The notes beneath the pieces are model-generated. The model searched no databases and was not told where the DNA came from. It worked only from the letters and a program-made list of their open reading frames with translations. The translations under genes and the position numbers were made by a program. From contig NZ_CM001437.1 in the NCBI RefSeq assembly GCF_000243275.1, positions 4,107,079 through 4,171,078 on the forward strand: 64,000 bases of DNA, in the 5' to 3' direction. Positions 1 through 64,000 of this stretch are shown one piece after another. The first letter of the stretch is position 1. Every line of letters begins with the position of its first letter. This stretch comes from Myroides odoratus DSM 2801 (lineage in GTDB: Bacteria; Bacteroidota; Bacteroidia; Flavobacteriales; Flavobacteriaceae).

Positions 1-2871
1 ATGAGAAATACTAGTGGCGCGTCCTATCCTTATAGTTCAGAAATAGCTTCTATTACAGGTAATGGATTCCTATCTTCTTATTATATGGGCTATTATAACT
101 GGCTTTTTGAAACTCCATGTAAATCTCTACGAGAAGAAGTGGTGGTTACAGTAATAGAACCTCAAATTATTACGAGCGCAGTAGTAGATCCTACAGCAAC
201 GGGAGGATCAACCTTACATATTGCTTCAACAGCTGAGTTATTTACTATAGAATATGGATTGACTGGTTTTGAAAGAGGAGAAGGCACGAGTGTATCGGAT
301 ATAGAACATCCGTATGTATTTCAAAGTTTACGTGCACATACAACTTATGATGTATATGTACAAGCACTACCTTGTGGTATTTGGTATGGTCCTGTGACAT
401 TTACAACAGAAGGGGCAACAGATACGCAAGTTATTACAGCAACAGACGTAGTTAAAAACTATGGGGATGAAGCTTTTACTCCTGGAGAATCTGATAGTGG
501 TTTGCCTCTATCCTATACGATTGAAAATGAGAGTATAGCTGTGGTTGAAAATGGAGAATTGGTAATTAAAGGAGCAGGAACAACCCGAGTTACAGTGAGC
601 CAAGAAGGAGATTCACAATATTTACCTGCTGAAGATGTAATCTTTACCTTAACAGTAAACAAGGCCATGTTAACGGTTACTGCAGACAGTGATCAACAGA
701 AAGAATATGGAGAAACGGATCCAACTCTAACCTATACCGTGGAAGGATTTAAATATGCAGATGATCAAGATGTTCTTCTAAATGGTTTGAGTAGAAATCC
801 AGGAGAGAATCTTGGAATTTATCCAATTACACAAGGGAATTTACAAGGAGGACCAAACTATACTATTACCTTTGTTGAAGCTACTTTTGAAATTACAAAA
901 GCAACTTTAACCGTATCCGCAGATGCTTTAACGAAATTATACGGTGATGCAGATCCTGTGTTAACTTATACTGTTGCAGGAGCAAGGTTTAATGATGATC
1001 AAATTGTTGCAGGTCAATTAGCACGTGAAACAGGGGAGAATGTAGGTACATACACCATTAATCAAGGTGGTTTACACGTAATAAATCCAAATTATGTTTT
1101 GGTTTATGAAGAAAATCAATTCCGCATTGATCCTGCCATCTTAACTATTAACCCAACAGCAGGCCTATTCAAAACATATGGCGCAGTTGATCCTGTATTA
1201 ACATTTATAGCTACAGGCTTTAAATTTAACGATACACAAGAGACGACATTGAATGGAGTTATTGAAAGAGTAGCGGGTGAAAATGTTGGACTATACGCTT
1301 ACGAACAAGGTAGTTTAAGCTCAGCTTTAGGTAATTATACTTTTGTGATCCTCAATGAAAGTAAATTTGAAATTAAACCTGCACCAATAACTGTCCATGT
1401 AAATGAGAATCAACAAAAAACATTTGGACAAGCAGATCCACTTTTAACTTATACAATAGAAGGATTACAACGTGGAGAGCAACAGTCACAAGTCATGTCA
1501 GGTCGTTTAGCACGTCAGGTAGGTGAAGCGATCGGACTTTATCCAATTGAACAAGGAACGTTAGCACCAAGAAATAACTATAATATCGAAACATTTGTAT
1601 CAGCAGATTTTGAAATTGTCAGCGGAACGATTACAGGTTTGTCTTTACCTTCGCGTACTGTTGGCTATGATGGAACTGCAAAATCACTAGAAGTACAAGG
1701 AAATATACCGGAAGATGCCGTTATTACTTATACAAATAACAACCAAGTACAAGTTGGAGTCTATAACGTAACTGCACGTGTTGATTTTGGACCAAATTAT
1801 GATTTACTTACTTTACAAGCGGTATTAACAATCGTTAAAGCTGATCAAGTCATTGATTTTGAACCTCCAGTAACAGTATTACTAGAAGATACTCCAACGT
1901 TACAACTTGTAGCTACTGCTAGTTCCTCTTTACCTGTTTCATTCAGTATTGATTACGTTGAAGATAGAGAAATTGCAACCGTTACTGAATCAGGATTAAT
2001 TACATTCTTACGTCCTGGATTTGTTACAGTTACAGCTAGACAAGCAGGAAATGAAAACTACAATGCAGCGGCGGCAGTATCCCGTACGATTGAAGTAGTG
2101 AGTAAAAATACAGATATTTTAAACTTAATCGTTGATGGAGTTTCTTATGGTAGAGTTGAAAAAGAAGTATTGGTAACAATCGGATGTGAATCACAACAAA
2201 AAAGTGTACTAATTGAAGTGGAAACAACAGAGGGTACAATAGTAACACCTGGAAAAAACATTGTAGTTGAAGTTCCTGAGTATGGACAATATGAGCAAAT
2301 GATTAAAGTACAATCGGCCTATGGAACGAGTGAAACCTATAAGGTAATTATTGATAAGCGCATTCCTACTGATAAGATTGTCTATCAGAAATACAACAAT
2401 GTACTGTTAGTAAACAACAATAAGCAAACGAATACAGGCTATGTATTCACAGCCTATCAGTGGTTTAAAAATGGAGAAGGTATTGGAACAGGACAATCGT
2501 ATTCAGCGGGTAATAATTATGGTGATGTTTTAGAAGTTGGTGCGACCTATCATGTGGAATTGACTTTACAAAATGGCAAAAAAATAACAAGTTGTCCTAT
2601 TTACATTGAAGCGCCAACTAGTAGTGAATTAGCTGTTTATCCGAATCCAGTGAAGCGAAATCAACGTTTACATGTTCAATTTGATCAAACCATCCAAGAA
2701 ACGTCAAGTTATGTGATCTATGATTTAAAAGGACAAATGATTCAAAGAGGAGAATTACAACGTGGAAACTCAAGTATTGATCTTCCGGCAACAGTAGCTT
2801 CAGGTTCTTATTTCTTAGTGTTAAAAACAGATAATGGACAGCAAAACGTTCAGTTTATCGTGAGAGAATAA
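1..2871 (+). CDS. MBG-repeat surface protein with T9SS C-terminal sorting domain (5'-truncated by window edge)
   Basis: Large extracellular protein, probably exported by the type IX secretion system. Only the last 956 residues are in the window. The ATG at base 1 is probably internal: there is no signal peptide and the first ~140 residues already look like the end of an Ig-like/Fn3-like region. Visible order: Fn3-like (~55-140), a bacterial Ig-like segment (~143-220), four MBG-type repeats starting near 221, 301, 377 and 459, each with a K-x-Y/F-G-x-x-D-P start and a PNY/NNY end, an MBG-like YGX segment (~541-612), another Ig-like segment (~613-700), a linker, and a C-terminal sorting domain from ~875 (LAVYPNPVKRNQ, then SGSYFLVLKT). 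An intrinsic terminator follows at once. MBG and sorting-domain assignments rest on recognised motifs. The natural ligand and full length are not visible. Confidence 0.85.
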   Translation: MRNTSGASYPYSSEIASITGNGFLSSYYMGYYNWLFETPCKSLREEVVVTVIEPQIITSAVVDPTATGGSTLHIASTAELFTIEYGLTGFERGEGTSVSDIEHPYVFQSLRAHTTYDVYVQALPCGIWYGPVTFTTEGATDTQVITATDVVKNYGDEAFTPGESDSGLPLSYTIENESIAVVENGELVIKGAGTTRVTVSQEGDSQYLPAEDVIFTLTVNKAMLTVTADSDQQKEYGETDPTLTYTVEGFKYADDQDVLLNGLSRNPGENLGIYPITQGNLQGGPNYTITFVEATFEITKATLTVSADALTKLYGDADPVLTYTVAGARFNDDQIVAGQLARETGENVGTYTINQGGLHVINPNYVLVYEENQFRIDPAILTINPTAGLFKTYGAVDPVLTFIATGFKFNDTQETTLNGVIERVAGENVGLYAYEQGSLSSALGNYTFVILNESKFEIKPAPITVHVNENQQKTFGQADPLLTYTIEGLQRGEQQSQVMSGRLARQVGEAIGLYPIEQGTLAPRNNYNIETFVSADFEIVSGTITGLSLPSRTVGYDGTAKSLEVQGNIPEDAVITYTNNNQVQVGVYNVTARVDFGPNYDLLTLQAVLTIVKADQVIDFEPPVTVLLEDTPTLQLVATASSSLPVSFSIDYVEDREIATVTESGLITFLRPGFVTVTARQAGNENYNAAAAVSRTIEVVSKNTDILNLIVDGVSYGRVEKEVLVTIGCESQQKSVLIEVETTEGTIVTPGKNIVVEVPEYGQYEQMIKVQSAYGTSETYKVIIDKRIPTDKIVYQKYNNVLLVNNNKQTNTGYVFTAYQWFKNGEGIGTGQSYSAGNNYGDVLEVGATYHVELTLQNGKKITSCPIYIEAPTSSELAVYPNPVKRNQRLHVQFDQTIQETSSYVIYDLKGQMIQRGELQRGNSSIDLPATVASGSYFLVLKTDNGQQNVQFIVRE

Positions 2872-2890
2872 AAAACGTACTTTCAAAAAA

Positions 2891-2923
2891 GTAGGGTTCT
2901 TTTTGAGAACCCTGCTTTTTTTT
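2891..2923 (+). terminator. Intrinsic terminator after the MBG-repeat protein
   Basis: A 10-bp stem (gtagggttct / agaaccctgc, one G-T pair) with a short loop is followed by eight T. It closes the first gene. Confidence 0.85.
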
Positions 2924-2975
2924 AAAAAATAGCGATTAAAATAATATAAATGAATTAGTATCAAATTAATTGGAA

Positions 2976-3455
2976 ATGAAAAAAACACTACTATTTGCAG
3001 CCCTAGCTGTGTTAGGTCTAGGGGCCGTGGGTTGTTCTAGCGATGATAGTTCATCAAAGCAATATCACAATGAAATTCAAGGTGAATGGATTGAAGTAAA
3101 AACGCTCTTTTTAGATAAGGATAGAAAAATAATTGCTGAAGAAATAGCCACAGACAATGAGGGATGTGGATTCGATGAGGTTGAATTTACAGGAAATACA
3201 TTAATCAGCAAATCACCTTTTAGATTAGGAGAAGGAGCGGATTGTCAAGTAGAGACTGAAGAAATTGAATTTACTTTATCAGGTAGAATTATGACCGTAA
3301 AAATTCAAGAAGGAGAAGAAATTGAAGAATTAAAAAGTACAATTATTGAGGTAACTGCATCGACATTAACTATTGAATCTTCAAATATAGATGGTTATTT
3401 TCCAGATGAAGTAAAATACATCCAAACCAAACATAGTAAAAAAGTTACCCTTTAA
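2976..3455 (+). CDS. Lipocalin-like lipoprotein, paralog 1 of 3
   Basis: Small lipoprotein of about 159 residues. The ATG at 2976 (MKKTLLFAALAVLG) gives a normal lipoprotein signal peptide; an extension to 2970 would need TTG. The lipobox GAVGC puts the lipidated Cys at residue 20, followed by SSDDSSS, a Ser/Asp tether common in flavobacterial lipoproteins. The mature part shares with the next two genes the pattern I-x-G-x-W-x-E, then GCG-x-DE-x-EF, then a second Cys (ADC), and alternating beta-strand-like segments, as in small lipocalin-like lipoproteins. Function unknown. It stands alone transcriptionally, with its own terminator. The GCG Cys and the later Cys may form a disulfide (inference). 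Confidence 0.8.
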   Translation: MKKTLLFAALAVLGLGAVGCSSDDSSSKQYHNEIQGEWIEVKTLFLDKDRKIIAEEIATDNEGCGFDEVEFTGNTLISKSPFRLGEGADCQVETEEIEFTLSGRIMTVKIQEGEEIEELKSTIIEVTASTLTIESSNIDGYFPDEVKYIQTKHSKKVTL

Positions 3456-3470
3456 GAGTAGAAGGAATAA

Positions 3471-3497
3471 AAAACAGGAGATATCTCCTGTTTTTTT
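3471..3497. terminator. Terminator hairpin after lipoprotein 1
   Basis: A perfect 24-nt palindrome (3471-3494) centred on aggagatatctcct, with flanking A and T runs. Confidence 0.85.
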
Positions 3498-3559
3498 GTC
3501 ATACAAAATTACACTTTCTTATTTTTCTGAAATTAACCAATAATAAATAGTAGACAAAT

Positions 3560-4035
3560 ATGATTATTAAAATATTTTCTTATTTGTTGCTGTAGCAGCA
3601 TTGGGTTTAGGAACAGTAGCATGTTCAAGTGATGACAATTCATCTCCTAACTATCAAAATGATATTTTAGGCGAATGGAAAGAAGTAAAAACTACTTATC
3701 TAGATAAAGATAGAAAAGTAGTAGATGAAGAGACAGCTTCTACTAATGATGGATGTGGTGTAGATGAAATTGAGTTTAAAAGCAATACCATTTTATTCAA
3801 GTTTCCATTCAAAACCTACGATACTAAAGAATGTAAAGTAGATATGGATGAAGATACGTATACAATTTCAGGGAAAACGATTACTTCTGTTTACTTTGAT
3901 GGAGATGAACGTATAGAAAATAAAATTGAAATCATAGAACTTACAAAAACAAAATTAATCCTTGAATCTAGCGATATTGAGGAGGAATTTGAAGATGGAA
4001 CTGTTTATATTAGAACAGAATATAGCAAAAAATAA
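3560..4035 (+). pseudogene. Lipocalin-like lipoprotein, paralog 2 of 3, start frameshifted
   Basis: The body is intact and clearly homologous to its neighbours: lipobox GTVAC, then SSDDNSS, ILGEWKEVKT, GCGVDEIEF, KEC and a final YSKK. The only nearby ATG (3560) is one base out of frame. Read from it, the frame hits TAG at 3593. In the body frame an in-frame TAA lies at 3568, and the hydrophobic signal core begins at ATT 3574 (IFLFVAVAALGLG). Adding one A to the A-run at 3569-3572 would restore MIIKNIFLFVAVAALG, a good signal peptide. So this is a single-base slip (real mutation, phase-variable A-run or assembly error) or a very rare ATT start. The TTG at 3601 would leave no usable signal peptide. 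Confidence 0.7.
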
Positions 4036-4058
4036 AACCATCTAAATATTTAGAGCAA

Positions 4059-4086
4059 AGAGTAGCCGTTAGGCTACTCTTTTTTT
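4059..4086 (+). terminator. Terminator after lipoprotein 2
   Basis: Perfect 9-bp stem agagtagcc / ggctactct, 4-nt loop, then six T. Confidence 0.85.
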
Positions 4087-4231
4087 ATTTACTTCTAATG
4101 TCTAGCATATAAATTGCATTTTCTATAAGATGATTAGCAAATTAAAAGGATGTATTATTTATTTTTTAAATAATTCTTTGTTTAAAGAAAAAATACAGTA
4201 TTTTCGCGCATCAATTTTACTAACAAAAATT

Positions 4232-4711
4232 ATGAAAAAATTATTTTTAGTAGCTGTTGTTGCAGTTTTAGGATTGGCTTCAGTTGGATGTACAAGTGAT
4301 GATAATAGTTCATCGAACTTTGATACAGCTATTCAAGGTGTTTGGAAAGAATCAAGAACACTTTATTTAGGCAAAAACGATAAGGTAATTGATGAAGATG
4401 AAGCTTATGATGAAGGATGTGGCTTAGATGAATTAGAATTTAAAGACAAGACATTGATTTCTAGATCTTTCTTCCTGGATGGAACAGATTGTGAGAAAGA
4501 GGAGTATACAACTACCTACTCCATCAAAGGAGATATGATTTATGCTAATAAAACAGGAGAAAGTGCGAAGATTATTGAGTTAACAGCAACTAAATTAGTT
4601 ATATTGGGAGAATTCATTAATGATGACGATATACCTGTAGTAGGAGAATTTAGAAAAGCATCATCATATGAAGATATCGAAAAAGTACACGTAGTGTATT
4701 TGAGAAAATAA
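4232..4711 (+). CDS. Lipocalin-like lipoprotein, paralog 3 of 3
   Basis: About 159 residues. The ATG at 4232 (MKKLFLVAVVAVLG) is the true start; the longer reading from 4130 adds 34 residues ahead of a good signal peptide. Lipobox ASVGC, then TSDDNSSS. The mature part follows the same plan as the two upstream paralogs (IQGVWKE, GCGLDELEF, DC, IIELTATKLVI) but has a longer, more divergent C-terminus. The three genes are head-to-tail with separate terminators, which suggests local duplication and independent transcription. Function unknown; outer-membrane or periplasmic lipid anchoring is inferred from the lipobox. Confidence 0.8.
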   Translation: MKKLFLVAVVAVLGLASVGCTSDDNSSSNFDTAIQGVWKESRTLYLGKNDKVIDEDEAYDEGCGLDELEFKDKTLISRSFFLDGTDCEKEEYTTTYSIKGDMIYANKTGESAKIIELTATKLVILGEFINDDDIPVVGEFRKASSYEDIEKVHVVYLRK

Positions 4712-4718
4712 ATAACAG

Positions 4719-4752
4719 AAAAAGGGATAACTTAAAAGGTTATCCTTTTTTT
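4719..4752 (+). terminator. Terminator after lipoprotein 3
   Basis: Stem gggataac / gttatcc with A and T runs on either side, followed by seven T. Confidence 0.75.
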
Positions 4753-4807
4753 ATTTTTTAGCATCTAAAATGAGGATTATTTCCGTTACAAATTGTACTT
4801 TGTATCA

Positions 4808-5668
4808 ATGAATCCAATAGAAGAAATCAAGACCTACGCATTCAATCCTTTACCTGTAGAGATAGAGGTGAAGGATCTTGCTTTTATTCGTCAAGTCCCA
4901 CACATAGTAGGACAACCGCATAAAGCTCAGTTCTATCAAATGATATGGGTGAAAACAGGTAGCCTTACTTGCTGTATTGATTTTGAACGTATCACCATAC
5001 AAGCAAATCAATTGCTTATTATTGCAGCAGGTCAAATTTGTGAATTTGATGGTACCACTGCCTATACTGGTCAATTAGTTCTATTTACAGCTTCTTTTTT
5101 TACGCGTACAGAAGAAGATGCTAATTTTTTGCATACAACCGAAATACTAAGCCTTGTTACAACAAACAAGATTGTGTCTGTTTCAGCCTGTATCATTGAA
5201 CACCTTTTTGTGTTACTTGAAAAAGAATTAGCAAATAAAGCGGATTCCTTTCAATCGGCTATTGCACAAAACTATTTGAGAATTGTATTACTCGAAGCAG
5301 AAAGACAAGTGAAACCTTCTTCTATACTTACAACCAATACAATCACGCAAGATTTTTATAAGGCTATTGAAACCTATTTCAAAGAAAATAGAAATATCAA
5401 CTATTATGCTGAACTACTAGGGGTATCAGAGAAAAAACTAACGCAAGAGGTGAAGCATTCGACGGGTTTAACCCCAAAAGTTTGTTTGGATGCCCGTGTA
5501 ATTTTGGAAGCCAAACGCTTATTGAGCTATAGTGTTTTATCTAGCAAAGAATTGAGTTTTACACTAGGCTTTGATGAACCGACCAATTTTATTAAATATT
5601 TCCGCAAACACACCAATTTAACTCCCCAAGCATTTCGAGATAATCAACGGAAAAAGAATCAGCGCTAA
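4808..5668 (+). CDS. AraC-family transcriptional regulator with cupin sensor
   Basis: 286 residues. ATG 4808 (MNPIEEIKTYAF) is preferred over the upstream TTG at 4793. The N-terminal ~150 residues form a cupin-type ligand-sensing domain (QMIWVKTGSLTCCIDF, NQLLIIAAGQICEF). The C-terminal ~100 residues carry the two helix-turn-helix motifs of the AraC family: YYAELLGVSEKKLTQEVK, and then ELSFTLGFDEPTNFIKYFRK followed by TNLTPQAFRDN. The next gene, a NAD(P)-binding oxidoreductase 85 bp downstream on the same strand, has its own TAnnTTTG promoter and is the likely target. The inducer is unknown. Confidence 0.85.
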   Translation: MNPIEEIKTYAFNPLPVEIEVKDLAFIRQVPHIVGQPHKAQFYQMIWVKTGSLTCCIDFERITIQANQLLIIAAGQICEFDGTTAYTGQLVLFTASFFTRTEEDANFLHTTEILSLVTTNKIVSVSACIIEHLFVLLEKELANKADSFQSAIAQNYLRIVLLEAERQVKPSSILTTNTITQDFYKAIETYFKENRNINYYAELLGVSEKKLTQEVKHSTGLTPKVCLDARVILEAKRLLSYSVLSSKELSFTLGFDEPTNFIKYFRKHTNLTPQAFRDNQRKKNQR

Positions 5669-5718
5669 TTTACCCTCTTTTGGCGTTCATGTATTATCTC
5701 TTTTATTGTGCCCGCCGC

Positions 5719-5726
5719 TATCTTTG
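5719..5726 (+). promoter_or_regulatory. -7 promoter box of the NAD(P)-binding oxidoreductase
   Basis: TATCTTTG matches the Bacteroidetes TAnnTTTG box and lies 27 bp before the ATG. The ~20 bp ending 18 bp upstream of it (about 5681-5700) is where an AraC activator would sit, by analogy with the other AraC-linked promoters in this window (inference). Confidence 0.6.
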
Positions 5727-5753
5727 TTTTAGTAAAATTTAAAAAAATAAAAG

Positions 5754-6404
5754 ATGAAAAATATTGTATTACTAGGAGCAAGTGGATTTGTTGGTACGGC
5801 CCTTTTACAAGAGGCTTTACAACGCGATATCCAAGTAACAGCTGTAGTTAGAAATCCAGCAAAGATAACCATTCAACACCCAAATCTAACTGTTGTAGCA
5901 GGGGTAATCGAGACTGCAGCACAAGTAGCCGCTTGGAGTAAAGGAAAAGACGCTGTAATCAGTGCTTACAATCCAGGTTGGTCCAATCCCAATATATATG
6001 AAGAAACGTTAAGGGTATATCCTATTATTTTAGAAGGCGTCAAACAAGCAGGTGTAAATCGTTTGCTTGTTGTAGGAGGAGCTGGAACTTTATTTGTTCA
6101 GCCTGGTTTGCGTGTTGTAGATTCAGGAGCGATTCCTGAGGCTATTATGGGAGGGGTTCAGTCACTAGGCGAGTTTTATTTGAATACGTTAATGCAAGAG
6201 AAAAACATAGATTGGATTTTCTTTTCCCCAGCGGCTCATCTAGAACCAGGACAACGAACAGGTGTATATCGCTTAGGTAAAGATGACTTGTTAGTGGATC
6301 AAAATGGAGCAAGCCATATTTCAGTTGAAGATTATGCAAAAGCAATGCTCGATGAATTGGAACATCCACAGCATCACCAAGAACGCTTTACTATTGGGTA
6401 TTAA
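5754..6404 (+). CDS. NAD(P)-binding oxidoreductase, atypical SDR/NmrA-like
   Basis: 216 residues. The N-terminus KNIVLLGASGFVGTALLQEA is a glycine-rich NAD(P)-binding Rossmann motif (GASGFVG), and TAVVRNP is the expected second strand with an Arg that often selects NADPH. Length and layout fit the YwnB/NmrA-like atypical short-chain dehydrogenase group. These proteins often lack the classical YxxxK catalytic pair and act as NADPH-linked flavin or quinone reductases or redox sensors. It follows an AraC regulator with a separate promoter and ends at a strong bidirectional terminator. Substrate unknown. Confidence 0.8.
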   Translation: MKNIVLLGASGFVGTALLQEALQRDIQVTAVVRNPAKITIQHPNLTVVAGVIETAAQVAAWSKGKDAVISAYNPGWSNPNIYEETLRVYPIILEGVKQAGVNRLLVVGGAGTLFVQPGLRVVDSGAIPEAIMGGVQSLGEFYLNTLMQEKNIDWIFFSPAAHLEPGQRTGVYRLGKDDLLVDQNGASHISVEDYAKAMLDELEHPQHHQERFTIGY

Positions 6405-6420
6405 TAGTGTAAAGATAAAT

Positions 6421-6451
6421 CAAAAACGCGCCAATGTTGGCGCGCTTTTGA
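6421..6451. terminator. Bidirectional terminator between convergent genes
   Basis: Long stem caaaa-cgcgcca / ttggcgcg-cttttg with a 3-nt loop and A/T runs on both sides, between the convergent genes at 5754-6404 and 6465-6770. Confidence 0.85.
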
Positions 6452-6464
6452 TTTATATTAAAAT

Positions 6465-6770
6465 TTAAGGTTCACAAACTTGTGGTCTCGGAGCTAGAAC
6501 GATATCTATTCTACCTTCTTGATAAATTACATTAAATTGTTCTAACAGCACTTCAGCTCTATCAAAAGCGTTATTTACACCACACACCTCTTCTTCATAA
6601 ATAAGTAAGTTATTTTTCCATCTATCTTGAACTAAAACAACATAAATACGCTTATTACCATCTATTTCTATCTTCTCAGTAGAAGAAGCTCGATCTACTA
6701 CTACTTTCGAAATTCCAATACTTCCGCCTAGTATAAATAGAGCGAATAGTAAAAATAATTTTTGCTTCAT
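6465..6770 (-). CDS. Small exported two-cysteine protein (family A, member 1)
   Basis: 101 residues with an N-terminal signal peptide (MKQKLFLLFALFILGGSIGI). The mature part has a beta-rich segment (RIYVVLVQDRW), the motif EEEVCG at about residues 60-65 and a second Cys four residues from the end (PQVCEP). Two other minus-strand genes here, at 9546-9842 and 35502-35804, share this plan: signal peptide, a short VEK/TEK segment, a Tyr-rich strand, E-x-x-C in the middle, an acidic/hydrophobic helix and a Cys at the extreme C-terminus. Not a family I recognise. The fixed Cys pair suggests a periplasmic disulfide (inference). Single gene with its own leader. Confidence 0.6.
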   Translation of the reverse strand: MKQKLFLLFALFILGGSIGISKVVVDRASSTEKIEIDGNKRIYVVLVQDRWKNNLLIYEEEVCGVNNAFDRAEVLLEQFNVIYQEGRIDIVLAPRPQVCEP

Positions 6771-6772
6771 AA

Positions 6773-6841
6773 TACGTTAGTTTTAAAATTGATTCAAATA
6801 AAATTAGTAATAAAGAATAGAATTTAATCATAACTAACGTA
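6773..6841 (-). promoter_or_regulatory. Inverted repeat in the leader of the small exported protein gene
   Basis: A perfect 10-bp inverted repeat (TACGTTAGTT at 6773-6782, AACTAACGTA at 6832-6841) lies just upstream of the minus-strand start at 6770. One arm ends 2 nt from the start codon, so a folded leader could cover the ribosome-binding region. No clear TAnnTTTG box was found for this gene. Confidence 0.4.
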
Positions 6842-7114
6842 CTTACAACATATTGTGTAATTAAAATACACTTTGTTTAAATAAAAAAGAACCAAATAAA
6901 AAATGAGTCATTGAAGATTGTATTTAGTTCTTGTATCTTGTTTTTTTTATAAAAATAAATCAACATATGCTCCATAAAATTTACATTAATACAATACAAA
7001 GGTAAAAGACAATAATTTTTGTGTTAAAAAAAAGTATTGTATTTCTTTTTTACTTCAAATTGTTTAGAAAATCGTACTTTGGTTTTGGTACAATCAATTA
7101 TTATTTTACTCCTT
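6842..7114. other. AT-rich intergenic region without a recognisable gene
   Basis: Between the divergent small exported protein and the Crp-like regulator. Apart from the inverted repeat at 6773-6841 I see only AT-rich DNA and a TACTTTG sequence (7074-7080), which resembles a -7 box but has one spacer base instead of two. Confidence 0.5.
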
Positions 7115-7687
7115 ATGTTCGAACGTGTTGATAAAAAATCCGCAGTTAGTCAATCCTTTATTGATACCTATCGTCCTTATTTTAAAGAACAATCGTATCC
7201 GGCTAAAACAGTCCTATTAGAAGAGGGTAAAATAGCCCATAAAATCTTTTGGATTAAAAAAGGATGTATGCGCGTTTGGATGAATAAGGATGGGCAAGAA
7301 ATTACATTTCAGTTTTTCTTGGAGAATAGTTTAGTTTCTTCCATTGAGAGTTTTTGGCAAGGTACGGCTAGTAAATTTACGTTGGAAACAATTGAACCAA
7401 CAATTGTGTGGGAAGCAGAAAAAGTAGCCATTCAACCTTTATTAGAAGAATCGCTAACACAACCCGTGTATAGAGATTTGTTTATTGATGTACTTTTTCA
7501 ACGTACGTTTGACTATGTCAATCACAGTCTTTCCTTTGTTCAATCCACCCCAGAAGAGCGATACTTGCAGCTTTGTCAAACACGTCCTGAATTGATTCAA
7601 CGAATTCCACAGCACTATATTGCGTCTTATATTGGCATTTCTAAAGTGCATTTGAGTCGAATTAAAAGCAAACAACTCAAACGATAA
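7115..7687 (+). CDS. Crp/Fnr-family transcriptional regulator
   Basis: 190 residues from ATG 7115 (MFERVDKKSAVSQSF); the longer reading starts at TTG 7037. N-terminal cyclic-nucleotide-binding-like fold: YPAKTVLLEEGKIAHKIFWIKKGCMRVW, with the expected glycines. C-terminal winged helix with the recognition segment QHYIASYIGISKVHLSRIKS. There is no Fe-S Cys cluster, and the phosphate-binding cassette of cAMP receptors is not evident, so the ligand is open. It immediately precedes a quinone oxidoreductase gene. A 16-bp palindrome starts 3 bp after its stop codon, so it probably controls that gene. Confidence 0.85.
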   Translation: MFERVDKKSAVSQSFIDTYRPYFKEQSYPAKTVLLEEGKIAHKIFWIKKGCMRVWMNKDGQEITFQFFLENSLVSSIESFWQGTASKFTLETIEPTIVWEAEKVAIQPLLEESLTQPVYRDLFIDVLFQRTFDYVNHSLSFVQSTPEERYLQLCQTRPELIQRIPQHYIASYIGISKVHLSRIKSKQLKR

Positions 7688-7690
7688 TTT

Positions 7691-7706
7691 GATAACATTT
7701 GTTATC
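7691..7706 (+). promoter_or_regulatory. Palindromic operator between Crp-like regulator and oxidoreductase
   Basis: GATAACA-tt-TGTTATC has two perfect 7-bp arms. An outer pair AACGATAA (7680-7687) / TTATCGTT (7702-7709) extends the symmetry. It ends 22 bp before the -7 box, so its centre is about 45 bp upstream of the expected transcription start, close to where Crp-type activators bind. Confidence 0.6.
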
Positions 7707-7728
7707 GTTTAGTCGAGGCTTCTATTTT

Positions 7729-7736
7729 TACTTTTG
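7729..7736 (+). promoter_or_regulatory. -7 promoter box of the quinone oxidoreductase gene
   Basis: TACTTTTG matches TAnnTTTG and lies 21 bp before the ATG at 7758. Confidence 0.6.
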
Positions 7737-7757
7737 ATTTAACTTAAAAGGTATAAA

Positions 7758-8741
7758 ATGAAAGCTGTTATTGTAAAAGAAAAAGGACAAGATCCTATTT
7801 ATGTTTCTGATTTTAAGACTGCAAAGGTTGATTCTACTTCATCGGTTTTGATGCGTGTTAAAGCCGTTTCAATTAAAAATTTAGACCGTGCAATTGCCAG
7901 TGGGGTACATTATTCTGTTGCCACTAAACCTTTTTCTCCCTTTGTGATTGGAACTGATGGTGTAGGGGAGTTAGAGGATGGCCAATTGGCGTATGGATTT
8001 GGCACAGAAGGAATGCTTAGTGAGTATGCGGTTGTTCCAAAAAATCAACTCGTTCCTTTACCTGAAGGAATAGATCTAGCTCTTGCTGCTGCTTTGCCTA
8101 ATGCTTTGTTGGGATCAGCTATGGCCTTAGTTGTACGTGCGAAATTACAGCAAGGCGAAGTGGTTTTAATCAATGGAGCAACTGGAGTAACTGGACAACT
8201 AGCGATACAACTTGCTCGCCACTATGGGGCACGTACAATCATTGTAACAGGACGTAATGCTACAAGTCTAGAAGAATTAAGAACATTAGGTGCCGATATT
8301 CTTGTTCCTTTACATCAAAATCAAGAAGAATTAATTGCTATTCTACAACAGCTACATAAAGAATCACCTATAGACATCGTTCTTGATTATTTATGGGGAC
8401 CAAGTGCTTCTGCTATTTTAGCTGCTTTAAAAGGAAAAGGAAGCTATCAACATAAAACGAGGTTTGTTAATGTTGGTGCCATGGCAGGAGACCGAATAGA
8501 ACTATCTTCTTCTATTTTAAGAGGAACCGATATTAGCTTATTAGGTTCTGGTATAGGGAGTTGGACGGCTGAGGAAATGCAGTATTTTTTTACTGTATTG
8601 GCACCAGAGGCTTTTGCATTAGCGGCTAAAGAAAAACTTACCCTAGATACTGTTTCTCATCCTTGGCAAACGATAGAAAAGGTTTGGAATTTACCTTTAC
8701 CAAGTGGGCAACGGTTAGTTCTTACAACAGATACAGAATAA
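7758..8741 (+). CDS. Zn-independent quinone oxidoreductase / MDR-superfamily protein
   Basis: 327 residues. It has the N-terminal GroES-like fold of the medium-chain dehydrogenase/reductase superfamily (VLMRVKAVSIKNLDRAIASG, PFVIGTDGVGELEDG) and the C-terminal nucleotide-binding domain with INGATGVTGQLAIQLAR, the NADPH motif of quinone oxidoreductases. The structural and catalytic zinc Cys sets of alcohol dehydrogenases are absent. It probably reduces quinones or reactive enals with NADPH in the cytosol. Placed 70 bp after a Crp-like regulator, with a palindromic operator and a -7 box between them; a terminator follows. Confidence 0.85.
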   Translation: MKAVIVKEKGQDPIYVSDFKTAKVDSTSSVLMRVKAVSIKNLDRAIASGVHYSVATKPFSPFVIGTDGVGELEDGQLAYGFGTEGMLSEYAVVPKNQLVPLPEGIDLALAAALPNALLGSAMALVVRAKLQQGEVVLINGATGVTGQLAIQLARHYGARTIIVTGRNATSLEELRTLGADILVPLHQNQEELIAILQQLHKESPIDIVLDYLWGPSASAILAALKGKGSYQHKTRFVNVGAMAGDRIELSSSILRGTDISLLGSGIGSWTAEEMQYFFTVLAPEAFALAAKEKLTLDTVSHPWQTIEKVWNLPLPSGQRLVLTTDTE

Positions 8742-8745
8742 TAAA

Positions 8746-8783
8746 TGAAAAGATCGAATATGCCAGGCATACTCGATCTTTTT
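8746..8783. terminator. Bidirectional terminator between oxidoreductase and GNAT genes
   Basis: Stem aaagatcga-tatgcc / ggcata-tcgatctttt with T-rich flanks, between convergent genes. Confidence 0.8.
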
Positions 8784-8807
8784 ATTTTTATCATCCTAAT
8801 TCTGCTC

Positions 8808-9356
8808 TTAATCAATATGTTCATTATTTGGATTAATACTTGCATATAGGACATGATCATGATATACTCCATCTTTATAGGTGTACGCTTTTAAAAGTCC
8901 TTCTTTTTGCATGCCTATTTTCTCCATAATTCGGCCAGAAGCTTCATTAAAGCTAAAGTAAGAAGCAAAAATTCGTTTCAGGTTAAGTTCATTAAATCCA
9001 AAGGACAACAGGGCCTGAGCCGCTTCCGTTACATAGCCTTTATTCCAATGAGATTCATCTAACCAATACCCAAGCTCTGCATTGTTGTTTACTTTATTGA
9101 TACCTAAACCAATACCTCCAATAATTTGAGGCTGATCTTTTAATCGAATCGCAAAAATATAAGCTGTTTCCTGGTCCAAACCTTGTTCAGCTAATTCTAC
9201 CCAAAAACGAGCACTTCCTTCTGTATAGGGAAAGGGGATATTGGTTGTATTTCGATTGTAGATTGGATTCTGCATAATCTCAAGTAAAAGAGGTATATCC
9301 GTGTCCATGGGTTGATTTAACACTAATCGATCCGTTTGTATTGCTAGGTGTTTCAT
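8808..9356 (-). CDS. GNAT acetyltransferase, RimJ/RimL-like
   Basis: 182 residues. The N-terminus IQTDRLVLNQPMDTDIPLLLEIM is the RimJ/RimL-type opening; GGIGLGINKVNNNAELGYWL is strands 4-5 with the acetyl-CoA bulge; HWNKGYVTEAAQALLSFGF is motif A (Q/R-x-x-G-x-A variant), and SGRIMEKIGMQKEG is the final helix-strand. It likely transfers acetyl from acetyl-CoA to a protein N-terminus or a small amine; the substrate cannot be told. Stand-alone gene. Confidence 0.85.
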   Translation of the reverse strand: MKHLAIQTDRLVLNQPMDTDIPLLLEIMQNPIYNRNTTNIPFPYTEGSARFWVELAEQGLDQETAYIFAIRLKDQPQIIGGIGLGINKVNNNAELGYWLDESHWNKGYVTEAAQALLSFGFNELNLKRIFASYFSFNEASGRIMEKIGMQKEGLLKAYTYKDGVYHDHVLYASINPNNEHID

Positions 9357-9484
9357 GATTTTGCCTTTCTATAAAAATACTATTTTTTTAGAAAAATTCA
9401 CACAAAAAACTGTTGATGGATGAACAATGCGGATGAAAGTAAAAGAATACAAACGAGCTTTAAATCGTAAGTAAATGGAATAAA

Positions 9485-9524
9485 TAAAAAGAGTTATTTC
9501 AAGATTTGAAATAACTCTTTTTTG
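9485..9524. terminator. Strong hairpin terminator of the minus-strand small exported protein gene
   Basis: Stem aaaaagagttatttc / gaaataactcttttt, 15 bp, with A/T runs on both sides. It serves the gene at 9546-9842. Confidence 0.8.
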
Positions 9525-9545
9525 GTATTTAATCTTTTGTTGTTT

Positions 9546-9842
9546 TTAGCAATCTCCTAAAAGTGCTACCAAAGCATACGCTTCGTCATAACCGCCATAA
9601 CTAGCAATAAGATCTTCTGTTAATTCAACTACCTCTTCACCAGTAAAACAGCCTACTTCTGTTAGGATTAATTCTCCTGTATGACTATTATATACCTCAA
9701 TACGGTATACCGATCGTTCCACTTCATCATTCTGCTCTACAACTGATTTTTCAATTGATGTAGCTGTTGTTACTGTACTTGCTACCATTGTGCTTGCCCC
9801 TAATACAACTAGAGCTGCAGCTAAAAATAATCCTTTTTTCAT
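9546..9842 (-). CDS. Small exported two-cysteine protein (family A, member 2)
   Basis: 98 residues with a clear signal peptide (MKKGLFLAAALVVLGASTMVA). The mature part contains TSIEKSVVEQ, a strand with a Tyr (YRIEVYNSHTGELIL), the mid Cys (TEVGCFTGEE), the acidic helix VVELTEDLIASYGGYDEAYALV and a final Cys as the last residue (LLGDC). This order matches the genes at 6465-6770 and 35502-35804. Function unknown. Single gene ending at a strong terminator. Confidence 0.6.
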   Translation of the reverse strand: MKKGLFLAAALVVLGASTMVASTVTTATSIEKSVVEQNDEVERSVYRIEVYNSHTGELILTEVGCFTGEEVVELTEDLIASYGGYDEAYALVALLGDC

Positions 9843-10110
9843 AATAGTATAATTTTAAATTAATTATGTTAAATTAATATTTATATTTTAATATTTTAAA
9901 ACATTGTGTTTGTTTTAGTTTTTTTAAAATAAAATCTATTGCTGATGTTAATTTTTTTAACAATTATATTCTTTTTTAAAATAGGAGGACTAAATAGAGC
10001 CTATATCCTGTCTTATTTTACTTGTTGCACATAATAAATGAGGGGGAAAACCCTACTTCTAAAAGCAATCTGTCCTCAAGTAGTATAAAATCCCTAATTA
10101 ATGGTAGAAT
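9843..10110. other. Intergenic region upstream of the nickel operon
   Basis: AT-rich spacer between the divergent small exported gene and the hyp operon. No ORF with coding character. The regulatory element and promoter of the hyp operon begin at 10111. Confidence 0.5.
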
Positions 10111-10130
10111 AGTCAGGATTTGTGCTATTT
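10111..10130 (+). promoter_or_regulatory. 20-bp element shared with the urease promoter (nickel operon copy)
   Basis: AGTCAGGATTTGTGCTATTT differs at one base from the copy at 19895-19914. It ends exactly 18 bp upstream of the -7 box, as the urease copy does. Placement just at and upstream of the -33 region fits an activator site. The AraC regulator encoded after the urea transporter is the best candidate (inference). Confidence 0.75.
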
Positions 10131-10156
10131 TGACAGCAAAACAGTTACTACATTTG
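10130..10156 (+). promoter_or_regulatory. Promoter of the hypAB-ureE2-nickel uptake operon
   Basis: TTG at 10130-10132 and TACATTTG at 10149-10156, spaced 16 bp, match the Bacteroidetes -33/-7 pattern. It would give an unusually long leader of about 275 nt before hypA. Confidence 0.6.
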
Positions 10157-10162
10157 CCTCGT

Positions 10163-10436
10163 TAATCTAATCAATATCGCCTATATATAGGTGTTTAACT
10201 AGATAAACAACAACTTTTCCAACTTCTATCCCGTATCGAGTATTTAGTAAAGAAAAGTTAAAGTATTGATTCCATTCAAAAGGTAGAGGAAACTAGTTCA
10301 CCAGGAATCGAAACTCAGTATAAAATTTGACTTTAGTGTAGGACTTAAAGCTAATAGTCGAATCAAAAAGGACCTTAAGTCTAGGTACCTTTATTTGTTT
10401 TAGTTGAATGTATATAGTGAATTAAAGAGGAAAGCG
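10163..10436 (+). other. Long 5' leader of the hypA operon
   Basis: About 270 nt without a good ORF. It has potential secondary structure: ggacttaa near 10341 pairs with ttaagtc near 10375, and aaagg-cct pairs with aggta-ccttt near 10367-10392. It does not match a riboswitch class I can recall; the cobalamin-box sequence is absent. The leader ends in a good Shine-Dalgarno (agagga), rare in this organism. Confidence 0.35.
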
Positions 10437-10781
10437 ATGCATGAATTGTCAATCGTGAAAGATATCTTTTCTACATTGGAAGAGCATTATGAGGCTAGAG
10501 TAGAAGATATCCAAAAAATAGAAATTACAGCAGGGTTACTATCGAATGTACAACCTGTTTTGATACAAAATGCGTTTGATGCTTTTATTACAGAGCATCA
10601 TAGCTATAAACACATGGAACTGGAGGTTGTTGTACAAGATATCATAGCCCATTGCCAGACCTGTAATAAAGATTTTAAAGTAGAATATCATCGTTTTGTC
10701 TGCGCTTGTGGTGCACCCTCCACTAACATTGTACAAGGCAATGAATTGTATATTTCAAAAGTTATCGTCAAACAATCCTAA
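10437..10781 (+). CDS. hypA: HypA, nickel-insertion metallochaperone
   Basis: 114 residues from ATG 10437; the MHELSIV start, with the Ni-binding His2, is the HypA hallmark, and AGAGGA lies just upstream. The earlier TTG reading adds 11 unconvincing residues. It has the HypA segment ITAGLLSNVQPVLIQNAFDAF. The zinc domain has C73-x2-C76 and C89-x-C91, so the second pair is CxC rather than the usual CxxC. HypA delivers Ni with HypB to hydrogenase, and in Helicobacter also to urease. Here it begins an operon with hypB, a UreE paralog and a metal transporter, and shares a promoter element with the urease operon, so urease is the likely client (inference). Confidence 0.93.
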   Translation: MHELSIVKDIFSTLEEHYEARVEDIQKIEITAGLLSNVQPVLIQNAFDAFITEHHSYKHMELEVVVQDIIAHCQTCNKDFKVEYHRFVCACGAPSTNIVQGNELYISKVIVKQS

Positions 10782-10793
10782 TAAATTATTTTT

Positions 10794-11501
10794 ATGGCAT
10801 CAAATCCAAAAAGTTTGGGAAATCGCGTCGGTTCATTACAATGTGATAATACGACATTACATCTATTAAAGGCTAATGACTTTGTGGCCAATGCAATTAG
10901 ACAACGTCTAAAAAATGTATGTGTAATCAATGTCTGTTCTTCCCCAGGTTCTGGTAAAACTACATTAATGCAAGAAACGGGAAAACGCTTAGGGAAAGAT
11001 TTAAATATTGCCGTTTTGGTTGGAGATCCTGAAACAGATCGCGATGCGGTTCGCATGAAAGAAGTGGGTTTGAATGCACTTCAGATTGTTACTGGAGGGA
11101 TGTGCCATATTGAAGCACAAATGATCCTTCAAGCTTTAGATCATATCGAGTTAGAAAACCTTGATTTATTGTTTATTGAGAATGTTGGAAATCTATTGTG
11201 TCCTTCTGCTTTTGACTTAGGTGAAGATTATCGCGTTACTTTATTAGCCACAACAGAAGGAGATGATAAACCAAAAAAGTACCCTCGTATGTTCTTAACG
11301 AGTGAATTGATGTTGGTTTCTAAAGCCGATTTATTACCCTATGTTCCTTTTACAGTTGAAAATGTAACGCAAGATGCAAGAGAGGTAAATCCTAATATTG
11401 AGATCTTGACTATCAGCACATTGAATGGAGAGGGAATAGATGCTTGGTGTGAATGGCTACAAGCTCGTGTAGCAGCTAAAAAAGCACAAATTGCGGAATA
11501 A
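10794..11501 (+). CDS. hypB: HypB, GTPase for nickel insertion
   Basis: 235 residues. P-loop SSPGSGKTT at 49-57, Ni/Zn-binding TGGMCHIEA (C104, H105), IENVGNLLCPSAFDLGE (C136) and the base-specificity motif SKAD. All core HypB residues of the G-domain metal site are present. The N-terminal CxxCGC high-affinity site and the His-rich stretch of some HypB proteins are missing, so this is a pure GTPase/metal-transfer form. It lies 12 bp after hypA and 7 bp before a UreE paralog. It is probably a GTP-dependent partner of HypA and UreE in nickel transfer. Confidence 0.95.
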   Translation: MASNPKSLGNRVGSLQCDNTTLHLLKANDFVANAIRQRLKNVCVINVCSSPGSGKTTLMQETGKRLGKDLNIAVLVGDPETDRDAVRMKEVGLNALQIVTGGMCHIEAQMILQALDHIELENLDLLFIENVGNLLCPSAFDLGEDYRVTLLATTEGDDKPKKYPRMFLTSELMLVSKADLLPYVPFTVENVTQDAREVNPNIEILTISTLNGEGIDAWCEWLQARVAAKKAQIAE

Positions 11502-11508
11502 CTCCTCC

Positions 11509-11967
11509 ATGCAAGAGCCTATTTATATTGATGAAGTTCAATTCCAAGAGACGCTTATTGAGGGAGTCGATTGGTTTGAAATCGAATGGTTTGAAACACA
11601 AAAGCACTTGTTCAAACGAACAACAAAGCAGGGTATTGAACTTCATATCGAAAGAAAACAAAGGCATATCTGGAAGCAAGGGGATGCTTTATATTGCAAT
11701 GGGGTATTACTTGCTCAAGTAGTAATCAAACCCACCTTGACCATTCAATTTTCAGTTACAAATGGTGCACCAATTGCAGATTTCACTTATTATATCGGCA
11801 ATAGACACCTGCCTATTTTTATTGAAAAGGAAACGAATCAATTGTTGGTGCCCTATGATGGTCAGTTATATGAACAAGTAATAGCAAAGTTTCCAACCTA
11901 TATCACCTTAGTCAAACAGCCATTGCATCCGACAATGCTTTTGACTCAACAACAGACACAAGTATAA
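11509..11967 (+). CDS. UreE paralog, urease nickel chaperone-like, in the hyp operon
   Basis: 152 residues from ATG 11509. The N-terminal peptide-binding domain is recognisable (DWFEIEWFETQKHLFKRTTK, GIELHIERKQRH, WKQGDALYCNGVLLAQVVIKP). The C-terminal metal domain keeps YYIGNRHLPIFIE, with the conserved nickel His of UreE, then LLVPYD. The C-terminus (LLTQQQTQV) has no poly-His tail. A second UreE (22997-23494) lies in the urease operon, and the two are only distantly similar. Genetic linkage to hypAB makes a direct HypAB-UreE nickel relay likely (inference; HypA-UreE contacts are known in Helicobacter). Also possible: a dedicated intake chaperone for the adjacent transporter. Confidence 0.85.
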   Translation: MQEPIYIDEVQFQETLIEGVDWFEIEWFETQKHLFKRTTKQGIELHIERKQRHIWKQGDALYCNGVLLAQVVIKPTLTIQFSVTNGAPIADFTYYIGNRHLPIFIEKETNQLLVPYDGQLYEQVIAKFPTYITLVKQPLHPTMLLTQQQTQV

Positions 11968-11971
11968 ATCC

Positions 11972-12970
11972 ATGAGAAAATTATTTTTCTTTCCTTTATT
12001 GGTTGTTTTAAGCTTAGTACAAGCTTGTAAACAAGAAACGAAAGCCCCTTCAACTGTTGATACAGACACCACAGTGTACGCCATTGACAGTAGAGGTAAA
12101 GAGGTTAAATTACCAAAAGCAGCTACGCGTATTGTAGCTTTATATGAAGCACTAGTTGATGATGTTTTCATGCTGGATGCCCAAGATAAACTCGTGGGTA
12201 TACCACAGCAGACGTATCTAAACGAAGATGCTTTTGCTTTTTTTTCAACCTTAGATAGTCGTATGGCTAAAAAAGAGATTGCTACACCTACTTTTGGGGG
12301 CGGTTCTTCTAATGTGGAAGCCCTGGTTGGCTTACAGCCAGATCTTGTACTTACTTTTGATCAAGACAAAGAAGTTGTTGCTCAACTAGAAAATCTAGGC
12401 ATTGCCGTATATACAATTGCTAGCGAAAATAAAGAAGGGATTATCAGAGAACTAGAGGGAATAGGAACTTTAGTTGGTAAAGAAGAACGCGCAAAAAACA
12501 TTACAGCCTATATCCAAAAGGAAATTAAGGAGATGGAGGCAACTAAGATTGACAACCAAAAGAAAGTCTATTATGCTTGGTCCAAAGGGCGTGTTCTTTC
12601 TACTTCGGGCAAGGGAACATTAATGGATATGGCCATTACACTTTCAGGAGCAATCAATGCTTGTCCGCTTGAAATGCAAGCACCTAATATTGGAGCAGAA
12701 ATGCTATACAAATGGAATCCGGACATCATTTTATTGTGGAATTCAAATGAAAGTGATGTGTATGACTTAAGTGAATTAGCCAATTTACCTGCGGTTGTTA
12801 ACAAACAGGTAAAAGTTATGCAACCCTCTTTTTTATTTGATCCACACACCGTAAAATTTTTATTATTTGCTAAACAAGTGAGACAGTGGAGTTATCCAAC
12901 CTATACAGAAGAGGCTTTGCAAGCTGATTTAATGGAAGCCATGCATATTTTGTATGCTACTAAAAAATAG
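11972..12970 (+). CDS. Metal or metal-chelate ABC transporter, lipoprotein binding protein
   Basis: 332 residues. Signal peptide with lipobox LVQAC (Cys19), then a type III (FecB/BtuF-like) binding fold: TRIVALYEALVDDVFMLDAQDKLVGIP, NVEALVGLQPDLVLTF, and in the second lobe PNIGAEMLYKWNPDIILLW. It starts 4 bp after the UreE paralog and 15 bp before the permease. Such proteins bind Fe-siderophores, cobalamin or nickel chelates; the operon partners point to nickel (inference). It probably works with the TonB receptor at the end of the operon. Confidence 0.88.
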   Translation: MRKLFFFPLLVVLSLVQACKQETKAPSTVDTDTTVYAIDSRGKEVKLPKAATRIVALYEALVDDVFMLDAQDKLVGIPQQTYLNEDAFAFFSTLDSRMAKKEIATPTFGGGSSNVEALVGLQPDLVLTFDQDKEVVAQLENLGIAVYTIASENKEGIIRELEGIGTLVGKEERAKNITAYIQKEIKEMEATKIDNQKKVYYAWSKGRVLSTSGKGTLMDMAITLSGAINACPLEMQAPNIGAEMLYKWNPDIILLWNSNESDVYDLSELANLPAVVNKQVKVMQPSFLFDPHTVKFLLFAKQVRQWSYPTYTEEALQADLMEAMHILYATKK

Positions 12971-12985
12971 AGATTTACTTGGTAT

Positions 12986-13984
12986 ATGAAAGTTCGTTTT
13001 AGTCTTATTCTATTGGGAATTGTACCCATTCTATTGTTGATTGGTTCACTATTGTTGGGAACAACAACGAATCTTTCGCCTGTAGAATTAGTGCATTATA
13101 TGGGTCAAGCTTTGCATCACACAGGAGATACAACAGATCCTATTGAAACGATTTTGTGGAAAGTGCGCTTACCTCGAATTATCTTAACTTTTTTAGTAGG
13201 GGCAGCTTTGGCAGTATCGGGGGGAGTATTACAGGCTATATTTAGAAATCCGATTGTAGATCCTTTTACCCTAGGTATTTCTTCTGGCGCAGCATTTGGT
13301 GCCGCATTAGCCATGTTATTTCCCTTTATTTCAGTCAATTTATCTGCTTTTGTATTTGGAGTCTTGGCTGTTCTTTTAACTTATATGGTTTCATACGCTG
13401 GCCAACGAACATCCATTGTGAGTATGGTTTTATCTGGAATCATTGTCTCGGGTATTTTTACGGCATTACTAACCTTGTTGCAATATTTAAGTGATCCGTA
13501 TAAATTACAAGCGATTGTACAATGGACGATGGGAAATCTACATACCGCTTCTTGGGCGAAAGTGCAAACTGCTTTTGCGCCCATTTTAATTGGTTTGTTG
13601 CTTATTTTACTCTTGCGCTGGAAGTTGAATCTTTTGGCACTAGGGGATCATGAAGCATTAGCGGTGGGTGTAAATCCAAAATATTTAAAGCTGTTATTGA
13701 TTGGAGTCGCCACCATGATTACAACTTCAGCTGTTGCGGCTGTTGGAGTTATCAGTTTATTTGGCTTGATTGTTCCTCATATCAGTAGAATGATCTTTGG
13801 TCCGAACAACACCATCGGTGTTTGGGCGAATATCAGCATCGGTGGTTCATTTTTATTAGTTATTGATGATTTTTCTCGTGCTGTAATGCCTTTTGAAATT
13901 CCAGTTGGTGTGTTTACCATGTTAATCGGTGCGCCAATTTTTATTTACCTCATGAAGAAAAGTCTAACGCAGTGGAATGCATGA
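12986..13984 (+). CDS. FecCD-type ABC transporter permease
   Basis: 332 residues with about ten membrane segments. FecCD landmarks: LWKVRLPRIILTFLVGAALAVSGG, LQAIFRNPIVDPFTLGISSGAAFGAALA and ISLFGLIVPHISRMIFG. It forms the inner-membrane channel for the substrate passed by the preceding lipoprotein. Its stop overlaps the ATPase start (ATGA), so the two are translationally coupled. Confidence 0.92.
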   Translation: MKVRFSLILLGIVPILLLIGSLLLGTTTNLSPVELVHYMGQALHHTGDTTDPIETILWKVRLPRIILTFLVGAALAVSGGVLQAIFRNPIVDPFTLGISSGAAFGAALAMLFPFISVNLSAFVFGVLAVLLTYMVSYAGQRTSIVSMVLSGIIVSGIFTALLTLLQYLSDPYKLQAIVQWTMGNLHTASWAKVQTAFAPILIGLLLILLLRWKLNLLALGDHEALAVGVNPKYLKLLLIGVATMITTSAVAAVGVISLFGLIVPHISRMIFGPNNTIGVWANISIGGSFLLVIDDFSRAVMPFEIPVGVFTMLIGAPIFIYLMKKSLTQWNA

Positions 13985-14742
13985 AACAGTTTATTCAATT
14001 ACAGCATGTATCCTTTGCTTATGAGAAGCAATTGGTCTTGAATCAAATTAATGCTTCTTTTGAGAAAGGAAAATTATCTGTCATTTTAGGCCGAAATGGC
14101 AGTGGAAAGTCCACCATGTTCAACATCTTGGCAGGATTAGAAAAGAAATATGAAGGTCAGGTTTTCTTTGATGGCATCGAGCGAAAAGGAAGTAGACATC
14201 CCATTCGATTGGGGTTTTTAAATCAGTTTCATCAAACGACTTTTCCTTTTACAGTAAGAGAAGTTATCTTAACCGGACGTGCCTCTTTTTCTTCTTTTAA
14301 ACCATCTACAGAAGATCATCGGGAAGTGGAAGAAATTGTAGCTCGCTTTCAGTTAACTCATCTGATTGATAAGCCTTATACTGCGCTTTCAGGCGGAGAA
14401 CGACAATTGGTTTTACTCTGTCGTGTTTTGGTTCAAAAACCAGCCGTATTAATGCTCGATGAACCAACAAATCACCTCGATTTACACTATCAGGTGGCGG
14501 TCTTGAAATGCATCAAACAATTGGCTAATGAAGGAACAACTATTCTTTGTGTGATGCACGATCCCAATTTAGCTTTTATGTTTGGGGATCGTTTTTATTT
14601 GATGCAAAACAATCAATTGATTGATATTCAATCACTCGAAAACAAGGAGGTACATCAATTGTTAGAAGAAACTTATCAATTGCCTTTACATCCTCTTGAT
14701 AATCAAGGCAAACTGATGTTTATGCCCTTAATTGAAGTTTAA
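13981..14742 (+). CDS. ABC transporter ATP-binding protein of the metal uptake system
   Basis: 253 residues from ATG 13981, overlapping the permease stop by 4 bp; the GTG at 13972 is less likely. Walker A GRNGSGKST (37-45), Q-loop LNQF, signature LSGGERQ (136-142), Walker B VLMLDEPTNHLD (D160, E161) and the switch His in CVMHDPN. Typical of the FecE/BtuD group that energises metal-chelate import. The next gene begins 1 bp after its stop. Confidence 0.93.
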   Translation: MKQFIQLQHVSFAYEKQLVLNQINASFEKGKLSVILGRNGSGKSTMFNILAGLEKKYEGQVFFDGIERKGSRHPIRLGFLNQFHQTTFPFTVREVILTGRASFSSFKPSTEDHREVEEIVARFQLTHLIDKPYTALSGGERQLVLLCRVLVQKPAVLMLDEPTNHLDLHYQVAVLKCIKQLANEGTTILCVMHDPNLAFMFGDRFYLMQNNQLIDIQSLENKEVHQLLEETYQLPLHPLDNQGKLMFMPLIEV

Positions 14743-14743
14743 T

Positions 14744-15268
14744 ATGTTCGAAATTAAGATAAAAAAGGTAGATGAAAAGACAATGGAAGGCGTTCTTGCC
14801 TATGTTAAAGCTTTTCGAAAGGATTTATTTCCCATGCTAGACCATACAAAAGTTCCCAACGATTTACTTCATTTTAAATCAATCTATTTGGATCATCCTC
14901 TAGGATGTTTTCTACAAGCGAATAATGAAAAAGGAGAATTAATTGGTGTCATTGGCATGATGCCTTATGATGACCGTTTTGATTACCTCGATTATAAGCA
15001 TCAACGAACGGTAGAAGTGGCTCGTCTTTTTGTTGAACCTACTTATCGACGAACGGGATTAGCAACTCAACTATTTCAAGCTTTATTTCAAGTAGCCAAA
15101 GAAAAAGAAATTGAATGCTTGTACTTGCATACCCATCCTTTTTTGACAGGTGCTTTTGAGTATTGGCAAAAACAGGGTTTTCAACATCGTACAACTTCCC
15201 TAGACGGTGGATTTACGACCTGGCATATGGATAGGATGGTTGATAGTTTACGGTTAGCTACTATATAA
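14744..15268 (+). CDS. GNAT acetyltransferase in the metal uptake operon
   Basis: 174 residues from ATG 14744; the TTG at 14732 lies inside the ATPase. GNAT core: ELIGVIGMMPYDDRF (strand 4), VEVARLFVEPTYRRTGLATQLFQALF with the R/Q-x-x-G-x-A acetyl-CoA motif (RRTGLA), then LYLHTHPFLTGAFEYWQKQGF. It sits inside an ABC-TonB metal operon, 1 bp after the ATPase and 9 bp before the receptor. It might modify the imported chelator or the uptake machinery, but nothing in the sequence shows the substrate. Confidence 0.85.
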   Translation: MFEIKIKKVDEKTMEGVLAYVKAFRKDLFPMLDHTKVPNDLLHFKSIYLDHPLGCFLQANNEKGELIGVIGMMPYDDRFDYLDYKHQRTVEVARLFVEPTYRRTGLATQLFQALFQVAKEKEIECLYLHTHPFLTGAFEYWQKQGFQHRTTSLDGGFTTWHMDRMVDSLRLATI

Positions 15269-15277
15269 TTTAAAACA

Positions 15278-17701
15278 ATGAAAAAACAGATACAACAACT
15301 AGGAATAGGGGCGTTATTGCTTTTATTTCCTGCTGTGCTTATGGCACAAAGCTCACAACGTATTGCGGGGCGTATTTTAGGTGAGAAAAACAACCCTATT
15401 GCCGCAGCAACAGTGGTTTTAGATCAGCATAATATTGAACAAAGCAATAGAGAAGGGGCATTTGAGAGTGCAACTACATTGGCTTTTCCATTGGTCATTC
15501 AGATTCACGCTCCAGGGTATAAATCCAAGCAAGTAACCTTAACAGAAGCCAATTACAAAGCGGGTTTTGTAGTTCAATTGGAGGAGGATACGAATCAATT
15601 GGATGAAATTGTGGTAACCTCAAGACGAGATAATTCTTATTTGACGAATTCTACGGTTTTAGGTGGAAAATACAATGGTCGAATTAAAGATTTACCTCAA
15701 TCGATTTCTATTGTGTCTAGTGAGTTGATGGAAGATAAACAAGTATTTCAAGTTGCTGATGTTATTCCAGATTTAGCTGGGGTTACACAAGCATCTGTTT
15801 ATGATGAATTTGTCATCCGCGGTTTTAAAAGTGGGTATGACAATGGGATTCGATTGATTAACGGAATGCGTTCGGCTTATGGTTTTGGAGAGAGCTATTA
15901 TCGTTCACCCATGACAATTAATTTTGAGAGCATTGAGGTTCTAAAAGGACCTGGAGCTTCTTTATTTGGAGATATTGCACCTGGGGGAACCATCAATATG
16001 GTAACTAAAAAAACGCGAGAAGAACACAAGGGGATTCTTTCTTTTTCTGCAGGAAGTTTTGAAACACTTCGTACAACTATTGATGTAGGGGGACCATTAG
16101 ACAAAGAAAAGAAAATCTTATATCGTTTGAATGCGGGGTATGAAACCTCAAAGACATTTAGAGATATCAACAACCGCAAGAACTTTGCTGTAGCACCTTC
16201 GTTTACGTTCAAACCAGTGGAAGGAACTACCTTAGATGTCGATTTAGTCTTTGATCAATTCAACGGATATTTGGATCGTGGAATGAGTACTAAAGGTGGG
16301 GATTTATATGGTTTACCGCGTACTTTTACGTTAAGTCAGCCTTCAGATTTTTTTAAAACAAAAACCACAACGATTAGTGGGCGTTTGACCCAGCGTATTG
16401 TAGATAATGTAAATCTACATGTCAACTATATGAAGTCCATCTATGAAGAGGATTTAAATGAACACCGCACACTTAATACGTATGCTAATCCAGAAAACAC
16501 AATTGTCAATTTGCGCTTTTTTGATCGCCATGGGAAGGAGTATACCGATAACTTTGTGTCTTATTTAAAATGGGATACCTATGGTAAGTATGTGGATCAT
16601 CATGTTGTAGTAGGAATAGATTACGCCCAATACAAAGGAGATAAAAATAGCTACCAACGAGAAGCGCGTAGTAAAAAAGAAAATGGAGAAACGGTAGCCT
16701 TGACCTTTGACATGAATAATCCCGTATACCAAGGAGCTGATATCAACAACTACGTTTGGCGTTCGAATACACAATATCCTTTTATGAGCCCTTATAAGAG
16801 TACAGGAATCTATATTCAAGATCAAATTTCGGTTGGTGATAAATTAAAAATGGTGCTTGGGTTAAGACACGAAAGTTATCAATCAGAAACAACAGATCCG
16901 AAAGAAACATTTAAAGCCACCCAAAATGTATGGTTACCTCGTGTAGGATTGACGTATCTCATCAACGATAAAATCAATTACTTTGCTAGCTACTCGCAAG
17001 GTTATGTGCCAATTGCAGCTAATTTTGTATCGAATTATAAAGATTATGGTGCAGACAGTGCGTTCAAATCAGAACGTAGTTTTCAAATCGAAACAGGTTT
17101 AAAAACGGGTTTCTTTGCGAATCAATTGCAAATGGATTTATCGCTCTTCCGCATTGAACGAAAAGATATGCTTCTTGGAACAGGACAACTTACTGAAGCG
17201 GGGTTACCTGTTTACAGACAATCAGGGAAAGTTATTTCTCAAGGGGTAGAGGTAGATGTACGTGGACAAATTACCAAGGAATTCCAAATCATGGCCAATT
17301 ATACCTTCAATGATACACAAATTAAGGAATCGGCTATCCCTTCAGAAAAAGAAGAACTATTACCTGGAGCACCGAAAAACTCCGCTAGTGTTTGGTTGAA
17401 ATATGTGTTCTCTGATACCGCTTTGAAAGGCTTAGGATTTGGTGTAGGGGCTTATTATGTTGATCAAAGACGATTGAGTGAAAGTGTAGGTAAAGATGCC
17501 GCTGGAAATGCAACATGGGGGTATCTTCCGGCTTATACTACAGCTAATGCAGCGGTATATTATCACCTAGATAAGTTTAAAATAGCCGTAAATATGAATA
17601 ATATATTTGACAAGTATTATTTCTTAGGTGGTTTTGATTATACACGTGTATTTGCTGGAGCTCCTCGCAATGTGATGGTAGCCTTAAGCTATAATTTTTA
17701 G
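15278..17701 (+). CDS. TonB-dependent receptor, siderophore/metal-chelate type
   Basis: 807 residues. Signal peptide ending near AVLMAQ (~23), a CarboxypepD_reg-like domain (~28-110, IAGRILGEKNNPIAAATVVL), TonB-box-like DEIVVTSRR, plug (~115-240, with IKDLPQSISIVSSELM, IEVLKGPGASLFGDIAPGGTINMVTKK) and a 22-strand barrel ending in aromatic Phe (VMVALSYNF). The plug resembles ferrichrome/hydroxamate-type receptors. As the last gene of the hypAB-ureE2-ABC operon it is a candidate outer-membrane importer of a nickel chelate, comparable in role to the Helicobacter nickel receptor FrpB4 (inference). A strong terminator follows. Confidence 0.9.
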   Translation: MKKQIQQLGIGALLLLFPAVLMAQSSQRIAGRILGEKNNPIAAATVVLDQHNIEQSNREGAFESATTLAFPLVIQIHAPGYKSKQVTLTEANYKAGFVVQLEEDTNQLDEIVVTSRRDNSYLTNSTVLGGKYNGRIKDLPQSISIVSSELMEDKQVFQVADVIPDLAGVTQASVYDEFVIRGFKSGYDNGIRLINGMRSAYGFGESYYRSPMTINFESIEVLKGPGASLFGDIAPGGTINMVTKKTREEHKGILSFSAGSFETLRTTIDVGGPLDKEKKILYRLNAGYETSKTFRDINNRKNFAVAPSFTFKPVEGTTLDVDLVFDQFNGYLDRGMSTKGGDLYGLPRTFTLSQPSDFFKTKTTTISGRLTQRIVDNVNLHVNYMKSIYEEDLNEHRTLNTYANPENTIVNLRFFDRHGKEYTDNFVSYLKWDTYGKYVDHHVVVGIDYAQYKGDKNSYQREARSKKENGETVALTFDMNNPVYQGADINNYVWRSNTQYPFMSPYKSTGIYIQDQISVGDKLKMVLGLRHESYQSETTDPKETFKATQNVWLPRVGLTYLINDKINYFASYSQGYVPIAANFVSNYKDYGADSAFKSERSFQIETGLKTGFFANQLQMDLSLFRIERKDMLLGTGQLTEAGLPVYRQSGKVISQGVEVDVRGQITKEFQIMANYTFNDTQIKESAIPSEKEELLPGAPKNSASVWLKYVFSDTALKGLGFGVGAYYVDQRRLSESVGKDAAGNATWGYLPAYTTANAAVYYHLDKFKIAVNMNNIFDKYYFLGGFDYTRVFAGAPRNVMVALSYNF

Positions 17702-17745
17702 CCCCATTATAGAAACAAATTGATTATTTTACTTGAGTTACTTTT

Positions 17746-17783
17746 AACCCTCAAAGGAAGTAAAATTCCTTGAGGGTTTTTTA
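17746..17783 (+). terminator. Terminator of the nickel uptake operon
   Basis: Stem aaccctcaa-ggaa / ttcc-ttgagggtt with six T downstream. Confidence 0.85.
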
Positions 17784-17944
17784 ATGCTATTGGATGCCAG
17801 GATAAGTGAAACTATGGAGCAAAAAGAAATAGACATATTTAGTAACTAAGAATTCGTTAACTATAAAAAGATTTAGCTGCTTTTCTACTAAAAAAATCAA
17901 ATATTTTATATTAAATTTATATTTATTGACTCAAATTAAAACTT

Positions 17945-18532
17945 ATGTTTACAGAAAAGGACAATGTATATTGGAAAGCATTTAGTGATACTATTCAAGC
18001 CGAGTTTGTAGCACGACAATATTGGTATTCTCCAAAAGCAATTTATACGTATAAAGGTTTTTCTATTGTTTTTGATAATTACTATTTTACTAGTACAGTG
18101 GGCACTAGAAGCTATGAGTCTTTTATTACTCGTGTTTACTGTAAATTTAATTACCCTCAATCCTTAAAAATTCGAATAGAAAAAGCGAGTTTTTTAAATC
18201 GTCTAATTAATATATTTACAGGGAATTTATATCGAACACTAGATACTGAATTTGATCGTCATTATCATGTACATGCAACAAATCCCAATACTTGTGTTTT
18301 CTTATCTCCAGCTATTAGACGAAGCTTATTGGATCTCAATATAGAAGGTTTATTTATAGATACGCAAGACGGAATCTGGGGAGACCCCTTAATTGGCAGT
18401 CAATATGAAGTAGCTATTTATGTAGAGTCTACACGATTAGAAGAACATGAACTAATTGCTTTAAAAGCGCTATTCGAGACCATTATAGATTCACTTTGTG
18501 CCAAATTTTATATCACAGAAGTGCTAACGTAA
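17945..18532 (+). CDS. Hypothetical protein, soluble
   Basis: 195 residues without signal peptide or membrane span. I do not recognise the family. Features: N-terminal KAFSDTIQAEFVARQYWYSPKAIYTYKGFSIVFDNYYF, a mixed alpha/beta pattern with many Tyr, RHYHVHATNPNTCVFLSPAIRRSLLDLN in the middle, and a C-terminal helix pair (EEHELIALKALFETIIDSLCAKFY). It lies between the nickel and urease operons, next to a SUKH-type gene. That neighbourhood is typical of contact-dependent immunity clusters, but no toxin is visible. Confidence 0.6.
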   Translation: MFTEKDNVYWKAFSDTIQAEFVARQYWYSPKAIYTYKGFSIVFDNYYFTSTVGTRSYESFITRVYCKFNYPQSLKIRIEKASFLNRLINIFTGNLYRTLDTEFDRHYHVHATNPNTCVFLSPAIRRSLLDLNIEGLFIDTQDGIWGDPLIGSQYEVAIYVESTRLEEHELIALKALFETIIDSLCAKFYITEVLT

Positions 18533-18628
18533 GCTTCTTTATTTACTATTTACTTCTTTCAATTCAACGTAATTTTATCAAAAAACAGCCATAAAAAAGA
18601 GTATCTTGCGCCTTTAAACTGCATCGAT

Positions 18629-19699
18629 ATGATACATTTTGAGTGTACTTCTAAAGGACTTCAAATCAATGGAAAAGAGTATAGTTTTCCTCTAAAAAAA
18701 GAAACTCTAGTTGAGCTATTTGGACCTCCAGTAGTTTTTCCGAGTGAATACAATGAGGTTTATATTTGGCATGATTTGGGATTACGAGGGTTTTCAAAAG
18801 ACAGCATTGGTATTGAAACCCTAGAGGTTACCTATCAAGTGGAGGAGTATACGAGTGCAGTCCGTTCTCGTTTTAGTGGTGTATTTACTATGCATGGAGA
18901 ATCAGATCCTCGTGTTTATTATGATACACATAAAAAAGAACGCGTGAAACTATGGGACAGTGATTCGTCGGGTGCATTTGTATTTAAGGATGTATCCGTT
19001 TGGTATTCCATTCGCGATACAACCCTGCATTCCCTTTCTTTAAGTGCATATGAAGAACCCGTAGTCGAGTCTGTTGAGATCTTGCCTTTGGAGGATGATT
19101 TCGCCTATTTACACGTCGTTTGGCAGGATTGGAAAACAGCAATTGAACAAGTTATTGATTCGGATAATCGCTATTACAACCTGACTCATGGCCTTACACA
19201 AGAGCAATTGAATCTAGTGGAAGCAGAACTTGAAGAAATAAAGTTGCCGCTTCATTTAATTAATTTCTATAAAGCGGGAAATGTAAAATGGGATGCTGTA
19301 ACTTCTGCTTTTAGTATACACGTAAATGGTTGGGATTATGATTTATTACCTTTTGACCGTATTCCTCATGAGTGGGAGATGATACAGGAACTTTTTGACG
19401 AGGAGGAAGAGATCGATGAAGAAACAAAAGATCAGTTTGATGCTAAACTGAAGTGTAACAGTTATGCGAACAAAGGATGGATTCCCTTCGCTGAAGGACG
19501 AAATGGCGATTATTTATTGTTTGACACCGATCCAAGTCAAACAGGGGGGTATGGACAAATTATTGAACTGCAAAATGAAGCCTGGACCCGTATGGTAGTT
19601 GCCCAAAGTTTAGAAGAATTAATTTATCGTGCCATTTCTTCTATCCAGCAAGAACAAGCTGAAAAATATAAGTTTATTCTAGAAAATGGCGCTTTTTAA
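18629..19699 (+). CDS. SMI1/KNR4 (SUKH)-domain protein with an N-terminal extra domain
   Basis: 356 residues, cytosolic. The C-terminal half (~200-345) matches the SUKH fold: VEAELEEIKLPLHLINFYKAGN, then LLPFDRIPHEWEMIQELF, WIPFAEGRNGDYLLFDTDPS, GYGQIIELQNEAW, LEELI. SUKH proteins are widespread immunity proteins against polymorphic and contact-dependent toxins. The N-terminal ~150 residues (GKEYSFPLKKETLVELFGPP, EVYIWHDLGLRGFSKD) form a beta-rich domain often paired with SUKH in Bacteroidetes. No cognate toxin gene is nearby, so it may be an orphan immunity gene (inference). Confidence 0.75.
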   Translation: MIHFECTSKGLQINGKEYSFPLKKETLVELFGPPVVFPSEYNEVYIWHDLGLRGFSKDSIGIETLEVTYQVEEYTSAVRSRFSGVFTMHGESDPRVYYDTHKKERVKLWDSDSSGAFVFKDVSVWYSIRDTTLHSLSLSAYEEPVVESVEILPLEDDFAYLHVVWQDWKTAIEQVIDSDNRYYNLTHGLTQEQLNLVEAELEEIKLPLHLINFYKAGNVKWDAVTSAFSIHVNGWDYDLLPFDRIPHEWEMIQELFDEEEEIDEETKDQFDAKLKCNSYANKGWIPFAEGRNGDYLLFDTDPSQTGGYGQIIELQNEAWTRMVVAQSLEELIYRAISSIQQEQAEKYKFILENGAF

Positions 19700-19894
19700 T
19701 TTATAAATCACAAAATGCTTAAAAAAGGGAAACAGTTAGCCTTCGATTTCAAACAAATGAGATGGCAAATACGAAACGATGGCTCTTTTTTAAAAGTTCT
19801 AGCTTTTTTATGTGAATAGAACGACGAGGATTAGAATGACTAAACGATGAATTAGCTGTAAAAGACTCAAGAATTGCCTATTTTATCCTAGCTT

Positions 19895-19914
19895 AGTCAA
19901 GATTTGTGCTATTT
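19895..19914 (+). promoter_or_regulatory. 20-bp element shared with the nickel operon promoter (urease copy)
   Basis: AGTCAAGATTTGTGCTATTT matches the copy at 10111-10130 at 19 of 20 positions, and the gap to the -7 box is 18 bp in both. It therefore probably binds the same activator. Confidence 0.75.
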
Positions 19915-19932
19915 ATGAGCCTGGATTGAACT

Positions 19933-19940
19933 TATCTTTG
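19933..19940 (+). promoter_or_regulatory. -7 promoter box of the urease operon
   Basis: TATCTTTG fits TAnnTTTG and lies 32 bp before the ATG of the small exported protein at 19973. No other convincing promoter was seen before ureA, so ureABC is probably transcribed from here. Confidence 0.65.
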
Positions 19941-19972
19941 TTGCGTAATTAAAAACAAGGTGTAAGACTATT

Positions 19973-20359
19973 ATGAAAGCATTATTTCGACTATTCGTTT
20001 TGTGTTTTTTTCTTTTGCGTTTTGGCTTGGGATTTGCCCATCAACATGCAAAAGTAGAGTCTCATGCTGTCGTCTTGGATCAGACTTTTATATCCAATTC
20101 AACCCCTAAAAAAGAAAGTAGTGTTGACTTTTGTCAGATTGAAGTAAATCTAGAACTTATTACTTCTGTTGAGAACCAAGATCTTCCTATTCAAACCGTC
20201 GACTTAAGCGATGTGTTTTATTTTTTTATGACTTCTGTTTTTGAGTTAGCTTGGACTAAACCTTTGGTAGGAGCACAACAAGTTGCTATCGTTTTGCAAC
20301 AGCATCGAGCGAAGTACTTGTTATATCAATCGATTAAGATTCCTCATCGTTTAGCCTAA
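19973..20359 (+). CDS. Small exported His-containing protein preceding ureA
   Basis: 128 residues. Signal peptide MKALFRLFVLCFFLLRFGLGFA is followed directly by HQHAKVESHAVV, a His cluster at the new N-terminus. It has one Cys (DFCQIEVNL), a hydrophobic stretch (DVFYFFMTSVFELAWTKPLVG) that could be a membrane helix or buried helix, and a basic tail with His (IKIPHRLA). I do not recognise the family. It is the first gene after the urease promoter, 135 bp before ureA, so it is probably co-transcribed. A role in periplasmic nickel or urea handling is only suggested by position and the N-terminal His. Confidence 0.6.
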   Translation: MKALFRLFVLCFFLLRFGLGFAHQHAKVESHAVVLDQTFISNSTPKKESSVDFCQIEVNLELITSVENQDLPIQTVDLSDVFYFFMTSVFELAWTKPLVGAQQVAIVLQQHRAKYLLYQSIKIPHRLA

Positions 20360-20494
20360 ACGATTCAGATGAGATCGCTTCCTAAAAGTGATACCACCTT
20401 TATTACAAAAGTAAGTTATTTTTTATTGTACCTACCTAGTTTAAAAATAGGGTAGCTACTCATCTATTGTTCAATTTTTAATTAAAAAATAGTT

Positions 20495-20797
20495 ATGCAT
20501 TTATTACCGAGAGAGACGGAAAAATTGCTTTTGCATCTAGCTGGGGAACTAGCTAAAAAACGCAAGGCGAGAGGGGTAAAATTAAACTACCCTGAATCGA
20601 TTGCCTATATCAGCAGTGAGCTCTTAGAAGCGGCACGTGATGGAAGAACTGTGGCTGAACTCATGCAATATGGTGCGACTTTATTAACGCGTGAAGATGT
20701 TATGGAGGGAATTCCTGAAATGATTCACGACGTTCAAATTGAAGCGACGTTTCCTGATGGGACAAAGTTGGTAACGGTGCATAATCCTATACGTTAA
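20495..20797 (+). CDS. ureA: Urease gamma subunit
   Basis: 100 residues, full length for UreA. Characteristic start [27 protein letters not shown], then [28 protein letters not shown] and [32 protein letters not shown]. Part of the (UreABC)3 urease that hydrolyses urea to ammonia and carbamate in the cytosol. First structural gene, 16 bp before ureB. Confidence 0.98.
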
Positions 20798-20813
20798 TTC
20801 AGACAGTAATACC

Positions 20814-21188
20814 ATGGTTCCAGGAGAATATTTTAGTAAAGAAGAAGCTATTATCTGTAATGAAGGTAGAGCTATAACTACAATTACTGTAGTAAATAAA
20901 GGAGATCGACCAATTCAGGTTGGCTCACATTATCACTTTTTTGAAGTTAATAAAATGATGGAGTTTGATCGAGCTGCGGCTTTTGGAAAACGCCTCAATA
21001 TTATTGCAAGTACAGCTGTTCGTTTTGAGCCCGGAGAAGAAAAAGAAGTTGAACTAGTTGTTTATGCCGGAGCACGTAAAATATACGGGCACAATGATTT
21101 GGTTAACGGAGAAACCCATTCAGAAGAAGCTAAAATAGCAGCGATGAAAAAAGTGGAAAAACAATACTTTAAAAACAAAAGTGTATGA
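20814..21188 (+). CDS. ureB: Urease beta subunit
   Basis: 124 residues. Begins MVPGEYF and has the UreB core [50 protein letters not shown] and [14 protein letters not shown]. It has a C-terminal extension of about 20 residues ([19 protein letters not shown]) beyond the minimal length. Its stop overlaps the ureC start by 4 bp (ATGA). Confidence 0.98.
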
Positions 21189-22906
21189 GTTTAAAAGTTA
21201 GTAGAGCAAACTATAACGCAATTTTTGGTCCCACCGTTGGTGATCGTGTGCGTTTAGGAGATACAGCTATCATCATCGAAGTAGAAAAAGATTTTGCAAG
21301 TTATGGTGATGAAAGCAAATTTGGTGGTGGAAAAACAGTACGCGATGGAATGATGCAATCGTCCAATCACTTGAGCCATGAAGGTGTACTTGATATGGTT
21401 ATCACAGGTGCTATTGTCCTAGATCATTGGGGAATTGTCAAAGGCGATATTGGAATTAAAGATGGCAAAATTGTTGGTGTAGGACGTGCGGGAAATCCTG
21501 ATACGATGGATGATGTAACCCCTAATATGATTATTGGAGCTTCAACAGAAGTACACGGTGGTGCAGGTTATATTGTAACTGCTGGAGGAATCGATACCCA
21601 CATCCATTATATTAGCCCAACTCAAATAGAAACAGCTTTATACAGCGGTATTACGACTATGATTGGTGGCGGAACAGGTCCTGCAGACGGAACAAATGCA
21701 ACAACCGTAACACCCGGAAAATGGAGCTTAAAACGCATGATGCAAGCTGTTGATCACTTGCCGATGAACTTTGGTTTCTTCGGAAAAGGAAATGTTGGTA
21801 CGGAAGCCCCAATTATTGAACAAATTGAAGCAGGAGCTTTAGGGGTTAAAATACACGAAGATTGGGGAGCTACACCAGCTACAATCGATAGAGCTTTGAC
21901 TGTTGCAGATCAATACGATGTTCAAGTGGCTATCCATACGGATACCTTGAATGAAGGAGGTTTCTTAGAAGATACCATGCAAGCGATTAATGGCCGAGTA
22001 ATTCACACCTTCCATACCGAAGGAGCAGGTGGTGGACATGCACCAGATATTATTAAATCTGCCATGTATCCCAATGTATTACCTGCATCAACGAACCCAA
22101 CACGTCCTTTTACTAAGAATACGATTGATGAACACCTCGATATGTTAATGGTTTGTCACCACTTGAGTAAAGATATTCCAGAAGATGTTGCTTTTGCTGA
22201 TTCGCGTATTCGCCCAGAGACCATAGCTGCTGAAGATATCCTACAAGATCAAGGGGTATTTAGTATTATGAGTTCAGATTCGCAAGCCATGGGACGCGTA
22301 GGAGAAGTTGTCACTAGAACTTGGCAAACAGCAGATAAGATGAAGAAACAACTTGGTGCATTAGCAGAAGATGAAGGAAATGATAATGATAATTTCCGCG
22401 CCAAACGCTACGTAGCGAAGTACACCATCAACCCCGCAATTGCACACGGAGTTTCTCAGTATATCGGATCAATTGAGCCAGGAAAAATAGCGGATTTAGT
22501 CATTTGGAAACCTGCTTTATTTGGAGCAAAACCGGAAATGATTATCAAAGGCGGGATGATTGCTGCCTCGAAAATGGGGGATGCAAATGCTTCAATTCCA
22601 ACCCCACAGCCAATTATACTACGTACCATGTACGGTGGTTTAGGTAAGGCTGTCACGCAAACTTGTTTCAACTTTGTTTCTCAAGTTTCTTTAACCAAAG
22701 GAATTCAAGAAGAATACGGAATTGAACGTACTTTACTTCCTGTAGTCAATTGTAGAAATATCTCCAAAGCAGATATGATTCACAATCACGCTACCCCTGA
22801 GATTATTGTCAATCCAGAAAATTATGAAGTAAGCATTGACGGTAAAAAAATCACCTGTCAGCCCATAGATGAAGTTGCTTTAGGACAGCGTTACTTCTTA
22901 TTTTAA
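21185..22906 (+). CDS. ureC: Urease alpha subunit, catalytic
   Basis: 573 residues, full length. The di-nickel site is complete: H139 and H141 ([11 protein letters not shown]), the lysine to be carbamylated K222 ([12 protein letters not shown]), H224, H251 (HTDTLNEGG) and H277 ([14 protein letters not shown]). The flap Cys and catalytic His are C324/H325 (MVCHHLSKD), and D365 is in the region [11 protein letters not shown]. Positions follow the Klebsiella enzyme with a constant +5 offset. The enzyme therefore looks active and needs Ni, CO2 and the UreDEFG accessory proteins encoded downstream. A strong hairpin lies between it and ureE. Confidence 0.99.
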
Positions 22907-22944
22907 TTCAGTAGAGAAACAACAAAGATAGCCCAATTCAACTC

Positions 22945-22985
22945 GAGAATACAAGGATCACCAAGTGGCCTTGTATTCTCACTTT
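22945..22985 (+). terminator. Hairpin with short T-run between ureC and ureE (possible attenuator)
   Basis: Perfect 12-bp stem gagaatacaagg / ccttgtattctc, with a further CAC/GTG pair inside the loop, followed by actttttcg (five T). It sits inside the operon 12 bp before ureE, so it probably causes partial termination or mRNA-end protection, giving more UreABC than accessory proteins. Confidence 0.65.
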
Positions 22986-22996
22986 TTCGTTTAACA

Positions 22997-23494
22997 ATGA
23001 TTATAACACAAGCCATACGCAATTGCCTTCCTCAAGAAGTAGAAAAGCAGATTGATTATTTGTTTATCGCTTGGTACCAAACAAGCAAACGCATCCAACG
23101 ACTTACTACAGCTGATGGACAAGCGATTGCCATTCGATTTTTAGGCAAAAATCAACGGTTAAGCGAAGGAGATATTTTATATGAAGATGAATCTAAGGTT
23201 ATTATGGTTTCTATTTTACCCTGTGAGGCGCTTGTTGTTACTACAGATCACTGGATTCAACTAAGTTGGTTGGCGTATGAAATTGGCAACAAACACGTTC
23301 CTCTTTTTGTAGAAGGAACCGATTTGTATATGCCTTACGAACGTCCTATGCAAGATTGGTTAACCAGCAAAGGATATCAGCCCAAAGTGGAACAAAAAAA
23401 ACTGAGTAATCCGTTGAATGCCAATGTGGATTACGAACAACATAAAAAAATATCATTTAAACTACCTCAGGGTGGTTTAGTACTAAAGATTTAA
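22997..23494 (+). CDS. ureE: UreE, urease nickel metallochaperone
   Basis: 165 residues. N-terminal domain (DYLFIAWYQTSKRIQRLTTADG, IAIRFLGKNQRLSEGDILYED) and C-terminal metal domain with LAYEIGNKHVPLFVEG, in which the His is the conserved interfacial nickel ligand, then LYMPYE. The tail has a single His (YEQHKKISFK) and no poly-His. It delivers Ni to the UreG/UreF/UreD-urease complex. Second UreE of the window. Only 3 bp precede ureF. Confidence 0.93.
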   Translation: MIITQAIRNCLPQEVEKQIDYLFIAWYQTSKRIQRLTTADGQAIAIRFLGKNQRLSEGDILYEDESKVIMVSILPCEALVVTTDHWIQLSWLAYEIGNKHVPLFVEGTDLYMPYERPMQDWLTSKGYQPKVEQKKLSNPLNANVDYEQHKKISFKLPQGGLVLKI

Positions 23495-23497
23495 CTC

Positions 23498-24190
23498 ATG
23501 CAAGAATCATTTTTAGGTCGACTATTGCATTTAGCAGATCCAACTTTGCCCATAGGAGGATATACCCATTCCAATGGATTGGAAACCTATGTTCAAAACG
23601 GAGGTGTCTGTGATAAAACCACAGCAGATCAGTATGTACGCCATTATTTGTGGTATAATTTAAAATACAATGATGCTGCCTTGATGAAATTAGCCTATGA
23701 TGCAACAGAACAAGCTAATTTGGAAGAACTGATCCTTCTCGATCAGGAATGCAATGCGCTAAAGGCGCCCATGGAAACGCGGGTAGCCAGTCAGAAATTA
23801 GGTTTGCGGTTATATAAAATATTTAGTCGATACCATCAAGAACATCCCCAAGTACAAGCCTGGGGAACCTATATACAAAATAAAACCGTTTACAATCACT
23901 ATTGTATTCTGTATGGTTTATTTGCTGCAATTATGCAAATTCCCTTGGTTGAGGCGATGCATGCCTATTACTATAATGCGGCCATTGGTATGGTAACCAA
24001 TGCTGTTAAATTAGTGCCTTTAGGACAATTAGATGGGCAAGATATTCTGTATTATTTACACGATGACTTGCTTCAGTTAAGTGAAGAATCCCTGCAAATG
24101 GACCGCAATTTAATAGGATTATGTACCATTGGTTTTGACATTCGATCGATGCAACACGAGCGATTGTACTCCAGACTATACCTATCCTAA
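23498..24190 (+). CDS. ureF: UreF, urease accessory protein
   Basis: 230 residues, all-helical. UreF landmarks: LLHLADPTLPIGGYTHSNGLETYVQ, then QECNALKAPMETRVASQKLG, and EAMHAYYYNAAIGMVTNAVKLVPLGQ. It bridges UreD and UreG and controls UreG GTPase activity during nickel insertion. Placed between ureE and ureG; gaps of 3 and 27 bp. Confidence 0.96.
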   Translation: MQESFLGRLLHLADPTLPIGGYTHSNGLETYVQNGGVCDKTTADQYVRHYLWYNLKYNDAALMKLAYDATEQANLEELILLDQECNALKAPMETRVASQKLGLRLYKIFSRYHQEHPQVQAWGTYIQNKTVYNHYCILYGLFAAIMQIPLVEAMHAYYYNAAIGMVTNAVKLVPLGQLDGQDILYYLHDDLLQLSEESLQMDRNLIGLCTIGFDIRSMQHERLYSRLYLS

Positions 24191-24217
24191 ATCACGAATT
24201 AAAAAGATAAAATAATC

Positions 24218-24856
24218 ATGGAAACTAGAAAATATGTAAAAATAGGAGTTGGAGGACCTGTTGGATCAGGAAAAACAGCTTTATTAGAACGCTTAAGTCG
24301 CCGTTTATTAAACGAATATGACTTAGCTGTTATTACAAATGATATTTATACCAAAGAGGATGCTGAATTCATGGCTAAAAACAGCTTATTGGATCGAGAC
24401 AGAATCATTGGAGTAGAAACAGGGGGGTGTCCTCATACTGCTATTCGCGAAGATGCCAGTATGAACCTAGAAGCAGTAGAAGAATTAGCGAATCGCTTTC
24501 CCGATTTGGAATTAATTCTTATTGAAAGTGGAGGAGATAACCTTTCTTCAACGTATAGCCCTGACTTAGCAGACATTACCATCTTTGTAATTGATGTAGC
24601 AGAGGGAGAAAAGATACCGAGAAAAGGGGGACCAGCTATTACGCGTTCGGATTTATTACTCATCAATAAAATCGATTTAGCTCCCTATGTTGGTGCAGAT
24701 TTAAGTGTGATGGAAAGCGATGCAAGACGCATGCGCAAAGGAGCTCCTTTTCTTTTCTCTAATTTAAAAACAGGAGAAGGGTTGGAAGAGATTGTTGGAT
24801 GGATCAAAAAATATGCCTTACTCGAAGACATTGATGAACCGAATTTAGTGCGATAA
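24218..24856 (+). CDS. ureG: UreG, urease accessory GTPase
   Basis: 212 residues. P-loop GGPVGSGKT (12-20), the metal-binding motif [17 protein letters not shown] with the CPH ligands, [17 protein letters not shown], and the guanine motif NKID. GTP-dependent nickel carrier that dimerises through the CPH site and works with UreDF. One base separates its stop from ureD. Confidence 0.98.
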
Positions 24857-24857
24857 T

Positions 24858-25649
24858 ATGGTTTCTTCTTTAGCAATTCAGATTGAACAGCGCGAAGGCT
24901 TATCTTATTTAAAAGATGCTTACGTTACGCAGCCCTTCCGCATTGTACCCGTAGGGCAATATAAAAAGGACAAGGCAGCGTATTTGATGATTATGAGTTC
25001 ATCTCCTGGATTATTAGATAATGATGAGCATCAGATCAGCATTAATCTCGCACCAAATACAAAACTACAATTGCAAACACAGGCATACCAACGTCTTTTT
25101 CACATGAAAAACAAGTCGACACAAACGACGACGATTCAAATGGAAAAAGGAAGTGTATTTGCTTATGTTCCACATCCAGTAGTGCCTCAACGCGCTTCTA
25201 CGTTTATTAGTCGAAATAGAGTAGAACTAAAGGCGGATTGTCATTTTTTACTGTCTGATATCATTACTTGTGGTAGAAAGCTTTCGGGAGAGGAATTTGA
25301 ATATGATCATTTTCAAAATCTCACCGAAATCTACTATGAAGGAAAGCTCCAACTAAAGGATAATGTCTTGTTGCAACCGGGGTTAATGCCCTTGCAAGGA
25401 TTGGGTATTTTAGAAGGGTATACACATCAAGGAACGTTGGTTTATTATAATACAGCTAAAATAAGCGTGCAAACATACATTGACTTTTTTTATGCGCAAT
25501 ATGGAGAAATGGAGGGAATTGCTTTTGGAATTAGTGCGGTGGAAGGAGATGGTTTTATGGTTCGTATTTTAGGACAAGGAGCAGAGAAACTCTTTACTAT
25601 TTTTCAAGCCATTCAACAGAAGCTCTGGGATGACCTCATGCTATCGTAA
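24858..25649 (+). CDS. ureD: UreD (UreH), urease accessory protein
   Basis: 263 residues, beta-rich. UreD signatures: LSYLKDAYVTQPFRIVPVG, YLMIMSSSPGLLDNDEHQI, LQTQAYQRLFHMKN, FAYVPHPVVPQRASTF and LLSDIITCGRKLSGEEFEYDHFQN. Scaffold that binds apo-urease and passes nickel from UreG through its tunnel. Last accessory gene of the ureEFGD group; the urea transporter begins 40 bp later. Confidence 0.95.
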   Translation: MVSSLAIQIEQREGLSYLKDAYVTQPFRIVPVGQYKKDKAAYLMIMSSSPGLLDNDEHQISINLAPNTKLQLQTQAYQRLFHMKNKSTQTTTIQMEKGSVFAYVPHPVVPQRASTFISRNRVELKADCHFLLSDIITCGRKLSGEEFEYDHFQNLTEIYYEGKLQLKDNVLLQPGLMPLQGLGILEGYTHQGTLVYYNTAKISVQTYIDFFYAQYGEMEGIAFGISAVEGDGFMVRILGQGAEKLFTIFQAIQQKLWDDLMLS

Positions 25650-25689
25650 ATAAAAAATAAACCCCGACAAATACTAAAAAGAAAAACGA

Positions 25690-26607
25690 ATGAAAGCACT
25701 ACTAATCCATTGTTTTAATGCCTTTTTTAAAGGGTTTGGACAAATTATGCTACAAGCGAATGCGCTAACGGGGATTTTATTCTTAGCCGCAATCTACTAT
25801 GATTCAACGGATATGGCTTTGGCGGCTTCCTTGAGTAATGTTGTTGCCATCTTAACGGCTAAACTATTAAAGTACGATGAGCAAGAAATTGAAGATGGAC
25901 GGTATGGCTTTAATCCTTGTTTGATTGCTATAGCATTGATGTTCTACTTTCAGCCTAGCTTATGGGTCTATCTTTTGATGATTGCCTCATCCATTGCTTC
26001 AACCATACTCATGCATTGGGCCATGAAACGCGAATTGCCAGCCTATACCTTTCCCTTTATTATCTTTACCTGGATTTCTTTGTTTATTTTGAGTATTCCC
26101 GATTTAGCAATTCGCTCTGTTCCAGAGCACTTTGTTGATATTCAAGAACTCGATGATTTTTTAATCCAAGGGCACGCTTTCGGGCAAGTGTTGTTTCAAG
26201 GGAGCTTTGTAGCAGGAGTTGTTTTTTTCTTGGGCGTTTTTATTAGTCGCCCTATACAAGCCTTATATGGATTTGTAGCCGTTATTGTCAGCGTTTATAT
26301 TTCACACAGCAATCACGCCTCCAATGCCTTAATTAACGAAGGGGTTTTTAGTTTTAATGCTGTGCTCTGTGGAATAGCCATGGGAGAAGATAAAGTACGG
26401 GCAGGAATGTATGTGCTGATTAGTGTCATTATCTCCACGTATTTTGATATCTTTATGATTCAATACGGATGGACTACCTTGACCTTTCCCTTTGTATTTG
26501 CCATGTGGGTGATGTATCCCATCAAACGATTAGACAAATGGATTGTCTTAAAACTAGAAGAACTAGGAGTAAATAAAATATGGAACGAATTATTTCATTC
26601 GAAATAA
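25690..26607 (+). CDS. Urea transporter, UT family
   Basis: 305 residues and about ten membrane helices in two similar halves. UT family features: FKGFGQIMLQANALTGILFLAAI, DGRYGFNPCLIAIAL in the first half, and NEGVFSFNAVLCGIAMGEDK in the second; each 'FN-P/A-L' segment lines the urea pore. It allows passive, selective urea entry to feed the cytosolic urease. Downstream of ureD, with the regulator gene following. Confidence 0.92.
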   Translation: MKALLIHCFNAFFKGFGQIMLQANALTGILFLAAIYYDSTDMALAASLSNVVAILTAKLLKYDEQEIEDGRYGFNPCLIAIALMFYFQPSLWVYLLMIASSIASTILMHWAMKRELPAYTFPFIIFTWISLFILSIPDLAIRSVPEHFVDIQELDDFLIQGHAFGQVLFQGSFVAGVVFFLGVFISRPIQALYGFVAVIVSVYISHSNHASNALINEGVFSFNAVLCGIAMGEDKVRAGMYVLISVIISTYFDIFMIQYGWTTLTFPFVFAMWVMYPIKRLDKWIVLKLEELGVNKIWNELFHSK

Positions 26608-26679
26608 TAAAAATTAGTTCTTTATTGCGCATAATGTTATATTTATTTTATAAACTTTGTTTTATTTTTTGGATTCAGC

Positions 26680-27567
26680 ATGTCGAAACCTTCTATTGAA
26701 ATATTAAACAACTATCAATATAAAAAGTTGTTTTTGCCTCATTTGAGTGATAGTTATTTAAAAAACGATAGTAAAATACAAGTCTATCGTTTGGAAGACT
26801 ATTTGCGAGGTATTTTAATGCCCGTCATTCCTTATCGTACGACATTTAATTTTTTAATCTTATTGACGAAAGGAGAGATGACACAATATTTAGATAGTGG
26901 GGCCTATACCTTATCCAAAAATGAGATTATCAATGTCAAAAATGGCAATATTACGGCGACCTTATCTATTTCAGATGATATTCAAGGGTACTTCGTTGTG
27001 TATGAGAATGATGTAATTACGGATATTTCATTAGGTGCGAACGACTTGAAGTTTTTTACCATGAATCCCTATGTCAAATTAAATGAAGTGAATGCCAATT
27101 GGGTAGGGAGGACGCTTGATTTGTTGGAGGAAGAAAGTGTTAGTGAACAACGCGATGTTGAGATTTGCATTACGTTATTGGAAACGGTTTTGATGAAGGT
27201 AATTCGCGTAGATATGGAAAAAAAAACACCGATGAGCCGACAGTTGGATATTACCTTTCGCTTCCGAGAAATGGTTCAAAAATTTCATATCGATCACAAG
27301 AATGTTTTATTCTATGCTAACTTACTTCATATTTCAGAAAATTATTTAAACAAATGTGTCAAAGAAGCTACAAATAAGCCGCCCAAGCAATGGATTAATG
27401 AGATTAGTATCTTACACAGTCAAATTTTATTACAGGATAAAAGTAGAGATATTGCAGGGATAGCCTTTGAATTAAAATACAATTCGCCTTCTTATTTTAC
27501 CAGGTTATTTAAAAAGGTAACGGGATATTCTCCTAGTGATTATCGCCGACATAAATTTATATTATAA
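26680..27567 (+). CDS. AraC-family regulator at the end of the urease locus
   Basis: 295 residues. N-terminal cupin-like region (FLILLTKGEMTQYLDSGAYTLSKNEIINV) and C-terminal AraC DNA-binding domain: NVLFYANLLHISENYLNKCVK and DIAGIAFELKYNSPSYFTRLFKKVTGYSPSDYRRHKF. It follows the urea transporter by 72 bp and ends at a terminator. It is the natural candidate to bind the 20-bp element found at the urease and nickel promoters. Its ligand could be urea, as for UreR, or another signal (inference). Confidence 0.85.
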   Translation: MSKPSIEILNNYQYKKLFLPHLSDSYLKNDSKIQVYRLEDYLRGILMPVIPYRTTFNFLILLTKGEMTQYLDSGAYTLSKNEIINVKNGNITATLSISDDIQGYFVVYENDVITDISLGANDLKFFTMNPYVKLNEVNANWVGRTLDLLEEESVSEQRDVEICITLLETVLMKVIRVDMEKKTPMSRQLDITFRFREMVQKFHIDHKNVLFYANLLHISENYLNKCVKEATNKPPKQWINEISILHSQILLQDKSRDIAGIAFELKYNSPSYFTRLFKKVTGYSPSDYRRHKFIL

Positions 27568-27600
27568 AGCAACTTATATTAGATTAAGTTGCTTTTTTTT
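27568..27600 (+). terminator. Terminator after the AraC regulator of the urease locus
   Basis: Perfect 9-bp stem agcaactta / taagttgct starting at the stop codon, followed by eight T. Confidence 0.88.
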
Positions 27601-27848
27601 ATCGATTCTTAGCAACAGAATAGCCCTATCACAATAAAGTATTATTTAAGATAAATATAGTAGGAAACAAAAAATATATTGTTTTTATTTCAATCACATT
27701 ATGTTAAATAAACACTGATTTCATATAAATATAGGCTATAAGCACTTCATATTCTTATTTTTACTACCTTAGTAGAACGATAAAGCGTAAAAAAAAATGA
27801 TCCGTCAATTGCTATTTTAACTTTAGAGGGGACCTAATAAAAAATAAG

Positions 27849-28208
27849 ATGAAAGAAACAGAACAACATAATCTTCGTATGGCTACGCTGACATTTGCCT
27901 CTGTTTATCCCCATTATATTGCGAAAGTAGAAAGTAAAGGAAGAACCATCGAAGAGCTGCATCAAGTTATTGAATGGCTCACGGGTTTTGACCCAGAAAA
28001 GCTAACTAAATTGGTGAATGAAAAAGTTTCTTTTGAAGTCTTTTTCGAAAGAGCCCAATTAAACCCAAAAGCGGAAGAAATTAAAGGCACCATTTGTGGC
28101 TATAAAATTGAAGACATTCAAAATCCATTAACGAAAAAGGTTAGGTATCTTGATAAACTAATTGATGAACTAGCCAAAGGAAAGAAAATGGAAAAAATAT
28201 TGAGATAA
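27849..28208 (+). CDS. DUF2200-family protein
   Basis: 119 residues, soluble. The sequence MATLTFASVYPHYIAKVESKGRTIEELHQVIEWLTGFD, then FFERAQLNPKAEEIKGTICGYKIEDIQNPLTKKVRYLDKLIDELAKGK, matches the DUF2200 family: small cytosolic proteins of unknown role, common in many bacteria. First gene of a run of four small genes (27849-29678) on the plus strand, each separated by 16-60 bp and ended by one terminator. Confidence 0.85.
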   Translation: MKETEQHNLRMATLTFASVYPHYIAKVESKGRTIEELHQVIEWLTGFDPEKLTKLVNEKVSFEVFFERAQLNPKAEEIKGTICGYKIEDIQNPLTKKVRYLDKLIDELAKGKKMEKILR

Positions 28209-28267
28209 CTAGTCTCAAAATAACAACTTAATTCTAAATTTATTCACAGTAGAAATTACTCATTCAC

Positions 28268-28723
28268 ATGAAAGCAGTAGGAAGTACAGTAGACGAAATT
28301 TTATTACATATACCAACAGAACGAGCGGAGGCTTTTAAGAAGTTACATCAGACGATCGTAGCTCATTTGCCTTCAGGTTTTGAAGCTGCAATTAGTTATG
28401 GAGGACTGGGTTATGTTGTTCCACACAGCCTTTATCCAGCAGGATATCACTGTAAACCCATTGAACCTTTGCCTTTTGCGGGACTAGCTTCTCAGAAGAA
28501 TTCAATTAATTTTTATCATATGGGAATTTATTCTGATCCAACTTTATTAAATTGGTTTGTAACAGAATATCCCAAGCACAGCAAACAAAAATTGGATATG
28601 GGAAAAAGTTGTATCCGATTTAAGAAAATGGAAGAAATTCCCTACCAACTCATTGGAGAATTGATGCAAAAGATGAGCGTACAGCAGTGGGTTGATTTGT
28701 ATGAGAGTAAACTGAAAAAGTAA
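28268..28723 (+). CDS. DUF1801-family protein
   Basis: 151 residues, soluble. The order ERAEAFKKLHQTIVAHLPSGFEAAISYGGLGYVVP, LPFAGLASQKNSINFYHMGIYSDPTLLNWF, and LDMGKSCIRFKKMEEIPYQLIGELMQKMS is typical of DUF1801 (YdhG-like) proteins, which have a compact alpha/beta fold. Function unknown. It lies 16 bp before an AHSA1-type gene, a pairing common in Bacteroidetes. Confidence 0.8.
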   Translation: MKAVGSTVDEILLHIPTERAEAFKKLHQTIVAHLPSGFEAAISYGGLGYVVPHSLYPAGYHCKPIEPLPFAGLASQKNSINFYHMGIYSDPTLLNWFVTEYPKHSKQKLDMGKSCIRFKKMEEIPYQLIGELMQKMSVQQWVDLYESKLKK

Positions 28724-28739
28724 CCTTAATCTACTCTTT

Positions 28740-29186
28740 ATGTCGAACAAAGTAACTTTACATCGTGTGTTTACGGCAAGCCCAGCTAAAGTCTTCAAGG
28801 CATTTGCTGATGCTGATGCACTTGTTTCGTGGTTACCTCCCTATGGATTTACAGCCAAACTTCACCACATGGAGTTTAAGGTAGGAGGGACGTACGAAAT
28901 GTCTTTTACCAATTTTTCAACAGGAACGAGCCATGCTTTTGGCGGACAATATGTTGAAATTATTGACCATGAAGTAATCAAGTATACGGATCGCTTTAAT
29001 GATCCGAAACTACCAGGAGAAATGATAACCACCATTCTTTTGAAAGAAGTTCTATGTGGTACGGAAATAATAGCTACACAAGAAGGGATTCCAGATGCTA
29101 TTCCCGTTGAAATGTGTTATTTAGGCTGGCAGGAAAGCCTAGAAAAATTAAAGAAGTTAGTTGAACCTACAATTCCTGATAATTAA
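28740..29186 (+). CDS. SRPBCC / AHSA1-domain protein
   Basis: 148 residues. START-like fold of the Hsp90 ATPase activator homolog family: VTLHRVFTASPAKVFKAFADADALVSWLPPYGF, FKVGGTYEMSFTNFSTGTSHAFGGQYVEI, and WQESLEKLKKLVE as the C-terminal helix. These proteins bind hydrophobic ligands; no specific ligand can be inferred. Same gene run as its neighbours. Confidence 0.88.
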   Translation: MSNKVTLHRVFTASPAKVFKAFADADALVSWLPPYGFTAKLHHMEFKVGGTYEMSFTNFSTGTSHAFGGQYVEIIDHEVIKYTDRFNDPKLPGEMITTILLKEVLCGTEIIATQEGIPDAIPVEMCYLGWQESLEKLKKLVEPTIPDN

Positions 29187-29246
29187 ACGAAGTTTCTATC
29201 CTCACGTTACAATCCTATCTTATAAACCATTAAATCCAATCAAATT

Positions 29247-29678
29247 ATGGCTACAATACACACTTATTTAAATTTTGACGGCAATTGTGAAGAAGCATTT
29301 AACTTTTATAAATCTGTTTTCGGTGGAGAATTCACCTACATCGGAAAACTAGGTGAAATGCCTCCGCAAGAAGGATTTACAGTTTCTGAAGCAGATAAAA
29401 ATAAAATAATGCACGTTAGTTTACCTATTGGTAATACGGTGTTGATGGGTAGTGACACTGGAGGAGACTGTGCACCGACATTTTTACAAGGGAATAATTT
29501 TTCTATTTCGATTAATACAGAAAGTATAGAAGAAGCAGATCAATTGTTTACTGCTATTTCCGCAGGAGGGCAAATTATTATGCCGATGGATCACATGTTT
29601 TGGGGAGCTTATTTTGGTATGGCAACGGATAAATTTGGCGTGAATTGGATGGTTAATTTTGATACTGTTCCTTTATAA
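29247..29678 (+). CDS. VOC-family protein, PhnB-like
   Basis: 143 residues. Paired beta-alpha-beta modules of the vicinal oxygen chelate superfamily, of the PhnB/3-demethylubiquinone methyltransferase-like type: HTYLNFDGNCEEAFNFYKSVFGGEF, IMHVSLPIGNTVLMGSD, and FWGAYFGMATDKFGVNWMVNFD. Metal-dependent activity in this subgroup is uncertain. Last gene of the small run; a terminator follows. Confidence 0.88.
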   Translation: MATIHTYLNFDGNCEEAFNFYKSVFGGEFTYIGKLGEMPPQEGFTVSEADKNKIMHVSLPIGNTVLMGSDTGGDCAPTFLQGNNFSISINTESIEEADQLFTAISAGGQIIMPMDHMFWGAYFGMATDKFGVNWMVNFDTVPL

Positions 29679-29783
29679 AAGAATCTTACAAACACGGCTT
29701 TCTTTAGTACTCCTTAATTTTAATAAATTGGAATTAGGGAGAAAGTAATGTTGATATTATATTTATAAATTGTGTTCAAAACA

Positions 29784-29817
29784 AAAAGGGACTGTCTTTT
29801 AAGACGGTCCCTTTATT
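29784..29817. terminator. Bidirectional terminator between convergent transcription units
   Basis: Stem aaagggactgtctt / aagacggtcccttt, 14 bp with one G-T pair, and AT-rich flanks. Confidence 0.8.
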
Positions 29818-30395
29818 TATTCTGTGAGTAATCGCTTTCTAATTGTACTTACAAATTCAGCCGTTACACCCAGATAAGAGGCAATATAATATTGTGCCAC
29901 TCGTTGAGGAATGGTAGGATACAACGAGATAAATTCGAGGTATCGATCAGCTGCTTTTTTTGAAATTGTATTAATTAAACGATTTTGTAAGGTCGTTAGG
30001 TTTCTTTGAACGAGCATTCTAAATACACGTTCAAATTTTGGAATTGCTTGTACTAATTTTTCTTTTGTTGTAGGCGTAAGTAAATATAACTCGGTATCTT
30101 CTAGGGTTTCAATAAAAAATACCGAAGGCGTTTGTTCGTGAAATGAAGCAATGTCGCTTACCCACCAATCTTCTATCGCGAAGGAAATGGTAACTTCAAA
30201 CCCATTTTCATTCACATAAAAAATGCGAATACACCCTTTTTGTACGTACCCTTCAAACTGACATATTTCACCTTCACGTAAAAGCTTTGTCTTGGCAGGA
30301 ATAGTTTCTTTTTTTAATAAACTGGTAAAGATTTCTTTTTCTTCAGCAGTAAATTTCATAGATCGACCTACATTGTTAATTATATTCGTGTACAT
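29817..30395 (-). CDS. Crp/Fnr-family regulator at the end of the pirin operon
   Basis: 192 residues; a shorter start at 30359 (MKFTAEEKEIF) is possible. Cyclic-nucleotide-binding-like domain (IPAKTKLLREGEICQFEGYVQKGCIRIFYV) and winged helix with RVAQYYIASYLGVTAEFVSTIRKRLL. No Cys cluster for an Fe-S centre. Last gene of a minus-strand operon that begins with an exported pirin; it starts 5 bp after the receiver-like gene. It probably controls the operon promoter at 34808. Confidence 0.85.
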   Translation of the reverse strand: MYTNIINNVGRSMKFTAEEKEIFTSLLKKETIPAKTKLLREGEICQFEGYVQKGCIRIFYVNENGFEVTISFAIEDWWVSDIASFHEQTPSVFFIETLEDTELYLLTPTTKEKLVQAIPKFERVFRMLVQRNLTTLQNRLINTISKKAADRYLEFISLYPTIPQRVAQYYIASYLGVTAEFVSTIRKRLLTE

Positions 30396-30400
30396 CTATT

Positions 30401-30721
30401 TTAGTTTTTTGAATGATTCAAATCAGGAAGTGCACTATATACTTCACTTTTTAAAAGCCCACTTCCACCACCAAAATGCTGGATAACTTTGATATCTGGG
30501 TCAATACACAGAGCATACGCTTTAATACCAATTTCAACAAGTTCCTCTAAACCAGCGCTTAATAAAATGATATCCACTTTGTGTTCCTTTAAAAAAGGTT
30601 CTAATCCATTTTCATCCTCCATTATAGTAGCATACCATCCTGTAGTCGCTTCAATGATTCGTTTTAACGTCATTAGAATCGCTGTGTTTTTTCCAATCAC
30701 TAGAAAGTTGAGTGTTTTCAT
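30401..30721 (-). CDS. Receiver-like protein lacking the phosphoacceptor Asp
   Basis: 106 residues. The pattern LNFLVIGKNTAILMTLKRIIE, ENGLEPFLKEHKVDIILLSAGLEE, and PDIKVIQHFGGGSGLL follows the beta-alpha order of a CheY-like receiver. The acidic pair after strand 1 is replaced (GKN), the expected acceptor Asp at the end of strand 3 is Ser (IILLSAG), and the strand-5 Lys is missing. It may be a non-phosphorylated receiver that works as a partner or sensor of the adjacent Crp-like regulator (inference). Confidence 0.6.
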   Translation of the reverse strand: MKTLNFLVIGKNTAILMTLKRIIEATTGWYATIMEDENGLEPFLKEHKVDIILLSAGLEELVEIGIKAYALCIDPDIKVIQHFGGGSGLLKSEVYSALPDLNHSKN

Positions 30722-30787
30722 CTGATTTACATTTTTATATTGAACCTATAAGAAGAGCTCATTTCAATTTTATGTCTGCTTAAATTT

Positions 30788-32560
30788 CTATTGATGTTGA
30801 TATCCACCAAAATATTTTACAGGGCTCCAAGTAGGAATTACAGGCAGTAGAGCAGGAGCAAATGTTTTAAATTCGTTATTTCCATACACGATTTTTCCAT
30901 CTACTATAGTTAGTTCACTTGTAACATTTTTAATATCCTGCTCCGGTATAGTCAGGTAATCCTGATCTAATATCACGACATCTGCATAATATCCTTTTTC
31001 AATTTTCCCTTTCTTTTCTTCTTTTAGTAACTCATATCCTTTGTGTGTAACTAATCGCAAGGCATCTATACGATTAATCGCATTGCTTTTAGCCATAACT
31101 TGATTGCCTCCAACTGTTTTACCTGTTGTTATCCAATATAAAGCAATCCATGGGTTATATGATGCTACACGCGTTCCATCAGTTCCAAGTCCAACAGGAA
31201 TATCTAATTCCAGTATTCGCTTAATAGGAGGAGAGGCTAGTGCAGGAGTTTTACCATAGCGCTTTATAAAACTCTCTCCTTGGTAGGCCATGCGGTGTTG
31301 AATCGCAATACCACCACCCAATGCTTTAATTCTTTGCAGACTTTCTTCACTTACAGTCTCCGCATGGTCAAAAAACCAAACAAGTCCATCTAGTGGGGTC
31401 TCTTTATTTACCTCTTCAATTACAGTTAAGAATCGCTCAATGCTTTCATTATACGTAGCATGTAAGCGGAAAGGCCATCTATTTTGAACCAAAAGGCTAA
31501 TTACTGATTTTAAATTATCTTCCATCACATTTGGAAGTATAGGGCGTGGAAATAGAAAGTTTTCAAAATCTCCAGCATCACCCACTAAATTTTCACCAGC
31601 ACCTCCCACATAATAATCAATATCATTATGGCCATTAGGTGCGTGTTCATCAATATTAACCATCCCCAACCATTGAGTATAATCTTTTAATTCTGATCCC
31701 TTATTTTGAGCAAATAAGAAATAAGGTAGTCTAACCGTAATTTTTCCCTGTTTATTTAATTCATCCGTAATTGTATAATCATCAGGGAAGTTTTGAAAAC
31801 CACCCCCAGCATCCATAACGGCAGTAACTCCTAGGCGATTTAACTCTGTCATATAGTGCAGGGTTGAATTCACCTCTTCTTCGCGAGTCATATTCGGAAG
31901 TTTAGCTAGGGTAGAGTATAGGATAAACGCATTCGGTTCTGCAACAAGTAATCCTGTAGGATTTCCTTGTTCATCTTTTTGAATAAGACCTTCTGCTGGG
32001 TTTGGCGTATCCCCCGTAATGTTTAAAGCTTGAATACCCGCTTTATTTAACCAAGCCTTTCCATATAGGTATAAAATAAAAGTTGGCACATCACCCGTAG
32101 CTTCGTTGATTTCCTCAAGGGTTGGTAATCTTTTTTCTTCAAATTGATATTCATTCCAACCACCAACAACTCGAATCCATTGTCCTTTTGGCGTACGAGC
32201 GGCTTGTTCTTTCAGCATTCCTAAAGCCGTTTTTACCGAGGTAACACCATCCCAGCGTAATTCTAGATTATAGAATCTACCGCCGCGAATAACATGTAAA
32301 TGACTATCAAACAGCCCTGGTATGACGCGTTTTCCTTTGGCATCAATTAGTTTTGTGTTTTTTCCTTTAAGCTTTAGCATATCTTTAGTTGAACCGATAT
32401 CTAATATTCTATTACCTGCAATGGCAATGGCTTCTACTTCTTGTTTTGTATCACTAAGAGTCGTAATCTTTCCATTTGAAATAATAATATCTGCTTTTTG
32501 CGCATACAATGAAAAAACCGTAATCATACTAAATACTAAAACAGTATACATTTTTTTCAT
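30788..32560 (-). CDS. Exported amidohydrolase, YtcJ-like
   Basis: 590 residues. Signal peptide MKKMYTVLVFSMITVFSLYA, then the amidohydrolase/TIM-barrel family: GKRVIPGLFDSHLHVIRGG with the metal-binding HxH, GVTAVMDAGGG, FRLHATYNESI, FDHAETVSEE, PVGLGTDGTR and a C-terminal KGKIEKGYYADVVILD. Periplasmic metal-dependent hydrolase of amides, imides or cyclic amines; natural substrate unknown. Between the isochorismatase-like gene and the receiver-like gene in one operon. Confidence 0.88.
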   Translation of the reverse strand: MKKMYTVLVFSMITVFSLYAQKADIIISNGKITTLSDTKQEVEAIAIAGNRILDIGSTKDMLKLKGKNTKLIDAKGKRVIPGLFDSHLHVIRGGRFYNLELRWDGVTSVKTALGMLKEQAARTPKGQWIRVVGGWNEYQFEEKRLPTLEEINEATGDVPTFILYLYGKAWLNKAGIQALNITGDTPNPAEGLIQKDEQGNPTGLLVAEPNAFILYSTLAKLPNMTREEEVNSTLHYMTELNRLGVTAVMDAGGGFQNFPDDYTITDELNKQGKITVRLPYFLFAQNKGSELKDYTQWLGMVNIDEHAPNGHNDIDYYVGGAGENLVGDAGDFENFLFPRPILPNVMEDNLKSVISLLVQNRWPFRLHATYNESIERFLTVIEEVNKETPLDGLVWFFDHAETVSEESLQRIKALGGGIAIQHRMAYQGESFIKRYGKTPALASPPIKRILELDIPVGLGTDGTRVASYNPWIALYWITTGKTVGGNQVMAKSNAINRIDALRLVTHKGYELLKEEKKGKIEKGYYADVVILDQDYLTIPEQDIKNVTSELTIVDGKIVYGNNEFKTFAPALLPVIPTWSPVKYFGGYQHQ

Positions 32561-32617
32561 AACTCTAATTTTAAATTTAAAAAAAGCGGATACGAGTTAA
32601 CGTATCCGCCTATAAGA

Positions 32618-33307
32618 TTAATGTGTCAACATTTCTCTAGAATATTGGATACCTATACCATAAGATCCTCCATACTTCACAATCAAATCGTTCACTGCTT
32701 GATAGGTTTCCTGACGTGCCCAATCTCGTTGTAACTCCAATAAATATTGAATTGAAGTCATTGGTTTTGCACCGGCTTGAATCATTCTAGTCATCGCTTG
32801 ATCATGTGCTTCTTGTGTAATATCTCCAGATGCATCACTAATTACATAAACATCATATCCATCATTTAAAGCAGATAACGCTGGACCAACAATACATACA
32901 CTGGTCCACAATCCTGCCATAACGACTTTCTTTTTCCCTTTTCCCGTAATTGCTTTATACGCATTTACATCTTCCCAGGTATTCATACTAGTTCGATCCA
33001 CATAGTTTGAAGTAGCTTGAGGATAAAATTCCATCACTTCTGGGAAAACAGGTCCACTAAATGATTTCTCTGCTACTGTAGTAATTACTGTTGGTACATT
33101 GAATATTTTTGATGCTCCCGCTACAATAGCTGTGTTTTGTCTTAATTCATTCATAGAAATACTTTGCGTCGCAAAAGCCATTTGTCCTTCATGGTCAATC
33201 AATACTAAAGAGTGATTGGTTGGACTCAATAATTCTGGACTCGGTTTTTGTCCAAATGCTGTTACTGTTACTAAACCTAAAACGAACGTTAAAAATACTT
33301 TTTTCAT
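32618..33307 (-). CDS. Exported isochorismatase-family hydrolase
   Basis: 229 residues. Signal peptide MKKVFLTFVLGLVTVTAFGQ, then the cysteine-hydrolase core: HSLVLIDHEGQMAFA with the catalytic Asp, FNVPTVITTVAEKSFSGPVFPE with the Lys, and MAGLWTSVCIVGPALSALNDGYDVYVISDASG with the nucleophile Cys. Members of this group often hydrolyse amides or act in the periplasm in oxidative-stress loci. Export is unusual for the family at large but common in Bacteroidetes paralogs. Located 24 bp after yceI. Confidence 0.88.
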   Translation of the reverse strand: MKKVFLTFVLGLVTVTAFGQKPSPELLSPTNHSLVLIDHEGQMAFATQSISMNELRQNTAIVAGASKIFNVPTVITTVAEKSFSGPVFPEVMEFYPQATSNYVDRTSMNTWEDVNAYKAITGKGKKKVVMAGLWTSVCIVGPALSALNDGYDVYVISDASGDITQEAHDQAMTRMIQAGAKPMTSIQYLLELQRDWARQETYQAVNDLIVKYGGSYGIGIQYSREMLTH

Positions 33308-33331
33308 CTTTTTAAAATTTTAATTAGTTAG

Positions 33332-33865
33332 TTATTCTTTTCTCATTAATTGTATCTCCGATATCAATTGGATATCTTCCCCCACTAATACGCCACCTGT
33401 TTCTAGCGCTGAGTTCCAGGTTAACCCAAACTCTTTTCGATTAATTTTTCCAGTAAGTGAAATACCTGCTTTCGTATTCCCCCAAGGATCTTTCATCAAT
33501 CCGCTATATGCAGTGTCTAGTGCAATACTTTGCGTGTTATCTTTAATGGTTAAATCCCCATATATCGTATAGTTGCCCTTTTTATTTTTCTCAACCTTTG
33601 TTGATGTAAAAGAAAGGTTTGGATAGTTTTCAACATCGAAAAAATCAGCACTTCTTAAATGTTTATCTCTATCTTCATTATGGGTATCAATAGAGTTAAC
33701 TTCTGCTGTAAAGGAAATTTTAGATGTTTCAAAATTGTCATTTTCATTTTCTATCACGGCCTGTATATTGGTAAATTTTCCAGATACATTAGTAAACATC
33801 ATGTGTTTTACTTTAAATCCGATTTCTGAATGTGTTGGATCAATTGTCCAAATTGATTTTGTCAT
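33332..33865 (-). CDS. YceI-family protein (no signal peptide)
   Basis: 177 residues. YceI lipocalin-like beta-barrel: IWTIDPTHSEIGFKVKHMMFTNVSGKF, DKHLRSADFFDVENYPNLSFTST, YTIYGDLTIKDNTQ, and FGLTWNSALETGGVLVGEDIQLISEIQLM. YceI proteins bind polyisoprenoids or fatty acid amides. There is no signal peptide here, unlike the exported enzymes around it. Second gene of the operon, 42 bp after pirin. Confidence 0.92.
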   Translation of the reverse strand: MTKSIWTIDPTHSEIGFKVKHMMFTNVSGKFTNIQAVIENENDNFETSKISFTAEVNSIDTHNEDRDKHLRSADFFDVENYPNLSFTSTKVEKNKKGNYTIYGDLTIKDNTQSIALDTAYSGLMKDPWGNTKAGISLTGKINRKEFGLTWNSALETGGVLVGEDIQLISEIQLMRKE

Positions 33866-33907
33866 AATTGATTTGATTTTAGTGTTGTGTTATATTTTAT
33901 TGTGTTG

Positions 33908-34786
33908 TTAAGCGAGTGTCATGGGAACATCCAGAACTAAAATTTCTGTTTCTGGCGACGTTACTTCCATAGTTAAATCGGTAATATCCCAGATTCCCAA
34001 TCCATCTCGCGCCTCTATGATTTGATCTTCTATTCTTGCACTTCCTTTTATCAGGAAGATGTAGACTCCATTTCCCGGTTTTCTTATGGTGTAATTCACC
34101 TGCATTTGATCGTCAAATTGGCCGAGATGAAACCAAGCCTCTTGGTGAATCCATACCCCTTCATCCTCGGGATTTGGCGAAAGTATTTGTTGAAACCTAT
34201 TCTTTCGTTTTGTCTTATCTAAGGTTATTGAGTCATATCTAGGGGATACATTGCGCTTGTTTGGATAGACCCAAATCTGTAAAAATTGGACCTCACGATC
34301 TTGGTTTTTATTGTATTCACTATGCATAATACCCGTTCCAGCACTCATTACTTGAATATCTCCTTCTTTTATAATAGAAGTGTTTCCCATACTATCCTCA
34401 TGTTTTAAATCGCCTTGTAAAGGGATACTAATAATTTCCATATTATCATGTGGATGTATACCAAATCCTTTACCTGCTGCTACTTGATCATCATTTAATA
34501 CTCGAAGTACTCCAAAGTGCATGCGTTCAGGATTGAAATAGTTTGCAAAACTAAAGGTATGATGACTAATTAGCCACCCGTGATTGACCAATCCTCTTGA
34601 ACTCGCGGGATGAAAAACAGAATTGTCTTTACTCTTAGACGCGGTATTAGGTATAGAATTAAAACCTAAAACTGCTAAAGGTTCGAGTTCTTCAATTTCA
34701 TTTTTCAGTATATTTCCTAGAGCTGCCGTAGCGGCGAACATTCCCGTCCCTAATAAACCTTTTTTCAAAAAATTTCTTCGTCCCAT
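33908..34786 (-). CDS. Pirin-family protein with a Tat-type signal
   Basis: 292 residues from ATG 34786 (MGRRNFLKKGLLGTGMFAAT). The start is fixed by the promoter: the alternative ATG at 34810 falls inside the -7 box (34808-34815). The RRNFLK twin-arginine motif and hydrophobic stretch indicate Tat export. The mature part is a bicupin pirin: MHFGVLRVLNDDQVAAGKGFGIHPHDNMEIISIPLQG, with metal ligands HPHDN, and STGIMHSEYN-like AGTGIMHSEYN. Related enzymes are quercetin dioxygenases or redox-sensitive regulators. An exported pirin is likely enzymatic. First gene of a six-gene operon. Confidence 0.88.
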   Translation of the reverse strand: MGRRNFLKKGLLGTGMFAATAALGNILKNEIEELEPLAVLGFNSIPNTASKSKDNSVFHPASSRGLVNHGWLISHHTFSFANYFNPERMHFGVLRVLNDDQVAAGKGFGIHPHDNMEIISIPLQGDLKHEDSMGNTSIIKEGDIQVMSAGTGIMHSEYNKNQDREVQFLQIWVYPNKRNVSPRYDSITLDKTKRKNRFQQILSPNPEDEGVWIHQEAWFHLGQFDDQMQVNYTIRKPGNGVYIFLIKGSARIEDQIIEARDGLGIWDITDLTMEVTSPETEILVLDVPMTLA

Positions 34787-34807
34787 TATTATTCTATTTT
34801 GATACCT

Positions 34808-34815
34808 CAAAGGTA
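34808..34815 (-). promoter_or_regulatory. -7 promoter box of the pirin operon
   Basis: TACCTTTG on the minus strand, about 20 bp before the pirin ATG at 34786. Confidence 0.65.
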
Positions 34816-35444
34816 GATGGAAGAAAATCGGATTACATTGAACTAGTTAAAGAAAGAACAAAACAGTAGTAAACTTGCTTTTGATCAAAATCCTAATCAA
34901 GTTCAATAAGGGGTAGTGTGTTTTTGTATTTCTTATTTAATTAAAGCATACAATCTTATTATCAGTTTTAAAATAGAAAGACTACCAAAACTAATTCTAC
35001 TGATTCTTAATTAAAAAGTAACTGTATTCTACCCCATTATAGGCCGAATATTCATTCCTTCACCCTATAATCCTTGTTTTGATTTGTATTGACAATCGCT
35101 AGATGTTGTCATTTCCCTCAAGTGGTTTGGTCCTATTGAAAAGAAAGAGGGGGTATTGTTTTTAATAGAAGTAGCGTAAAAATAACCAGATAGTGCTAGA
35201 AAACGGAATTAAATAATCTCCTTACATCGAGTTTAAATTCACTTTCCACCTCTTAAATACCAATTCAAATCAAGTTAAATATACTTAATTTATTTATTAA
35301 AACCTATTTTTTTATTAAAAATACAAAAACAAAGCATAAAAAAGGACTCTTTTTGCGAAATAGCCCTCATCTAACTGCGACTATTTTTAACTTAAGAATT
35401 AAACAAGTGAAGAAGTAGGCCCCAGTATCTATCTTATTAAAAAA
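34816..35444. other. Intergenic region, about 630 bp, without recognised gene
   Basis: AT-rich DNA with no ORF of coding character. Only short possible peptides (for example a 20-codon frame at 35103). No RNA gene or repeat was identified. Confidence 0.5.
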
Positions 35445-35482
35445 AAACAGCTAGGCTAAAAAAGCTTAGCCTAGCTGTTTTA
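35438..35482 (-). terminator. Very strong terminator of the small exported protein gene
   Basis: Perfect 14-bp stem (35445-35458 with 35467-35480) around an 8-nt loop, with a run of ten A on the plus strand that is the U-tract for the minus-strand transcript. Confidence 0.88.
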
Positions 35483-35501
35483 AAAAGTAATAAAATTGAA
35501 C

Positions 35502-35804
35502 CTAATAATTGCAAGGGCCATTACCCTTAATCCTAACTTCATAATCATCTAATACATCATCACCAAATGGCTCGAAAATTCTTTCATAAATAGCAGGTAG
35601 TTCGACTTCTATCGCACAAAATGTCTCTTCATAAACGATAATTCCTGTTGCACGCTCCACAAATGTAATTGTATACCCATAAGGCTGAGTAGGATCAAAA
35701 CTTTTTTCTACAGCCTCTGTCGTCTGCTGTGTTATAGTAAAGGCCAACATTGTACCTCCAGACAACAAGAACAGAAGTGTAAATAATACTAAAATTTTTT
35801 TCAT
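35502..35804 (-). CDS. Small exported two-cysteine protein (family A, member 3)
   Basis: 100 residues from ATG 35804 (MKKILVLFTLLFLLSGGTMLAF); the longer reading adds 17 residues ahead of the signal peptide. The mature part has TEAVEKSF, YGYTITFVERATGIIVYEETFC with the mid Cys, the acidic helix EVELPAIYERIFEPFGDDV, and a Cys two residues from the end (GPCNY). Same plan as the genes at 6465-6770 and 9546-9842. Function unknown. Confidence 0.6.
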   Translation of the reverse strand: MKKILVLFTLLFLLSGGTMLAFTITQQTTEAVEKSFDPTQPYGYTITFVERATGIIVYEETFCAIEVELPAIYERIFEPFGDDVLDDYEVRIKGNGPCNY

Positions 35805-36125
35805 AATGTTTGTTTTTATGGTTAATAATTTAAAGTTAGTTTTAAATTTTAGCACTATTACTTAAATTAACTAAGCGTTAATTGAAATTACATTTATGCT
35901 ATCATTCCTGTTAACACGAGATAATATTTATATTTTATTGGGTGATTGGTTATTATTTTAATTCATGTAGCTGAGGCACAAACTAGGAGCTTTGTTCAAT
36001 TGGATGCAGTATCTACTTTGTTTTATATAACTGTTAATTTCTGCTAATTATCTAGATTTGTTTTAAGAGTACCTAAATAACGCTTACTTTGCAAGTAAAG
36101 AAAAGAAACTAATAATCGAATTGCT
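35805..36125. other. Divergent intergenic region, about 320 bp
   Basis: AT-rich spacer between divergent genes. It contains TTACTTTG at 36084-36091, a one-mismatch TAnnTTTG box about 35 bp before the coiled-coil gene. Nothing else is recognised. Confidence 0.4.
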
Positions 36126-36659
36126 ATGAAAAAATATATTGTATTAGCCGCATGTTTACTCGTTACAACCCTTCAAGCACAACATGTAAACGAACCCAAC
36201 CAGAATAACAATGATATTTCAGACTTGTTAGATCGAGGAGAGGAATATAGATTAAGTGCCAAACAAAAAGAACAGTTAATTGCACGTAAGAAAAAAATAG
36301 GTAAAGAATATGCTGCTATTGGCAAAGATCGAAGTTTATCCGGATATGAGAAAGGGGTGAAGAAACGAGCGCTTTCCCAAGAAATTGAAAATGATATACG
36401 CGCTATCTTATATGAAAAACAATACCTTAAATGGTCCAATTATAATCAGCAGAAATACAAAGGAGATTATTATGAATATGATGCGTTAAATGATGAGATT
36501 GAAGCTAAAATTGACCGTTTAGAAAAGGAATATGAACAGGACATCAAGCGAATGGAACAAACCTATAGTAGAGATAAAAATGCGCTAAAAAGAGAAAAAA
36601 ACAAAAGAAAAGCGCAGTATAAAAATGAAAAACAAAGACTTAAGGAAGAGAAAAAATAA
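36126..36659 (+). CDS. Exported charged coiled-coil protein
   Basis: 177 residues. Signal peptide MKKYIVLAACLLVTTLQAQ. The mature protein is highly charged and helical, rich in Lys, Glu, Arg and Tyr, with a long C-terminal coiled coil (about 110-177: IEAKIDRLEKEYEQDIKRM, then KREKNKRKAQYKNEKQRLKEEKK). It resembles periplasmic Spy/LTXXQ-like or DUF4890-like helical proteins in build, without a diagnostic motif. It may be a chaperone-like or envelope protein. Single gene with its own terminator. Confidence 0.6.
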   Translation: MKKYIVLAACLLVTTLQAQHVNEPNQNNNDISDLLDRGEEYRLSAKQKEQLIARKKKIGKEYAAIGKDRSLSGYEKGVKKRALSQEIENDIRAILYEKQYLKWSNYNQQKYKGDYYEYDALNDEIEAKIDRLEKEYEQDIKRMEQTYSRDKNALKREKNKRKAQYKNEKQRLKEEKK

Positions 36660-36699
36660 AAAAAAGCGGGGATTCTTTTAGAATATCCGCTTTTTTTTA
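36660..36699 (+). terminator. Terminator after the coiled-coil protein
   Basis: Stem aaagcgg--attct / agaat--ccgcttt with internal mismatch and eight T downstream. Confidence 0.75.
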
Positions 36700-36760
36700 T
36701 TTTTTCTGTTTTTTATCTAGTTACTTGGCAAATTGCCATTTGCCACTACGGGGTTTTTAC

Positions 36761-36800
36761 ATCTCACCATCTCATCGTCTCACGATCTCATAGCTCACAC
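36761..36800. repeat. Short imperfect CTCA-type tandem repeat
   Basis: About 40 bp of low-complexity sequence made from repeated units like atctcacc, atctcatcg, tctcacg and atctcatag. It lies just after the stop of the efflux gene at 36811 on the minus strand. Confidence 0.5.
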
Positions 36801-36810
36801 CCATAACCTC

Positions 36811-38385
36811 CTAATGCCCAGCACCTGCAATAATTTTCCCGGCTCCTTTTTTAATTAAAATTAGAATAAAAGGAATACAGATTAAGAACAAAACGCCCAA
36901 GAACATAAAGACATCCATATACGTCAGTACAGTTGCTTGTTTCGTTACACCTAAATCGAGTAGGGTATAGGCTTTCTGTAAAGCTTCATCAGCTGTAAAT
37001 CCTTTAGCTATAAAACTTTGTTGCAAAGCTAGCACGCGATTTTGTACTTCTAACGAAGCGGTATCTAAATGACTGACTAAGGCCAATCGATGGTTCACTG
37101 TCCAACGAGAAATGAAAGTAGTAATTAAGGCAATCCCAAAAGATCCCCCTAATTGACGCATCATTCCTGTAAACGCTGCACCTTCACCAATCTGTTTGTT
37201 TCTCAAATTAGACAAAGAGAGCGTTGTAATAGGGACGAATAATAAACCTAAGCCAACTCCACGTATAACTAAAGGCCAAAAGAAATGCTCACTACCCGTG
37301 TCTGGAGTTAAAATATTATGTGCCCAGAAACTATAGATAAAAAAGACCAAAAATCCAGTGGCTACTAAATATTTAGGTGGAACCCCTCGTTGTAACATTC
37401 TTGCTATAAAAGGCATCATAAAGGCCGTCATCAACGAACTAGGCACCAATAACATGCCCGCATCTGTAGCCGTCCAACCGAGAATAGATTGCGTATAAAT
37501 CGGAATAATAAAGGTCGAGCCATAGAGTCCGAAACCTAAAATAAACGATAATACGGTACCAATAGCTAGATTAGAATCCTTCAATACTCTTAAATTAACA
37601 ATTGGCTTTTCACAAGTCAATTCCCTCCAGATAAAGAAAAAGAATCCCAATACAGAAGTAATCGATAACGTCAGGATGGTGGAGTTTTCAAACCAATCAT
37701 CTTGCTGTCCGTGTTCTAATACATATTGTAAAGAGCCAACTGCAATGGCCAGTAAGATAATCCCCAAGAAATCGACTTCCTTCAATTTACTTTTCTCTGC
37801 ATATTTTGGACTCTTCACATAGAGAAGTGCTAATACCGTTGCTAAAATTCCCAGCGGTACATTGATATAGAAAATAAAAGGCCACGAATAATTATCAATG
37901 ATATACCCTCCTAAAGGTGGTCCTAGTGTAGGACCTACAATAACCCCCATACCGTAAATGGCTTGCGCCACTCCTCGTTTTTCTACAGGATAACTTTCTG
38001 TAATAATCGTTTGAGAAGTAACCAATAAAGCACCACCTCCTAAACCTTGAATAAAACGAAAAAGAATAATCTCCCATAATGTAGTTGAATATCCACATAG
38101 AAAAGAGGCTACGGTAAAGATAATAATAGAAGCAGCAAAATAATTGCGTCTTCCAAATTGTTGAGAGAGCCAGCTGGTCATTGGCACTACAATTACATTG
38201 GCGATAGCATACGCTGTCACCACCCAAGCAATATCGGTTAAAGAAACACCGATACTCCCTTTCATGTCATTCATTGCTACATTGACAATTGTTGTATCCA
38301 CAATTTCCAATAATGCACAAAGAATAGCTGTAACGGTAATGATAATTCGACGATAGCCGTGCTCTACTAGGCTTTCTTCACTCAT
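36811..38385 (-). CDS. EmrB/QacA-type MFS drug transporter (DHA2)
   Basis: 524 residues with 14 membrane helices. DHA2 features: ALLEIVDTTIVNVAMNDM (motif D1), TSWLSQQFGRRNYF (motif A), RFIQGLGGGALLVTSQTII (motif B), and GMGVIVGPTLGPPLGG (motif C). Proton-driven export of drugs across the inner membrane, linked by the membrane fusion protein and TolC to the outside. Last gene of a TetR-TolC-HlyD-MFS operon. Confidence 0.95.
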   Translation of the reverse strand: MSEESLVEHGYRRIIITVTAILCALLEIVDTTIVNVAMNDMKGSIGVSLTDIAWVVTAYAIANVIVVPMTSWLSQQFGRRNYFAASIIIFTVASFLCGYSTTLWEIILFRFIQGLGGGALLVTSQTIITESYPVEKRGVAQAIYGMGVIVGPTLGPPLGGYIIDNYSWPFIFYINVPLGILATVLALLYVKSPKYAEKSKLKEVDFLGIILLAIAVGSLQYVLEHGQQDDWFENSTILTLSITSVLGFFFFIWRELTCEKPIVNLRVLKDSNLAIGTVLSFILGFGLYGSTFIIPIYTQSILGWTATDAGMLLVPSSLMTAFMMPFIARMLQRGVPPKYLVATGFLVFFIYSFWAHNILTPDTGSEHFFWPLVIRGVGLGLLFVPITTLSLSNLRNKQIGEGAAFTGMMRQLGGSFGIALITTFISRWTVNHRLALVSHLDTASLEVQNRVLALQQSFIAKGFTADEALQKAYTLLDLGVTKQATVLTYMDVFMFLGVLFLICIPFILILIKKGAGKIIAGAGH

Positions 38386-38396
38386 AGTTGTCTCGT

Positions 38397-39542
38397 TTAT
38401 CGTCCGCTTTTAATATTCACATCAATATCTACATTCATTCCTGGTTTAACGTATACCAACATCTCGTCTTCTGGGTTAGTAAACGTAATTTTTACTGGAA
38501 TACGTTGTACCGTTTTCACGAAGTTACCTGAAGCATTATCTGGTGGTAATAGAGCAAATTTAGCTCCAGTAGCAGGAGACATCGAGTTAATTACACCTTC
38601 AAATTTATGTTTGGGAAAAGCATCTACTTTAATACTCACAGGCTGTCCTTCACGCATGTATTGCATTTGTGTTTCCTTAAAGTTGGCTACTACCCAGATA
38701 TTGCCTTTTTGTACTGTATTGAATAATCCTTGTCCCGGTTGAATTAATTGTCCCGCTTGTAAGTTGATTTTTGAAACTTGTCCATCTTCTTTTGCGGTAA
38801 TTACCGTATAAGACAAATACAAAGTGGCATGATCTAAATTTGCTTTCGCTTGATCAACAACTGCTTTCGCCGCATCAATTTGAGATGTTGATGCAACCGC
38901 TTGAGATTTGCTAATATTCACCTGTTGAGCAACTGCTTGCGCTTGTTTTTCAACTGCTTTTAATTGTTCTTGTAAAACAACAACTTGTTTTTCTGCAGTT
39001 TCTTTCGCTGCTAAAGCCTGTTCGTATTGTTGTTTGGTAATAGACTGACTTTGGTATAAACGATTGTAACGGTCATAGTCATTCGACGCTCTCCACAATT
39101 GCGTTTTAGCAGCATCAATATTAGCTTGAGCTGTAGCAACATTGGCTTGAGCTGTAGAAGCACCTGCCTGAGAAGAAAGCACAGTTGATTGACTTGTATG
39201 TTCTCCTGCTTCTGCCACTTGCAGCTGACTCAAAGCAGCTTGATAATTTGCTTTCGCTTGTTCTACTTGAATTGCGTATTCTGTATCATCCAAACGAATC
39301 AACGTATCCCCTTTTTTAACAACCTGATTATCCTGAATGTAGATTGTTTTAATATACCCCGGAATTTTTGATACGATCGGCGTTATTTTAGTTTCAATTT
39401 GAGCATCATCAGTACTCTCATGTGCCAATGAATGAATGTATTTATAAATTCCATATCCACCTCCGAATAGAACGATTGCGCCTAAAGCAACGATAAATTT
39501 CTTGTTTAGTGGTTTTTTAGTGGCTGTATTATTTGTTTCCAT
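38397..39542 (-). CDS. EmrA/HlyD-family membrane fusion protein
   Basis: 381 residues. One N-terminal membrane anchor (FIVALGAIVLFGGGYGIYKYI), the half-lipoyl strands TDDAQIETKITPIVSKIPGYIKTIYIQDNQVVKKGDTLIRLDD, a long Ala/Gln-rich coiled-coil hairpin (~95-230) and the second lipoyl/beta-barrel part (AKEDGQVSKINLQAGQLIQPGQGLF, GNFVKTVQRIPVKITF). Periplasmic adaptor between the MFS pump and TolC. 11 bp before the pump gene. Confidence 0.95.
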   Translation of the reverse strand: METNNTATKKPLNKKFIVALGAIVLFGGGYGIYKYIHSLAHESTDDAQIETKITPIVSKIPGYIKTIYIQDNQVVKKGDTLIRLDDTEYAIQVEQAKANYQAALSQLQVAEAGEHTSQSTVLSSQAGASTAQANVATAQANIDAAKTQLWRASNDYDRYNRLYQSQSITKQQYEQALAAKETAEKQVVVLQEQLKAVEKQAQAVAQQVNISKSQAVASTSQIDAAKAVVDQAKANLDHATLYLSYTVITAKEDGQVSKINLQAGQLIQPGQGLFNTVQKGNIWVVANFKETQMQYMREGQPVSIKVDAFPKHKFEGVINSMSPATGAKFALLPPDNASGNFVKTVQRIPVKITFTNPEDEMLVYVKPGMNVDIDVNIKSGR

Positions 39543-40859
39543 TTAGTTTTTTACTTGTAAGTTGTCCATTAATTTACCTGTCTTGTACGCATATTGATAA
39601 AGCGTCAAGGTTTCATCTGCTTCACCTAACATCGTATCAATTTGCGCTTGTAACTGTTGTACATCCGCTTCTAATAGATGATCCGTATCCGTCAATCCAT
39701 TGTCATACTTATCTTTGACAATACGGTAGTTTTCATTGGCTTGCACCAATGCTTTTGCTAATACTGCATTCTTTTTCAAGGCTAATTCATACGCATTATA
39801 GGCCTCATCAATTTCTACTTTGGCCAAATCTTCAACGAGTTGTGCTTGATAGTCTACCTCAATTTTTTTTGCTTTTGCTTTATTGACTTCTGTTCTATTT
39901 TTGAACAACTGGGTTAAATCGTATTTCACCCCAACACCCACGCTTGTTGCATTGGTAATATCTACGACTTGATCCAATTGGATAGCCGAATATCCCGCTG
40001 TTAAACCAATAGAAGGGAAGAAGTTTCCTCTCGCCATTTTAATTCCCGTTTGCGCAATCTCTTCCATTTTTTGTGCACTTTGCACATCCTTACGAGAAGA
40101 GAGATCATCAGCTTTGGTCGGAAAAATAGCTACTGGTTGTACTTTTTCGGCCAAAATAGGTTCCCCTTCTTCGAGATCAAGTAAGACTTGCAATCGGGTG
40201 GTAATATTTTTTTGCGTATTCTTGGTTTCTTCTAGCGAAAGCTCCACATTAGCCTCTTGTAATTGCGTTCTCAAATAATCATTTTTAGCGATGATTCCTT
40301 CAGCTAAGAATTGTTCAAAATCAAGGGTACGTTGGTGGGCGCGTTTTAAGTTCTCTGTTAATAAAGCAATCGACTGTTGTGTTTTGTACAGCGCGAAGTA
40401 TAAATTAATCGTTTGGTAAACAACATTTTCTGTAGTAGATGCTTCATTTAATTGAGCGAGAGAATAATATTGTTTACTTTGTGTAACCGCGTTGGTAATT
40501 TTAAAACCACTAAACACGGGAATATTGGCTTTTGCTTGACCGATCATCAAATGCTTGGGTTGTACGTCGGGCATTTGTTTGTCTTCAGAAGAAGCAGGTA
40601 AAGGTACTTTTAGGTTGATGTCTGTACCATTAAAAAGACGGTTGTAGGTTCCAGATACTTCTAATTCAGGATAACGCATATTTTGCGCACTGTGAATCTG
40701 AAGTCTAGAGGCTTCTGTACTTGCTTTTACTTTTTTTATTTCCTTGCCATTTTTTAAACTCAACGCAATAGCCTCCTCTAAGGTGATTGGAGTAGGGGTT
40801 TGAGCGAAAACTTGGGCAATAAATAATGAAGCAAGTAAGACGTAATTACTTCTGTTCAT
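39543..40859 (-). CDS. TolC-family outer membrane efflux protein
   Basis: 438 residues. Signal peptide MNRSNYVLLASLFIAQVFA, then the two OEP repeats with long helices: PITLEEAIALSLKNGKEIKKVKAS, NMRYPELEVSGTYNR, and FFPSIGLTAGYSAIQLDQV. It forms the outer-membrane channel of the tripartite pump. It overlaps the tetR gene by 14 bp and abuts the fusion-protein gene with no gap. Confidence 0.93.
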   Translation of the reverse strand: MNRSNYVLLASLFIAQVFAQTPTPITLEEAIALSLKNGKEIKKVKASTEASRLQIHSAQNMRYPELEVSGTYNRLFNGTDINLKVPLPASSEDKQMPDVQPKHLMIGQAKANIPVFSGFKITNAVTQSKQYYSLAQLNEASTTENVVYQTINLYFALYKTQQSIALLTENLKRAHQRTLDFEQFLAEGIIAKNDYLRTQLQEANVELSLEETKNTQKNITTRLQVLLDLEEGEPILAEKVQPVAIFPTKADDLSSRKDVQSAQKMEEIAQTGIKMARGNFFPSIGLTAGYSAIQLDQVVDITNATSVGVGVKYDLTQLFKNRTEVNKAKAKKIEVDYQAQLVEDLAKVEIDEAYNAYELALKKNAVLAKALVQANENYRIVKDKYDNGLTDTDHLLEADVQQLQAQIDTMLGEADETLTLYQYAYKTGKLMDNLQVKN

Positions 40860-41478
40860 TGTAGATTAGTATTGATTTAAAGGATTGAATTAAATGGGGG
40901 TATATCTGTTGTTTGATATGTAAACTAAATTCGTCGTGATTGGTCAAATTCCAATATTCATAGAGCATGTGCTCGTGATGAATCAGATAAGTTGTTACAC
41001 CCATAGAGAAAATGACAAAGGTGATGGGATCTGGCTTGGCTTGAAATAAACCGCTTTCATATCCCTCTTCGATAAAGCGATTGATATGTTGCATGATATC
41101 GCGCTTTAATAAAACTATACCTTCCGAAATTTCAGGTACATTTTGTTTCTTAGCCAATTGATTCATTAAAATCAGATGAAAATCGGCATTATTCAATTGT
41201 ACAGCCATGAGATGCTCTACAAACGCTAATAACTTCTCAAAAGAATTTAGAAGTGTATTATCTGTTAAGTCGATTAGTTTTTCTCTTGTACGGGTTAAGC
41301 GTATTTCAAAAAGAGCACTAACCATGGCGCTTTTTGAACCAAAATAATAATTAATCATAGCAACATTAATTCCAGCCGCTTTAGAAATATCACGTATGCT
41401 TGTTCCGTCAATTCCCTTTTGAGAAAACAACTCTTCTGCAACTAATAAAATCTCTTTTTGTTTGTCATTTAATGCCAT
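40846..41478 (-). CDS. TetR-family repressor of the efflux operon
   Basis: 210 residues. N-terminal TetR helix-turn-helix: KQKEILLVAEELFSQKGIDGTSIRDISKAAGINVAMINYYFGSKSAMVSALF. The C-terminal ligand domain is helical and variable (TetR_C-like). First gene of the operon, overlapping tolC. A palindrome over the promoter just upstream (41503-41520) is the likely autoregulatory site. Confidence 0.92.
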   Translation of the reverse strand: MALNDKQKEILLVAEELFSQKGIDGTSIRDISKAAGINVAMINYYFGSKSAMVSALFEIRLTRTREKLIDLTDNTLLNSFEKLLAFVEHLMAVQLNNADFHLILMNQLAKKQNVPEISEGIVLLKRDIMQHINRFIEEGYESGLFQAKPDPITFVIFSMGVTTYLIHHEHMLYEYWNLTNHDEFSLHIKQQIYPHLIQSFKSILIYNEQK

Positions 41479-41498
41479 GATCTATTTTTTATTGGGTA

Positions 41499-41520
41499 CA
41501 AAATTAAACAAACGTTTAAT
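41499..41520 (-). promoter_or_regulatory. Promoter and palindromic operator of the TetR efflux operon
   Basis: On the minus strand TAATTTTG (41506-41499) is a -7 box. The inverted repeat ATTAAAC-aaac-GTTTAAT (41503-41520) overlaps its upstream part, a normal position for a TetR repressor. Confidence 0.7.
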
Positions 41521-41717
41521 TAGTTTTTACGTTTTATTCATTTTTTTTCAAATAAAATAGCTTTAATTCACCAATTAGTCTATTTGAGTGAATTTAATGT
41601 AATTATAAGTTTTTGATTTACTGTGAATTAGAAGTTTTAAGTATAAAAGACAAAAAGAGAGAGCCATAAATCACCGCTTTATTTCCTTGTACAAAACAAA
41701 CACAAAGAAGGAAGTAA

Positions 41718-42353
41718 ATGGTATATTTACAACTTATCTATAGCCTTGTTATTTTGAGAAAAGCAACATTAAAATTAAAGAAAGAAGATTTTTATCCTGC
41801 TATCGTCCTAGTTTTTGTACTATGGATTATATTCATCTTGCAACAGATTGGTTTTTTTCAACATTGCTACGGTGTAATACCTTGGCGCATAGAAGGAATC
41901 AAAGGGATTTTTTTAAGCCCCTTATTTCATGGAAGCCTTAGCCATTTGAGTAGCAATACAATCCCTTTATTTGTTTTAAGTGTTCTACTCTTTTTGTTTT
42001 ATAAAAAGCAGGCGTATAGCGTACTCATTTCTGGATGGATTCTTTCTGGTGTACTGTTGTGGCTTTTACCTGATTTTAATTATTTGCAACATCAGGTTCA
42101 CAGCTGTCATATTGGAGCTAGTGGTTTAATTTACTTACTTGCCACTTTTCTTTGTTTTAGTGGAATCTTTTTACGTCAAGTTGTTTTGATTTTAATCTCT
42201 ATCCTTGTTGCTGTTTTATACGGAGGATTAATTTATGCTATTTTTCCTCATTTGGTTGGGGATGACGTTTCTTGGCAAGGGCATTTAATTGGCACGTTAG
42301 TCGGATTTTTCTATGCCTATCAATTAAATAAAAAGAAAAGAAGAAGAGCATAA
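41718..42353 (+). CDS. Rhomboid-family intramembrane serine protease
   Basis: 211 residues, about six membrane helices. The rhomboid markers are complete: HGSLSHLSSN (H-x3-4-H-x3-N on helix 2), GASG with catalytic Ser135, and WQGHLIG with catalytic His189. It therefore looks like an active protease cleaving membrane-protein substrates in the lipid phase. N-terminal cytosolic stretch with Lys. Stand-alone gene; substrate unknown. Confidence 0.9.
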   Translation: MVYLQLIYSLVILRKATLKLKKEDFYPAIVLVFVLWIIFILQQIGFFQHCYGVIPWRIEGIKGIFLSPLFHGSLSHLSSNTIPLFVLSVLLFLFYKKQAYSVLISGWILSGVLLWLLPDFNYLQHQVHSCHIGASGLIYLLATFLCFSGIFLRQVVLILISILVAVLYGGLIYAIFPHLVGDDVSWQGHLIGTLVGFFYAYQLNKKKRRRA

Positions 42354-42429
42354 TCCGTTCATACAGCTTCTTAATTTCAATAGAAACATCGATTAAGAGC
42401 TCTACTCTTGCAATCGAAAGAAGAAAAGA

Positions 42430-42475
42430 AAACACCGCAAAAGGAGTTTTGTTTTTCTCGTATTGCGGTGTTTAT
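42430..42475 (-). terminator. Terminator of oleate hydratase
   Basis: Arms aaacaccgcaa and ttgcggtgttt enclose a ~22-nt loop between the convergent rhomboid and oleate hydratase genes, with T-rich flanks. Confidence 0.7.
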
Positions 42476-42504
42476 ATTTCTTATTTTTAGGATTTTACAT
42501 CAAG

Positions 42505-44445
42505 TTATCCAATCAGTTTTTTAAACCAATCTTTTGCTTTTTCATATTGCTCCACAAAGAAAGATTCTTGATCGTCTTTTCTCTTTTCAACTGTGGGTAA
42601 AATATGTTCATAATAAGTTCCTTGCAAGAATTTGCGCAATAGAGCTTCACCGACAATAGGTTGATCATCATTTAATGCATGAGCTGCTTTGAGTAAATGG
42701 CGAATATCATATTGTAGAGGGAAAATATCGGGTACTTGTTTATTTAAATTAAGTAGTTGGTATACGGCTTGTCTACCCGTACGTACCGAACTTTCCATGG
42801 TAAATACTACATCATTATGCGTCTCAACAAATTGTCCAATTAATCCTAAATTGAGACAACCTTCAGGCACAACTTGAGGTCTATCCCCTTGAGCACGCGG
42901 CATAAACATAGAGGTAATATAAGGCATATAAGCCGTGCGAACAATTGTATTTTCAACTACTTGATTGAGCGAATCAATAATTCCTAAATGATAACATAGT
43001 TCAGCTAAAATCTCATTTCCCGTACAGGCAGGCATTGTTTTTTTGACGTAATTTCCATCTTTATCCATAAACAACGCATACACCCAAAGCACCAAAATAT
43101 CATCGGGTTGTGTAGGGAAGTGAGGTTGGCGATTACATGTAAAACTCATCAACCAGTTGGAATCCGTTATTGTAATAATACCACCAGTAACTGTTTTTCC
43201 AGAATACGGATCATTTACCGCATATTCCTTCAACTTATCAATTAGGGGTGAAGGTTTACAAGTTAAGGTGGCAGATTCCCAAGACGATTTTTCGATATTG
43301 GAACAGAATTTCTCTGGACGCCCAAAAACAGGCGATTTTGCAGCTAAATTTTTCCACAAGCTCCATCCTGGACTTTTGCCGCTTGTCGTATTATCGACTT
43401 TGGGTATTGGAACTGTTGTGTTAGTTCCATACGATGTGTCTTCTGTCATAGAACCTGTTGTAATCACAACAAAATCTTGCTCATTCATCTCGATACGCGT
43501 TTCTTGTCCGCCTTGATTAACTAGCAATCCCTTTACGAGTTTACCTGCTGTAGTACTGTGTAAATCAACGTCATGCACCAACGTATCCAATCGGATTTGC
43601 ACACCTAATTCAGTAAGGTGATTTCGAAGCGGTGCAACAAATGTATCATATTGATTGTATCGAGGAAAGACAAGAGCGGATAAATCTTTTAGTCCGTCAA
43701 TATCATGCAAGAAACGATGCATATACAATTTAAATTCCAGTAGGCTATGCCAGTTTTCAAAGGCAAACATAGTTCTCCAAAACGTCCAGAAATTACTCTC
43801 CAGAAAAGAAGAATGAAAGTATTGTTCTATCGTAATATCATCGAGTTCTTCTTTTCTTTTTAATAGCAATTTGATTAAAGCCATTTGATCTTTCTTGGAT
43901 AGTCCAAATTGGCTAAAATCTTTAATTTCTCCTAATTGATGAATGAATCTAGATTTAGAATAATTCGGATCATTGTCATTAATCAAGCGATATTCATCTA
44001 ATACACTATAAGGTTTAGGAAGCTCTAAAGCAGGTATATCCTGAAAGATATCCCAAAGGTTTTCATACGTCATATCCATTTCTCTTCCTCCGCGAACAAT
44101 ATAGCCTTCTTGCGCATTACCTGCACCATCTAAAGAACCACCATCAATGGATAATTGCTCTAAAAAGGTAATATTAGCTGCAGGAATACGACCATCGCGT
44201 ATAAAATAATAGGCTGCTGCCATACCTGCGATTCCACTACCTATAATATAGACTTTACTTTGAGAAAAATCTTTCGAAGGAATACCTTTATTGCGTTGAT
44301 AATTACCAGGTTCATCTGCAAAGGGCATCGAACGTTGAGCGGTATTAATAGGAGGTTCTGTGTTGCCATTAGGGGCCTGATTTACGTGCCCATACTTAGA
44401 GGAAGTCTCTAGTATCTTATCAAACTTTTGTGTGTCTACTTTCAT
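42505..44445 (-). CDS. ohyA: Oleate hydratase
   Basis: 646 residues, full length for the family. N-terminal extension, then FAD site [17 protein letters not shown], the conserved GGSLDGAGN and [26 protein letters not shown], which is the signature of myosin-cross-reactive antigen/oleate hydratase proteins. FAD-dependent addition of water to the cis-9 double bond of oleate, giving 10-hydroxystearate; detoxifies unsaturated fatty acids. Close to the well-studied Elizabethkingia enzyme by the visible motifs (recollection). Single gene. Confidence 0.95.
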
Positions 44446-44748
44446 TTTTTGGTTTTATTAGTAATATTCACTTAAAATTAAAGAAATATTATTTAGTATA
44501 ACCATTTTAAAGTAGAAATAAGTAATAATAGTTGAATAATTTAATAAATAGAAATAGATTTTTGTTTTATTTATGTATAATATATTTTATACCCATTATT
44601 CTTGCCAATTGAACGGAGATTACAGCACCATAGGCTAAAAACAGCATCATTATACAGCAAACGAGTATAAATTAGATAAAATTGTACAGCCACTCACACA
44701 GCGTAGGTTGTATAATTTTTCATTCAAATAAAATTAAAACTAGAATCT
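44446..44748. other. Divergent intergenic region, about 300 bp
   Basis: AT-rich spacer between oleate hydratase and the HPP gene; no gene recognised. Confidence 0.45.
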
Positions 44749-44756
44749 TATCTTTG
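44749..44756 (+). promoter_or_regulatory. -7 promoter box of the HPP-family gene
   Basis: TATCTTTG, 41 bp before the ATG. Confidence 0.55.
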
Positions 44757-44797
44757 TCAGATGTAATATATTTGCAATCCAACAGAGGTAGAGCAAA

Positions 44798-45385
44798 ATG
44801 TCCATAAAAAAAAACAAAATGTACCGCAGAACTCGTTATTTGCTGTACAAAGAAACACTAGTTGATTTTAAAGAACACTTTTGGGCTTTTATAGGCTCAT
44901 TTATTGGTTTAGGAACCATTTGTTATCTTCATTATGAAGCGTTTTCGCAGTATGATTTAACACTCCTGATTGGTTCTTTTGGAGCGAGTTGTGTCTTGAT
45001 CTATGGGGCAATTGGAAGCCCTTTAGCACAGCCCAAAAACTTATTCTTAGGCCATATTATTTCAGCCCTGATTGGGGTGACCATCTATAAACTATTAGGT
45101 CAATATATTTGGGTCGCGGCTCCTTTAGCTGTTTCCTTATCCATTATTGGTATGCAAATGGCCAAAGCGCTCCATCCTCCTGGAGGCGCAACGGCTTTGA
45201 TTGCTGTTACGGGAGGGAGTAGTATTACCAACCTCGGGTATGAATATGTGGTTTCACCCGTAATTACAGGTGTTACGATTTTGTTTATTGCAGCACTTAT
45301 TTTCAACAATATTCCGCACAAACGACAATATCCTGTTCGATCGTTTATTCTTTTACATCGAATAAAAAAACGAAAATCTAATTAG
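44798..45385 (+). CDS. HPP-family membrane protein
   Basis: 195 residues with four membrane helices. The family-defining HPP motif is present in MAKALHPPGGATALIAVTGG, and FGASCVLIYGAIGSPLAQPKN matches the second conserved block. Some HPP proteins (chloroplast/cyanobacterial) transport nitrite, but the role in Bacteroidetes is not set. Single gene followed by a long terminator. Confidence 0.9.
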   Translation: MSIKKNKMYRRTRYLLYKETLVDFKEHFWAFIGSFIGLGTICYLHYEAFSQYDLTLLIGSFGASCVLIYGAIGSPLAQPKNLFLGHIISALIGVTIYKLLGQYIWVAAPLAVSLSIIGMQMAKALHPPGGATALIAVTGGSSITNLGYEYVVSPVITGVTILFIAALIFNNIPHKRQYPVRSFILLHRIKKRKSN

Positions 45386-45423
45386 TATTTATAATAGAAT
45401 AGCTTTTATTTTGTTCTAGTATC

Positions 45424-45473
45424 AACCAAAAGATCCTCCATTATATGTGCATATAATAGAGGATCTTTTGGTT
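45424..45473. terminator. Long bidirectional terminator
   Basis: Stem of about 20 bp: aaccaaaagatcctc pairs with gaggatcttttggtt, with an inner ttatat/atataa stem. Shared by the convergent genes. Confidence 0.88.
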
Positions 45474-45486
45474 AAAAATATATTTT

Positions 45487-45813
45487 TTATTCTATCACTG
45501 TCTTAATAAATTTAACTCTTTTGATTGTTACCCAACTTGGAAATTCACCTTGTGTACACACATAGGCATTTACAATATTTCCTAAAACTTCCTGCATTTC
45601 TGAAGGTGGCGTGCTACCTACAAATGGATGAGTAACGTCAAGTGTATATAAAATTGGGCGAGGAAAAAGTTCTCCTCGAAAAGTACAAGTAAGTTTTAAA
45701 TCATATACAGTTTCTGTATAATGCATTACAGGCACAGTATTGCCTGAATTTTGAACCTGAGCAAATGCTCCAATCGATAGCATAAAAGCTAATACTAAAA
45801 GTAAATTTTTCAT
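45487..45813 (-). CDS. Small exported protein (family B, member 1)
   Basis: 108 residues. Signal peptide MKNLLLVLAFMLSIGAFAQ is nearly identical to that of the gene at 55867-56178. The mature parts are homologous at low identity: ILYTLDV / AIYSLEI, then a helix ending NAYVCTQGEFPSWV / QDYICEYGYFPIYV, so Y-(V/I)-C-x-x-G-x-F-P-x-(W/Y)-V is the family signature. A second Cys lies earlier (KLTCTF / CYYAF region). Unknown family; probably periplasmic with one disulfide. Single gene. Confidence 0.6.
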   Translation of the reverse strand: MKNLLLVLAFMLSIGAFAQVQNSGNTVPVMHYTETVYDLKLTCTFRGELFPRPILYTLDVTHPFVGSTPPSEMQEVLGNIVNAYVCTQGEFPSWVTIKRVKFIKTVIE

Positions 45814-45977
45814 ACGATATTATATTTAATTTAAGTTAAATATAAATTATATTAATCAACTTAGATAACACGAATTATGTAATTAACAAATTGTATAGTT
45901 TTGCTATATTTATTTCCCTTCAACTTATTCATACAGCCTAGGAAAAACGAGTCTACTCAAAAGATAGGAATAAAGGT

Positions 45978-47258
45978 CTATTTCGCAGCTAAATCAGCTT
46001 CTTTTTTGGCTAGGTAAAAATCATACGTATAAACATTATACGGCAAGATGCGTTTTGCAAAATATTTAGCTGTAAAACTTCCTAATAACAAGGGAATGAA
46101 CAGTTGATATCCATTCGGCACTAAGTTACAGACCAAAATTAAAGCGGTTAAGGGCGCATAAATAGAAGCGGATAAGGTCGCTGCGGCACCTACTAAAGCA
46201 AAATTAAGCGGGATGAGTGCTAGTCCGAATTGAGCATTGCAAATATGAGCAAATAAAACACCTAAGAAAGCTCCAGCTACAATACTAGGAGCAAATACAC
46301 CACCATCTCCACCTGCGCCCAAAGTTAATGCGGCAGCTACAGGTTTTAGTAGCATTAAAAAGGCTAAACTATATAATGTGATAACGTGCGTTGGATTGAG
46401 AATCTCTTTTAACCCGTGATAACTATCTCCATATAATACTGGAAATAAAAGAATAAAAAGTCCGACAGAAATAGCCCCCAAATTGACACGTAGGAAATTG
46501 TTATTAATATTTCCGAACAGCTTTTTCATGCGGGTAACTAACAAGGTAAAGTAAACCGATAACAATCCACACAACAAGCTTAATACCAAAAACAAAGGAA
46601 TAGCATATTCATTCCAAGTTGTTATTTTAAAAGGCAATAGGGACTCGTAGTTAAAGAATAAGATGAAGGCTAAAGACAACAAGGCCGATGTACCACAACT
46701 AATGAATAACGTTTTACTTGTCTTTCGCGCAATCACTTCCAAAGCAAAAAGTAAACCTGCCAAAGGGCTTCCAAATAGTAAAGCGACACCCGCTGTAACT
46801 CCAGCACAAATCAATTCCTTTTTATACTTATTTGCAGAGAAATGCTTTGTATGAACCATATTCCCGACGGTTGCAGTAGCCACCACAGAAGAGACTTCTA
46901 TACCGGTAGATCCACCCGTAGATACCGTTAAGAAACCATTGATTAAATGGGAAGGTATTTTAAAAGCAGGAAGGTGATCTTTGCGTTGATCTAGTGTTTT
47001 GTATATCTCGGTAATTCCCTTATTCTTACGTCCTTTAAATACTAACTTACGCAAAAAATAAATCGCCGTTATTCCAAGGGTAGGAAGAATAATAAAAAGT
47101 AATTTTTGCGTCTCAGATACCGTTTCAAAAATGAAGTGTTCTGCTTTTTCCGTTGCTTGTTGGGTAATAAAAACTAAGAGTAAACTGCTTATACTTACAA
47201 GAGCAGAAGCTAGAATTAATTTAAATACATGCTGATTGGTAATTTGCTGTCTTTTCAT
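45978..47258 (-). CDS. ClC-family voltage-gated chloride channel/antiporter
   Basis: 426 residues, about 10-12 membrane helices. ClC landmarks: GGSTGIEVSSVVATATVGNMV in place of GREGPxxQ, FGSPLAGLLFALEVI, and GAGGDGGVFAPSIVAGAFLG, the selectivity-filter GxFxP. No CBS domains at the C-terminus. Exchanges or conducts Cl- across the inner membrane. Whether it is channel or antiporter depends on the gating and proton glutamates, which I did not map with certainty. Confidence 0.9.
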   Translation of the reverse strand: MKRQQITNQHVFKLILASALVSISSLLLVFITQQATEKAEHFIFETVSETQKLLFIILPTLGITAIYFLRKLVFKGRKNKGITEIYKTLDQRKDHLPAFKIPSHLINGFLTVSTGGSTGIEVSSVVATATVGNMVHTKHFSANKYKKELICAGVTAGVALLFGSPLAGLLFALEVIARKTSKTLFISCGTSALLSLAFILFFNYESLLPFKITTWNEYAIPLFLVLSLLCGLLSVYFTLLVTRMKKLFGNINNNFLRVNLGAISVGLFILLFPVLYGDSYHGLKEILNPTHVITLYSLAFLMLLKPVAAALTLGAGGDGGVFAPSIVAGAFLGVLFAHICNAQFGLALIPLNFALVGAAATLSASIYAPLTALILVCNLVPNGYQLFIPLLLGSFTAKYFAKRILPYNVYTYDFYLAKKEADLAAK

Positions 47259-47441
47259 TTACACTAAATATAATTGTAGTCTAGTTTTACCTGTCTATCC
47301 TTACTACAGAACGGGCAGAAGTGGATACAAACCTCTTTTATAAGAAATCGTTGCAAAAGTATAAAAAACAGTAAAAAATGGGTGTTAAATCCGTATTGTT
47401 TTTTTATATAGTAGTTCTGTATAAAAAAACAGGAAAATCTC

Positions 47442-48230
47442 TTATCTTTTTTGTCTCATTTCAAGAGGGCGTATTCCCGTATACTCATAAAAGGCATTGC
47501 TGAATGACCCCAGCGTTACATAACCAACTGTATTGGCTATTTCACTGATTGAATGCTCCGTTTTGACCAATAACTCAATGGCTTTTACGATGCGTACCGT
47601 TTTCAAATATTGCAAAAACGAAATTTGAAGTTCTGCTTGAAATAGACGTGAAACTGAGCGTTCACTAAGGTTGAACTTATCACTAATGGCTGCTAAAGTT
47701 AATTGCTGACCAAAATGGATATCCAGGTAATCGGTTATTTTAATGATACGAGGATGATCACTGAAAGGCAACTGTAATTGCATATTCTTATTGATGGAAG
47801 AAGGCAGTATATTTTTTAAGGCTTGTAGGAACTCAAAGTTTGGGGTTTGAGGATTCACCATCTGATTGTGCCAGCATTCCGTATAGGCAATCATTTCCAC
47901 AACCAAATCAGAAGCCGCATAAATGCCAAGTTCAGCGTAAAAAGGATGTTTAGCATCATCATGGGTATAAAAATACAGGGAACGCAATACAGTAGCCGAG
48001 TGACTAAGTTTCAGAATATGAGGAACTCCTTTGGGGATCCAAAAGAAATATTTAGCCGGAACCACATAGGTTATATTGTCTACCGTAACATACGTAATTC
48101 CCCCTTCTACATAGGTTAATTGCCCTTTCTCATGTTGGTGTAGGGGATAGCGTTTATCTGATTTTTCATGTGTTACAAATACGCCGTCTGGAACGGTATC
48201 TATAAAGTCTAAGGAATCGATGATTCTCAT
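47442..48230 (-). CDS. AraC-family regulator divergent from an efflux operon
   Basis: 262 residues. Cupin-type N-terminal sensor (HEKGQLTYVEGGITYVTVDNITYVVPAKYFFWIPKGVPH) and C-terminal AraC domain (QLTLAAISDKFNLSERSVSRLFQAELQISFLQYLKTVRIVKAIELL, SISEIANTVGYVTLGSFSNAFYEYTGIRPLEMRQ). It is transcribed away from the TolC-HlyD-MFS operon at 48360. Two copies of TTTCGAAGTACAA in the gap fit auto- and target-gene control. Confidence 0.9.
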   Translation of the reverse strand: MRIIDSLDFIDTVPDGVFVTHEKSDKRYPLHQHEKGQLTYVEGGITYVTVDNITYVVPAKYFFWIPKGVPHILKLSHSATVLRSLYFYTHDDAKHPFYAELGIYAASDLVVEMIAYTECWHNQMVNPQTPNFEFLQALKNILPSSINKNMQLQLPFSDHPRIIKITDYLDIHFGQQLTLAAISDKFNLSERSVSRLFQAELQISFLQYLKTVRIVKAIELLVKTEHSISEIANTVGYVTLGSFSNAFYEYTGIRPLEMRQKR

Positions 48231-48245
48231 GGGTTCTTTTACTTA

Positions 48246-48258
48246 TTTCGAAGTACAA
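48246..48258. promoter_or_regulatory. Operator copy 1 over the AraC promoter
   Basis: TTTCGAAGTACAA. It overlaps the minus-strand -7 box TACTTTTG (48263-48256) of the araC-type gene, so binding here would repress it. Confidence 0.65.
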
Positions 48259-48302
48259 AAGTAAGCATGATTTTTGTCTGGTTTCAATAAAAAGTTGACT
48301 AT

Positions 48303-48315
48303 TTTCGAAGTACAA
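48303..48315 (+). promoter_or_regulatory. Operator copy 2 upstream of the efflux promoter
   Basis: Identical TTTCGAAGTACAA, same orientation as copy 1 and 57 bp apart. It ends 18 bp before the efflux -7 box, an activator position. Confidence 0.65.
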
Positions 48316-48333
48316 GATATAGTGTACTCTCTT

Positions 48334-48341
48334 TAATTTTG
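48334..48341 (+). promoter_or_regulatory. -7 promoter box of the AraC-controlled efflux operon
   Basis: TAATTTTG, 18 bp before the ATG at 48360. Confidence 0.65.
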
Positions 48342-48359
48342 CGCCGTTAAAAATTGTAT

Positions 48360-49697
48360 ATGAATCTCGGAAGTCACTTTCTACTCCCTGTGTTTGCTAG
48401 CAGTGCCTTGATAGGCTATAGTCAAACCACTCCCGTGTTGATGGTTCAAAAGGATACCATCCACCTGACTTTATCGGACGTTTGGCAGCAAACAGATGTC
48501 CAAAGCAAACAAGCCTTACTTCACATCAAAGCGCAGCAAATTAGTAGAGAAAATACAAAAGATGCTGAAATGGGTAGATACCCTGTGTTTAATGGAATAG
48601 CGAAAGTAGAACAGGCCAGTAATATTCCTGTGTATTCCGATGGTATATTCAACAAGCCCGAACAGCATGATGTGATTCATACGCTTTATCATACAGGAGT
48701 TTCGATGTATCTCAACCTCTACAGTGGAAATCGTCAGAACCTAGAAATCGCAGCACGCAAAACCGAAGAACAAAAAACAGCGATTATAGCCGAATTATCA
48801 CAGTCAGAAGTTCGCCTAGAAGCAGCAAAGTGTTATTTGACACTGGCCAAAGTATTGCGCTTTAGAACCGTGATTCAACACGATATTGCCGATCAACAAG
48901 AGCAATTGGCCGAAGTAGAAAAGCTCTACGAACATGGTGTTATTCTCAAAAGCGATGTATTGCGTGCTACAATGGAAGTATCGAAACGAGAAATGACATT
49001 GGTACAGATAGAAAATGATATTCTAATCGAAAATCAAAAGTTAGTTCTATTACTGGGCCGTAAGGATTCAGATTTTATCAAGCCAGAAGCATATTCAACT
49101 GCTGCGATGCCTTTAGAACCCTATGAAGAGGCGCTAGAGATTGCCTCTGTTTATGCACATAAACAATTACTTTCAACCACCAATTTAGCCCTTAGTGCGA
49201 TTGAACAAAAGAAAGTAAAAGCACAAAACAAACCCAGTATAGGATTAATAGGAAACTTCACCATGGCCAATCCGCAAATCTTCTTATATCCTTACAATCC
49301 CAGTTGGTATAGTTTAGGAACCATTGGCGTACAGGTATCCATTCCTATTTCCTACCTGTATCACAATACCCATAAAGTACGCAGTCGTGCGTTAGAACAT
49401 GAAAAAGAAGAAATCCAACATCACTACGTTCAAGACCAGATAAAACAAGAGGTACAAGAAGCTTACTTGCGCTATACCGAATCTTTAGTACAAATAGAAG
49501 TTTGTACAAAAAACAGTGCCCAAGCAGCTGAAAATGCTCGTATCATCAAGCAGACCTATTTTAATAAGTTAGCCTTACTAACGGATTTATTAGATGCGAA
49601 TCTACAGCATTTACAAACGCAATTTGAATTAGAAGCGGCTAAGTTAGATAGCCTTTACAAGTATTATACCCTTCAACAAGTCAAAGGATTATTATAA
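48360..49697 (+). CDS. TolC-family outer membrane protein (second efflux system)
   Basis: 445 residues from ATG 48360; the TTG at 48354 is less likely. Signal peptide LGSHFLLPVFASSALIGYSQ, then OEP repeats with long helices: LTLSDVWQQTDVQSKQALLHIKAQQ, EMGRYPVFNGIAKVEQ, YLTLAKVLRFRTVIQHDIADQQEQLAEVEKLYEHGVILKSDVLRA. Outer-membrane duct of the pump encoded by the next two genes; its stop overlaps the next start by 1 bp (TAATG). Confidence 0.9.
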   Translation: MNLGSHFLLPVFASSALIGYSQTTPVLMVQKDTIHLTLSDVWQQTDVQSKQALLHIKAQQISRENTKDAEMGRYPVFNGIAKVEQASNIPVYSDGIFNKPEQHDVIHTLYHTGVSMYLNLYSGNRQNLEIAARKTEEQKTAIIAELSQSEVRLEAAKCYLTLAKVLRFRTVIQHDIADQQEQLAEVEKLYEHGVILKSDVLRATMEVSKREMTLVQIENDILIENQKLVLLLGRKDSDFIKPEAYSTAAMPLEPYEEALEIASVYAHKQLLSTTNLALSAIEQKKVKAQNKPSIGLIGNFTMANPQIFLYPYNPSWYSLGTIGVQVSIPISYLYHNTHKVRSRALEHEKEEIQHHYVQDQIKQEVQEAYLRYTESLVQIEVCTKNSAQAAENARIIKQTYFNKLALLTDLLDANLQHLQTQFELEAAKLDSLYKYYTLQQVKGLL

Positions 49698-50770
49698 TGG
49701 ATACAAAGACACGTATTAGAATTACAGATCGCTTTATTACGCGTGTAACCCGTTACATCGCATTAGTTGTTATTTTTTTTGGTTGCATCTGGGGGCTGAA
49801 TACCCTTTGGACATATTGGAAATATGAACAAACCAATGATGCACAAGTACAAGAGTATATTAATCCTGTTATTGCAAGAGTAGGAGGGTACCTCACGGAA
49901 GTTCGCTTTGAGGAAAATGAGCTCGTTGCTCAGGGAGATACCTTACTCATCGTTGACAATAGAGAGTATATTTATGCACAGGCAGAAACAACCGCTGATA
50001 TTCAAAAACAATATGCGCAATTGAAAGAATTAGAAGCCCGTCAATATACTTTGTCGTTAACGGCGGCGGCGGCTCAGAGTCAAATCCAAGGACGCGCATC
50101 CAAATACAATCAACAGGAATTAGATTACAACCGATATCACCAACTCTATCAAGCGGATGCAGCTACTGCCCAACAACTAGAAGAGAAACGCGCCCAACTT
50201 GATCTTGATCGCAGTGATTGGCAAAGTAGTGTAGAACATGCACAAGCAGCTAAATCGAGTATTGCTGATATCGAGGCACAAAAGAAAGTGCTAGAAAAAG
50301 AAATTGCTAGATTGGAACAACTTCAAAATTACAAAGACTTGACGGTCGGCTATACTGTTATTACCGCTCCCTATCGCGGTAGAATGGGTAAGCGAAGTAT
50401 AGATTTAGGGCAGATGATTACGCCAGGTCAAGTTTTAACCTATATGGTCAATGATGAAACACCGAAATGGATTGTAGCCAACTTTAAGGAAACACAGATC
50501 AGAAATATCCAGGTAGGTGATGAAGCAGTCCTAGCAGTAGATGCTTATCCTGATACTCCATTTACAGGAAAGGTCATTTCTATTGCACCGGCTACAGGGT
50601 CTAGCTTCTCATTATTACCACCCGATAATGCTACAGGGAACTTCGTTAAGATTGTACAACGAATCCCTGTGCGTATCGAGATTACAGCCCCTCGTGATTC
50701 AGAAGAACTGCTGAAAGCAGGGATGAATGTCCAAGTGCTGATTTCAAAAAATCAAGTCCATGCAAAATAG
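49697..50770 (+). CDS. HlyD/EmrA-family membrane fusion protein (second efflux system)
   Basis: 357 residues. N-terminal anchor (YIALVVIFFGCIWGLNTLWTYW), lipoyl halves (QTNDAQVQEYINPVIARVGGYLTEVRF, ITAPYRGRMGKRSIDLGQMITPGQ), a coiled-coil hairpin and the barrel end NATGNFVKIVQRIPVRIEI. The last 11 bp overlap the transporter gene. Parallel in design to the protein at 38397-39542. Confidence 0.93.
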   Translation: MDTKTRIRITDRFITRVTRYIALVVIFFGCIWGLNTLWTYWKYEQTNDAQVQEYINPVIARVGGYLTEVRFEENELVAQGDTLLIVDNREYIYAQAETTADIQKQYAQLKELEARQYTLSLTAAAAQSQIQGRASKYNQQELDYNRYHQLYQADAATAQQLEEKRAQLDLDRSDWQSSVEHAQAAKSSIADIEAQKKVLEKEIARLEQLQNYKDLTVGYTVITAPYRGRMGKRSIDLGQMITPGQVLTYMVNDETPKWIVANFKETQIRNIQVGDEAVLAVDAYPDTPFTGKVISIAPATGSSFSLLPPDNATGNFVKIVQRIPVRIEITAPRDSEELLKAGMNVQVLISKNQVHAK

Positions 50771-52355
50771 CGAACCAACCGCATTATTCGTTGATTGGAT
50801 TCCAGAATGGGCCGTACGCGTCATCCTTTTTGTACTTTTGATGCCGAGTATTGTGCTCTTTTTTCTACCTGCTGCTAATGCTACTGCAGCAGCAGGTTAT
50901 TTTGGATGTGATCCTCGAGATATCCAATTTTCAGTTTCCTTACTATATGCCGGTTTTGTCTCTTTTTATAGCCTAGAACGACGTTTTTTTACGTATCTCG
51001 CAACGAAAGAATACTTTATCATCTTTAATGTTTTACAACTCTTAGGTTGCGTGGTGTTGTATCATGTACAAGCGTGGTGTATCGTATTTCCCATTCGATT
51101 TTTACAAGGTATGTTATTTGCTAGCACCGTAAATCTATGCATTTCAACGCTGTATATACGCCTCGAAAGTTCGAAAGCAAGAGAGATCTCTTTCTCTTGT
51201 TTTTACGGTATTTTGATCTGCGCCACCCCGTTTAATCAGCTTATTACCTCAGATTTAATTGATCAGTACGACTATTCTTTTTTATACCAAGCCGCTGCCT
51301 TTTCTTTTATTCCGGGATTAATTCTGATTATGCTTACGATGAATCACGTACGGCTGAATCGCAAGTTGCCTTTGTATTGTTTAGACTGGGAGAGCTTTGT
51401 ACTCTATGCTGTTGCGATTGTACTCTTCGGATATATTGCGATTTATGGCCAACAGTATTACTGGTTTGAAGATGAAACGATTCGTTGGGCTGGATTGGGC
51501 ATCCTACTTGCACTAGCGATTTTTGTTATTCGCCAGAAATTCCTAAAAAGACCTTACATCAATTGGAATGTATGGAACTATAGAAATTTTAAAATCGGAC
51601 TATTTTTGCTCTTTATCTTATACCTCTGTCGTTTTGCTTCAGGTATAAGCAATACGCACTTCATTACTTCGCTTCACTTAGATCCTCGACACTTATCTTA
51701 TCTCAATGTCTATAACCTGATCGGATTAGTAACAGGTGTAGTAGTTGCTTGTATTTGGCTGTTAAAGCGATGGCCCATGCGCTTGATTTGGAGTTTGGGT
51801 TTTTCGTTTCTATTTGTTTATCACTTGGGGATGTACTTCCTGTTTGTTCCTACAGCGAATACGGATGCTTACTACGTCTTATTGTTTTGCCAAGGATTTG
51901 GAGTGGGACTATTGATGGTGCCTACGATTATCTATTGTATTGCGTCAGTTCCTATTGAATTAGGAGCTTCAGCCGCAGCGATTTGTTTAGCCATTCGTTA
52001 TTTGGGTTACACAACGAGTATTGCCGTAATGAATTACTATAATCTCTATAGTAGCAATCTTCATCAAAGTCGTTTTTCCGATTATTTAAATTATGCCAAT
52101 CCATGGCTTCAACAAAAACTAACGCAAGGGATGCATAAATTAGAGGCTAGGGGACTCTTACATACACCAGCAGAACAGGCCAGTACCAAACTCTTACTTA
52201 CGGACGTAAACAAGCAGGTTGAATTGAGGTATGCGATGGATTATTATGAGCTTATGTGCTGGATGTTAGTCATCATTATCCTTTTAGTCATTTTCACGCC
52301 CTATTTAAGTAAAACTTGGGTGTATTTAAAATCTAGAACGGTATCTCCTTTTTAA
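50760..52355 (+). CDS. MFS transporter, DHA2-like (second efflux system)
   Basis: 531 residues with about 14 membrane helices. Overall plan as EmrB (RFLQGMLFASTVNLCISTLYIRLESSKAREISFS in the motif B/C region), but the canonical motifs are eroded: the motif A Arg/Gly set reads LYAGFVSFYSLERRFFTYL and motif C lacks its GPxxG. It also carries an Asp/Glu-poor first helix. It is probably a divergent member of the family whose substrate differs from the pump at 36811. End of the AraC-controlled operon; strong terminator downstream. Confidence 0.85.
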   Translation: MQNSEPTALFVDWIPEWAVRVILFVLLMPSIVLFFLPAANATAAAGYFGCDPRDIQFSVSLLYAGFVSFYSLERRFFTYLATKEYFIIFNVLQLLGCVVLYHVQAWCIVFPIRFLQGMLFASTVNLCISTLYIRLESSKAREISFSCFYGILICATPFNQLITSDLIDQYDYSFLYQAAAFSFIPGLILIMLTMNHVRLNRKLPLYCLDWESFVLYAVAIVLFGYIAIYGQQYYWFEDETIRWAGLGILLALAIFVIRQKFLKRPYINWNVWNYRNFKIGLFLLFILYLCRFASGISNTHFITSLHLDPRHLSYLNVYNLIGLVTGVVVACIWLLKRWPMRLIWSLGFSFLFVYHLGMYFLFVPTANTDAYYVLLFCQGFGVGLLMVPTIIYCIASVPIELGASAAAICLAIRYLGYTTSIAVMNYYNLYSSNLHQSRFSDYLNYANPWLQQKLTQGMHKLEARGLLHTPAEQASTKLLLTDVNKQVELRYAMDYYELMCWMLVIIILLVIFTPYLSKTWVYLKSRTVSPF

Positions 52356-52413
52356 TTGAATAAAACAGATGGAGAGATATCAATGCGCCATAAATAGCAA
52401 GATCGAACTACTA

Positions 52414-52459
52414 CAAGTATTGAAAATCAAAACTCTGATTTTCAATACTTGTTTTTTTA
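52414..52459 (+). terminator. Terminator of the second efflux operon
   Basis: Perfect 16-bp stem (caagtattgaaaatca with its complement), 6-nt loop, then seven T. Confidence 0.9.
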
Positions 52460-52494
52460 GTTGTTGAAAACACAACGCTTTAACGATTGCCGTT

Positions 52495-53007
52495 TTAATT
52501 TTTAGGCTTAGCTAAGTGTAACTGAAGAAAGCCTTGTTTTACTTTGTGGGTTACAAGTTCAAATGCAGTATTGGATGAATTATTCCAACCTAAAAAAACA
52601 CCTTCTCCTGTGAGTATTGGGCTTACATTTAAATAGAGGTCGGTGACTAAATCTTTTGCTATAAATGCATTGAATGTTCCTATCCCGCCACCAATTGCAA
52701 TTTCGTTTATTCCTTTTTCAGCCATATAAGCTATCGCTTGTTCTGGCGAATTCACATAAGTATACCCTTCAACCTCTTGAGGCGTATTGGATAGCACTAG
52801 GATTTCAATTCCCTTGAAAAGATCTTTAACTGCTTGTGGGAATTCTTGGAAATTTTGAAAAGTTTGCCTACCTATGACTAAATTTCCTACTTGATGGGCG
52901 AGTTTCAGGTAAAAAGCGAAGGCTTCTTCTGGCAATTGATGTGCAGGATTATCGGATACTAAGATTCTACCATTGATTGAAATATTGGCGATTAAGGTTA
53001 CTTTCAT
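52495..53007 (-). CDS. Dihydrofolate reductase-like (RibD C-terminal fold) protein
   Basis: 170 residues from ATG 53007 (MKVTLIANISINGRIL). The ATG at 53028 lies only 2 bp from the -7 box (53030-53037), so it cannot have a leader. Core of the RibD_C/DHFR fold: LVIGRQTFQNFQEFP, GIEILVLSNTPQEVEGYTYVNSPEQAIAYMAEKGINEIAIGGGIGTFNAF, VTDLYLNVSPILTGEGVF. Likely an NADPH-dependent reductase of unknown substrate. Divergent from an HxlR regulator. Confidence 0.85.
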   Translation of the reverse strand: MKVTLIANISINGRILVSDNPAHQLPEEAFAFYLKLAHQVGNLVIGRQTFQNFQEFPQAVKDLFKGIEILVLSNTPQEVEGYTYVNSPEQAIAYMAEKGINEIAIGGGIGTFNAFIAKDLVTDLYLNVSPILTGEGVFLGWNNSSNTAFELVTHKVKQGFLQLHLAKPKN

Positions 53008-53029
53008 TGTATAATTATTAGGTTCCATA

Positions 53030-53074
53030 CAAAAGTAAGATGCACTTCCTTTATCTTTGCTATGACTTACTTTG
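53030..53074. promoter_or_regulatory. Divergent promoters and inverted repeat between DHFR-like and HxlR genes
   Basis: Minus-strand -7 box TACTTTTG (53037-53030) and plus-strand box TATCTTTG (53052-53059). The pair CAAAAGTAAG (53030-53039) and CTTACTTTG (53066-53074) is an imperfect inverted repeat spanning both promoters, a probable HxlR site. Confidence 0.55.
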
Positions 53075-53092
53075 AGGATAGTAACTAACAGT

Positions 53093-53443
53093 ATGACAGC
53101 AATAAAAAACGATCAAGTACCCACAGAAACGATTTTGGCTTTACGAGATGCCTTGGAATTATTAAGTGGCAAATGGAAATTTTGTATTCTTCATCATCTT
53201 CATATGAAGGGAGAAATGAGGTTCAAAGACTTACAAGAAAAGGCGCAGGGAATCTCGCCTAAAGTCTTATCTAATGAGTTACAAGCATTGGAAGATAACC
53301 TGTTCATCACAAGAACAGTCAACAAGACCAAACCGATTACGGTCTCTTACCAACTGACCCCACATGTGCAAGAAAGCTATCCTGTACTAACTTCTCTTAT
53401 TGAATTTGGTTTGAAACACAGAGCAAAAATTAAGAATAAATAG
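53093..53443 (+). CDS. HxlR-family transcriptional regulator
   Basis: 116 residues from ATG 53093; the TTG at 53072 is too close to the promoter. Winged helix of the HxlR type: ALELLSGKWKFCILHHLHMKGEMRFKDLQEKAQGISPKVLSNELQALEDNLFITRTV and YQLTPHVQESYPVL. No Cys near the N-terminus of the domain for redox sensing apart from FCIL. It probably represses the divergent DHFR-like gene. Confidence 0.9.
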   Translation: MTAIKNDQVPTETILALRDALELLSGKWKFCILHHLHMKGEMRFKDLQEKAQGISPKVLSNELQALEDNLFITRTVNKTKPITVSYQLTPHVQESYPVLTSLIEFGLKHRAKIKNK

Positions 53444-53473
53444 AAAAACTCCGTATTCTCTTTTTGGAGAATC

Positions 53474-53854
53474 TTAATTACACTCTGGACAGATCCCTGA
53501 AATAGTAAAATTTACACTTTTGATTTTATACTTTTCAGGTAGGGTAAAAGAAGGCTCAACTGTTGTAATACAAGTTGTTGTCTGACAACGCTCGCAAGTA
53601 AAATGAAGGTGATTATGGTTGTGCTTTTCTAATGTACAATTTTGGCAAATAGCATATTTAATAACGCCTTCTACCGTAGCTATTTTATGAATAATTCCTT
53701 CTTCCGTTAAGCGATCCAATATTCTATAAACCGTAACTCTATCGCATACCCCATGTAGTATAGCGAGAATTTCCGCAGGGGATAAAGCGACCTCTGACGT
53801 TTCAATAAGCTTTAGTATCTCAGTCTTCGCTAGTGTATTTCTAGTTTGTTTCAT
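53474..53854 (-). CDS. Fur-family regulator (Zur/PerR-like)
   Basis: 126 residues. Winged helix LSPAEILAILHGVCDRVTVYRILDRLTEEGIIHKI with the family recognition helix, then CQNC, the metal-sensing His-rich HNHNHLHFTCERC and the structural ICPEC. Short for the family and lacking most of the N-terminal helix. The metal cannot be read from sequence; zinc is plausible. Two palindromes in the divergent gap (53869-53883, 53907-53921) are the likely sites. Confidence 0.88.
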   Translation of the reverse strand: MKQTRNTLAKTEILKLIETSEVALSPAEILAILHGVCDRVTVYRILDRLTEEGIIHKIATVEGVIKYAICQNCTLEKHNHNHLHFTCERCQTTTCITTVEPSFTLPEKYKIKSVNFTISGICPECN

Positions 53855-53868
53855 CGTTTAAATATTAA

Positions 53869-53883
53869 TGCAACATTGTTGCA
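53869..53883. promoter_or_regulatory. Fur-family box 1
   Basis: TGCAACATTGTTGCA, a perfect 6-bp-arm palindrome in the gap between the Fur-family gene and the TrxR-like gene. Confidence 0.65.
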
Positions 53884-53906
53884 GTTACAAATTTAATCAT
53901 TATTAT

Positions 53907-53921
53907 TGCAACTCAATTGCA
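53907..53921. promoter_or_regulatory. Fur-family box 2
   Basis: TGCAACTCAATTGCA. The same TGCAA-N5-TTGCA pattern, 38 bp centre to centre from box 1 and 18 bp before the TrxR-like ATG. Confidence 0.65.
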
Positions 53922-53939
53922 TTAATAAAATTAAAAAAC

Positions 53940-54848
53940 ATGACGTACATAGAGAAATATGATGTGATCATTGTGGGAGGAAGTTATGCTGGACTTTCAG
54001 CAGCGATGGCATTAGGGCGTTTATTAAAATCTGTTTTGCTCATTGATAGCGGTTTGCCTTGTAATAGACAAACACCTTATTCGCATAATTTCATTACCCA
54101 AGATGGACAAACACCTGCGGCAATTTCAACTACAGCAAGAGAACAAGTATTGGCGTACAAAACGGTGTCTTTTCACCAAGGATTAGCACTTTCAGGTCGA
54201 CAGACACCCGAAGGATTTGAAATTACAACTGCAACGCAGGACGTTTTTAGCAGTAAGAAGCTGATTTTTGCTACAGGGATTAAAGATAAGTTACCTGCCA
54301 TAACAGGGCTATCAGCGTGTTGGGGAATTTCTGTTATTCATTGTCCGTATTGTCATGGCTATGAGTTTCAAAACAAACGAACAGCTATTTTAGCGCATTC
54401 CGATAAAGCCCTACATTTGGCTTCTTTGGTGAAGAACTTAACTCCAAATATTACAATCGCCACTCATGGAGGAACTGCCTTTACGCACGAACAACGAATT
54501 AAACTGGAACAAAATAATATTGCGATTATAGAAGAGGAAGTGATTGCTATAGCACATGATAATGGTTATGTGCAATCGATAGTCTTTCAAGATCATTCAA
54601 AACTAGCTGTCGAAGCAGTTTACGCAGCAGTGCCCTTTGAGCAACATTGTAGTATTCCGTTTGATTTAGGTTGTGAACAAACTGAATCGGGACACATCAA
54701 AGTAGATGCTTTTCAAAAAACAACAATAGAAGGTGTCTATGCTTGTGGAGATAATACAACTTTGTTCAGATCAGTCTCTGCAGCTGTTGCTAGTGGATCA
54801 ATGGCTGGAGCGATGGTTGTAAAAGAGCTTACTGATGCGTTATTTTAA
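53940..54848 (+). CDS. Thioredoxin reductase-like FAD/NAD(P) oxidoreductase
   Basis: 302 residues from ATG 53940 (MTYIEKYDVIIVGGSYAGLSAAMALGR, FAD site). The longer reading starts inside the operator boxes. Disulfide motif HCPYCHGYEF (C135, C138) in the TrxB position but CPYC instead of CATC; second FAD motif VYACGDNTTLFRSVSAAVASGSMAG. The NADPH-binding motif in the middle (TAILAHSDKALHLASLV) lacks the classical GxGxxA, so the partner nucleotide is uncertain. Divergent from a Fur-family regulator, probably metal- or redox-controlled. Confidence 0.85.
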   Translation: MTYIEKYDVIIVGGSYAGLSAAMALGRLLKSVLLIDSGLPCNRQTPYSHNFITQDGQTPAAISTTAREQVLAYKTVSFHQGLALSGRQTPEGFEITTATQDVFSSKKLIFATGIKDKLPAITGLSACWGISVIHCPYCHGYEFQNKRTAILAHSDKALHLASLVKNLTPNITIATHGGTAFTHEQRIKLEQNNIAIIEEEVIAIAHDNGYVQSIVFQDHSKLAVEAVYAAVPFEQHCSIPFDLGCEQTESGHIKVDAFQKTTIEGVYACGDNTTLFRSVSAAVASGSMAGAMVVKELTDALF

Positions 54849-54906
54849 AGTAAAAGACCATTCCTAGGAATGGTTTTATTCCGTTTTTATAAATAGGCAT
54901 ATATAC

Positions 54907-55407
54907 CTAACTGCTTGGTTTTAATCCTTTTTCATAACAGTTAAATACCCCTTTTCTAAACTGTACGGTACCAACAAATGCGTATCCTTTTTTGAGATAC
55001 ACAGCATTAGCTGTATTATTTAAAGCATAAGCATCAAAGCGAATAGAAGCATAGTTATTTTCTGTTGCATATTGTTCTGCATATTGAATCATCTGGCTAG
55101 ATATCCCTTTCCCTTGAGCTATAGGTTTTACAAAAAGACGATGGATTACAATAAAAGGCATAGGGGTACTCCAATTTAAATCATTATACTCTATATCATA
55201 TTCTTGATTTAAGACCATATAAGCCAAAACCTCTCCATTTTCACTGTAGATATAGGCTTGTTTTTTATTTAAATCTTCCTGTATCGTCTTTTCATTTGGA
55301 TAATGCTCATCCCATTGATCAATCCCTTTGGAAAACATATCTTTTTTCACTTGATGGAGTACTTTAACTATTTGATTTACATCACTGGCTGCTACTTGTC
55401 GTATCAT
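54907..55407 (-). CDS. GNAT acetyltransferase
   Basis: 166 residues. GNAT core: MIRQVAASDVNQIVKVLHQVKKDMFSKGIDQWDEHYPNEKTI, YSENGEVLAYMVLNQEYDIEY, VIHRLFVKPIAQGKGISSQMIQYAEQYA with Q-x-x-G-x-x (QGKGIS), and IRFDAYALNNTANAVYLKKGYAFVG. Unknown substrate. Single gene. Confidence 0.88.
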   Translation of the reverse strand: MIRQVAASDVNQIVKVLHQVKKDMFSKGIDQWDEHYPNEKTIQEDLNKKQAYIYSENGEVLAYMVLNQEYDIEYNDLNWSTPMPFIVIHRLFVKPIAQGKGISSQMIQYAEQYATENNYASIRFDAYALNNTANAVYLKKGYAFVGTVQFRKGVFNCYEKGLKPSS

Positions 55408-55828
55408 AAATTATTTTTCTCTTTTTACGAAGGTAGTTAAATAGGAATAACCCTCATTTTATTCTTCTATTTTTTTATTTAAAAACCATTGATACTCAAC
55501 TCTACTACCCGTTTTTAAAGAAGAAAACTAGCTCCCGAATTATTTTTTTGCGTAGAATATACGCCCAATAGCTAGTACACTTGACAACACATAGAGTAGG
55601 GTTGTTATAATACACAGCACCTGTAAAAAGCAGAACAATTATCGTATTAAGCGCTTGTAAACTTTAGTTAGCTCTTTGTATTTTTCCTTGCTCATCCACC
55701 TTCACAACCGTAGAAAGTAAATTAATACACGAAGATGTATCTCAAAATATAGGTACAAAAATTGACGTAATAACAAGGGATTAAATGTATGTAACAATGC
55801 TGAAACTTATATTTCGATAAGGAGTTTT
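55408..55828. other. Intergenic region with possible decayed coding sequence on the minus strand
   Basis: Around 55530-55750 the minus strand reads as broken protein pieces in different frames: DTSSCINLLSTVVKVDEQGK, then KELTKVYKRLIR in a shifted frame, then a hydrophobic LLYVLSSVLAIGRIFYAKK. None has a full-length ORF. This suggests an old, degraded gene, but it may be chance in AT-rich DNA. Confidence 0.3.
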
Positions 55829-55858
55829 AAAAAAAGCACCCCAATGGATGCTTTTTTT
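55829..55858 (-). terminator. Terminator of the small exported protein gene (family B, member 2)
   Basis: aaaaaaagc / gcttttttt stem with a short loop, U-tract on the minus strand. Confidence 0.7.
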
Positions 55859-55866
55859 AGTCGATA

Positions 55867-56178
55867 TTATATAAACTCTTGATTAAGAATTTTTACATAT
55901 ATGGGAAAATAACCATACTCACAAATATAATCTTGTACCATTTGAATAATTGCTTTCGATCCCATTGAACTTATGTTTTTCCCACAAATTTCAAGAGAAT
56001 ATATTGCATGGGGTAAATCGCCCAAACCCGTAGATGTATAAACTTTAAGAGGGCATTCAGGTTCAAAATAAAATGCATAATAACACAGTTCTGGTCTACC
56101 TTCTTCAGGAGGCTTGGGACCTTGAGCAAAAGCGCCGATTGATAACATAAATGCTACTACTAAAAATAAATTTTTCAT
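55867..56178 (-). CDS. Small exported protein (family B, member 2)
   Basis: 103 residues. Signal peptide MKNLFLVVAFMLSIGAFAQ, nearly identical to that of 45487-45813. The mature start is Pro-rich (GPKPPEEGRPE), followed by LCYYAFYFEPECPLKV, YSLEICGKNISSM and QDYICEYGYFPIYVKIL. Four Cys in the mature protein against two in member 1. Family signature as given for member 1. Both leaders carry AATTAACAAA about 70-80 bp before the start. Function unknown. Confidence 0.6.
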   Translation of the reverse strand: MKNLFLVVAFMLSIGAFAQGPKPPEEGRPELCYYAFYFEPECPLKVYTSTGLGDLPHAIYSLEICGKNISSMGSKAIIQMVQDYICEYGYFPIYVKILNQEFI

Positions 56179-56533
56179 ACTAAATAGTTTAAAGTTGATT
56201 ATCTTAAATATAAAGTATATTAATGCAGATAAAAACTAAATCGCTGAAAATTAACAAAATAGGCAGTTTAACTACACAACATTTGATTCATTCATTTTTT
56301 ACCCTACTTGCCCCTTTAATATAAAATAAAGAAATCCCTAACTCGCTATATCAACCAGTTAGGGATTTTAAGCTATGTAAAATCAAATGTATTTTGATTC
56401 TTTTTATTTTTTATAGCTTAAAACAATACCTATTTTCTCATCTCTTGTAATGAGGTCCATCATATGCAATATATGGTCCGGAGAATCTATGCTAATTTTA
56501 TCATCAGCCAAAAATATTTCTCTACTATGGAGC
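56179..56533. other. Intergenic region, about 355 bp, with a hairpin
   Basis: The stem aaatccctaac (56332-56342) / gttagggattt (56358-56368) looks like a terminator. A 43-codon minus-strand frame (stop at 56404-56406, ending MMDLITRDEKIGIVLSYKK) overlaps the end of the next gene, without a good start codon. Confidence 0.4.
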
Positions 56534-57430
56534 TTAACGCTCCATTTTATTGCGATACTCCGTTGGGGTACATTTTAAAAATTGTTTAAAATACTTGGTA
56601 AACGTACCTCTTGAGTTAAAACCACAATCCTCAGCAATCACTTCAATTTTGTGATTCGGTTTTTCTTTCATTCGCTTTGTCGCTTGTTGAATTCTATAAA
56701 AAGCGACTAAATTATAGTAGTTGGTATTCAATTCATTGTTTATTTTCTTTGATATTTCATGCACTGGAACCCCAATTTCCTGACTTAAAGTATCAATATT
56801 AAAGCTTGGATTTAGGTACACTTGTGTACTCGTTTCAAAAAAGTGAAGGATTTGTTTTGTTATCTCTGAATATTCTTTTTCTTTAATGAAATCAATCATC
56901 AGTGTTTGGAATAGATTGTGTTTTAGATAATGAATCAAAGTTAATACAGAATAGACGAGCATGTAAATCTGGATTAAAATAGAGGTAAATTCCAGAAACG
57001 GATTTACTTCACTTAACCCATACTGTACATTTATTAATACATTGATAAGCACTAAAAATAGCGTAGCAATAGAAGTATGGTGCAAATATAAATGAATGGG
57101 TTGATAGCGATATTGATTGATATTACTGGGTTTTAGGAAGTAGAGGATACCTAGTAAGGTAAGACCAAAAGAAATGAGATAATAGGCATTGCTCGTGATA
57201 AAATCCTGTTTGAATAACAGAATCGTACTAGCTTCTAAAGCAATTAAAAGAAAATAAAATCTATAACTACTAATATTAATGAGTATTAGAATAAGTTGCA
57301 CGATAAGGTAAAAATAAACATCCGCATAAGAGTACTTCATGTTTATACTTAGCTTAATCCCGATTAAAAGTATAATGAGACATAAGAAAAGTTTCTTCTT
57401 TAAGGAGGTGTTAGCTTTGGTATTTAACAT
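56534..57430 (-). CDS. Membrane-anchored AraC-type regulator
   Basis: 298 residues. The N-terminal ~175 residues carry about six to seven membrane helices (LFLCLIILLIGIKLSINM, YLIVQLILILINI, FYFLLIALEASTILL, YLISFGLTLLGILYFL and others). The C-terminal ~110 residues are an AraC DNA-binding domain (FNIDTLSQEIGVPVHEISKKINNELNTNYYNLVAFYRIQQ, IEVIAEDCGFNSRGTFTKYFKQFLKCTPTEYR). Signal sensing in the membrane with direct DNA binding is implied. Divergent from another protein of the same type. Confidence 0.85.
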   Translation of the reverse strand: MLNTKANTSLKKKLFLCLIILLIGIKLSINMKYSYADVYFYLIVQLILILINISSYRFYFLLIALEASTILLFKQDFITSNAYYLISFGLTLLGILYFLKPSNINQYRYQPIHLYLHHTSIATLFLVLINVLINVQYGLSEVNPFLEFTSILIQIYMLVYSVLTLIHYLKHNLFQTLMIDFIKEKEYSEITKQILHFFETSTQVYLNPSFNIDTLSQEIGVPVHEISKKINNELNTNYYNLVAFYRIQQATKRMKEKPNHKIEVIAEDCGFNSRGTFTKYFKQFLKCTPTEYRNKMER

Positions 57431-57602
57431 TTTTTTTATTTAAAGATAAGGCTTTAAATAAATATGAATATCCTTTTAGTATACCAATATTCATAAAAAG
57501 TCGGATTTTGCGATTTTATTATTGAATAAGTCCGAAAATTTATTAAATTTGATATTGTATTAATATAATTTTAGTGTTAAACATCTTGTCTTTGCTTAAT
57601 TT

Positions 57603-58811
57603 ATGTTTAATTCTTTACAAATTATAGATATGTATATTCTAATCACATTACTTGTTATTCTTATTCTACTAGCTGGAATTCAAGAATATAGACGTTATAC
57701 AAAAGCTGAAAATTCACTTATTGATTATGATGCTTTTCGACTTTTAAGTATATTGAGTTATTTGATTCTAATTCAGATCTTACTCGTACTAGGACAATTT
57801 TTAATGGCTAAAAATTTTGAAGTTCACCCGTTATGGATCTCTATCTTCATTTTCTATGGACCACATGTATTTTTATTACTCTCCTATTATCGATATAAGG
57901 AAAAACAGCCACTATTCAGAAATTATTTTAAAGATTACTATTATCTCGCTATTTCATTTTTTACGGTCTTTATTTGTATCTTTTTTCTATCAGAGGGGAA
58001 TATCGCTATGGATCAAAATACGCTACATTATTTTTTGTACGTATTCATTATTGTCTACCTCTTATTTTATGCAATCAAAAGCTTTTTTATTCTCAAAGAG
58101 GAAAACAATCTATTGAATCAAGCCCCTTTAGAAAATTTTAAACTGATTAAATTTCTATCTTATTTAATTAGTTTTCTGATTATTTTTTCTAGTATCACCG
58201 TTATTTCTCTCGTGTATAATAATGATCCTATCGTGTTTTTTATCGCTATACTACTTAGTTTAATCTGCTTTTATTTTACAGTGCTTTTACTTCGGTATCG
58301 CGTTTCAACTTCCTTTTTTTTCCAATACGAAGCAAACGGTAGGGGATTAGATTACAATGAAGTTGAACTTGCACTCCATTTAGTAAAAGCTGAAGAAGCA
58401 AATAAGCCAGAAGAGGAGAATAAAGATCCATATGATGGAAAATATGAGAAAGTCAAATTAAGCGATGAAACATTAGCTCAAATTGATATCAAGGTAAGAC
58501 AAGTAATCTTAAAGGAAAAAGCGTATTTAAATGCAGATTTCAAGATTAGTGAATTGGCACATAAAACCAAAATTTCACGTTATTATTTAGCTCAGTATTT
58601 TACCTATATTCACCAAATGAGTTTTAGAGAGTATATCAATTCACTTAGAATTAATGTAATCTTAGAAACGATTAACAGTCATGAAGATAAAAAGCAATTT
58701 ACAGCAAATGAACTATTTTATCAAAGTGCCTTTAACTCCAAAGCTTCTTTCTTTAAGAGTTTTAAACAGGTTACAGGGATGACGCCTTTTGAGTACATCA
58801 AACTGATCTAG
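57603..58811 (+). CDS. Membrane-anchored AraC-type regulator
   Basis: 402 residues. About seven to eight membrane helices in the first ~245 residues (MYILITLLVILILLAGIQEY, LLSILSYLILIQILLVLGQF, ISIFIFYGPHVFLLLSYYRY, SFLIIFSSITVISLVY and others), a charged linker (KAEEANKPEEENKDPYDGKYE) and a C-terminal AraC domain (DFKISELAHKTKISRYYLAQYFTYIHQMSFREYINSLRI, ELFYQSAFNSKASFFKSFKQVTGMTPFEYIK). Divergent from the gene at 56534-57430 across about 170 bp. Confidence 0.85.
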   Translation: MFNSLQIIDMYILITLLVILILLAGIQEYRRYTKAENSLIDYDAFRLLSILSYLILIQILLVLGQFLMAKNFEVHPLWISIFIFYGPHVFLLLSYYRYKEKQPLFRNYFKDYYYLAISFFTVFICIFFLSEGNIAMDQNTLHYFLYVFIIVYLLFYAIKSFFILKEENNLLNQAPLENFKLIKFLSYLISFLIIFSSITVISLVYNNDPIVFFIAILLSLICFYFTVLLLRYRVSTSFFFQYEANGRGLDYNEVELALHLVKAEEANKPEEENKDPYDGKYEKVKLSDETLAQIDIKVRQVILKEKAYLNADFKISELAHKTKISRYYLAQYFTYIHQMSFREYINSLRINVILETINSHEDKKQFTANELFYQSAFNSKASFFKSFKQVTGMTPFEYIKLI

Positions 58812-58843
58812 TTTGTTTTACATACAACTTTACTACTATTAGT

Positions 58844-58877
58844 AAAAGCCACTATAGTTTAACTGTAGTGGCTTTTT
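58844..58877 (+). terminator. Terminator after the membrane AraC gene
   Basis: Stem aaaagccacta / tagtggctttt with six T. Confidence 0.85.
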
Positions 58878-59497
58878 TAATAGTATAATTTAGTTCTGGT
58901 ACTTTTCTTATATACAAAAAAGTCAAGAGCGAACTTCTAGTAGCGATTCTTATCCTTTTAAAGTTAGATAACGCTGGTAGAAATTGATCTTTTGTTTCAT
59001 TTTCAGTATTGCACCTCATTATAATTAAAAAAACATTTCATTCTATAGAGAAAAAATATTCAAATACAAAATGCTGTTTTACACTACTTTACAAGTTCAT
59101 TTTTGTTAGGATACGTTTATTTTTTTGTCCTCTTAGCTTAAACGTACTCGATTATAACAAAATAATACCTATCCTTTTGACTTTATGATGAGTTTTGATT
59201 TAAGCATAAGACAGATAGTAAAACAACTAGTATTAAACGGTAAAATAAGTAGGTTCATTTTTTTAATTGTTGGAAAAAGGAAGAGTAAAAAAGACAAGTC
59301 AAAAACACATTCTATCCTTTCTTTTATTTCGTAAAAAAAAGGCTTAACGATGAAATTTTAAGTCCACAAGGAGAATATGAAAGGAAAGAGAATCTACAAT
59401 TAAATTAAAATGAATGCATATTTTAAAGAAGTATTCCAAAAGGATACTAGGCGGTATTTAATTGTTAGCCGATAAAACAAAGCAACAGCGGCTATTT
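58878..59497. other. Intergenic region, about 620 bp
   Basis: AT-rich, no gene recognised. The longest notable frame is a basic 49-codon ORF from 59186 (MMSFDLSIRQIVKQLVLNGK), without a convincing start site or family resemblance. Confidence 0.4.
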
Positions 59498-59529
59498 TAG
59501 TTTTGTTAAGTTGTTCGTAGGAATAACAA
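59498..59529 (+). promoter_or_regulatory. Promoter and inverted repeat of the ompA-type gene
   Basis: -7 box TAGTTTTG (59498-59505) and inverted repeat TTGTTA (59503-59508) / TAACAA (59524-59529). The same layout is found at 62874-62905 before the surface-protein gene, with the box 82 bp upstream of each ATG. Confidence 0.7.
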
Positions 59530-59586
59530 AAATAGACTCAATTTAAAGCAAATACTTTGAAATTCGTTGGTATAAATGGACAGATT

Positions 59587-61548
59587 ATGAAAAAACAACT
59601 ACTAAGAATAAGTGTATTAAGCCTATTTTTTTTGGCTGGGGTCAATATGCATGCCCAACGAATAACGGAAAAAAAAGCGGATAAAGAATATACTATCCAA
59701 GCTTATAGTGAGGCCATTAAAAGCTATGAACGCCTTACCACAAAAGGATACCGCAATGCGGACTTGTTACAAAAACTCGCTAATTCCTATTATTTTAATG
59801 GAAAATTAACCGAAGCCAATACGTGGTACCAAGAACTTTTTGAAGGGGAGTATGAAGATAAAGGGAGAGAAGAAATTCCATCAGAATATTTCTATCGCTA
59901 TGCACAGACTTTAAAATCAGTCGGAAACTATGAAAAGTCGAGCAAAATGATGGAAGCGTTCACTCGTTTAGAAGCAGCTGATTCAAGAGCCAAGCTCTTT
60001 AATTTAAATAAGAATTTCTTATCTGAGATTGAGCATAAAGAGGAGCGATATGAAATGAAGTCTTTGGCCTTGAATTCCACTTCTTCAGACTATGGAGCAA
60101 CGGTGTTGAATCAACAGCTGATTTTTACATCAGCCCGAAATGAACAGACAACAAAGCCTGTGCACGAATGGACAGATGAACACTTCACTAGTTTGTATGC
60201 TGCAGAAATAAAAGCTGATGGCGCTTTCTCGACACCTAAACTATTTGCAAAGGAAATCAATTCCAAAGTAAATGATGCGACGGCTGTTTTTACGAAGGAT
60301 GGCAATACGATGTATTTTACGCGTAACAATTCCAATAAAAAAGGAAAACAAAAAAATAATACGGATCAATCTTCCTTGTTGAAATTATATAAAGCAACCA
60401 AAAACGAGGATGGCGTATGGGGAGAAGTAATCGAATTGCCTTTTAACTCAGATGATTTTAATACAGCTCATCCTAGTTTAACTCCTGATGGTAAATGGCT
60501 TTATTTTTCTTCCGATCGTCAGGGCACACTAGGACAATCGGATATTTTTAGAGTGTCCATTTCTTCAACGGGTGAATATGGAGCAATTGAAAATTTGGGC
60601 GATAAAATTAATACCGCAGGGAGAGAATCATTTCCCTTCATTTCAAATGATCAGTATTTATTTTTTGCTTCTGATGGTCATCCGGGATTAGGAGGGCTTG
60701 ATATATTCGTTGCTAAACTTACGGATGATGGCCAGGTAGGACCTGTCAGCAATATGGGAACTCCGTTTAATAGCCCATTTGATGATTTTAGTTTTTATCT
60801 TGATCCTCAAGCAAATAAAGGTTTCATAAGCTCGAATCGAGCTGGAGGTAGCGGGGGAGACGATATCTATTCTTTTATCGAAAAAATATGTCAGACTACT
60901 TTAGAAGGAATTGTTTTTAATTCAGAAACTAAAAATGTACTAAATCAAGCTAAAATCACCATTTACGATAATGAATATCACGTGATTGCTACCCAAGTTT
61001 CAAATGAAAAAGGGGAGTATAAAATTGCGGATTTGCTCTGTCATAAAAAGTATCGCATTAAAGCAGAAGCGGCACAGTATAATACCTCAGAGGAAGTACT
61101 TGTGCTAGAGGCCAAACATCAAGAACGTTCTAAATACAATATTGGATTAGTACCTATCCAAGCAACAATGAATCCAACGGATGATTTAGTTAAAAGTTTA
61201 AAACTAAACCCTATTTATTTTGATTTTGATCAGTCAGCCATCCGCCCTGATGCACAAATTGAATTAATGAAAATAGTAGAAGTGATGAAAGCGCATCCAA
61301 CCCTAAAAGTAGAGGTACGCGCTCACACAGATAGTAGAGGAAAAGATGCGTATAATTTAAGTTTGTCGGACCGTAGAGCAAAAGCAACTGTCCGTTGGAT
61401 AATTAACCAAGGAATAGAGGCTAAACGCATCACCGGAAAAGGATATGGTGAAACTCAATTGCTCAATTCATGTAGCAATGGAGTCCCTTGTTCAGCAAAA
61501 GAACACCAAGTAAATAGACGTAGTGAATTTATCATTCTACATAGATAA
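59587..61548 (+). CDS. PorE-like OmpA-family protein (T9SS-associated)
   Basis: 653 residues from ATG 59587 (MKKQLLRISVLSLFFLAG); the reading from TTG 59557 has no signal peptide at its start. Order: signal peptide, TPR-like helices (~20-130, AYSEAIKSYERLTTKGYRNADLLQKLANSYYFNGKLTEANTWY), WD40/PD40 beta-propeller repeats (~160-440, PSLTPDGKWLYFSSDRQG, FPFISNDQYLFFASDGHPGLGGLDIFVAKL, DIYSFIEK), CarboxypepD_reg-like domain (~447-530), and a C-terminal OmpA peptidoglycan-binding domain (~540-650, YFDFDQSAIRPDAQIEL, AHTDSRGKDAYNLSLSDRRAKA). This order matches PorE and the OmpA partners of SprF/PorP modules that anchor T9SS adhesins. The next gene, a surface protein, shares its promoter region. Confidence 0.92.
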   Translation: MKKQLLRISVLSLFFLAGVNMHAQRITEKKADKEYTIQAYSEAIKSYERLTTKGYRNADLLQKLANSYYFNGKLTEANTWYQELFEGEYEDKGREEIPSEYFYRYAQTLKSVGNYEKSSKMMEAFTRLEAADSRAKLFNLNKNFLSEIEHKEERYEMKSLALNSTSSDYGATVLNQQLIFTSARNEQTTKPVHEWTDEHFTSLYAAEIKADGAFSTPKLFAKEINSKVNDATAVFTKDGNTMYFTRNNSNKKGKQKNNTDQSSLLKLYKATKNEDGVWGEVIELPFNSDDFNTAHPSLTPDGKWLYFSSDRQGTLGQSDIFRVSISSTGEYGAIENLGDKINTAGRESFPFISNDQYLFFASDGHPGLGGLDIFVAKLTDDGQVGPVSNMGTPFNSPFDDFSFYLDPQANKGFISSNRAGGSGGDDIYSFIEKICQTTLEGIVFNSETKNVLNQAKITIYDNEYHVIATQVSNEKGEYKIADLLCHKKYRIKAEAAQYNTSEEVLVLEAKHQERSKYNIGLVPIQATMNPTDDLVKSLKLNPIYFDFDQSAIRPDAQIELMKIVEVMKAHPTLKVEVRAHTDSRGKDAYNLSLSDRRAKATVRWIINQGIEAKRITGKGYGETQLLNSCSNGVPCSAKEHQVNRRSEFIILHR

Positions 61549-61621
61549 ATAGAGCTCAAAATTCTATTGATTTACAGTAAACTACTAGATTACATAAATA
61601 AAATGAATGTTGAATGAAAGT

Positions 61622-61728
61622 AAAACAGCAATACTTTGAAGTAGGTTGAAATAAATGGGCTTAAATTTTGTGTTGCGCCCTGATAAAAAAGGGCTTTCTA
61701 AACAACGATCAAAGTATTGTTCTGTTTT
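61622..61728 (+). ncRNA. Structured element copy 1
   Basis: Outer arms AAAACAG-CAATACTTTGA and TCAAAGTATTG-tt-CTGTTTT are perfectly complementary over 18 bp with a 2-nt bulge. Inner stem GGGC (61657-61660) / GCCC (61677-61680) around a loop containing TGTTG. Candidate RNA or DNA structural element. Confidence 0.6.
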
Positions 61729-61798
61729 GCTTTATCTAATTAAACTAGTAATCTAACGGTTAAAAAATTGAAAAATAAGGTCATAGTTGAAATGGTGA

Positions 61799-61895
61799 AA
61801 ACAATACCTTGAGGTGTTGAAAGGAAAAGGATTTTTTTGCAGATCGTGTTGTTCCTTTTAGTAAGAACTTTCGATAAGCCAAAGAGGTATTGTTT
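61799..61895 (+). ncRNA. Structured element copy 2
   Basis: Outer arms AAACAATACCT / AGGTATTGTTT, 11 bp. Inner stem AAAAGGA (61825-61831) / TCCTTTT (61853-61859), again with TGTTG in the loop. Confidence 0.6.
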
Positions 61896-62008
61896 AACTT
61901 AAATAAATTTCATCTAGGCCATCAGGGATATAATTTTACTTGCTTCGATTTTTATCGAGGGAGTATAGAAAAAGACAAATTACGTCAAATTTGTATGGGG
62001 ATTACTGT

Positions 62009-62118
62009 AACGACAACAATACCTTGAAGTTTTTGGAGGCTAAAAGGGCTTTATTTAGCTGGTGTTGTCTCTTTTAAATAAAGAGCTTCCGGATAAACTA
62101 GTAAGGTATTGTGTCGTT
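62009..62118 (+). ncRNA. Structured element copy 3
   Basis: Outer arms AACGACA-a-CAATACCTT / AAGGTATTG-TGTCGTT, 16 bp with a 1-nt bulge. Inner stem TAAAAGGG (62041-62048) / CTCTTTTA (62069-62076), TGTTG in the loop. Confidence 0.6.
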
Positions 62119-62323
62119 TTAAAAAAAGAAGAAGCGCTATTCGGTTTGACAAATTCTTTTTTTGATTGCAAAGGAAGTTGAATTAAAAATTTGCACACCA
62201 GATAATGACTGGAAAGTAAACCCATTTTTTGAATGCCTTTTGTAAGAAACTCACCATAAAACAGCATGTAAACCCTTTGTTTTATTAAAATAATAAATTT
62301 CAAAACAACTATTTTTTTCCTAC

Positions 62324-62396
62324 GATCCTGCTGTAGGATCTAAAATTTACAGGTAGCCAAAAAAGAGGGAACATTCATTAGTTTCCCTCTTTAATT
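62324..62396 (+). ncRNA. Pseudoknot-like hairpin with terminator, copy A
   Basis: GATCCT-gctgt-AGGATC hairpin (62324-62340); its loop CTGTA can pair with TACAG at 62348-62352. A terminator follows (aaagagggaa / ttccctcttt, 62362-62392). Confidence 0.5.
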
Positions 62397-62557
62397 TACA
62401 ACCAATAATAGTCATTTTTAGTATTACATACATTACATTGATTTGAATCTTGACTTATCTAAAGTCAGATGTTGTTTATGAAAGGGACTTCGTTCAGCCA
62501 AGTCCCTTCATTAAAAAAAAGAATGTTTAGGTTAGCTATTGAAATATTTTTTTTCAC

Positions 62558-62636
62558 CATCCTGCTGTAAGATGTAAAAATACAGTTGAACTGCTTGAAG
62601 AAAGAGAGAGAACCCACAAAGTTCTCTCTTTTTTTG
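62558..62636 (+). ncRNA. Pseudoknot-like hairpin with terminator, copy B
   Basis: CATCcT-gctgt-AaGATG hairpin (62558-62574), loop CTGTA complementary to TACAG at 62581-62585, followed by terminator aagagagagaac / gttctctctt and seven T. The loop and TAAAA-n-TACAG are kept while the outer base pair differs from copy A (G-C to C-G). Confidence 0.5.
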
Positions 62637-62873
62637 TTTCTATCGTTTCTTATCGTTCTATTTTCATTTACTTCTCCCAACATAAACTACCCCATTTGAT
62701 ATTATTCTGTTCGTTTATCTTATTCGAGAACAAGATAACTAGGACAAAAAAATTGAAGGAACTGATGAACGTAAAAATAGAATTGTTCCTTTTCTCATCC
62801 CTTATAAATAGGGGGCTAAGCGAGAGGGTATTGAATTGTTAGGGTGCTAAATGAAGGCATTAACAAAGTGTTT

Positions 62874-62905
62874 TAATTTTGTTAACTTGCGCTAAAGAAT
62901 AACAA
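62874..62905 (+). promoter_or_regulatory. Promoter and inverted repeat of the surface-protein gene
   Basis: TAATTTTG (62874-62881) with TTGTTA (62879-62884) / TAACAA (62900-62905), matching the ompA-type promoter in sequence, spacing (15 bp between arms) and distance to the ATG (82 bp). Confidence 0.7.
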
Positions 62906-62962
62906 ATGTAAACTCTTTTTGTGGTAATTGTGGTGACATTCGTTTGTATAAATCAACGAATT

Positions 62963-64000
62963 ATGAAAAGACAATTACTTTGTGTGGCAGCTTTTTTATT
63001 TGTGTTGTCCCTAAAAGCTCAAGTAGGTATTGGTACAAGAACACCAAACAAATCTGCAGAGCTTACGATTATTTCTAAAGATAAAGGTTTACTTATTCCA
63101 AGTATAACATTAGAAAGTACAGGTGATACCCAAACAATTTCCAATGGAAATGTAGAGAGTCTAGTAGTGTATGCCAGTAAAAAACAAGGAGATATTCTTC
63201 CTGGTTTTTATTATTGGAACGCCACAAAATGGGTGCGAATCGTATCCGATGTGGATATTAGTGATTTAGTAATTAAGAATTTTGAAGAAATTGTCAAAAA
63301 TGAGACGGTTCAAAATCTTATAAATAAAACAGGAGGAAATGTATTTTATGATGGTACACGATTTGAATACCTCGATCGCTCAGGTTCAAGAATCGAATTG
63401 CTTTTATCCACTATAGTTAAAGCCAACGAGACCGTAACAACTTTAGTGGCCAATACCGATGGAACCTATACCTATACATCGGAAAATGGTACCGAAACTA
63501 TCATCGATATTCCAGCCTCAGTAGCGAATAACTTCGAAACGATTGTCAACAACAATCCAGAGAAAGTAAAAGAGATTATCGAACAAGTAGCGAAAGACGT
63601 TGAAGGGAATGTTACCTATAACGGAACAGAGTTAGTATACAAAGATGGAAACGGAGATGATCAAGTCATCAACTTAGATCAACTGGTTAAAGCCAATGAA
63701 ACCGTAACTACTTTACTTGCCAATACCGATGGTACGTATACCTATACATCCGAAAATGGTACCGAAACTATCATCGATATTCCTGCTTCGGTAGCCAACA
63801 ACTTCGAAACGATTGTCAACAACAATCCAGAGAAAGTAAAAGAGATTATCGAAAAAGTAGCCAAAGATGTTGAAGGCAATGTTACCTATAACGGAACAGA
63901 CTTGGTGTACAAAGATGGAAACGGAGATGATCAAGTGATTGATCTCGATCAATTGGTTAAAGCCAACGAAACCGTTACAACTTTACTTGCTAATACCGAC
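62963..64000 (+). CDS. Repetitive surface protein (T9SS adhesin-like), 3' end outside window
   Basis: 346 codons to the window edge with no stop. Start ATG 62963 with signal peptide MKRQLLCVAAFLFVLSLKAQ. VGIGTRTPNKSAELTIISKDKGLLIPS is the usual start of flavobacterial exported repeat proteins. From about residue 152 it consists of 90-residue repeats (270 nt: 63416-63685, 63686-63955, then a third) with KANETVTTL, NTDGTYTYTSENGTETIIDIP, NNFETIVNNNPEKVKEII and GNVTYNGTELVYKDGNGDDQV. The repeats are almost identical in DNA. Sits downstream of the PorE-like gene and shares its promoter type, so a co-expressed adhesin is likely. Confidence 0.85.
   Translation, partial: MKRQLLCVAAFLFVLSLKAQVGIGTRTPNKSAELTIISKDKGLLIPSITLESTGDTQTISNGNVESLVVYASKKQGDILPGFYYWNATKWVRIVSDVDISDLVIKNFEEIVKNETVQNLINKTGGNVFYDGTRFEYLDRSGSRIELLLSTIVKANETVTTLVANTDGTYTYTSENGTETIIDIPASVANNFETIVNNNPEKVKEIIEQVAKDVEGNVTYNGTELVYKDGNGDDQVINLDQLVKANETVTTLLANTDGTYTYTSENGTETIIDIPASVANNFETIVNNNPEKVKEIIEKVAKDVEGNVTYNGTDLVYKDGNGDDQVIDLDQLVKANETVTTLLANTD
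63416..63955 (+). repeat. Tandem 270-nt coding repeats
   Basis: Two complete 270-nt units and the start of a third (63956), each beginning GTTAAAGCCAA(C/T)GA and differing mainly at silent sites. Encodes 90 residues per unit. Confidence 0.9.

Follow-up and report, generated by a model that had tools for sequence, protein, structure and literature searches.

The window, that is, the whole stretch of 64,000 nucleotides analysed here, covers positions 4107079-4171078 of the 4.30-Mb single-contig genome of Myroides odoratus DSM 2801. Close to its end, a gene of the OmpA family is followed on the same strand by a gene encoding an adhesin-like protein, and the approximately 1.4 kb between them, which contains no convincing gene, holds an array of three hairpins. 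An initial reading made from the letters only (hereafter the sequence-only reading) drew attention to these hairpins; it did not see the place of the array after the OmpA gene and ahead of two copies of a second structured motif. The features of the region, including scores from a covariance model of the second, pseudoknot motif (R2), are as follows:

59557..61548, + strand: upstream gene, encoding a PD40 and OmpA domain protein of 663 aa (longest frame; Pfam PF07676, PF00691)
61617..61734, + strand: hairpin copy 1; core P1 61629-61639 with 61709-61719; extension AAAACAG/CTGTTTT; fold z -5.5
61670..61676, + strand: central GUGUUGC of copy 1, complementary to the 5' arm GCAAUAC
61792..61902, + strand: hairpin copy 2; core P1 from 61802 to 61892; weak extension; fold z -3.2
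61846..61852, + strand: central GUGUUGU of copy 2, complementary to the 5' arm ACAAUAC
61943-61960 and 61975-61994, + strand: two small hairpins read by eye in the spacer between copies 2 and 3; spacer 96.0% identical in Myroides odoratus XSfan
62004..62124, + strand: hairpin copy 3; core P1 from 62017 to 62111; extension AACGACA/TGTCGTT; fold z -5.8
62062..62068, + strand: central GUGUUGU of copy 3, complementary to the 5' arm ACAAUAC
62297..62368, + strand: pseudoknot element A; stem 62324-62329/62335-62340; loop CTGT 62331-62334 with ACAG 62349-62352; R2 66.7 bits, training member
62359..62392, + strand: terminator-like hairpin after pseudoknot element A
62478..62525, + strand: hairpin with an A-rich tail between the pseudoknot elements; arms 79% complementary; 96.6% identical in XSfan
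62531..62602, + strand: pseudoknot element B; stem 62558-62563/62569-62574 with one mismatch; ACAG 62582-62585; R2 55.4 bits, training member
62599..62635, + strand: terminator-like hairpin after pseudoknot element B
62963..64000, + strand: downstream gene, encoding a long repetitive protein, adhesin-like by eye (start set by eye; continues beyond the window)

The upstream protein also shows a carboxypeptidase-regulatory-like domain slightly under the Pfam cut-off, and the downstream protein has none but scattered Pfam matches of repeat type. Slightly beyond the window end (L047, positions 11187-11199), the frame of the adhesin-like gene is broken and a long frame comes after it in another phase; phase variation, decay, and a sequencing error are possible causes. 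No tRNA or tmRNA was found in 55000-64000, and the minus-strand ORF at 62055-62303 has no Pfam match.

The three hairpin copies are diverged, with pairwise identities of 53.3, 60.0, and 65.8%. Folded as plus-strand RNA, copies 1, 2, and 3 reach -36.8, -29.5, and -40.4 kcal/mol, and for each copy none of 200 dinucleotide shuffles was as good; the minus strand (-27.4, -19.1, and -32.0 kcal/mol; z -4.4, -3.1, and -5.9) is 8-10 kcal/mol weaker, with similar z-scores. The common ends and the central TGTTG described in the sequence-only reading were borne out, with GTGTTG present in all three copies as their sole common interior run of more than 2 nt; an invariant six-base run was reached by 1077 of 20000 column shuffles. 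That reading had also held that the extensions differ between copies yet pair within each, which is true of copies 1 and 3 and not of copy 2: counted with G.U pairs and offsets of up to 2 allowed, copy 1 has 12 uninterrupted pairs (a frequency of 2e-4 in 20000 flank pairs drawn at random from this spacer), copy 3 has 7 (0.016), and copy 2 has 4 (0.18). Less secure than claimed is the inner stem, said to change in both arms together: its pairing is ambiguous, the GCCC strand pairing downstream instead in the minimum-energy fold of copy 1 and another inner pairing being preferred in that of copy 3, and helix 3 is 83.3% paired in the six-sequence alignment described below. At the two small hairpins between copies 2 and 3, fold windows starting at 61870-61950 give z values of only -1.2 to -1.7.

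Myroides odoratus XSfan (G282) shows the same order of OmpA gene, three hairpins, two pseudoknot elements, and adhesin-like gene. Between the two genomes, hairpin copies 1, 2, and 3 are 98.3, 97.3, and 96.6% identical, copy 3 having 4 gap columns in addition, compared with 89.1-91.2% for four spacers and 96.0 and 97.1% for the two others. Changes affect 9 of 346 hairpin sites, compared with 54 of 539 sites in the four spacers other than sp2 and sp4 (Fisher p 1.3e-5), 60 of 708 when sp2 and sp4 are added (p 1.7e-4), and 95 of 652 OmpA third codon positions (p 1.7e-10). Indels are excluded from all of these counts; the hairpins have 5 gap columns and the spacers 88, of which a single spacer accounts for 84. 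Single substitutions at paired sites keep the plus-strand pair in 4 of 6 cases, two pairs becoming G.U (equivalent to A.C on the other strand) and two going from U.G to U-A; the other two break a pair, one in copy 2 and one in copy 3 beside an ambiguous indel. Deletions also fall on paired sites of copies 1 and 3, two further gaps at paired sites result from trimming of the XSfan copy, and both genomes' versions of each copy still fold into a long hairpin. Because the substitutions mostly keep plus-strand pairs, two of them as G.U, the comparison favours, on few changes, a plus-strand RNA under selection rather than a DNA hairpin. The selection for a folded RNA or DNA hairpin proposed in the sequence-only reading is therefore supported as to selection, with the hairpins kept above most spacer sequence and 4 of 6 substitutions keeping pairs, and narrowed to RNA; the case rests on few changes, the array being in two genomes only. 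A short peptide gene was rejected, as the GTG TTG frames of the three copies are poorly kept between the genomes: the copy 2 frame keeps 18 residues with one changed, the copy 1 frame has two residues changed and an earlier end in XSfan, and the copy 3 frame ends after 13 residues in XSfan versus 39.

In an alignment of six sequences (three copies from two genomes), a three-helix core of 138 cells is 92.0% paired versus 37-58% for slid versions, over which it is favoured by having been chosen on the same six sequences. Its covariation score of 0.351, against 0.243 +/- 0.025 in shuffles, was reached by 1 of 500 shuffles, as was the percentage paired. Both partners have changed in 5 of 23 pairs, which is no excess over shuffles (mean 3.2, with 56 of 500 reaching 5); further pair types number 12, below the 14.5 of shuffles; and 7 of the 10 core P1 pairs are invariant. 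Covariation is supportive of the fold and not decisive, because only six sequences from two genomes are compared.

A covariance model built from the six hairpin sequences (R1) gives 107.6, 106.5, and 116.1 bits for copies 1, 2, and 3, all of them training members, and finds in the DSM 2801 genome three copies only, at one locus (150 candidates scored). In searches of more than 40 genomes, run with strict filters that distant relatives could escape, three of 398 genus genomes match at E up to 0.1 and only DSM 2801 and XSfan exceed 100 bits, with three copies each, the third match (G048, 29 bits) being taken as chance; in 158 genomes of the order, three match at E up to 0.01 and only DSM 2801 exceeds 100 bits, the matches at L201 and L202 (32.6 and 31.4 bits) being discarded as lying mostly inside a long open frame. 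With laxer filters, a match at E up to 1 turns up in 9 of 17 Myroides-like genomes, the best beyond the six copies reaching 26.0 bits, and seven matches of 23.6-26.0 bits in these genomes were taken as chance. Forty OmpA 3' regions yield no R1 match above 26.4 bits (L144, likewise taken as chance). A pattern search of the genus matches 70 of 398 genomes, the array being confirmed by DNA search and model only in DSM 2801 (G000) and XSfan, and a DNA search at the array finds three other genomes with matches of 22-35 bases. Pattern scans return 14 stretches in genome contigs and 12 in viral contigs, and only the XSfan stretch holds three copies; the other 25, each folded once, were judged chance as single and unlike the copies' interior, some of them (L052, L055, L074) nevertheless forming hairpins. 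Phages have no match to the array region, and among plasmids a 42-base match at the second terminator occurs in 106 Enterococcus records (best 20 of 106). The bare 11-base end CAATACYTTGA occurs at 20 sites in the DSM 2801 genome (4 in the array, 16 elsewhere), compared with 4 for a reversed-pattern control. The covariance-model search that the sequence-only reading had suggested reveals no dispersed IS/REP-like copies and an array in two genomes only.

Rfam 15 assigns no family to the hairpins at the gathering cut-off. Its only match in the window lies elsewhere (5_ureB_sRNA, RF02514, 78.2 bits, 21336-21635, minus strand, antisense to the ORF at 21185-22906) and belongs to a family named from another phylum. 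At permissive settings (E up to 10, 61540-62960) there are 12 matches, all far under the gathering score, and the best of those overlapping a hairpin is SpF43 (20.1 bits versus 70). We rejected 6S-Flavo RNA (RF01685), which has no match at the gathering cut-off or among these 12. The two resemble each other as RNAs of approximately 110 nt in Bacteroidetes with paired ends, but the hairpins here are tandem, and the 6S-Flavo RNA of this genome lies elsewhere (C1:3136715, 99.6 bits). 6S-Flavo has a rod shape, and 6S RNA binds RNA polymerase and templates a product RNA. In the literature, subscription journals being outside the search, no such element is described for Myroides among the matches listed. 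The hairpins are a real, small, lineage-restricted array of structured RNAs with no sign of mobile debris and a putative function, and the array is an unlisted RNA family known from two genomes.

It is very unlikely that the array is a DNA element, whether a MITE/REP remnant, an attC-like recombination hairpin, or a protein-binding inverted repeat. Long tandem inverted repeats with common core ends, and the 16 further genome sites of the bare 11-base end, would agree with such an origin; however, R1 finds three copies at one locus in the genome, the terminal arms differ between copies, and pairs are kept as G.U. In addition, no transposase or integrase is named among the matches listed by Pfam for 15 neighbouring translations (for one of them, the best 25 of 26 families), in agreement with the sequence-only reading. 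The attC core boxes R' and R'' are GTTRRRY and RYYYAAC; by eye, none stands at the hairpin ends, and an integron attC array was rejected on this ground and for want of an integrase among the matches listed for those translations. REP/BIME elements or MITEs, of which many dispersed copies would be expected, were rejected because R1, with 150 candidates scored, gives one locus. REP/BIME are intergenic mRNA hairpins between co-directional genes and plausible mRNA-end stabilisers, and the array is like them in both respects, although its hairpins are longer and, in the model search, confined to one locus. We regard as equally improbable that the copies are neutral quasi-palindromes, in which template-switch repair of imperfect palindromes would match the arms without selection. 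Template switching can make compensatory changes in a single event, and presence in two genomes only is compatible with it, but it predicts neither the hairpin identity of 96.6-98.3% beside four spacers at 89.1-91.2% (two other spacers being at 96-97%) nor the conserved central GTGTTG.

The second motif, which follows the hairpins twice, consists of a T-run, a short stem with the loop CTGT, a TAAAA tract, a loop-pairing ACAG, and then a terminator-like hairpin. Across 34 collected sequences, 33 of them distinct, pairing reaches 88.1% in the stem and 99.2% in the pseudoknot helix, versus 31-42% overall for slid versions, figures that are inflated inasmuch as many of the first 25 sequences were picked by required pairing or motif letters. 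Nine later sequences, found with a model lacking the pseudoknot pairs, keep the loop-tail pairing in 9 of 9 cases; the pseudoknot helix hardly varies, and its support is conservation more than covariation. At E up to 0.01, R2 matches 13 of the 20 genomes handled, with seven matches in DSM 2801, several of the 20 having supplied training sequences and the match in G185 being weak; in 159 family genomes, a draw with almost no other genus member searched with strict filters, it matches DSM 2801 only. In 17 of 40 OmpA 3' regions, taken from the best protein matches in related genomes, the motif lies approximately 35-85 bases 3' of the OmpA stop, and at other copies the nearest upstream gene encodes an AraC-type protein, a His/Lys-rich protein, or a likely ketoacyl-ACP synthase (labels by eye). 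Eight motif loci have nothing at the Rfam gathering cut-off, and ten others give 11 matches at E up to 1, all below cut-off; Phe_leader (28-29 bits versus 55) overlaps the motif in L111 and L126. Loci at which the motif was also seen are L003, L006, L007, L043, L045, L110-L120, L122, L124, L126, L128, L130, L133, L187, and L189-L196. The pseudoknot-terminator motif is possibly a new RNA family, wider than that of the hairpins. Several OmpA genes have other surroundings: a second one in XSfan (L145) is separated from an adhesin-like gene by a 310-base spacer that is predicted to fold into several hairpins, an OmpA paralogue in DSM 2801 (L121) has, unlike it, a spacer of 33 bases, and in L143 and L148 (G087 and G278) OmpA is followed by a different hairpin without a T-run (by eye and one fold each).

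A terminator scan of 61500-63000 finds none on the plus strand before 62367. The sequence immediately 5' of each copy lacks a TAnnTTTG box with a spaced TTG, even when one mismatch is permitted in the box, though promoter-like boxes with one mismatch, preceded at 17-23 bases by a TTG, are present within copies 1 (61662) and 2 (61832) and beyond copy 3 (62186). Flavobacteria use other sigma motifs, beyond a sigma-A-type scan (PMC9723704); the F. psychrophilum motif TAnnTTGY was considered for the 5' arm (TACYTTGA) and rejected, being similar but with a misfit at the last base. Since no plus-strand terminator precedes 62367 and no sigma-A-like promoter adjoins the copies, the simplest transcript would run from OmpA through the array. 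The array lies on the coding strand between the OmpA stop and the first terminator-like sites, which fits a hairpin element of an mRNA 3'UTR, and it would occupy what is a short OmpA 3'UTR in the 17 regions from related genomes, where the pseudoknot-terminator comes approximately 35-85 bases after the stop.

We tentatively favour, at somewhat less than an even chance, a lineage-specific 3'-UTR or intercistronic hairpin array that would act on the stability, processing, or termination of the OmpA transcript. The three plus-strand structured RNAs would be paralogs that arose by tandem duplication and then diverged under selection for the fold, each predicted to form a long imperfect hairpin with a 10-bp core that is longer in copies 1 and 3. 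They would be carried in a long 3'-untranslated or intercistronic part of an OmpA-family transcript that is expected to extend from OmpA across all three hairpins as far as the pseudoknot-terminator elements. Acting in cis, they may block 3'-to-5' decay, be cut by a double-strand nuclease, or both, which would fix the 3' end and stability of the OmpA mRNA and uncouple it from the adhesin-like gene; hairpins cut out in this way could persist as small RNAs. Against this cis action stand the equal conservation of two of the six spacers, the length of approximately 1.4 kb for a 3'UTR, the 2 of 6 paired-site substitutions and the deletions that break pairs, and the promoter-like boxes, which leave room for separate promoters.

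Those boxes, inside copies 1 and 2, also bear on whether the copies could be three independently transcribed sibling sRNAs acting in trans with GUGUUG as an exposed pairing seed, a possibility that we consider unlikely and yet worth serious attention. Tandem diverged copies with one invariant interior hexamer look like such RNAs. The Neisseria RNAs NgncR_162/163 reportedly lie side by side, and the hairpins here are like them in being related structured RNAs in adjacent positions. These two are reportedly sibling sRNAs (PMC13104608). A flavobacterial precedent for independent structured RNAs comes from Flavobacterium psychrophilum, in which 85 new independent RNAs were mapped and strong structure was predicted for 18 of 45 non-antisense ones (PMC9723704). 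In contrast to sibling sRNAs, none of the copies is immediately preceded by a sigma-A-type promoter or immediately followed by a terminator-like site in the consensus scans, and GUGUUG may instead owe its conservation to its complementarity with the 5' arm. Rfp18, with predicted pairing in an intergenic region and an apparent uncoupling of two operon genes, is comparable by description as a structured RNA in a flavobacterium, but it acts on protease mRNAs from elsewhere (PMC9723704). The match between GUGUUGY and the 5' arm underlies a further, improbable proposal, that the hairpins are bistable RNAs in which the 5' arm RCAAUAC would pair first with GUGUUGY and then be displaced by the 3' arm, as a co-transcriptional strand-exchange switch or delay. 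All six sequences have 7 of 7 of these pairs, one changed on both sides, versus 16-65% paired in slid versions, and in folds of growing prefixes of copies 1 and 3 the 5' arm sits on the central loop for as long as the 3' arm is absent, at 0.78-1.0 in copy 1 after this pairing has formed and at 0.44-0.98 in copy 3. However, copy 2 is weak (at most 0.31), and in XSfan the pairing is only brief in copy 2 (reaching 0.98) and, in copy 3, low for the majority of prefix lengths. The full fold is better by 3.4-15.7 kcal/mol, 36 of 500 shuffles attain the covariation score, and 38-70 of 1000 mononucleotide shuffles per copy show interior complementarity as good, in a test that took a different GTGTTG as the loop of copy 2. 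Because copy 2 deviates and six invariant bases arise in 1077 of 20000 shuffles, we treat strand exchange as a minority reading. An elaboration in which the three bistable hairpins would serve as serial co-transcriptional timers before the pseudoknot-terminators, setting OmpA termination against continuation into the adhesin-like gene, seems slightly less probable again.

Regulatory RNAs of flavobacteria are little studied, and this locus is a compact natural experiment, with three paralogous RNAs of one fold and separate sequence histories. If the hairpins, under the favoured cis-acting interpretation, are merely mRNA-end stabilisers, they would be an ordinary case and yet an unlisted family. 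The main interest lies in an orphan RNA family next to a second unlisted motif of Myroides-like genomes, which recurs there at the ends of OmpA genes. If either motif does control the expression of surface proteins, it would provide a post-transcriptional handle on OmpA/adhesin loci in Bacteroidota.
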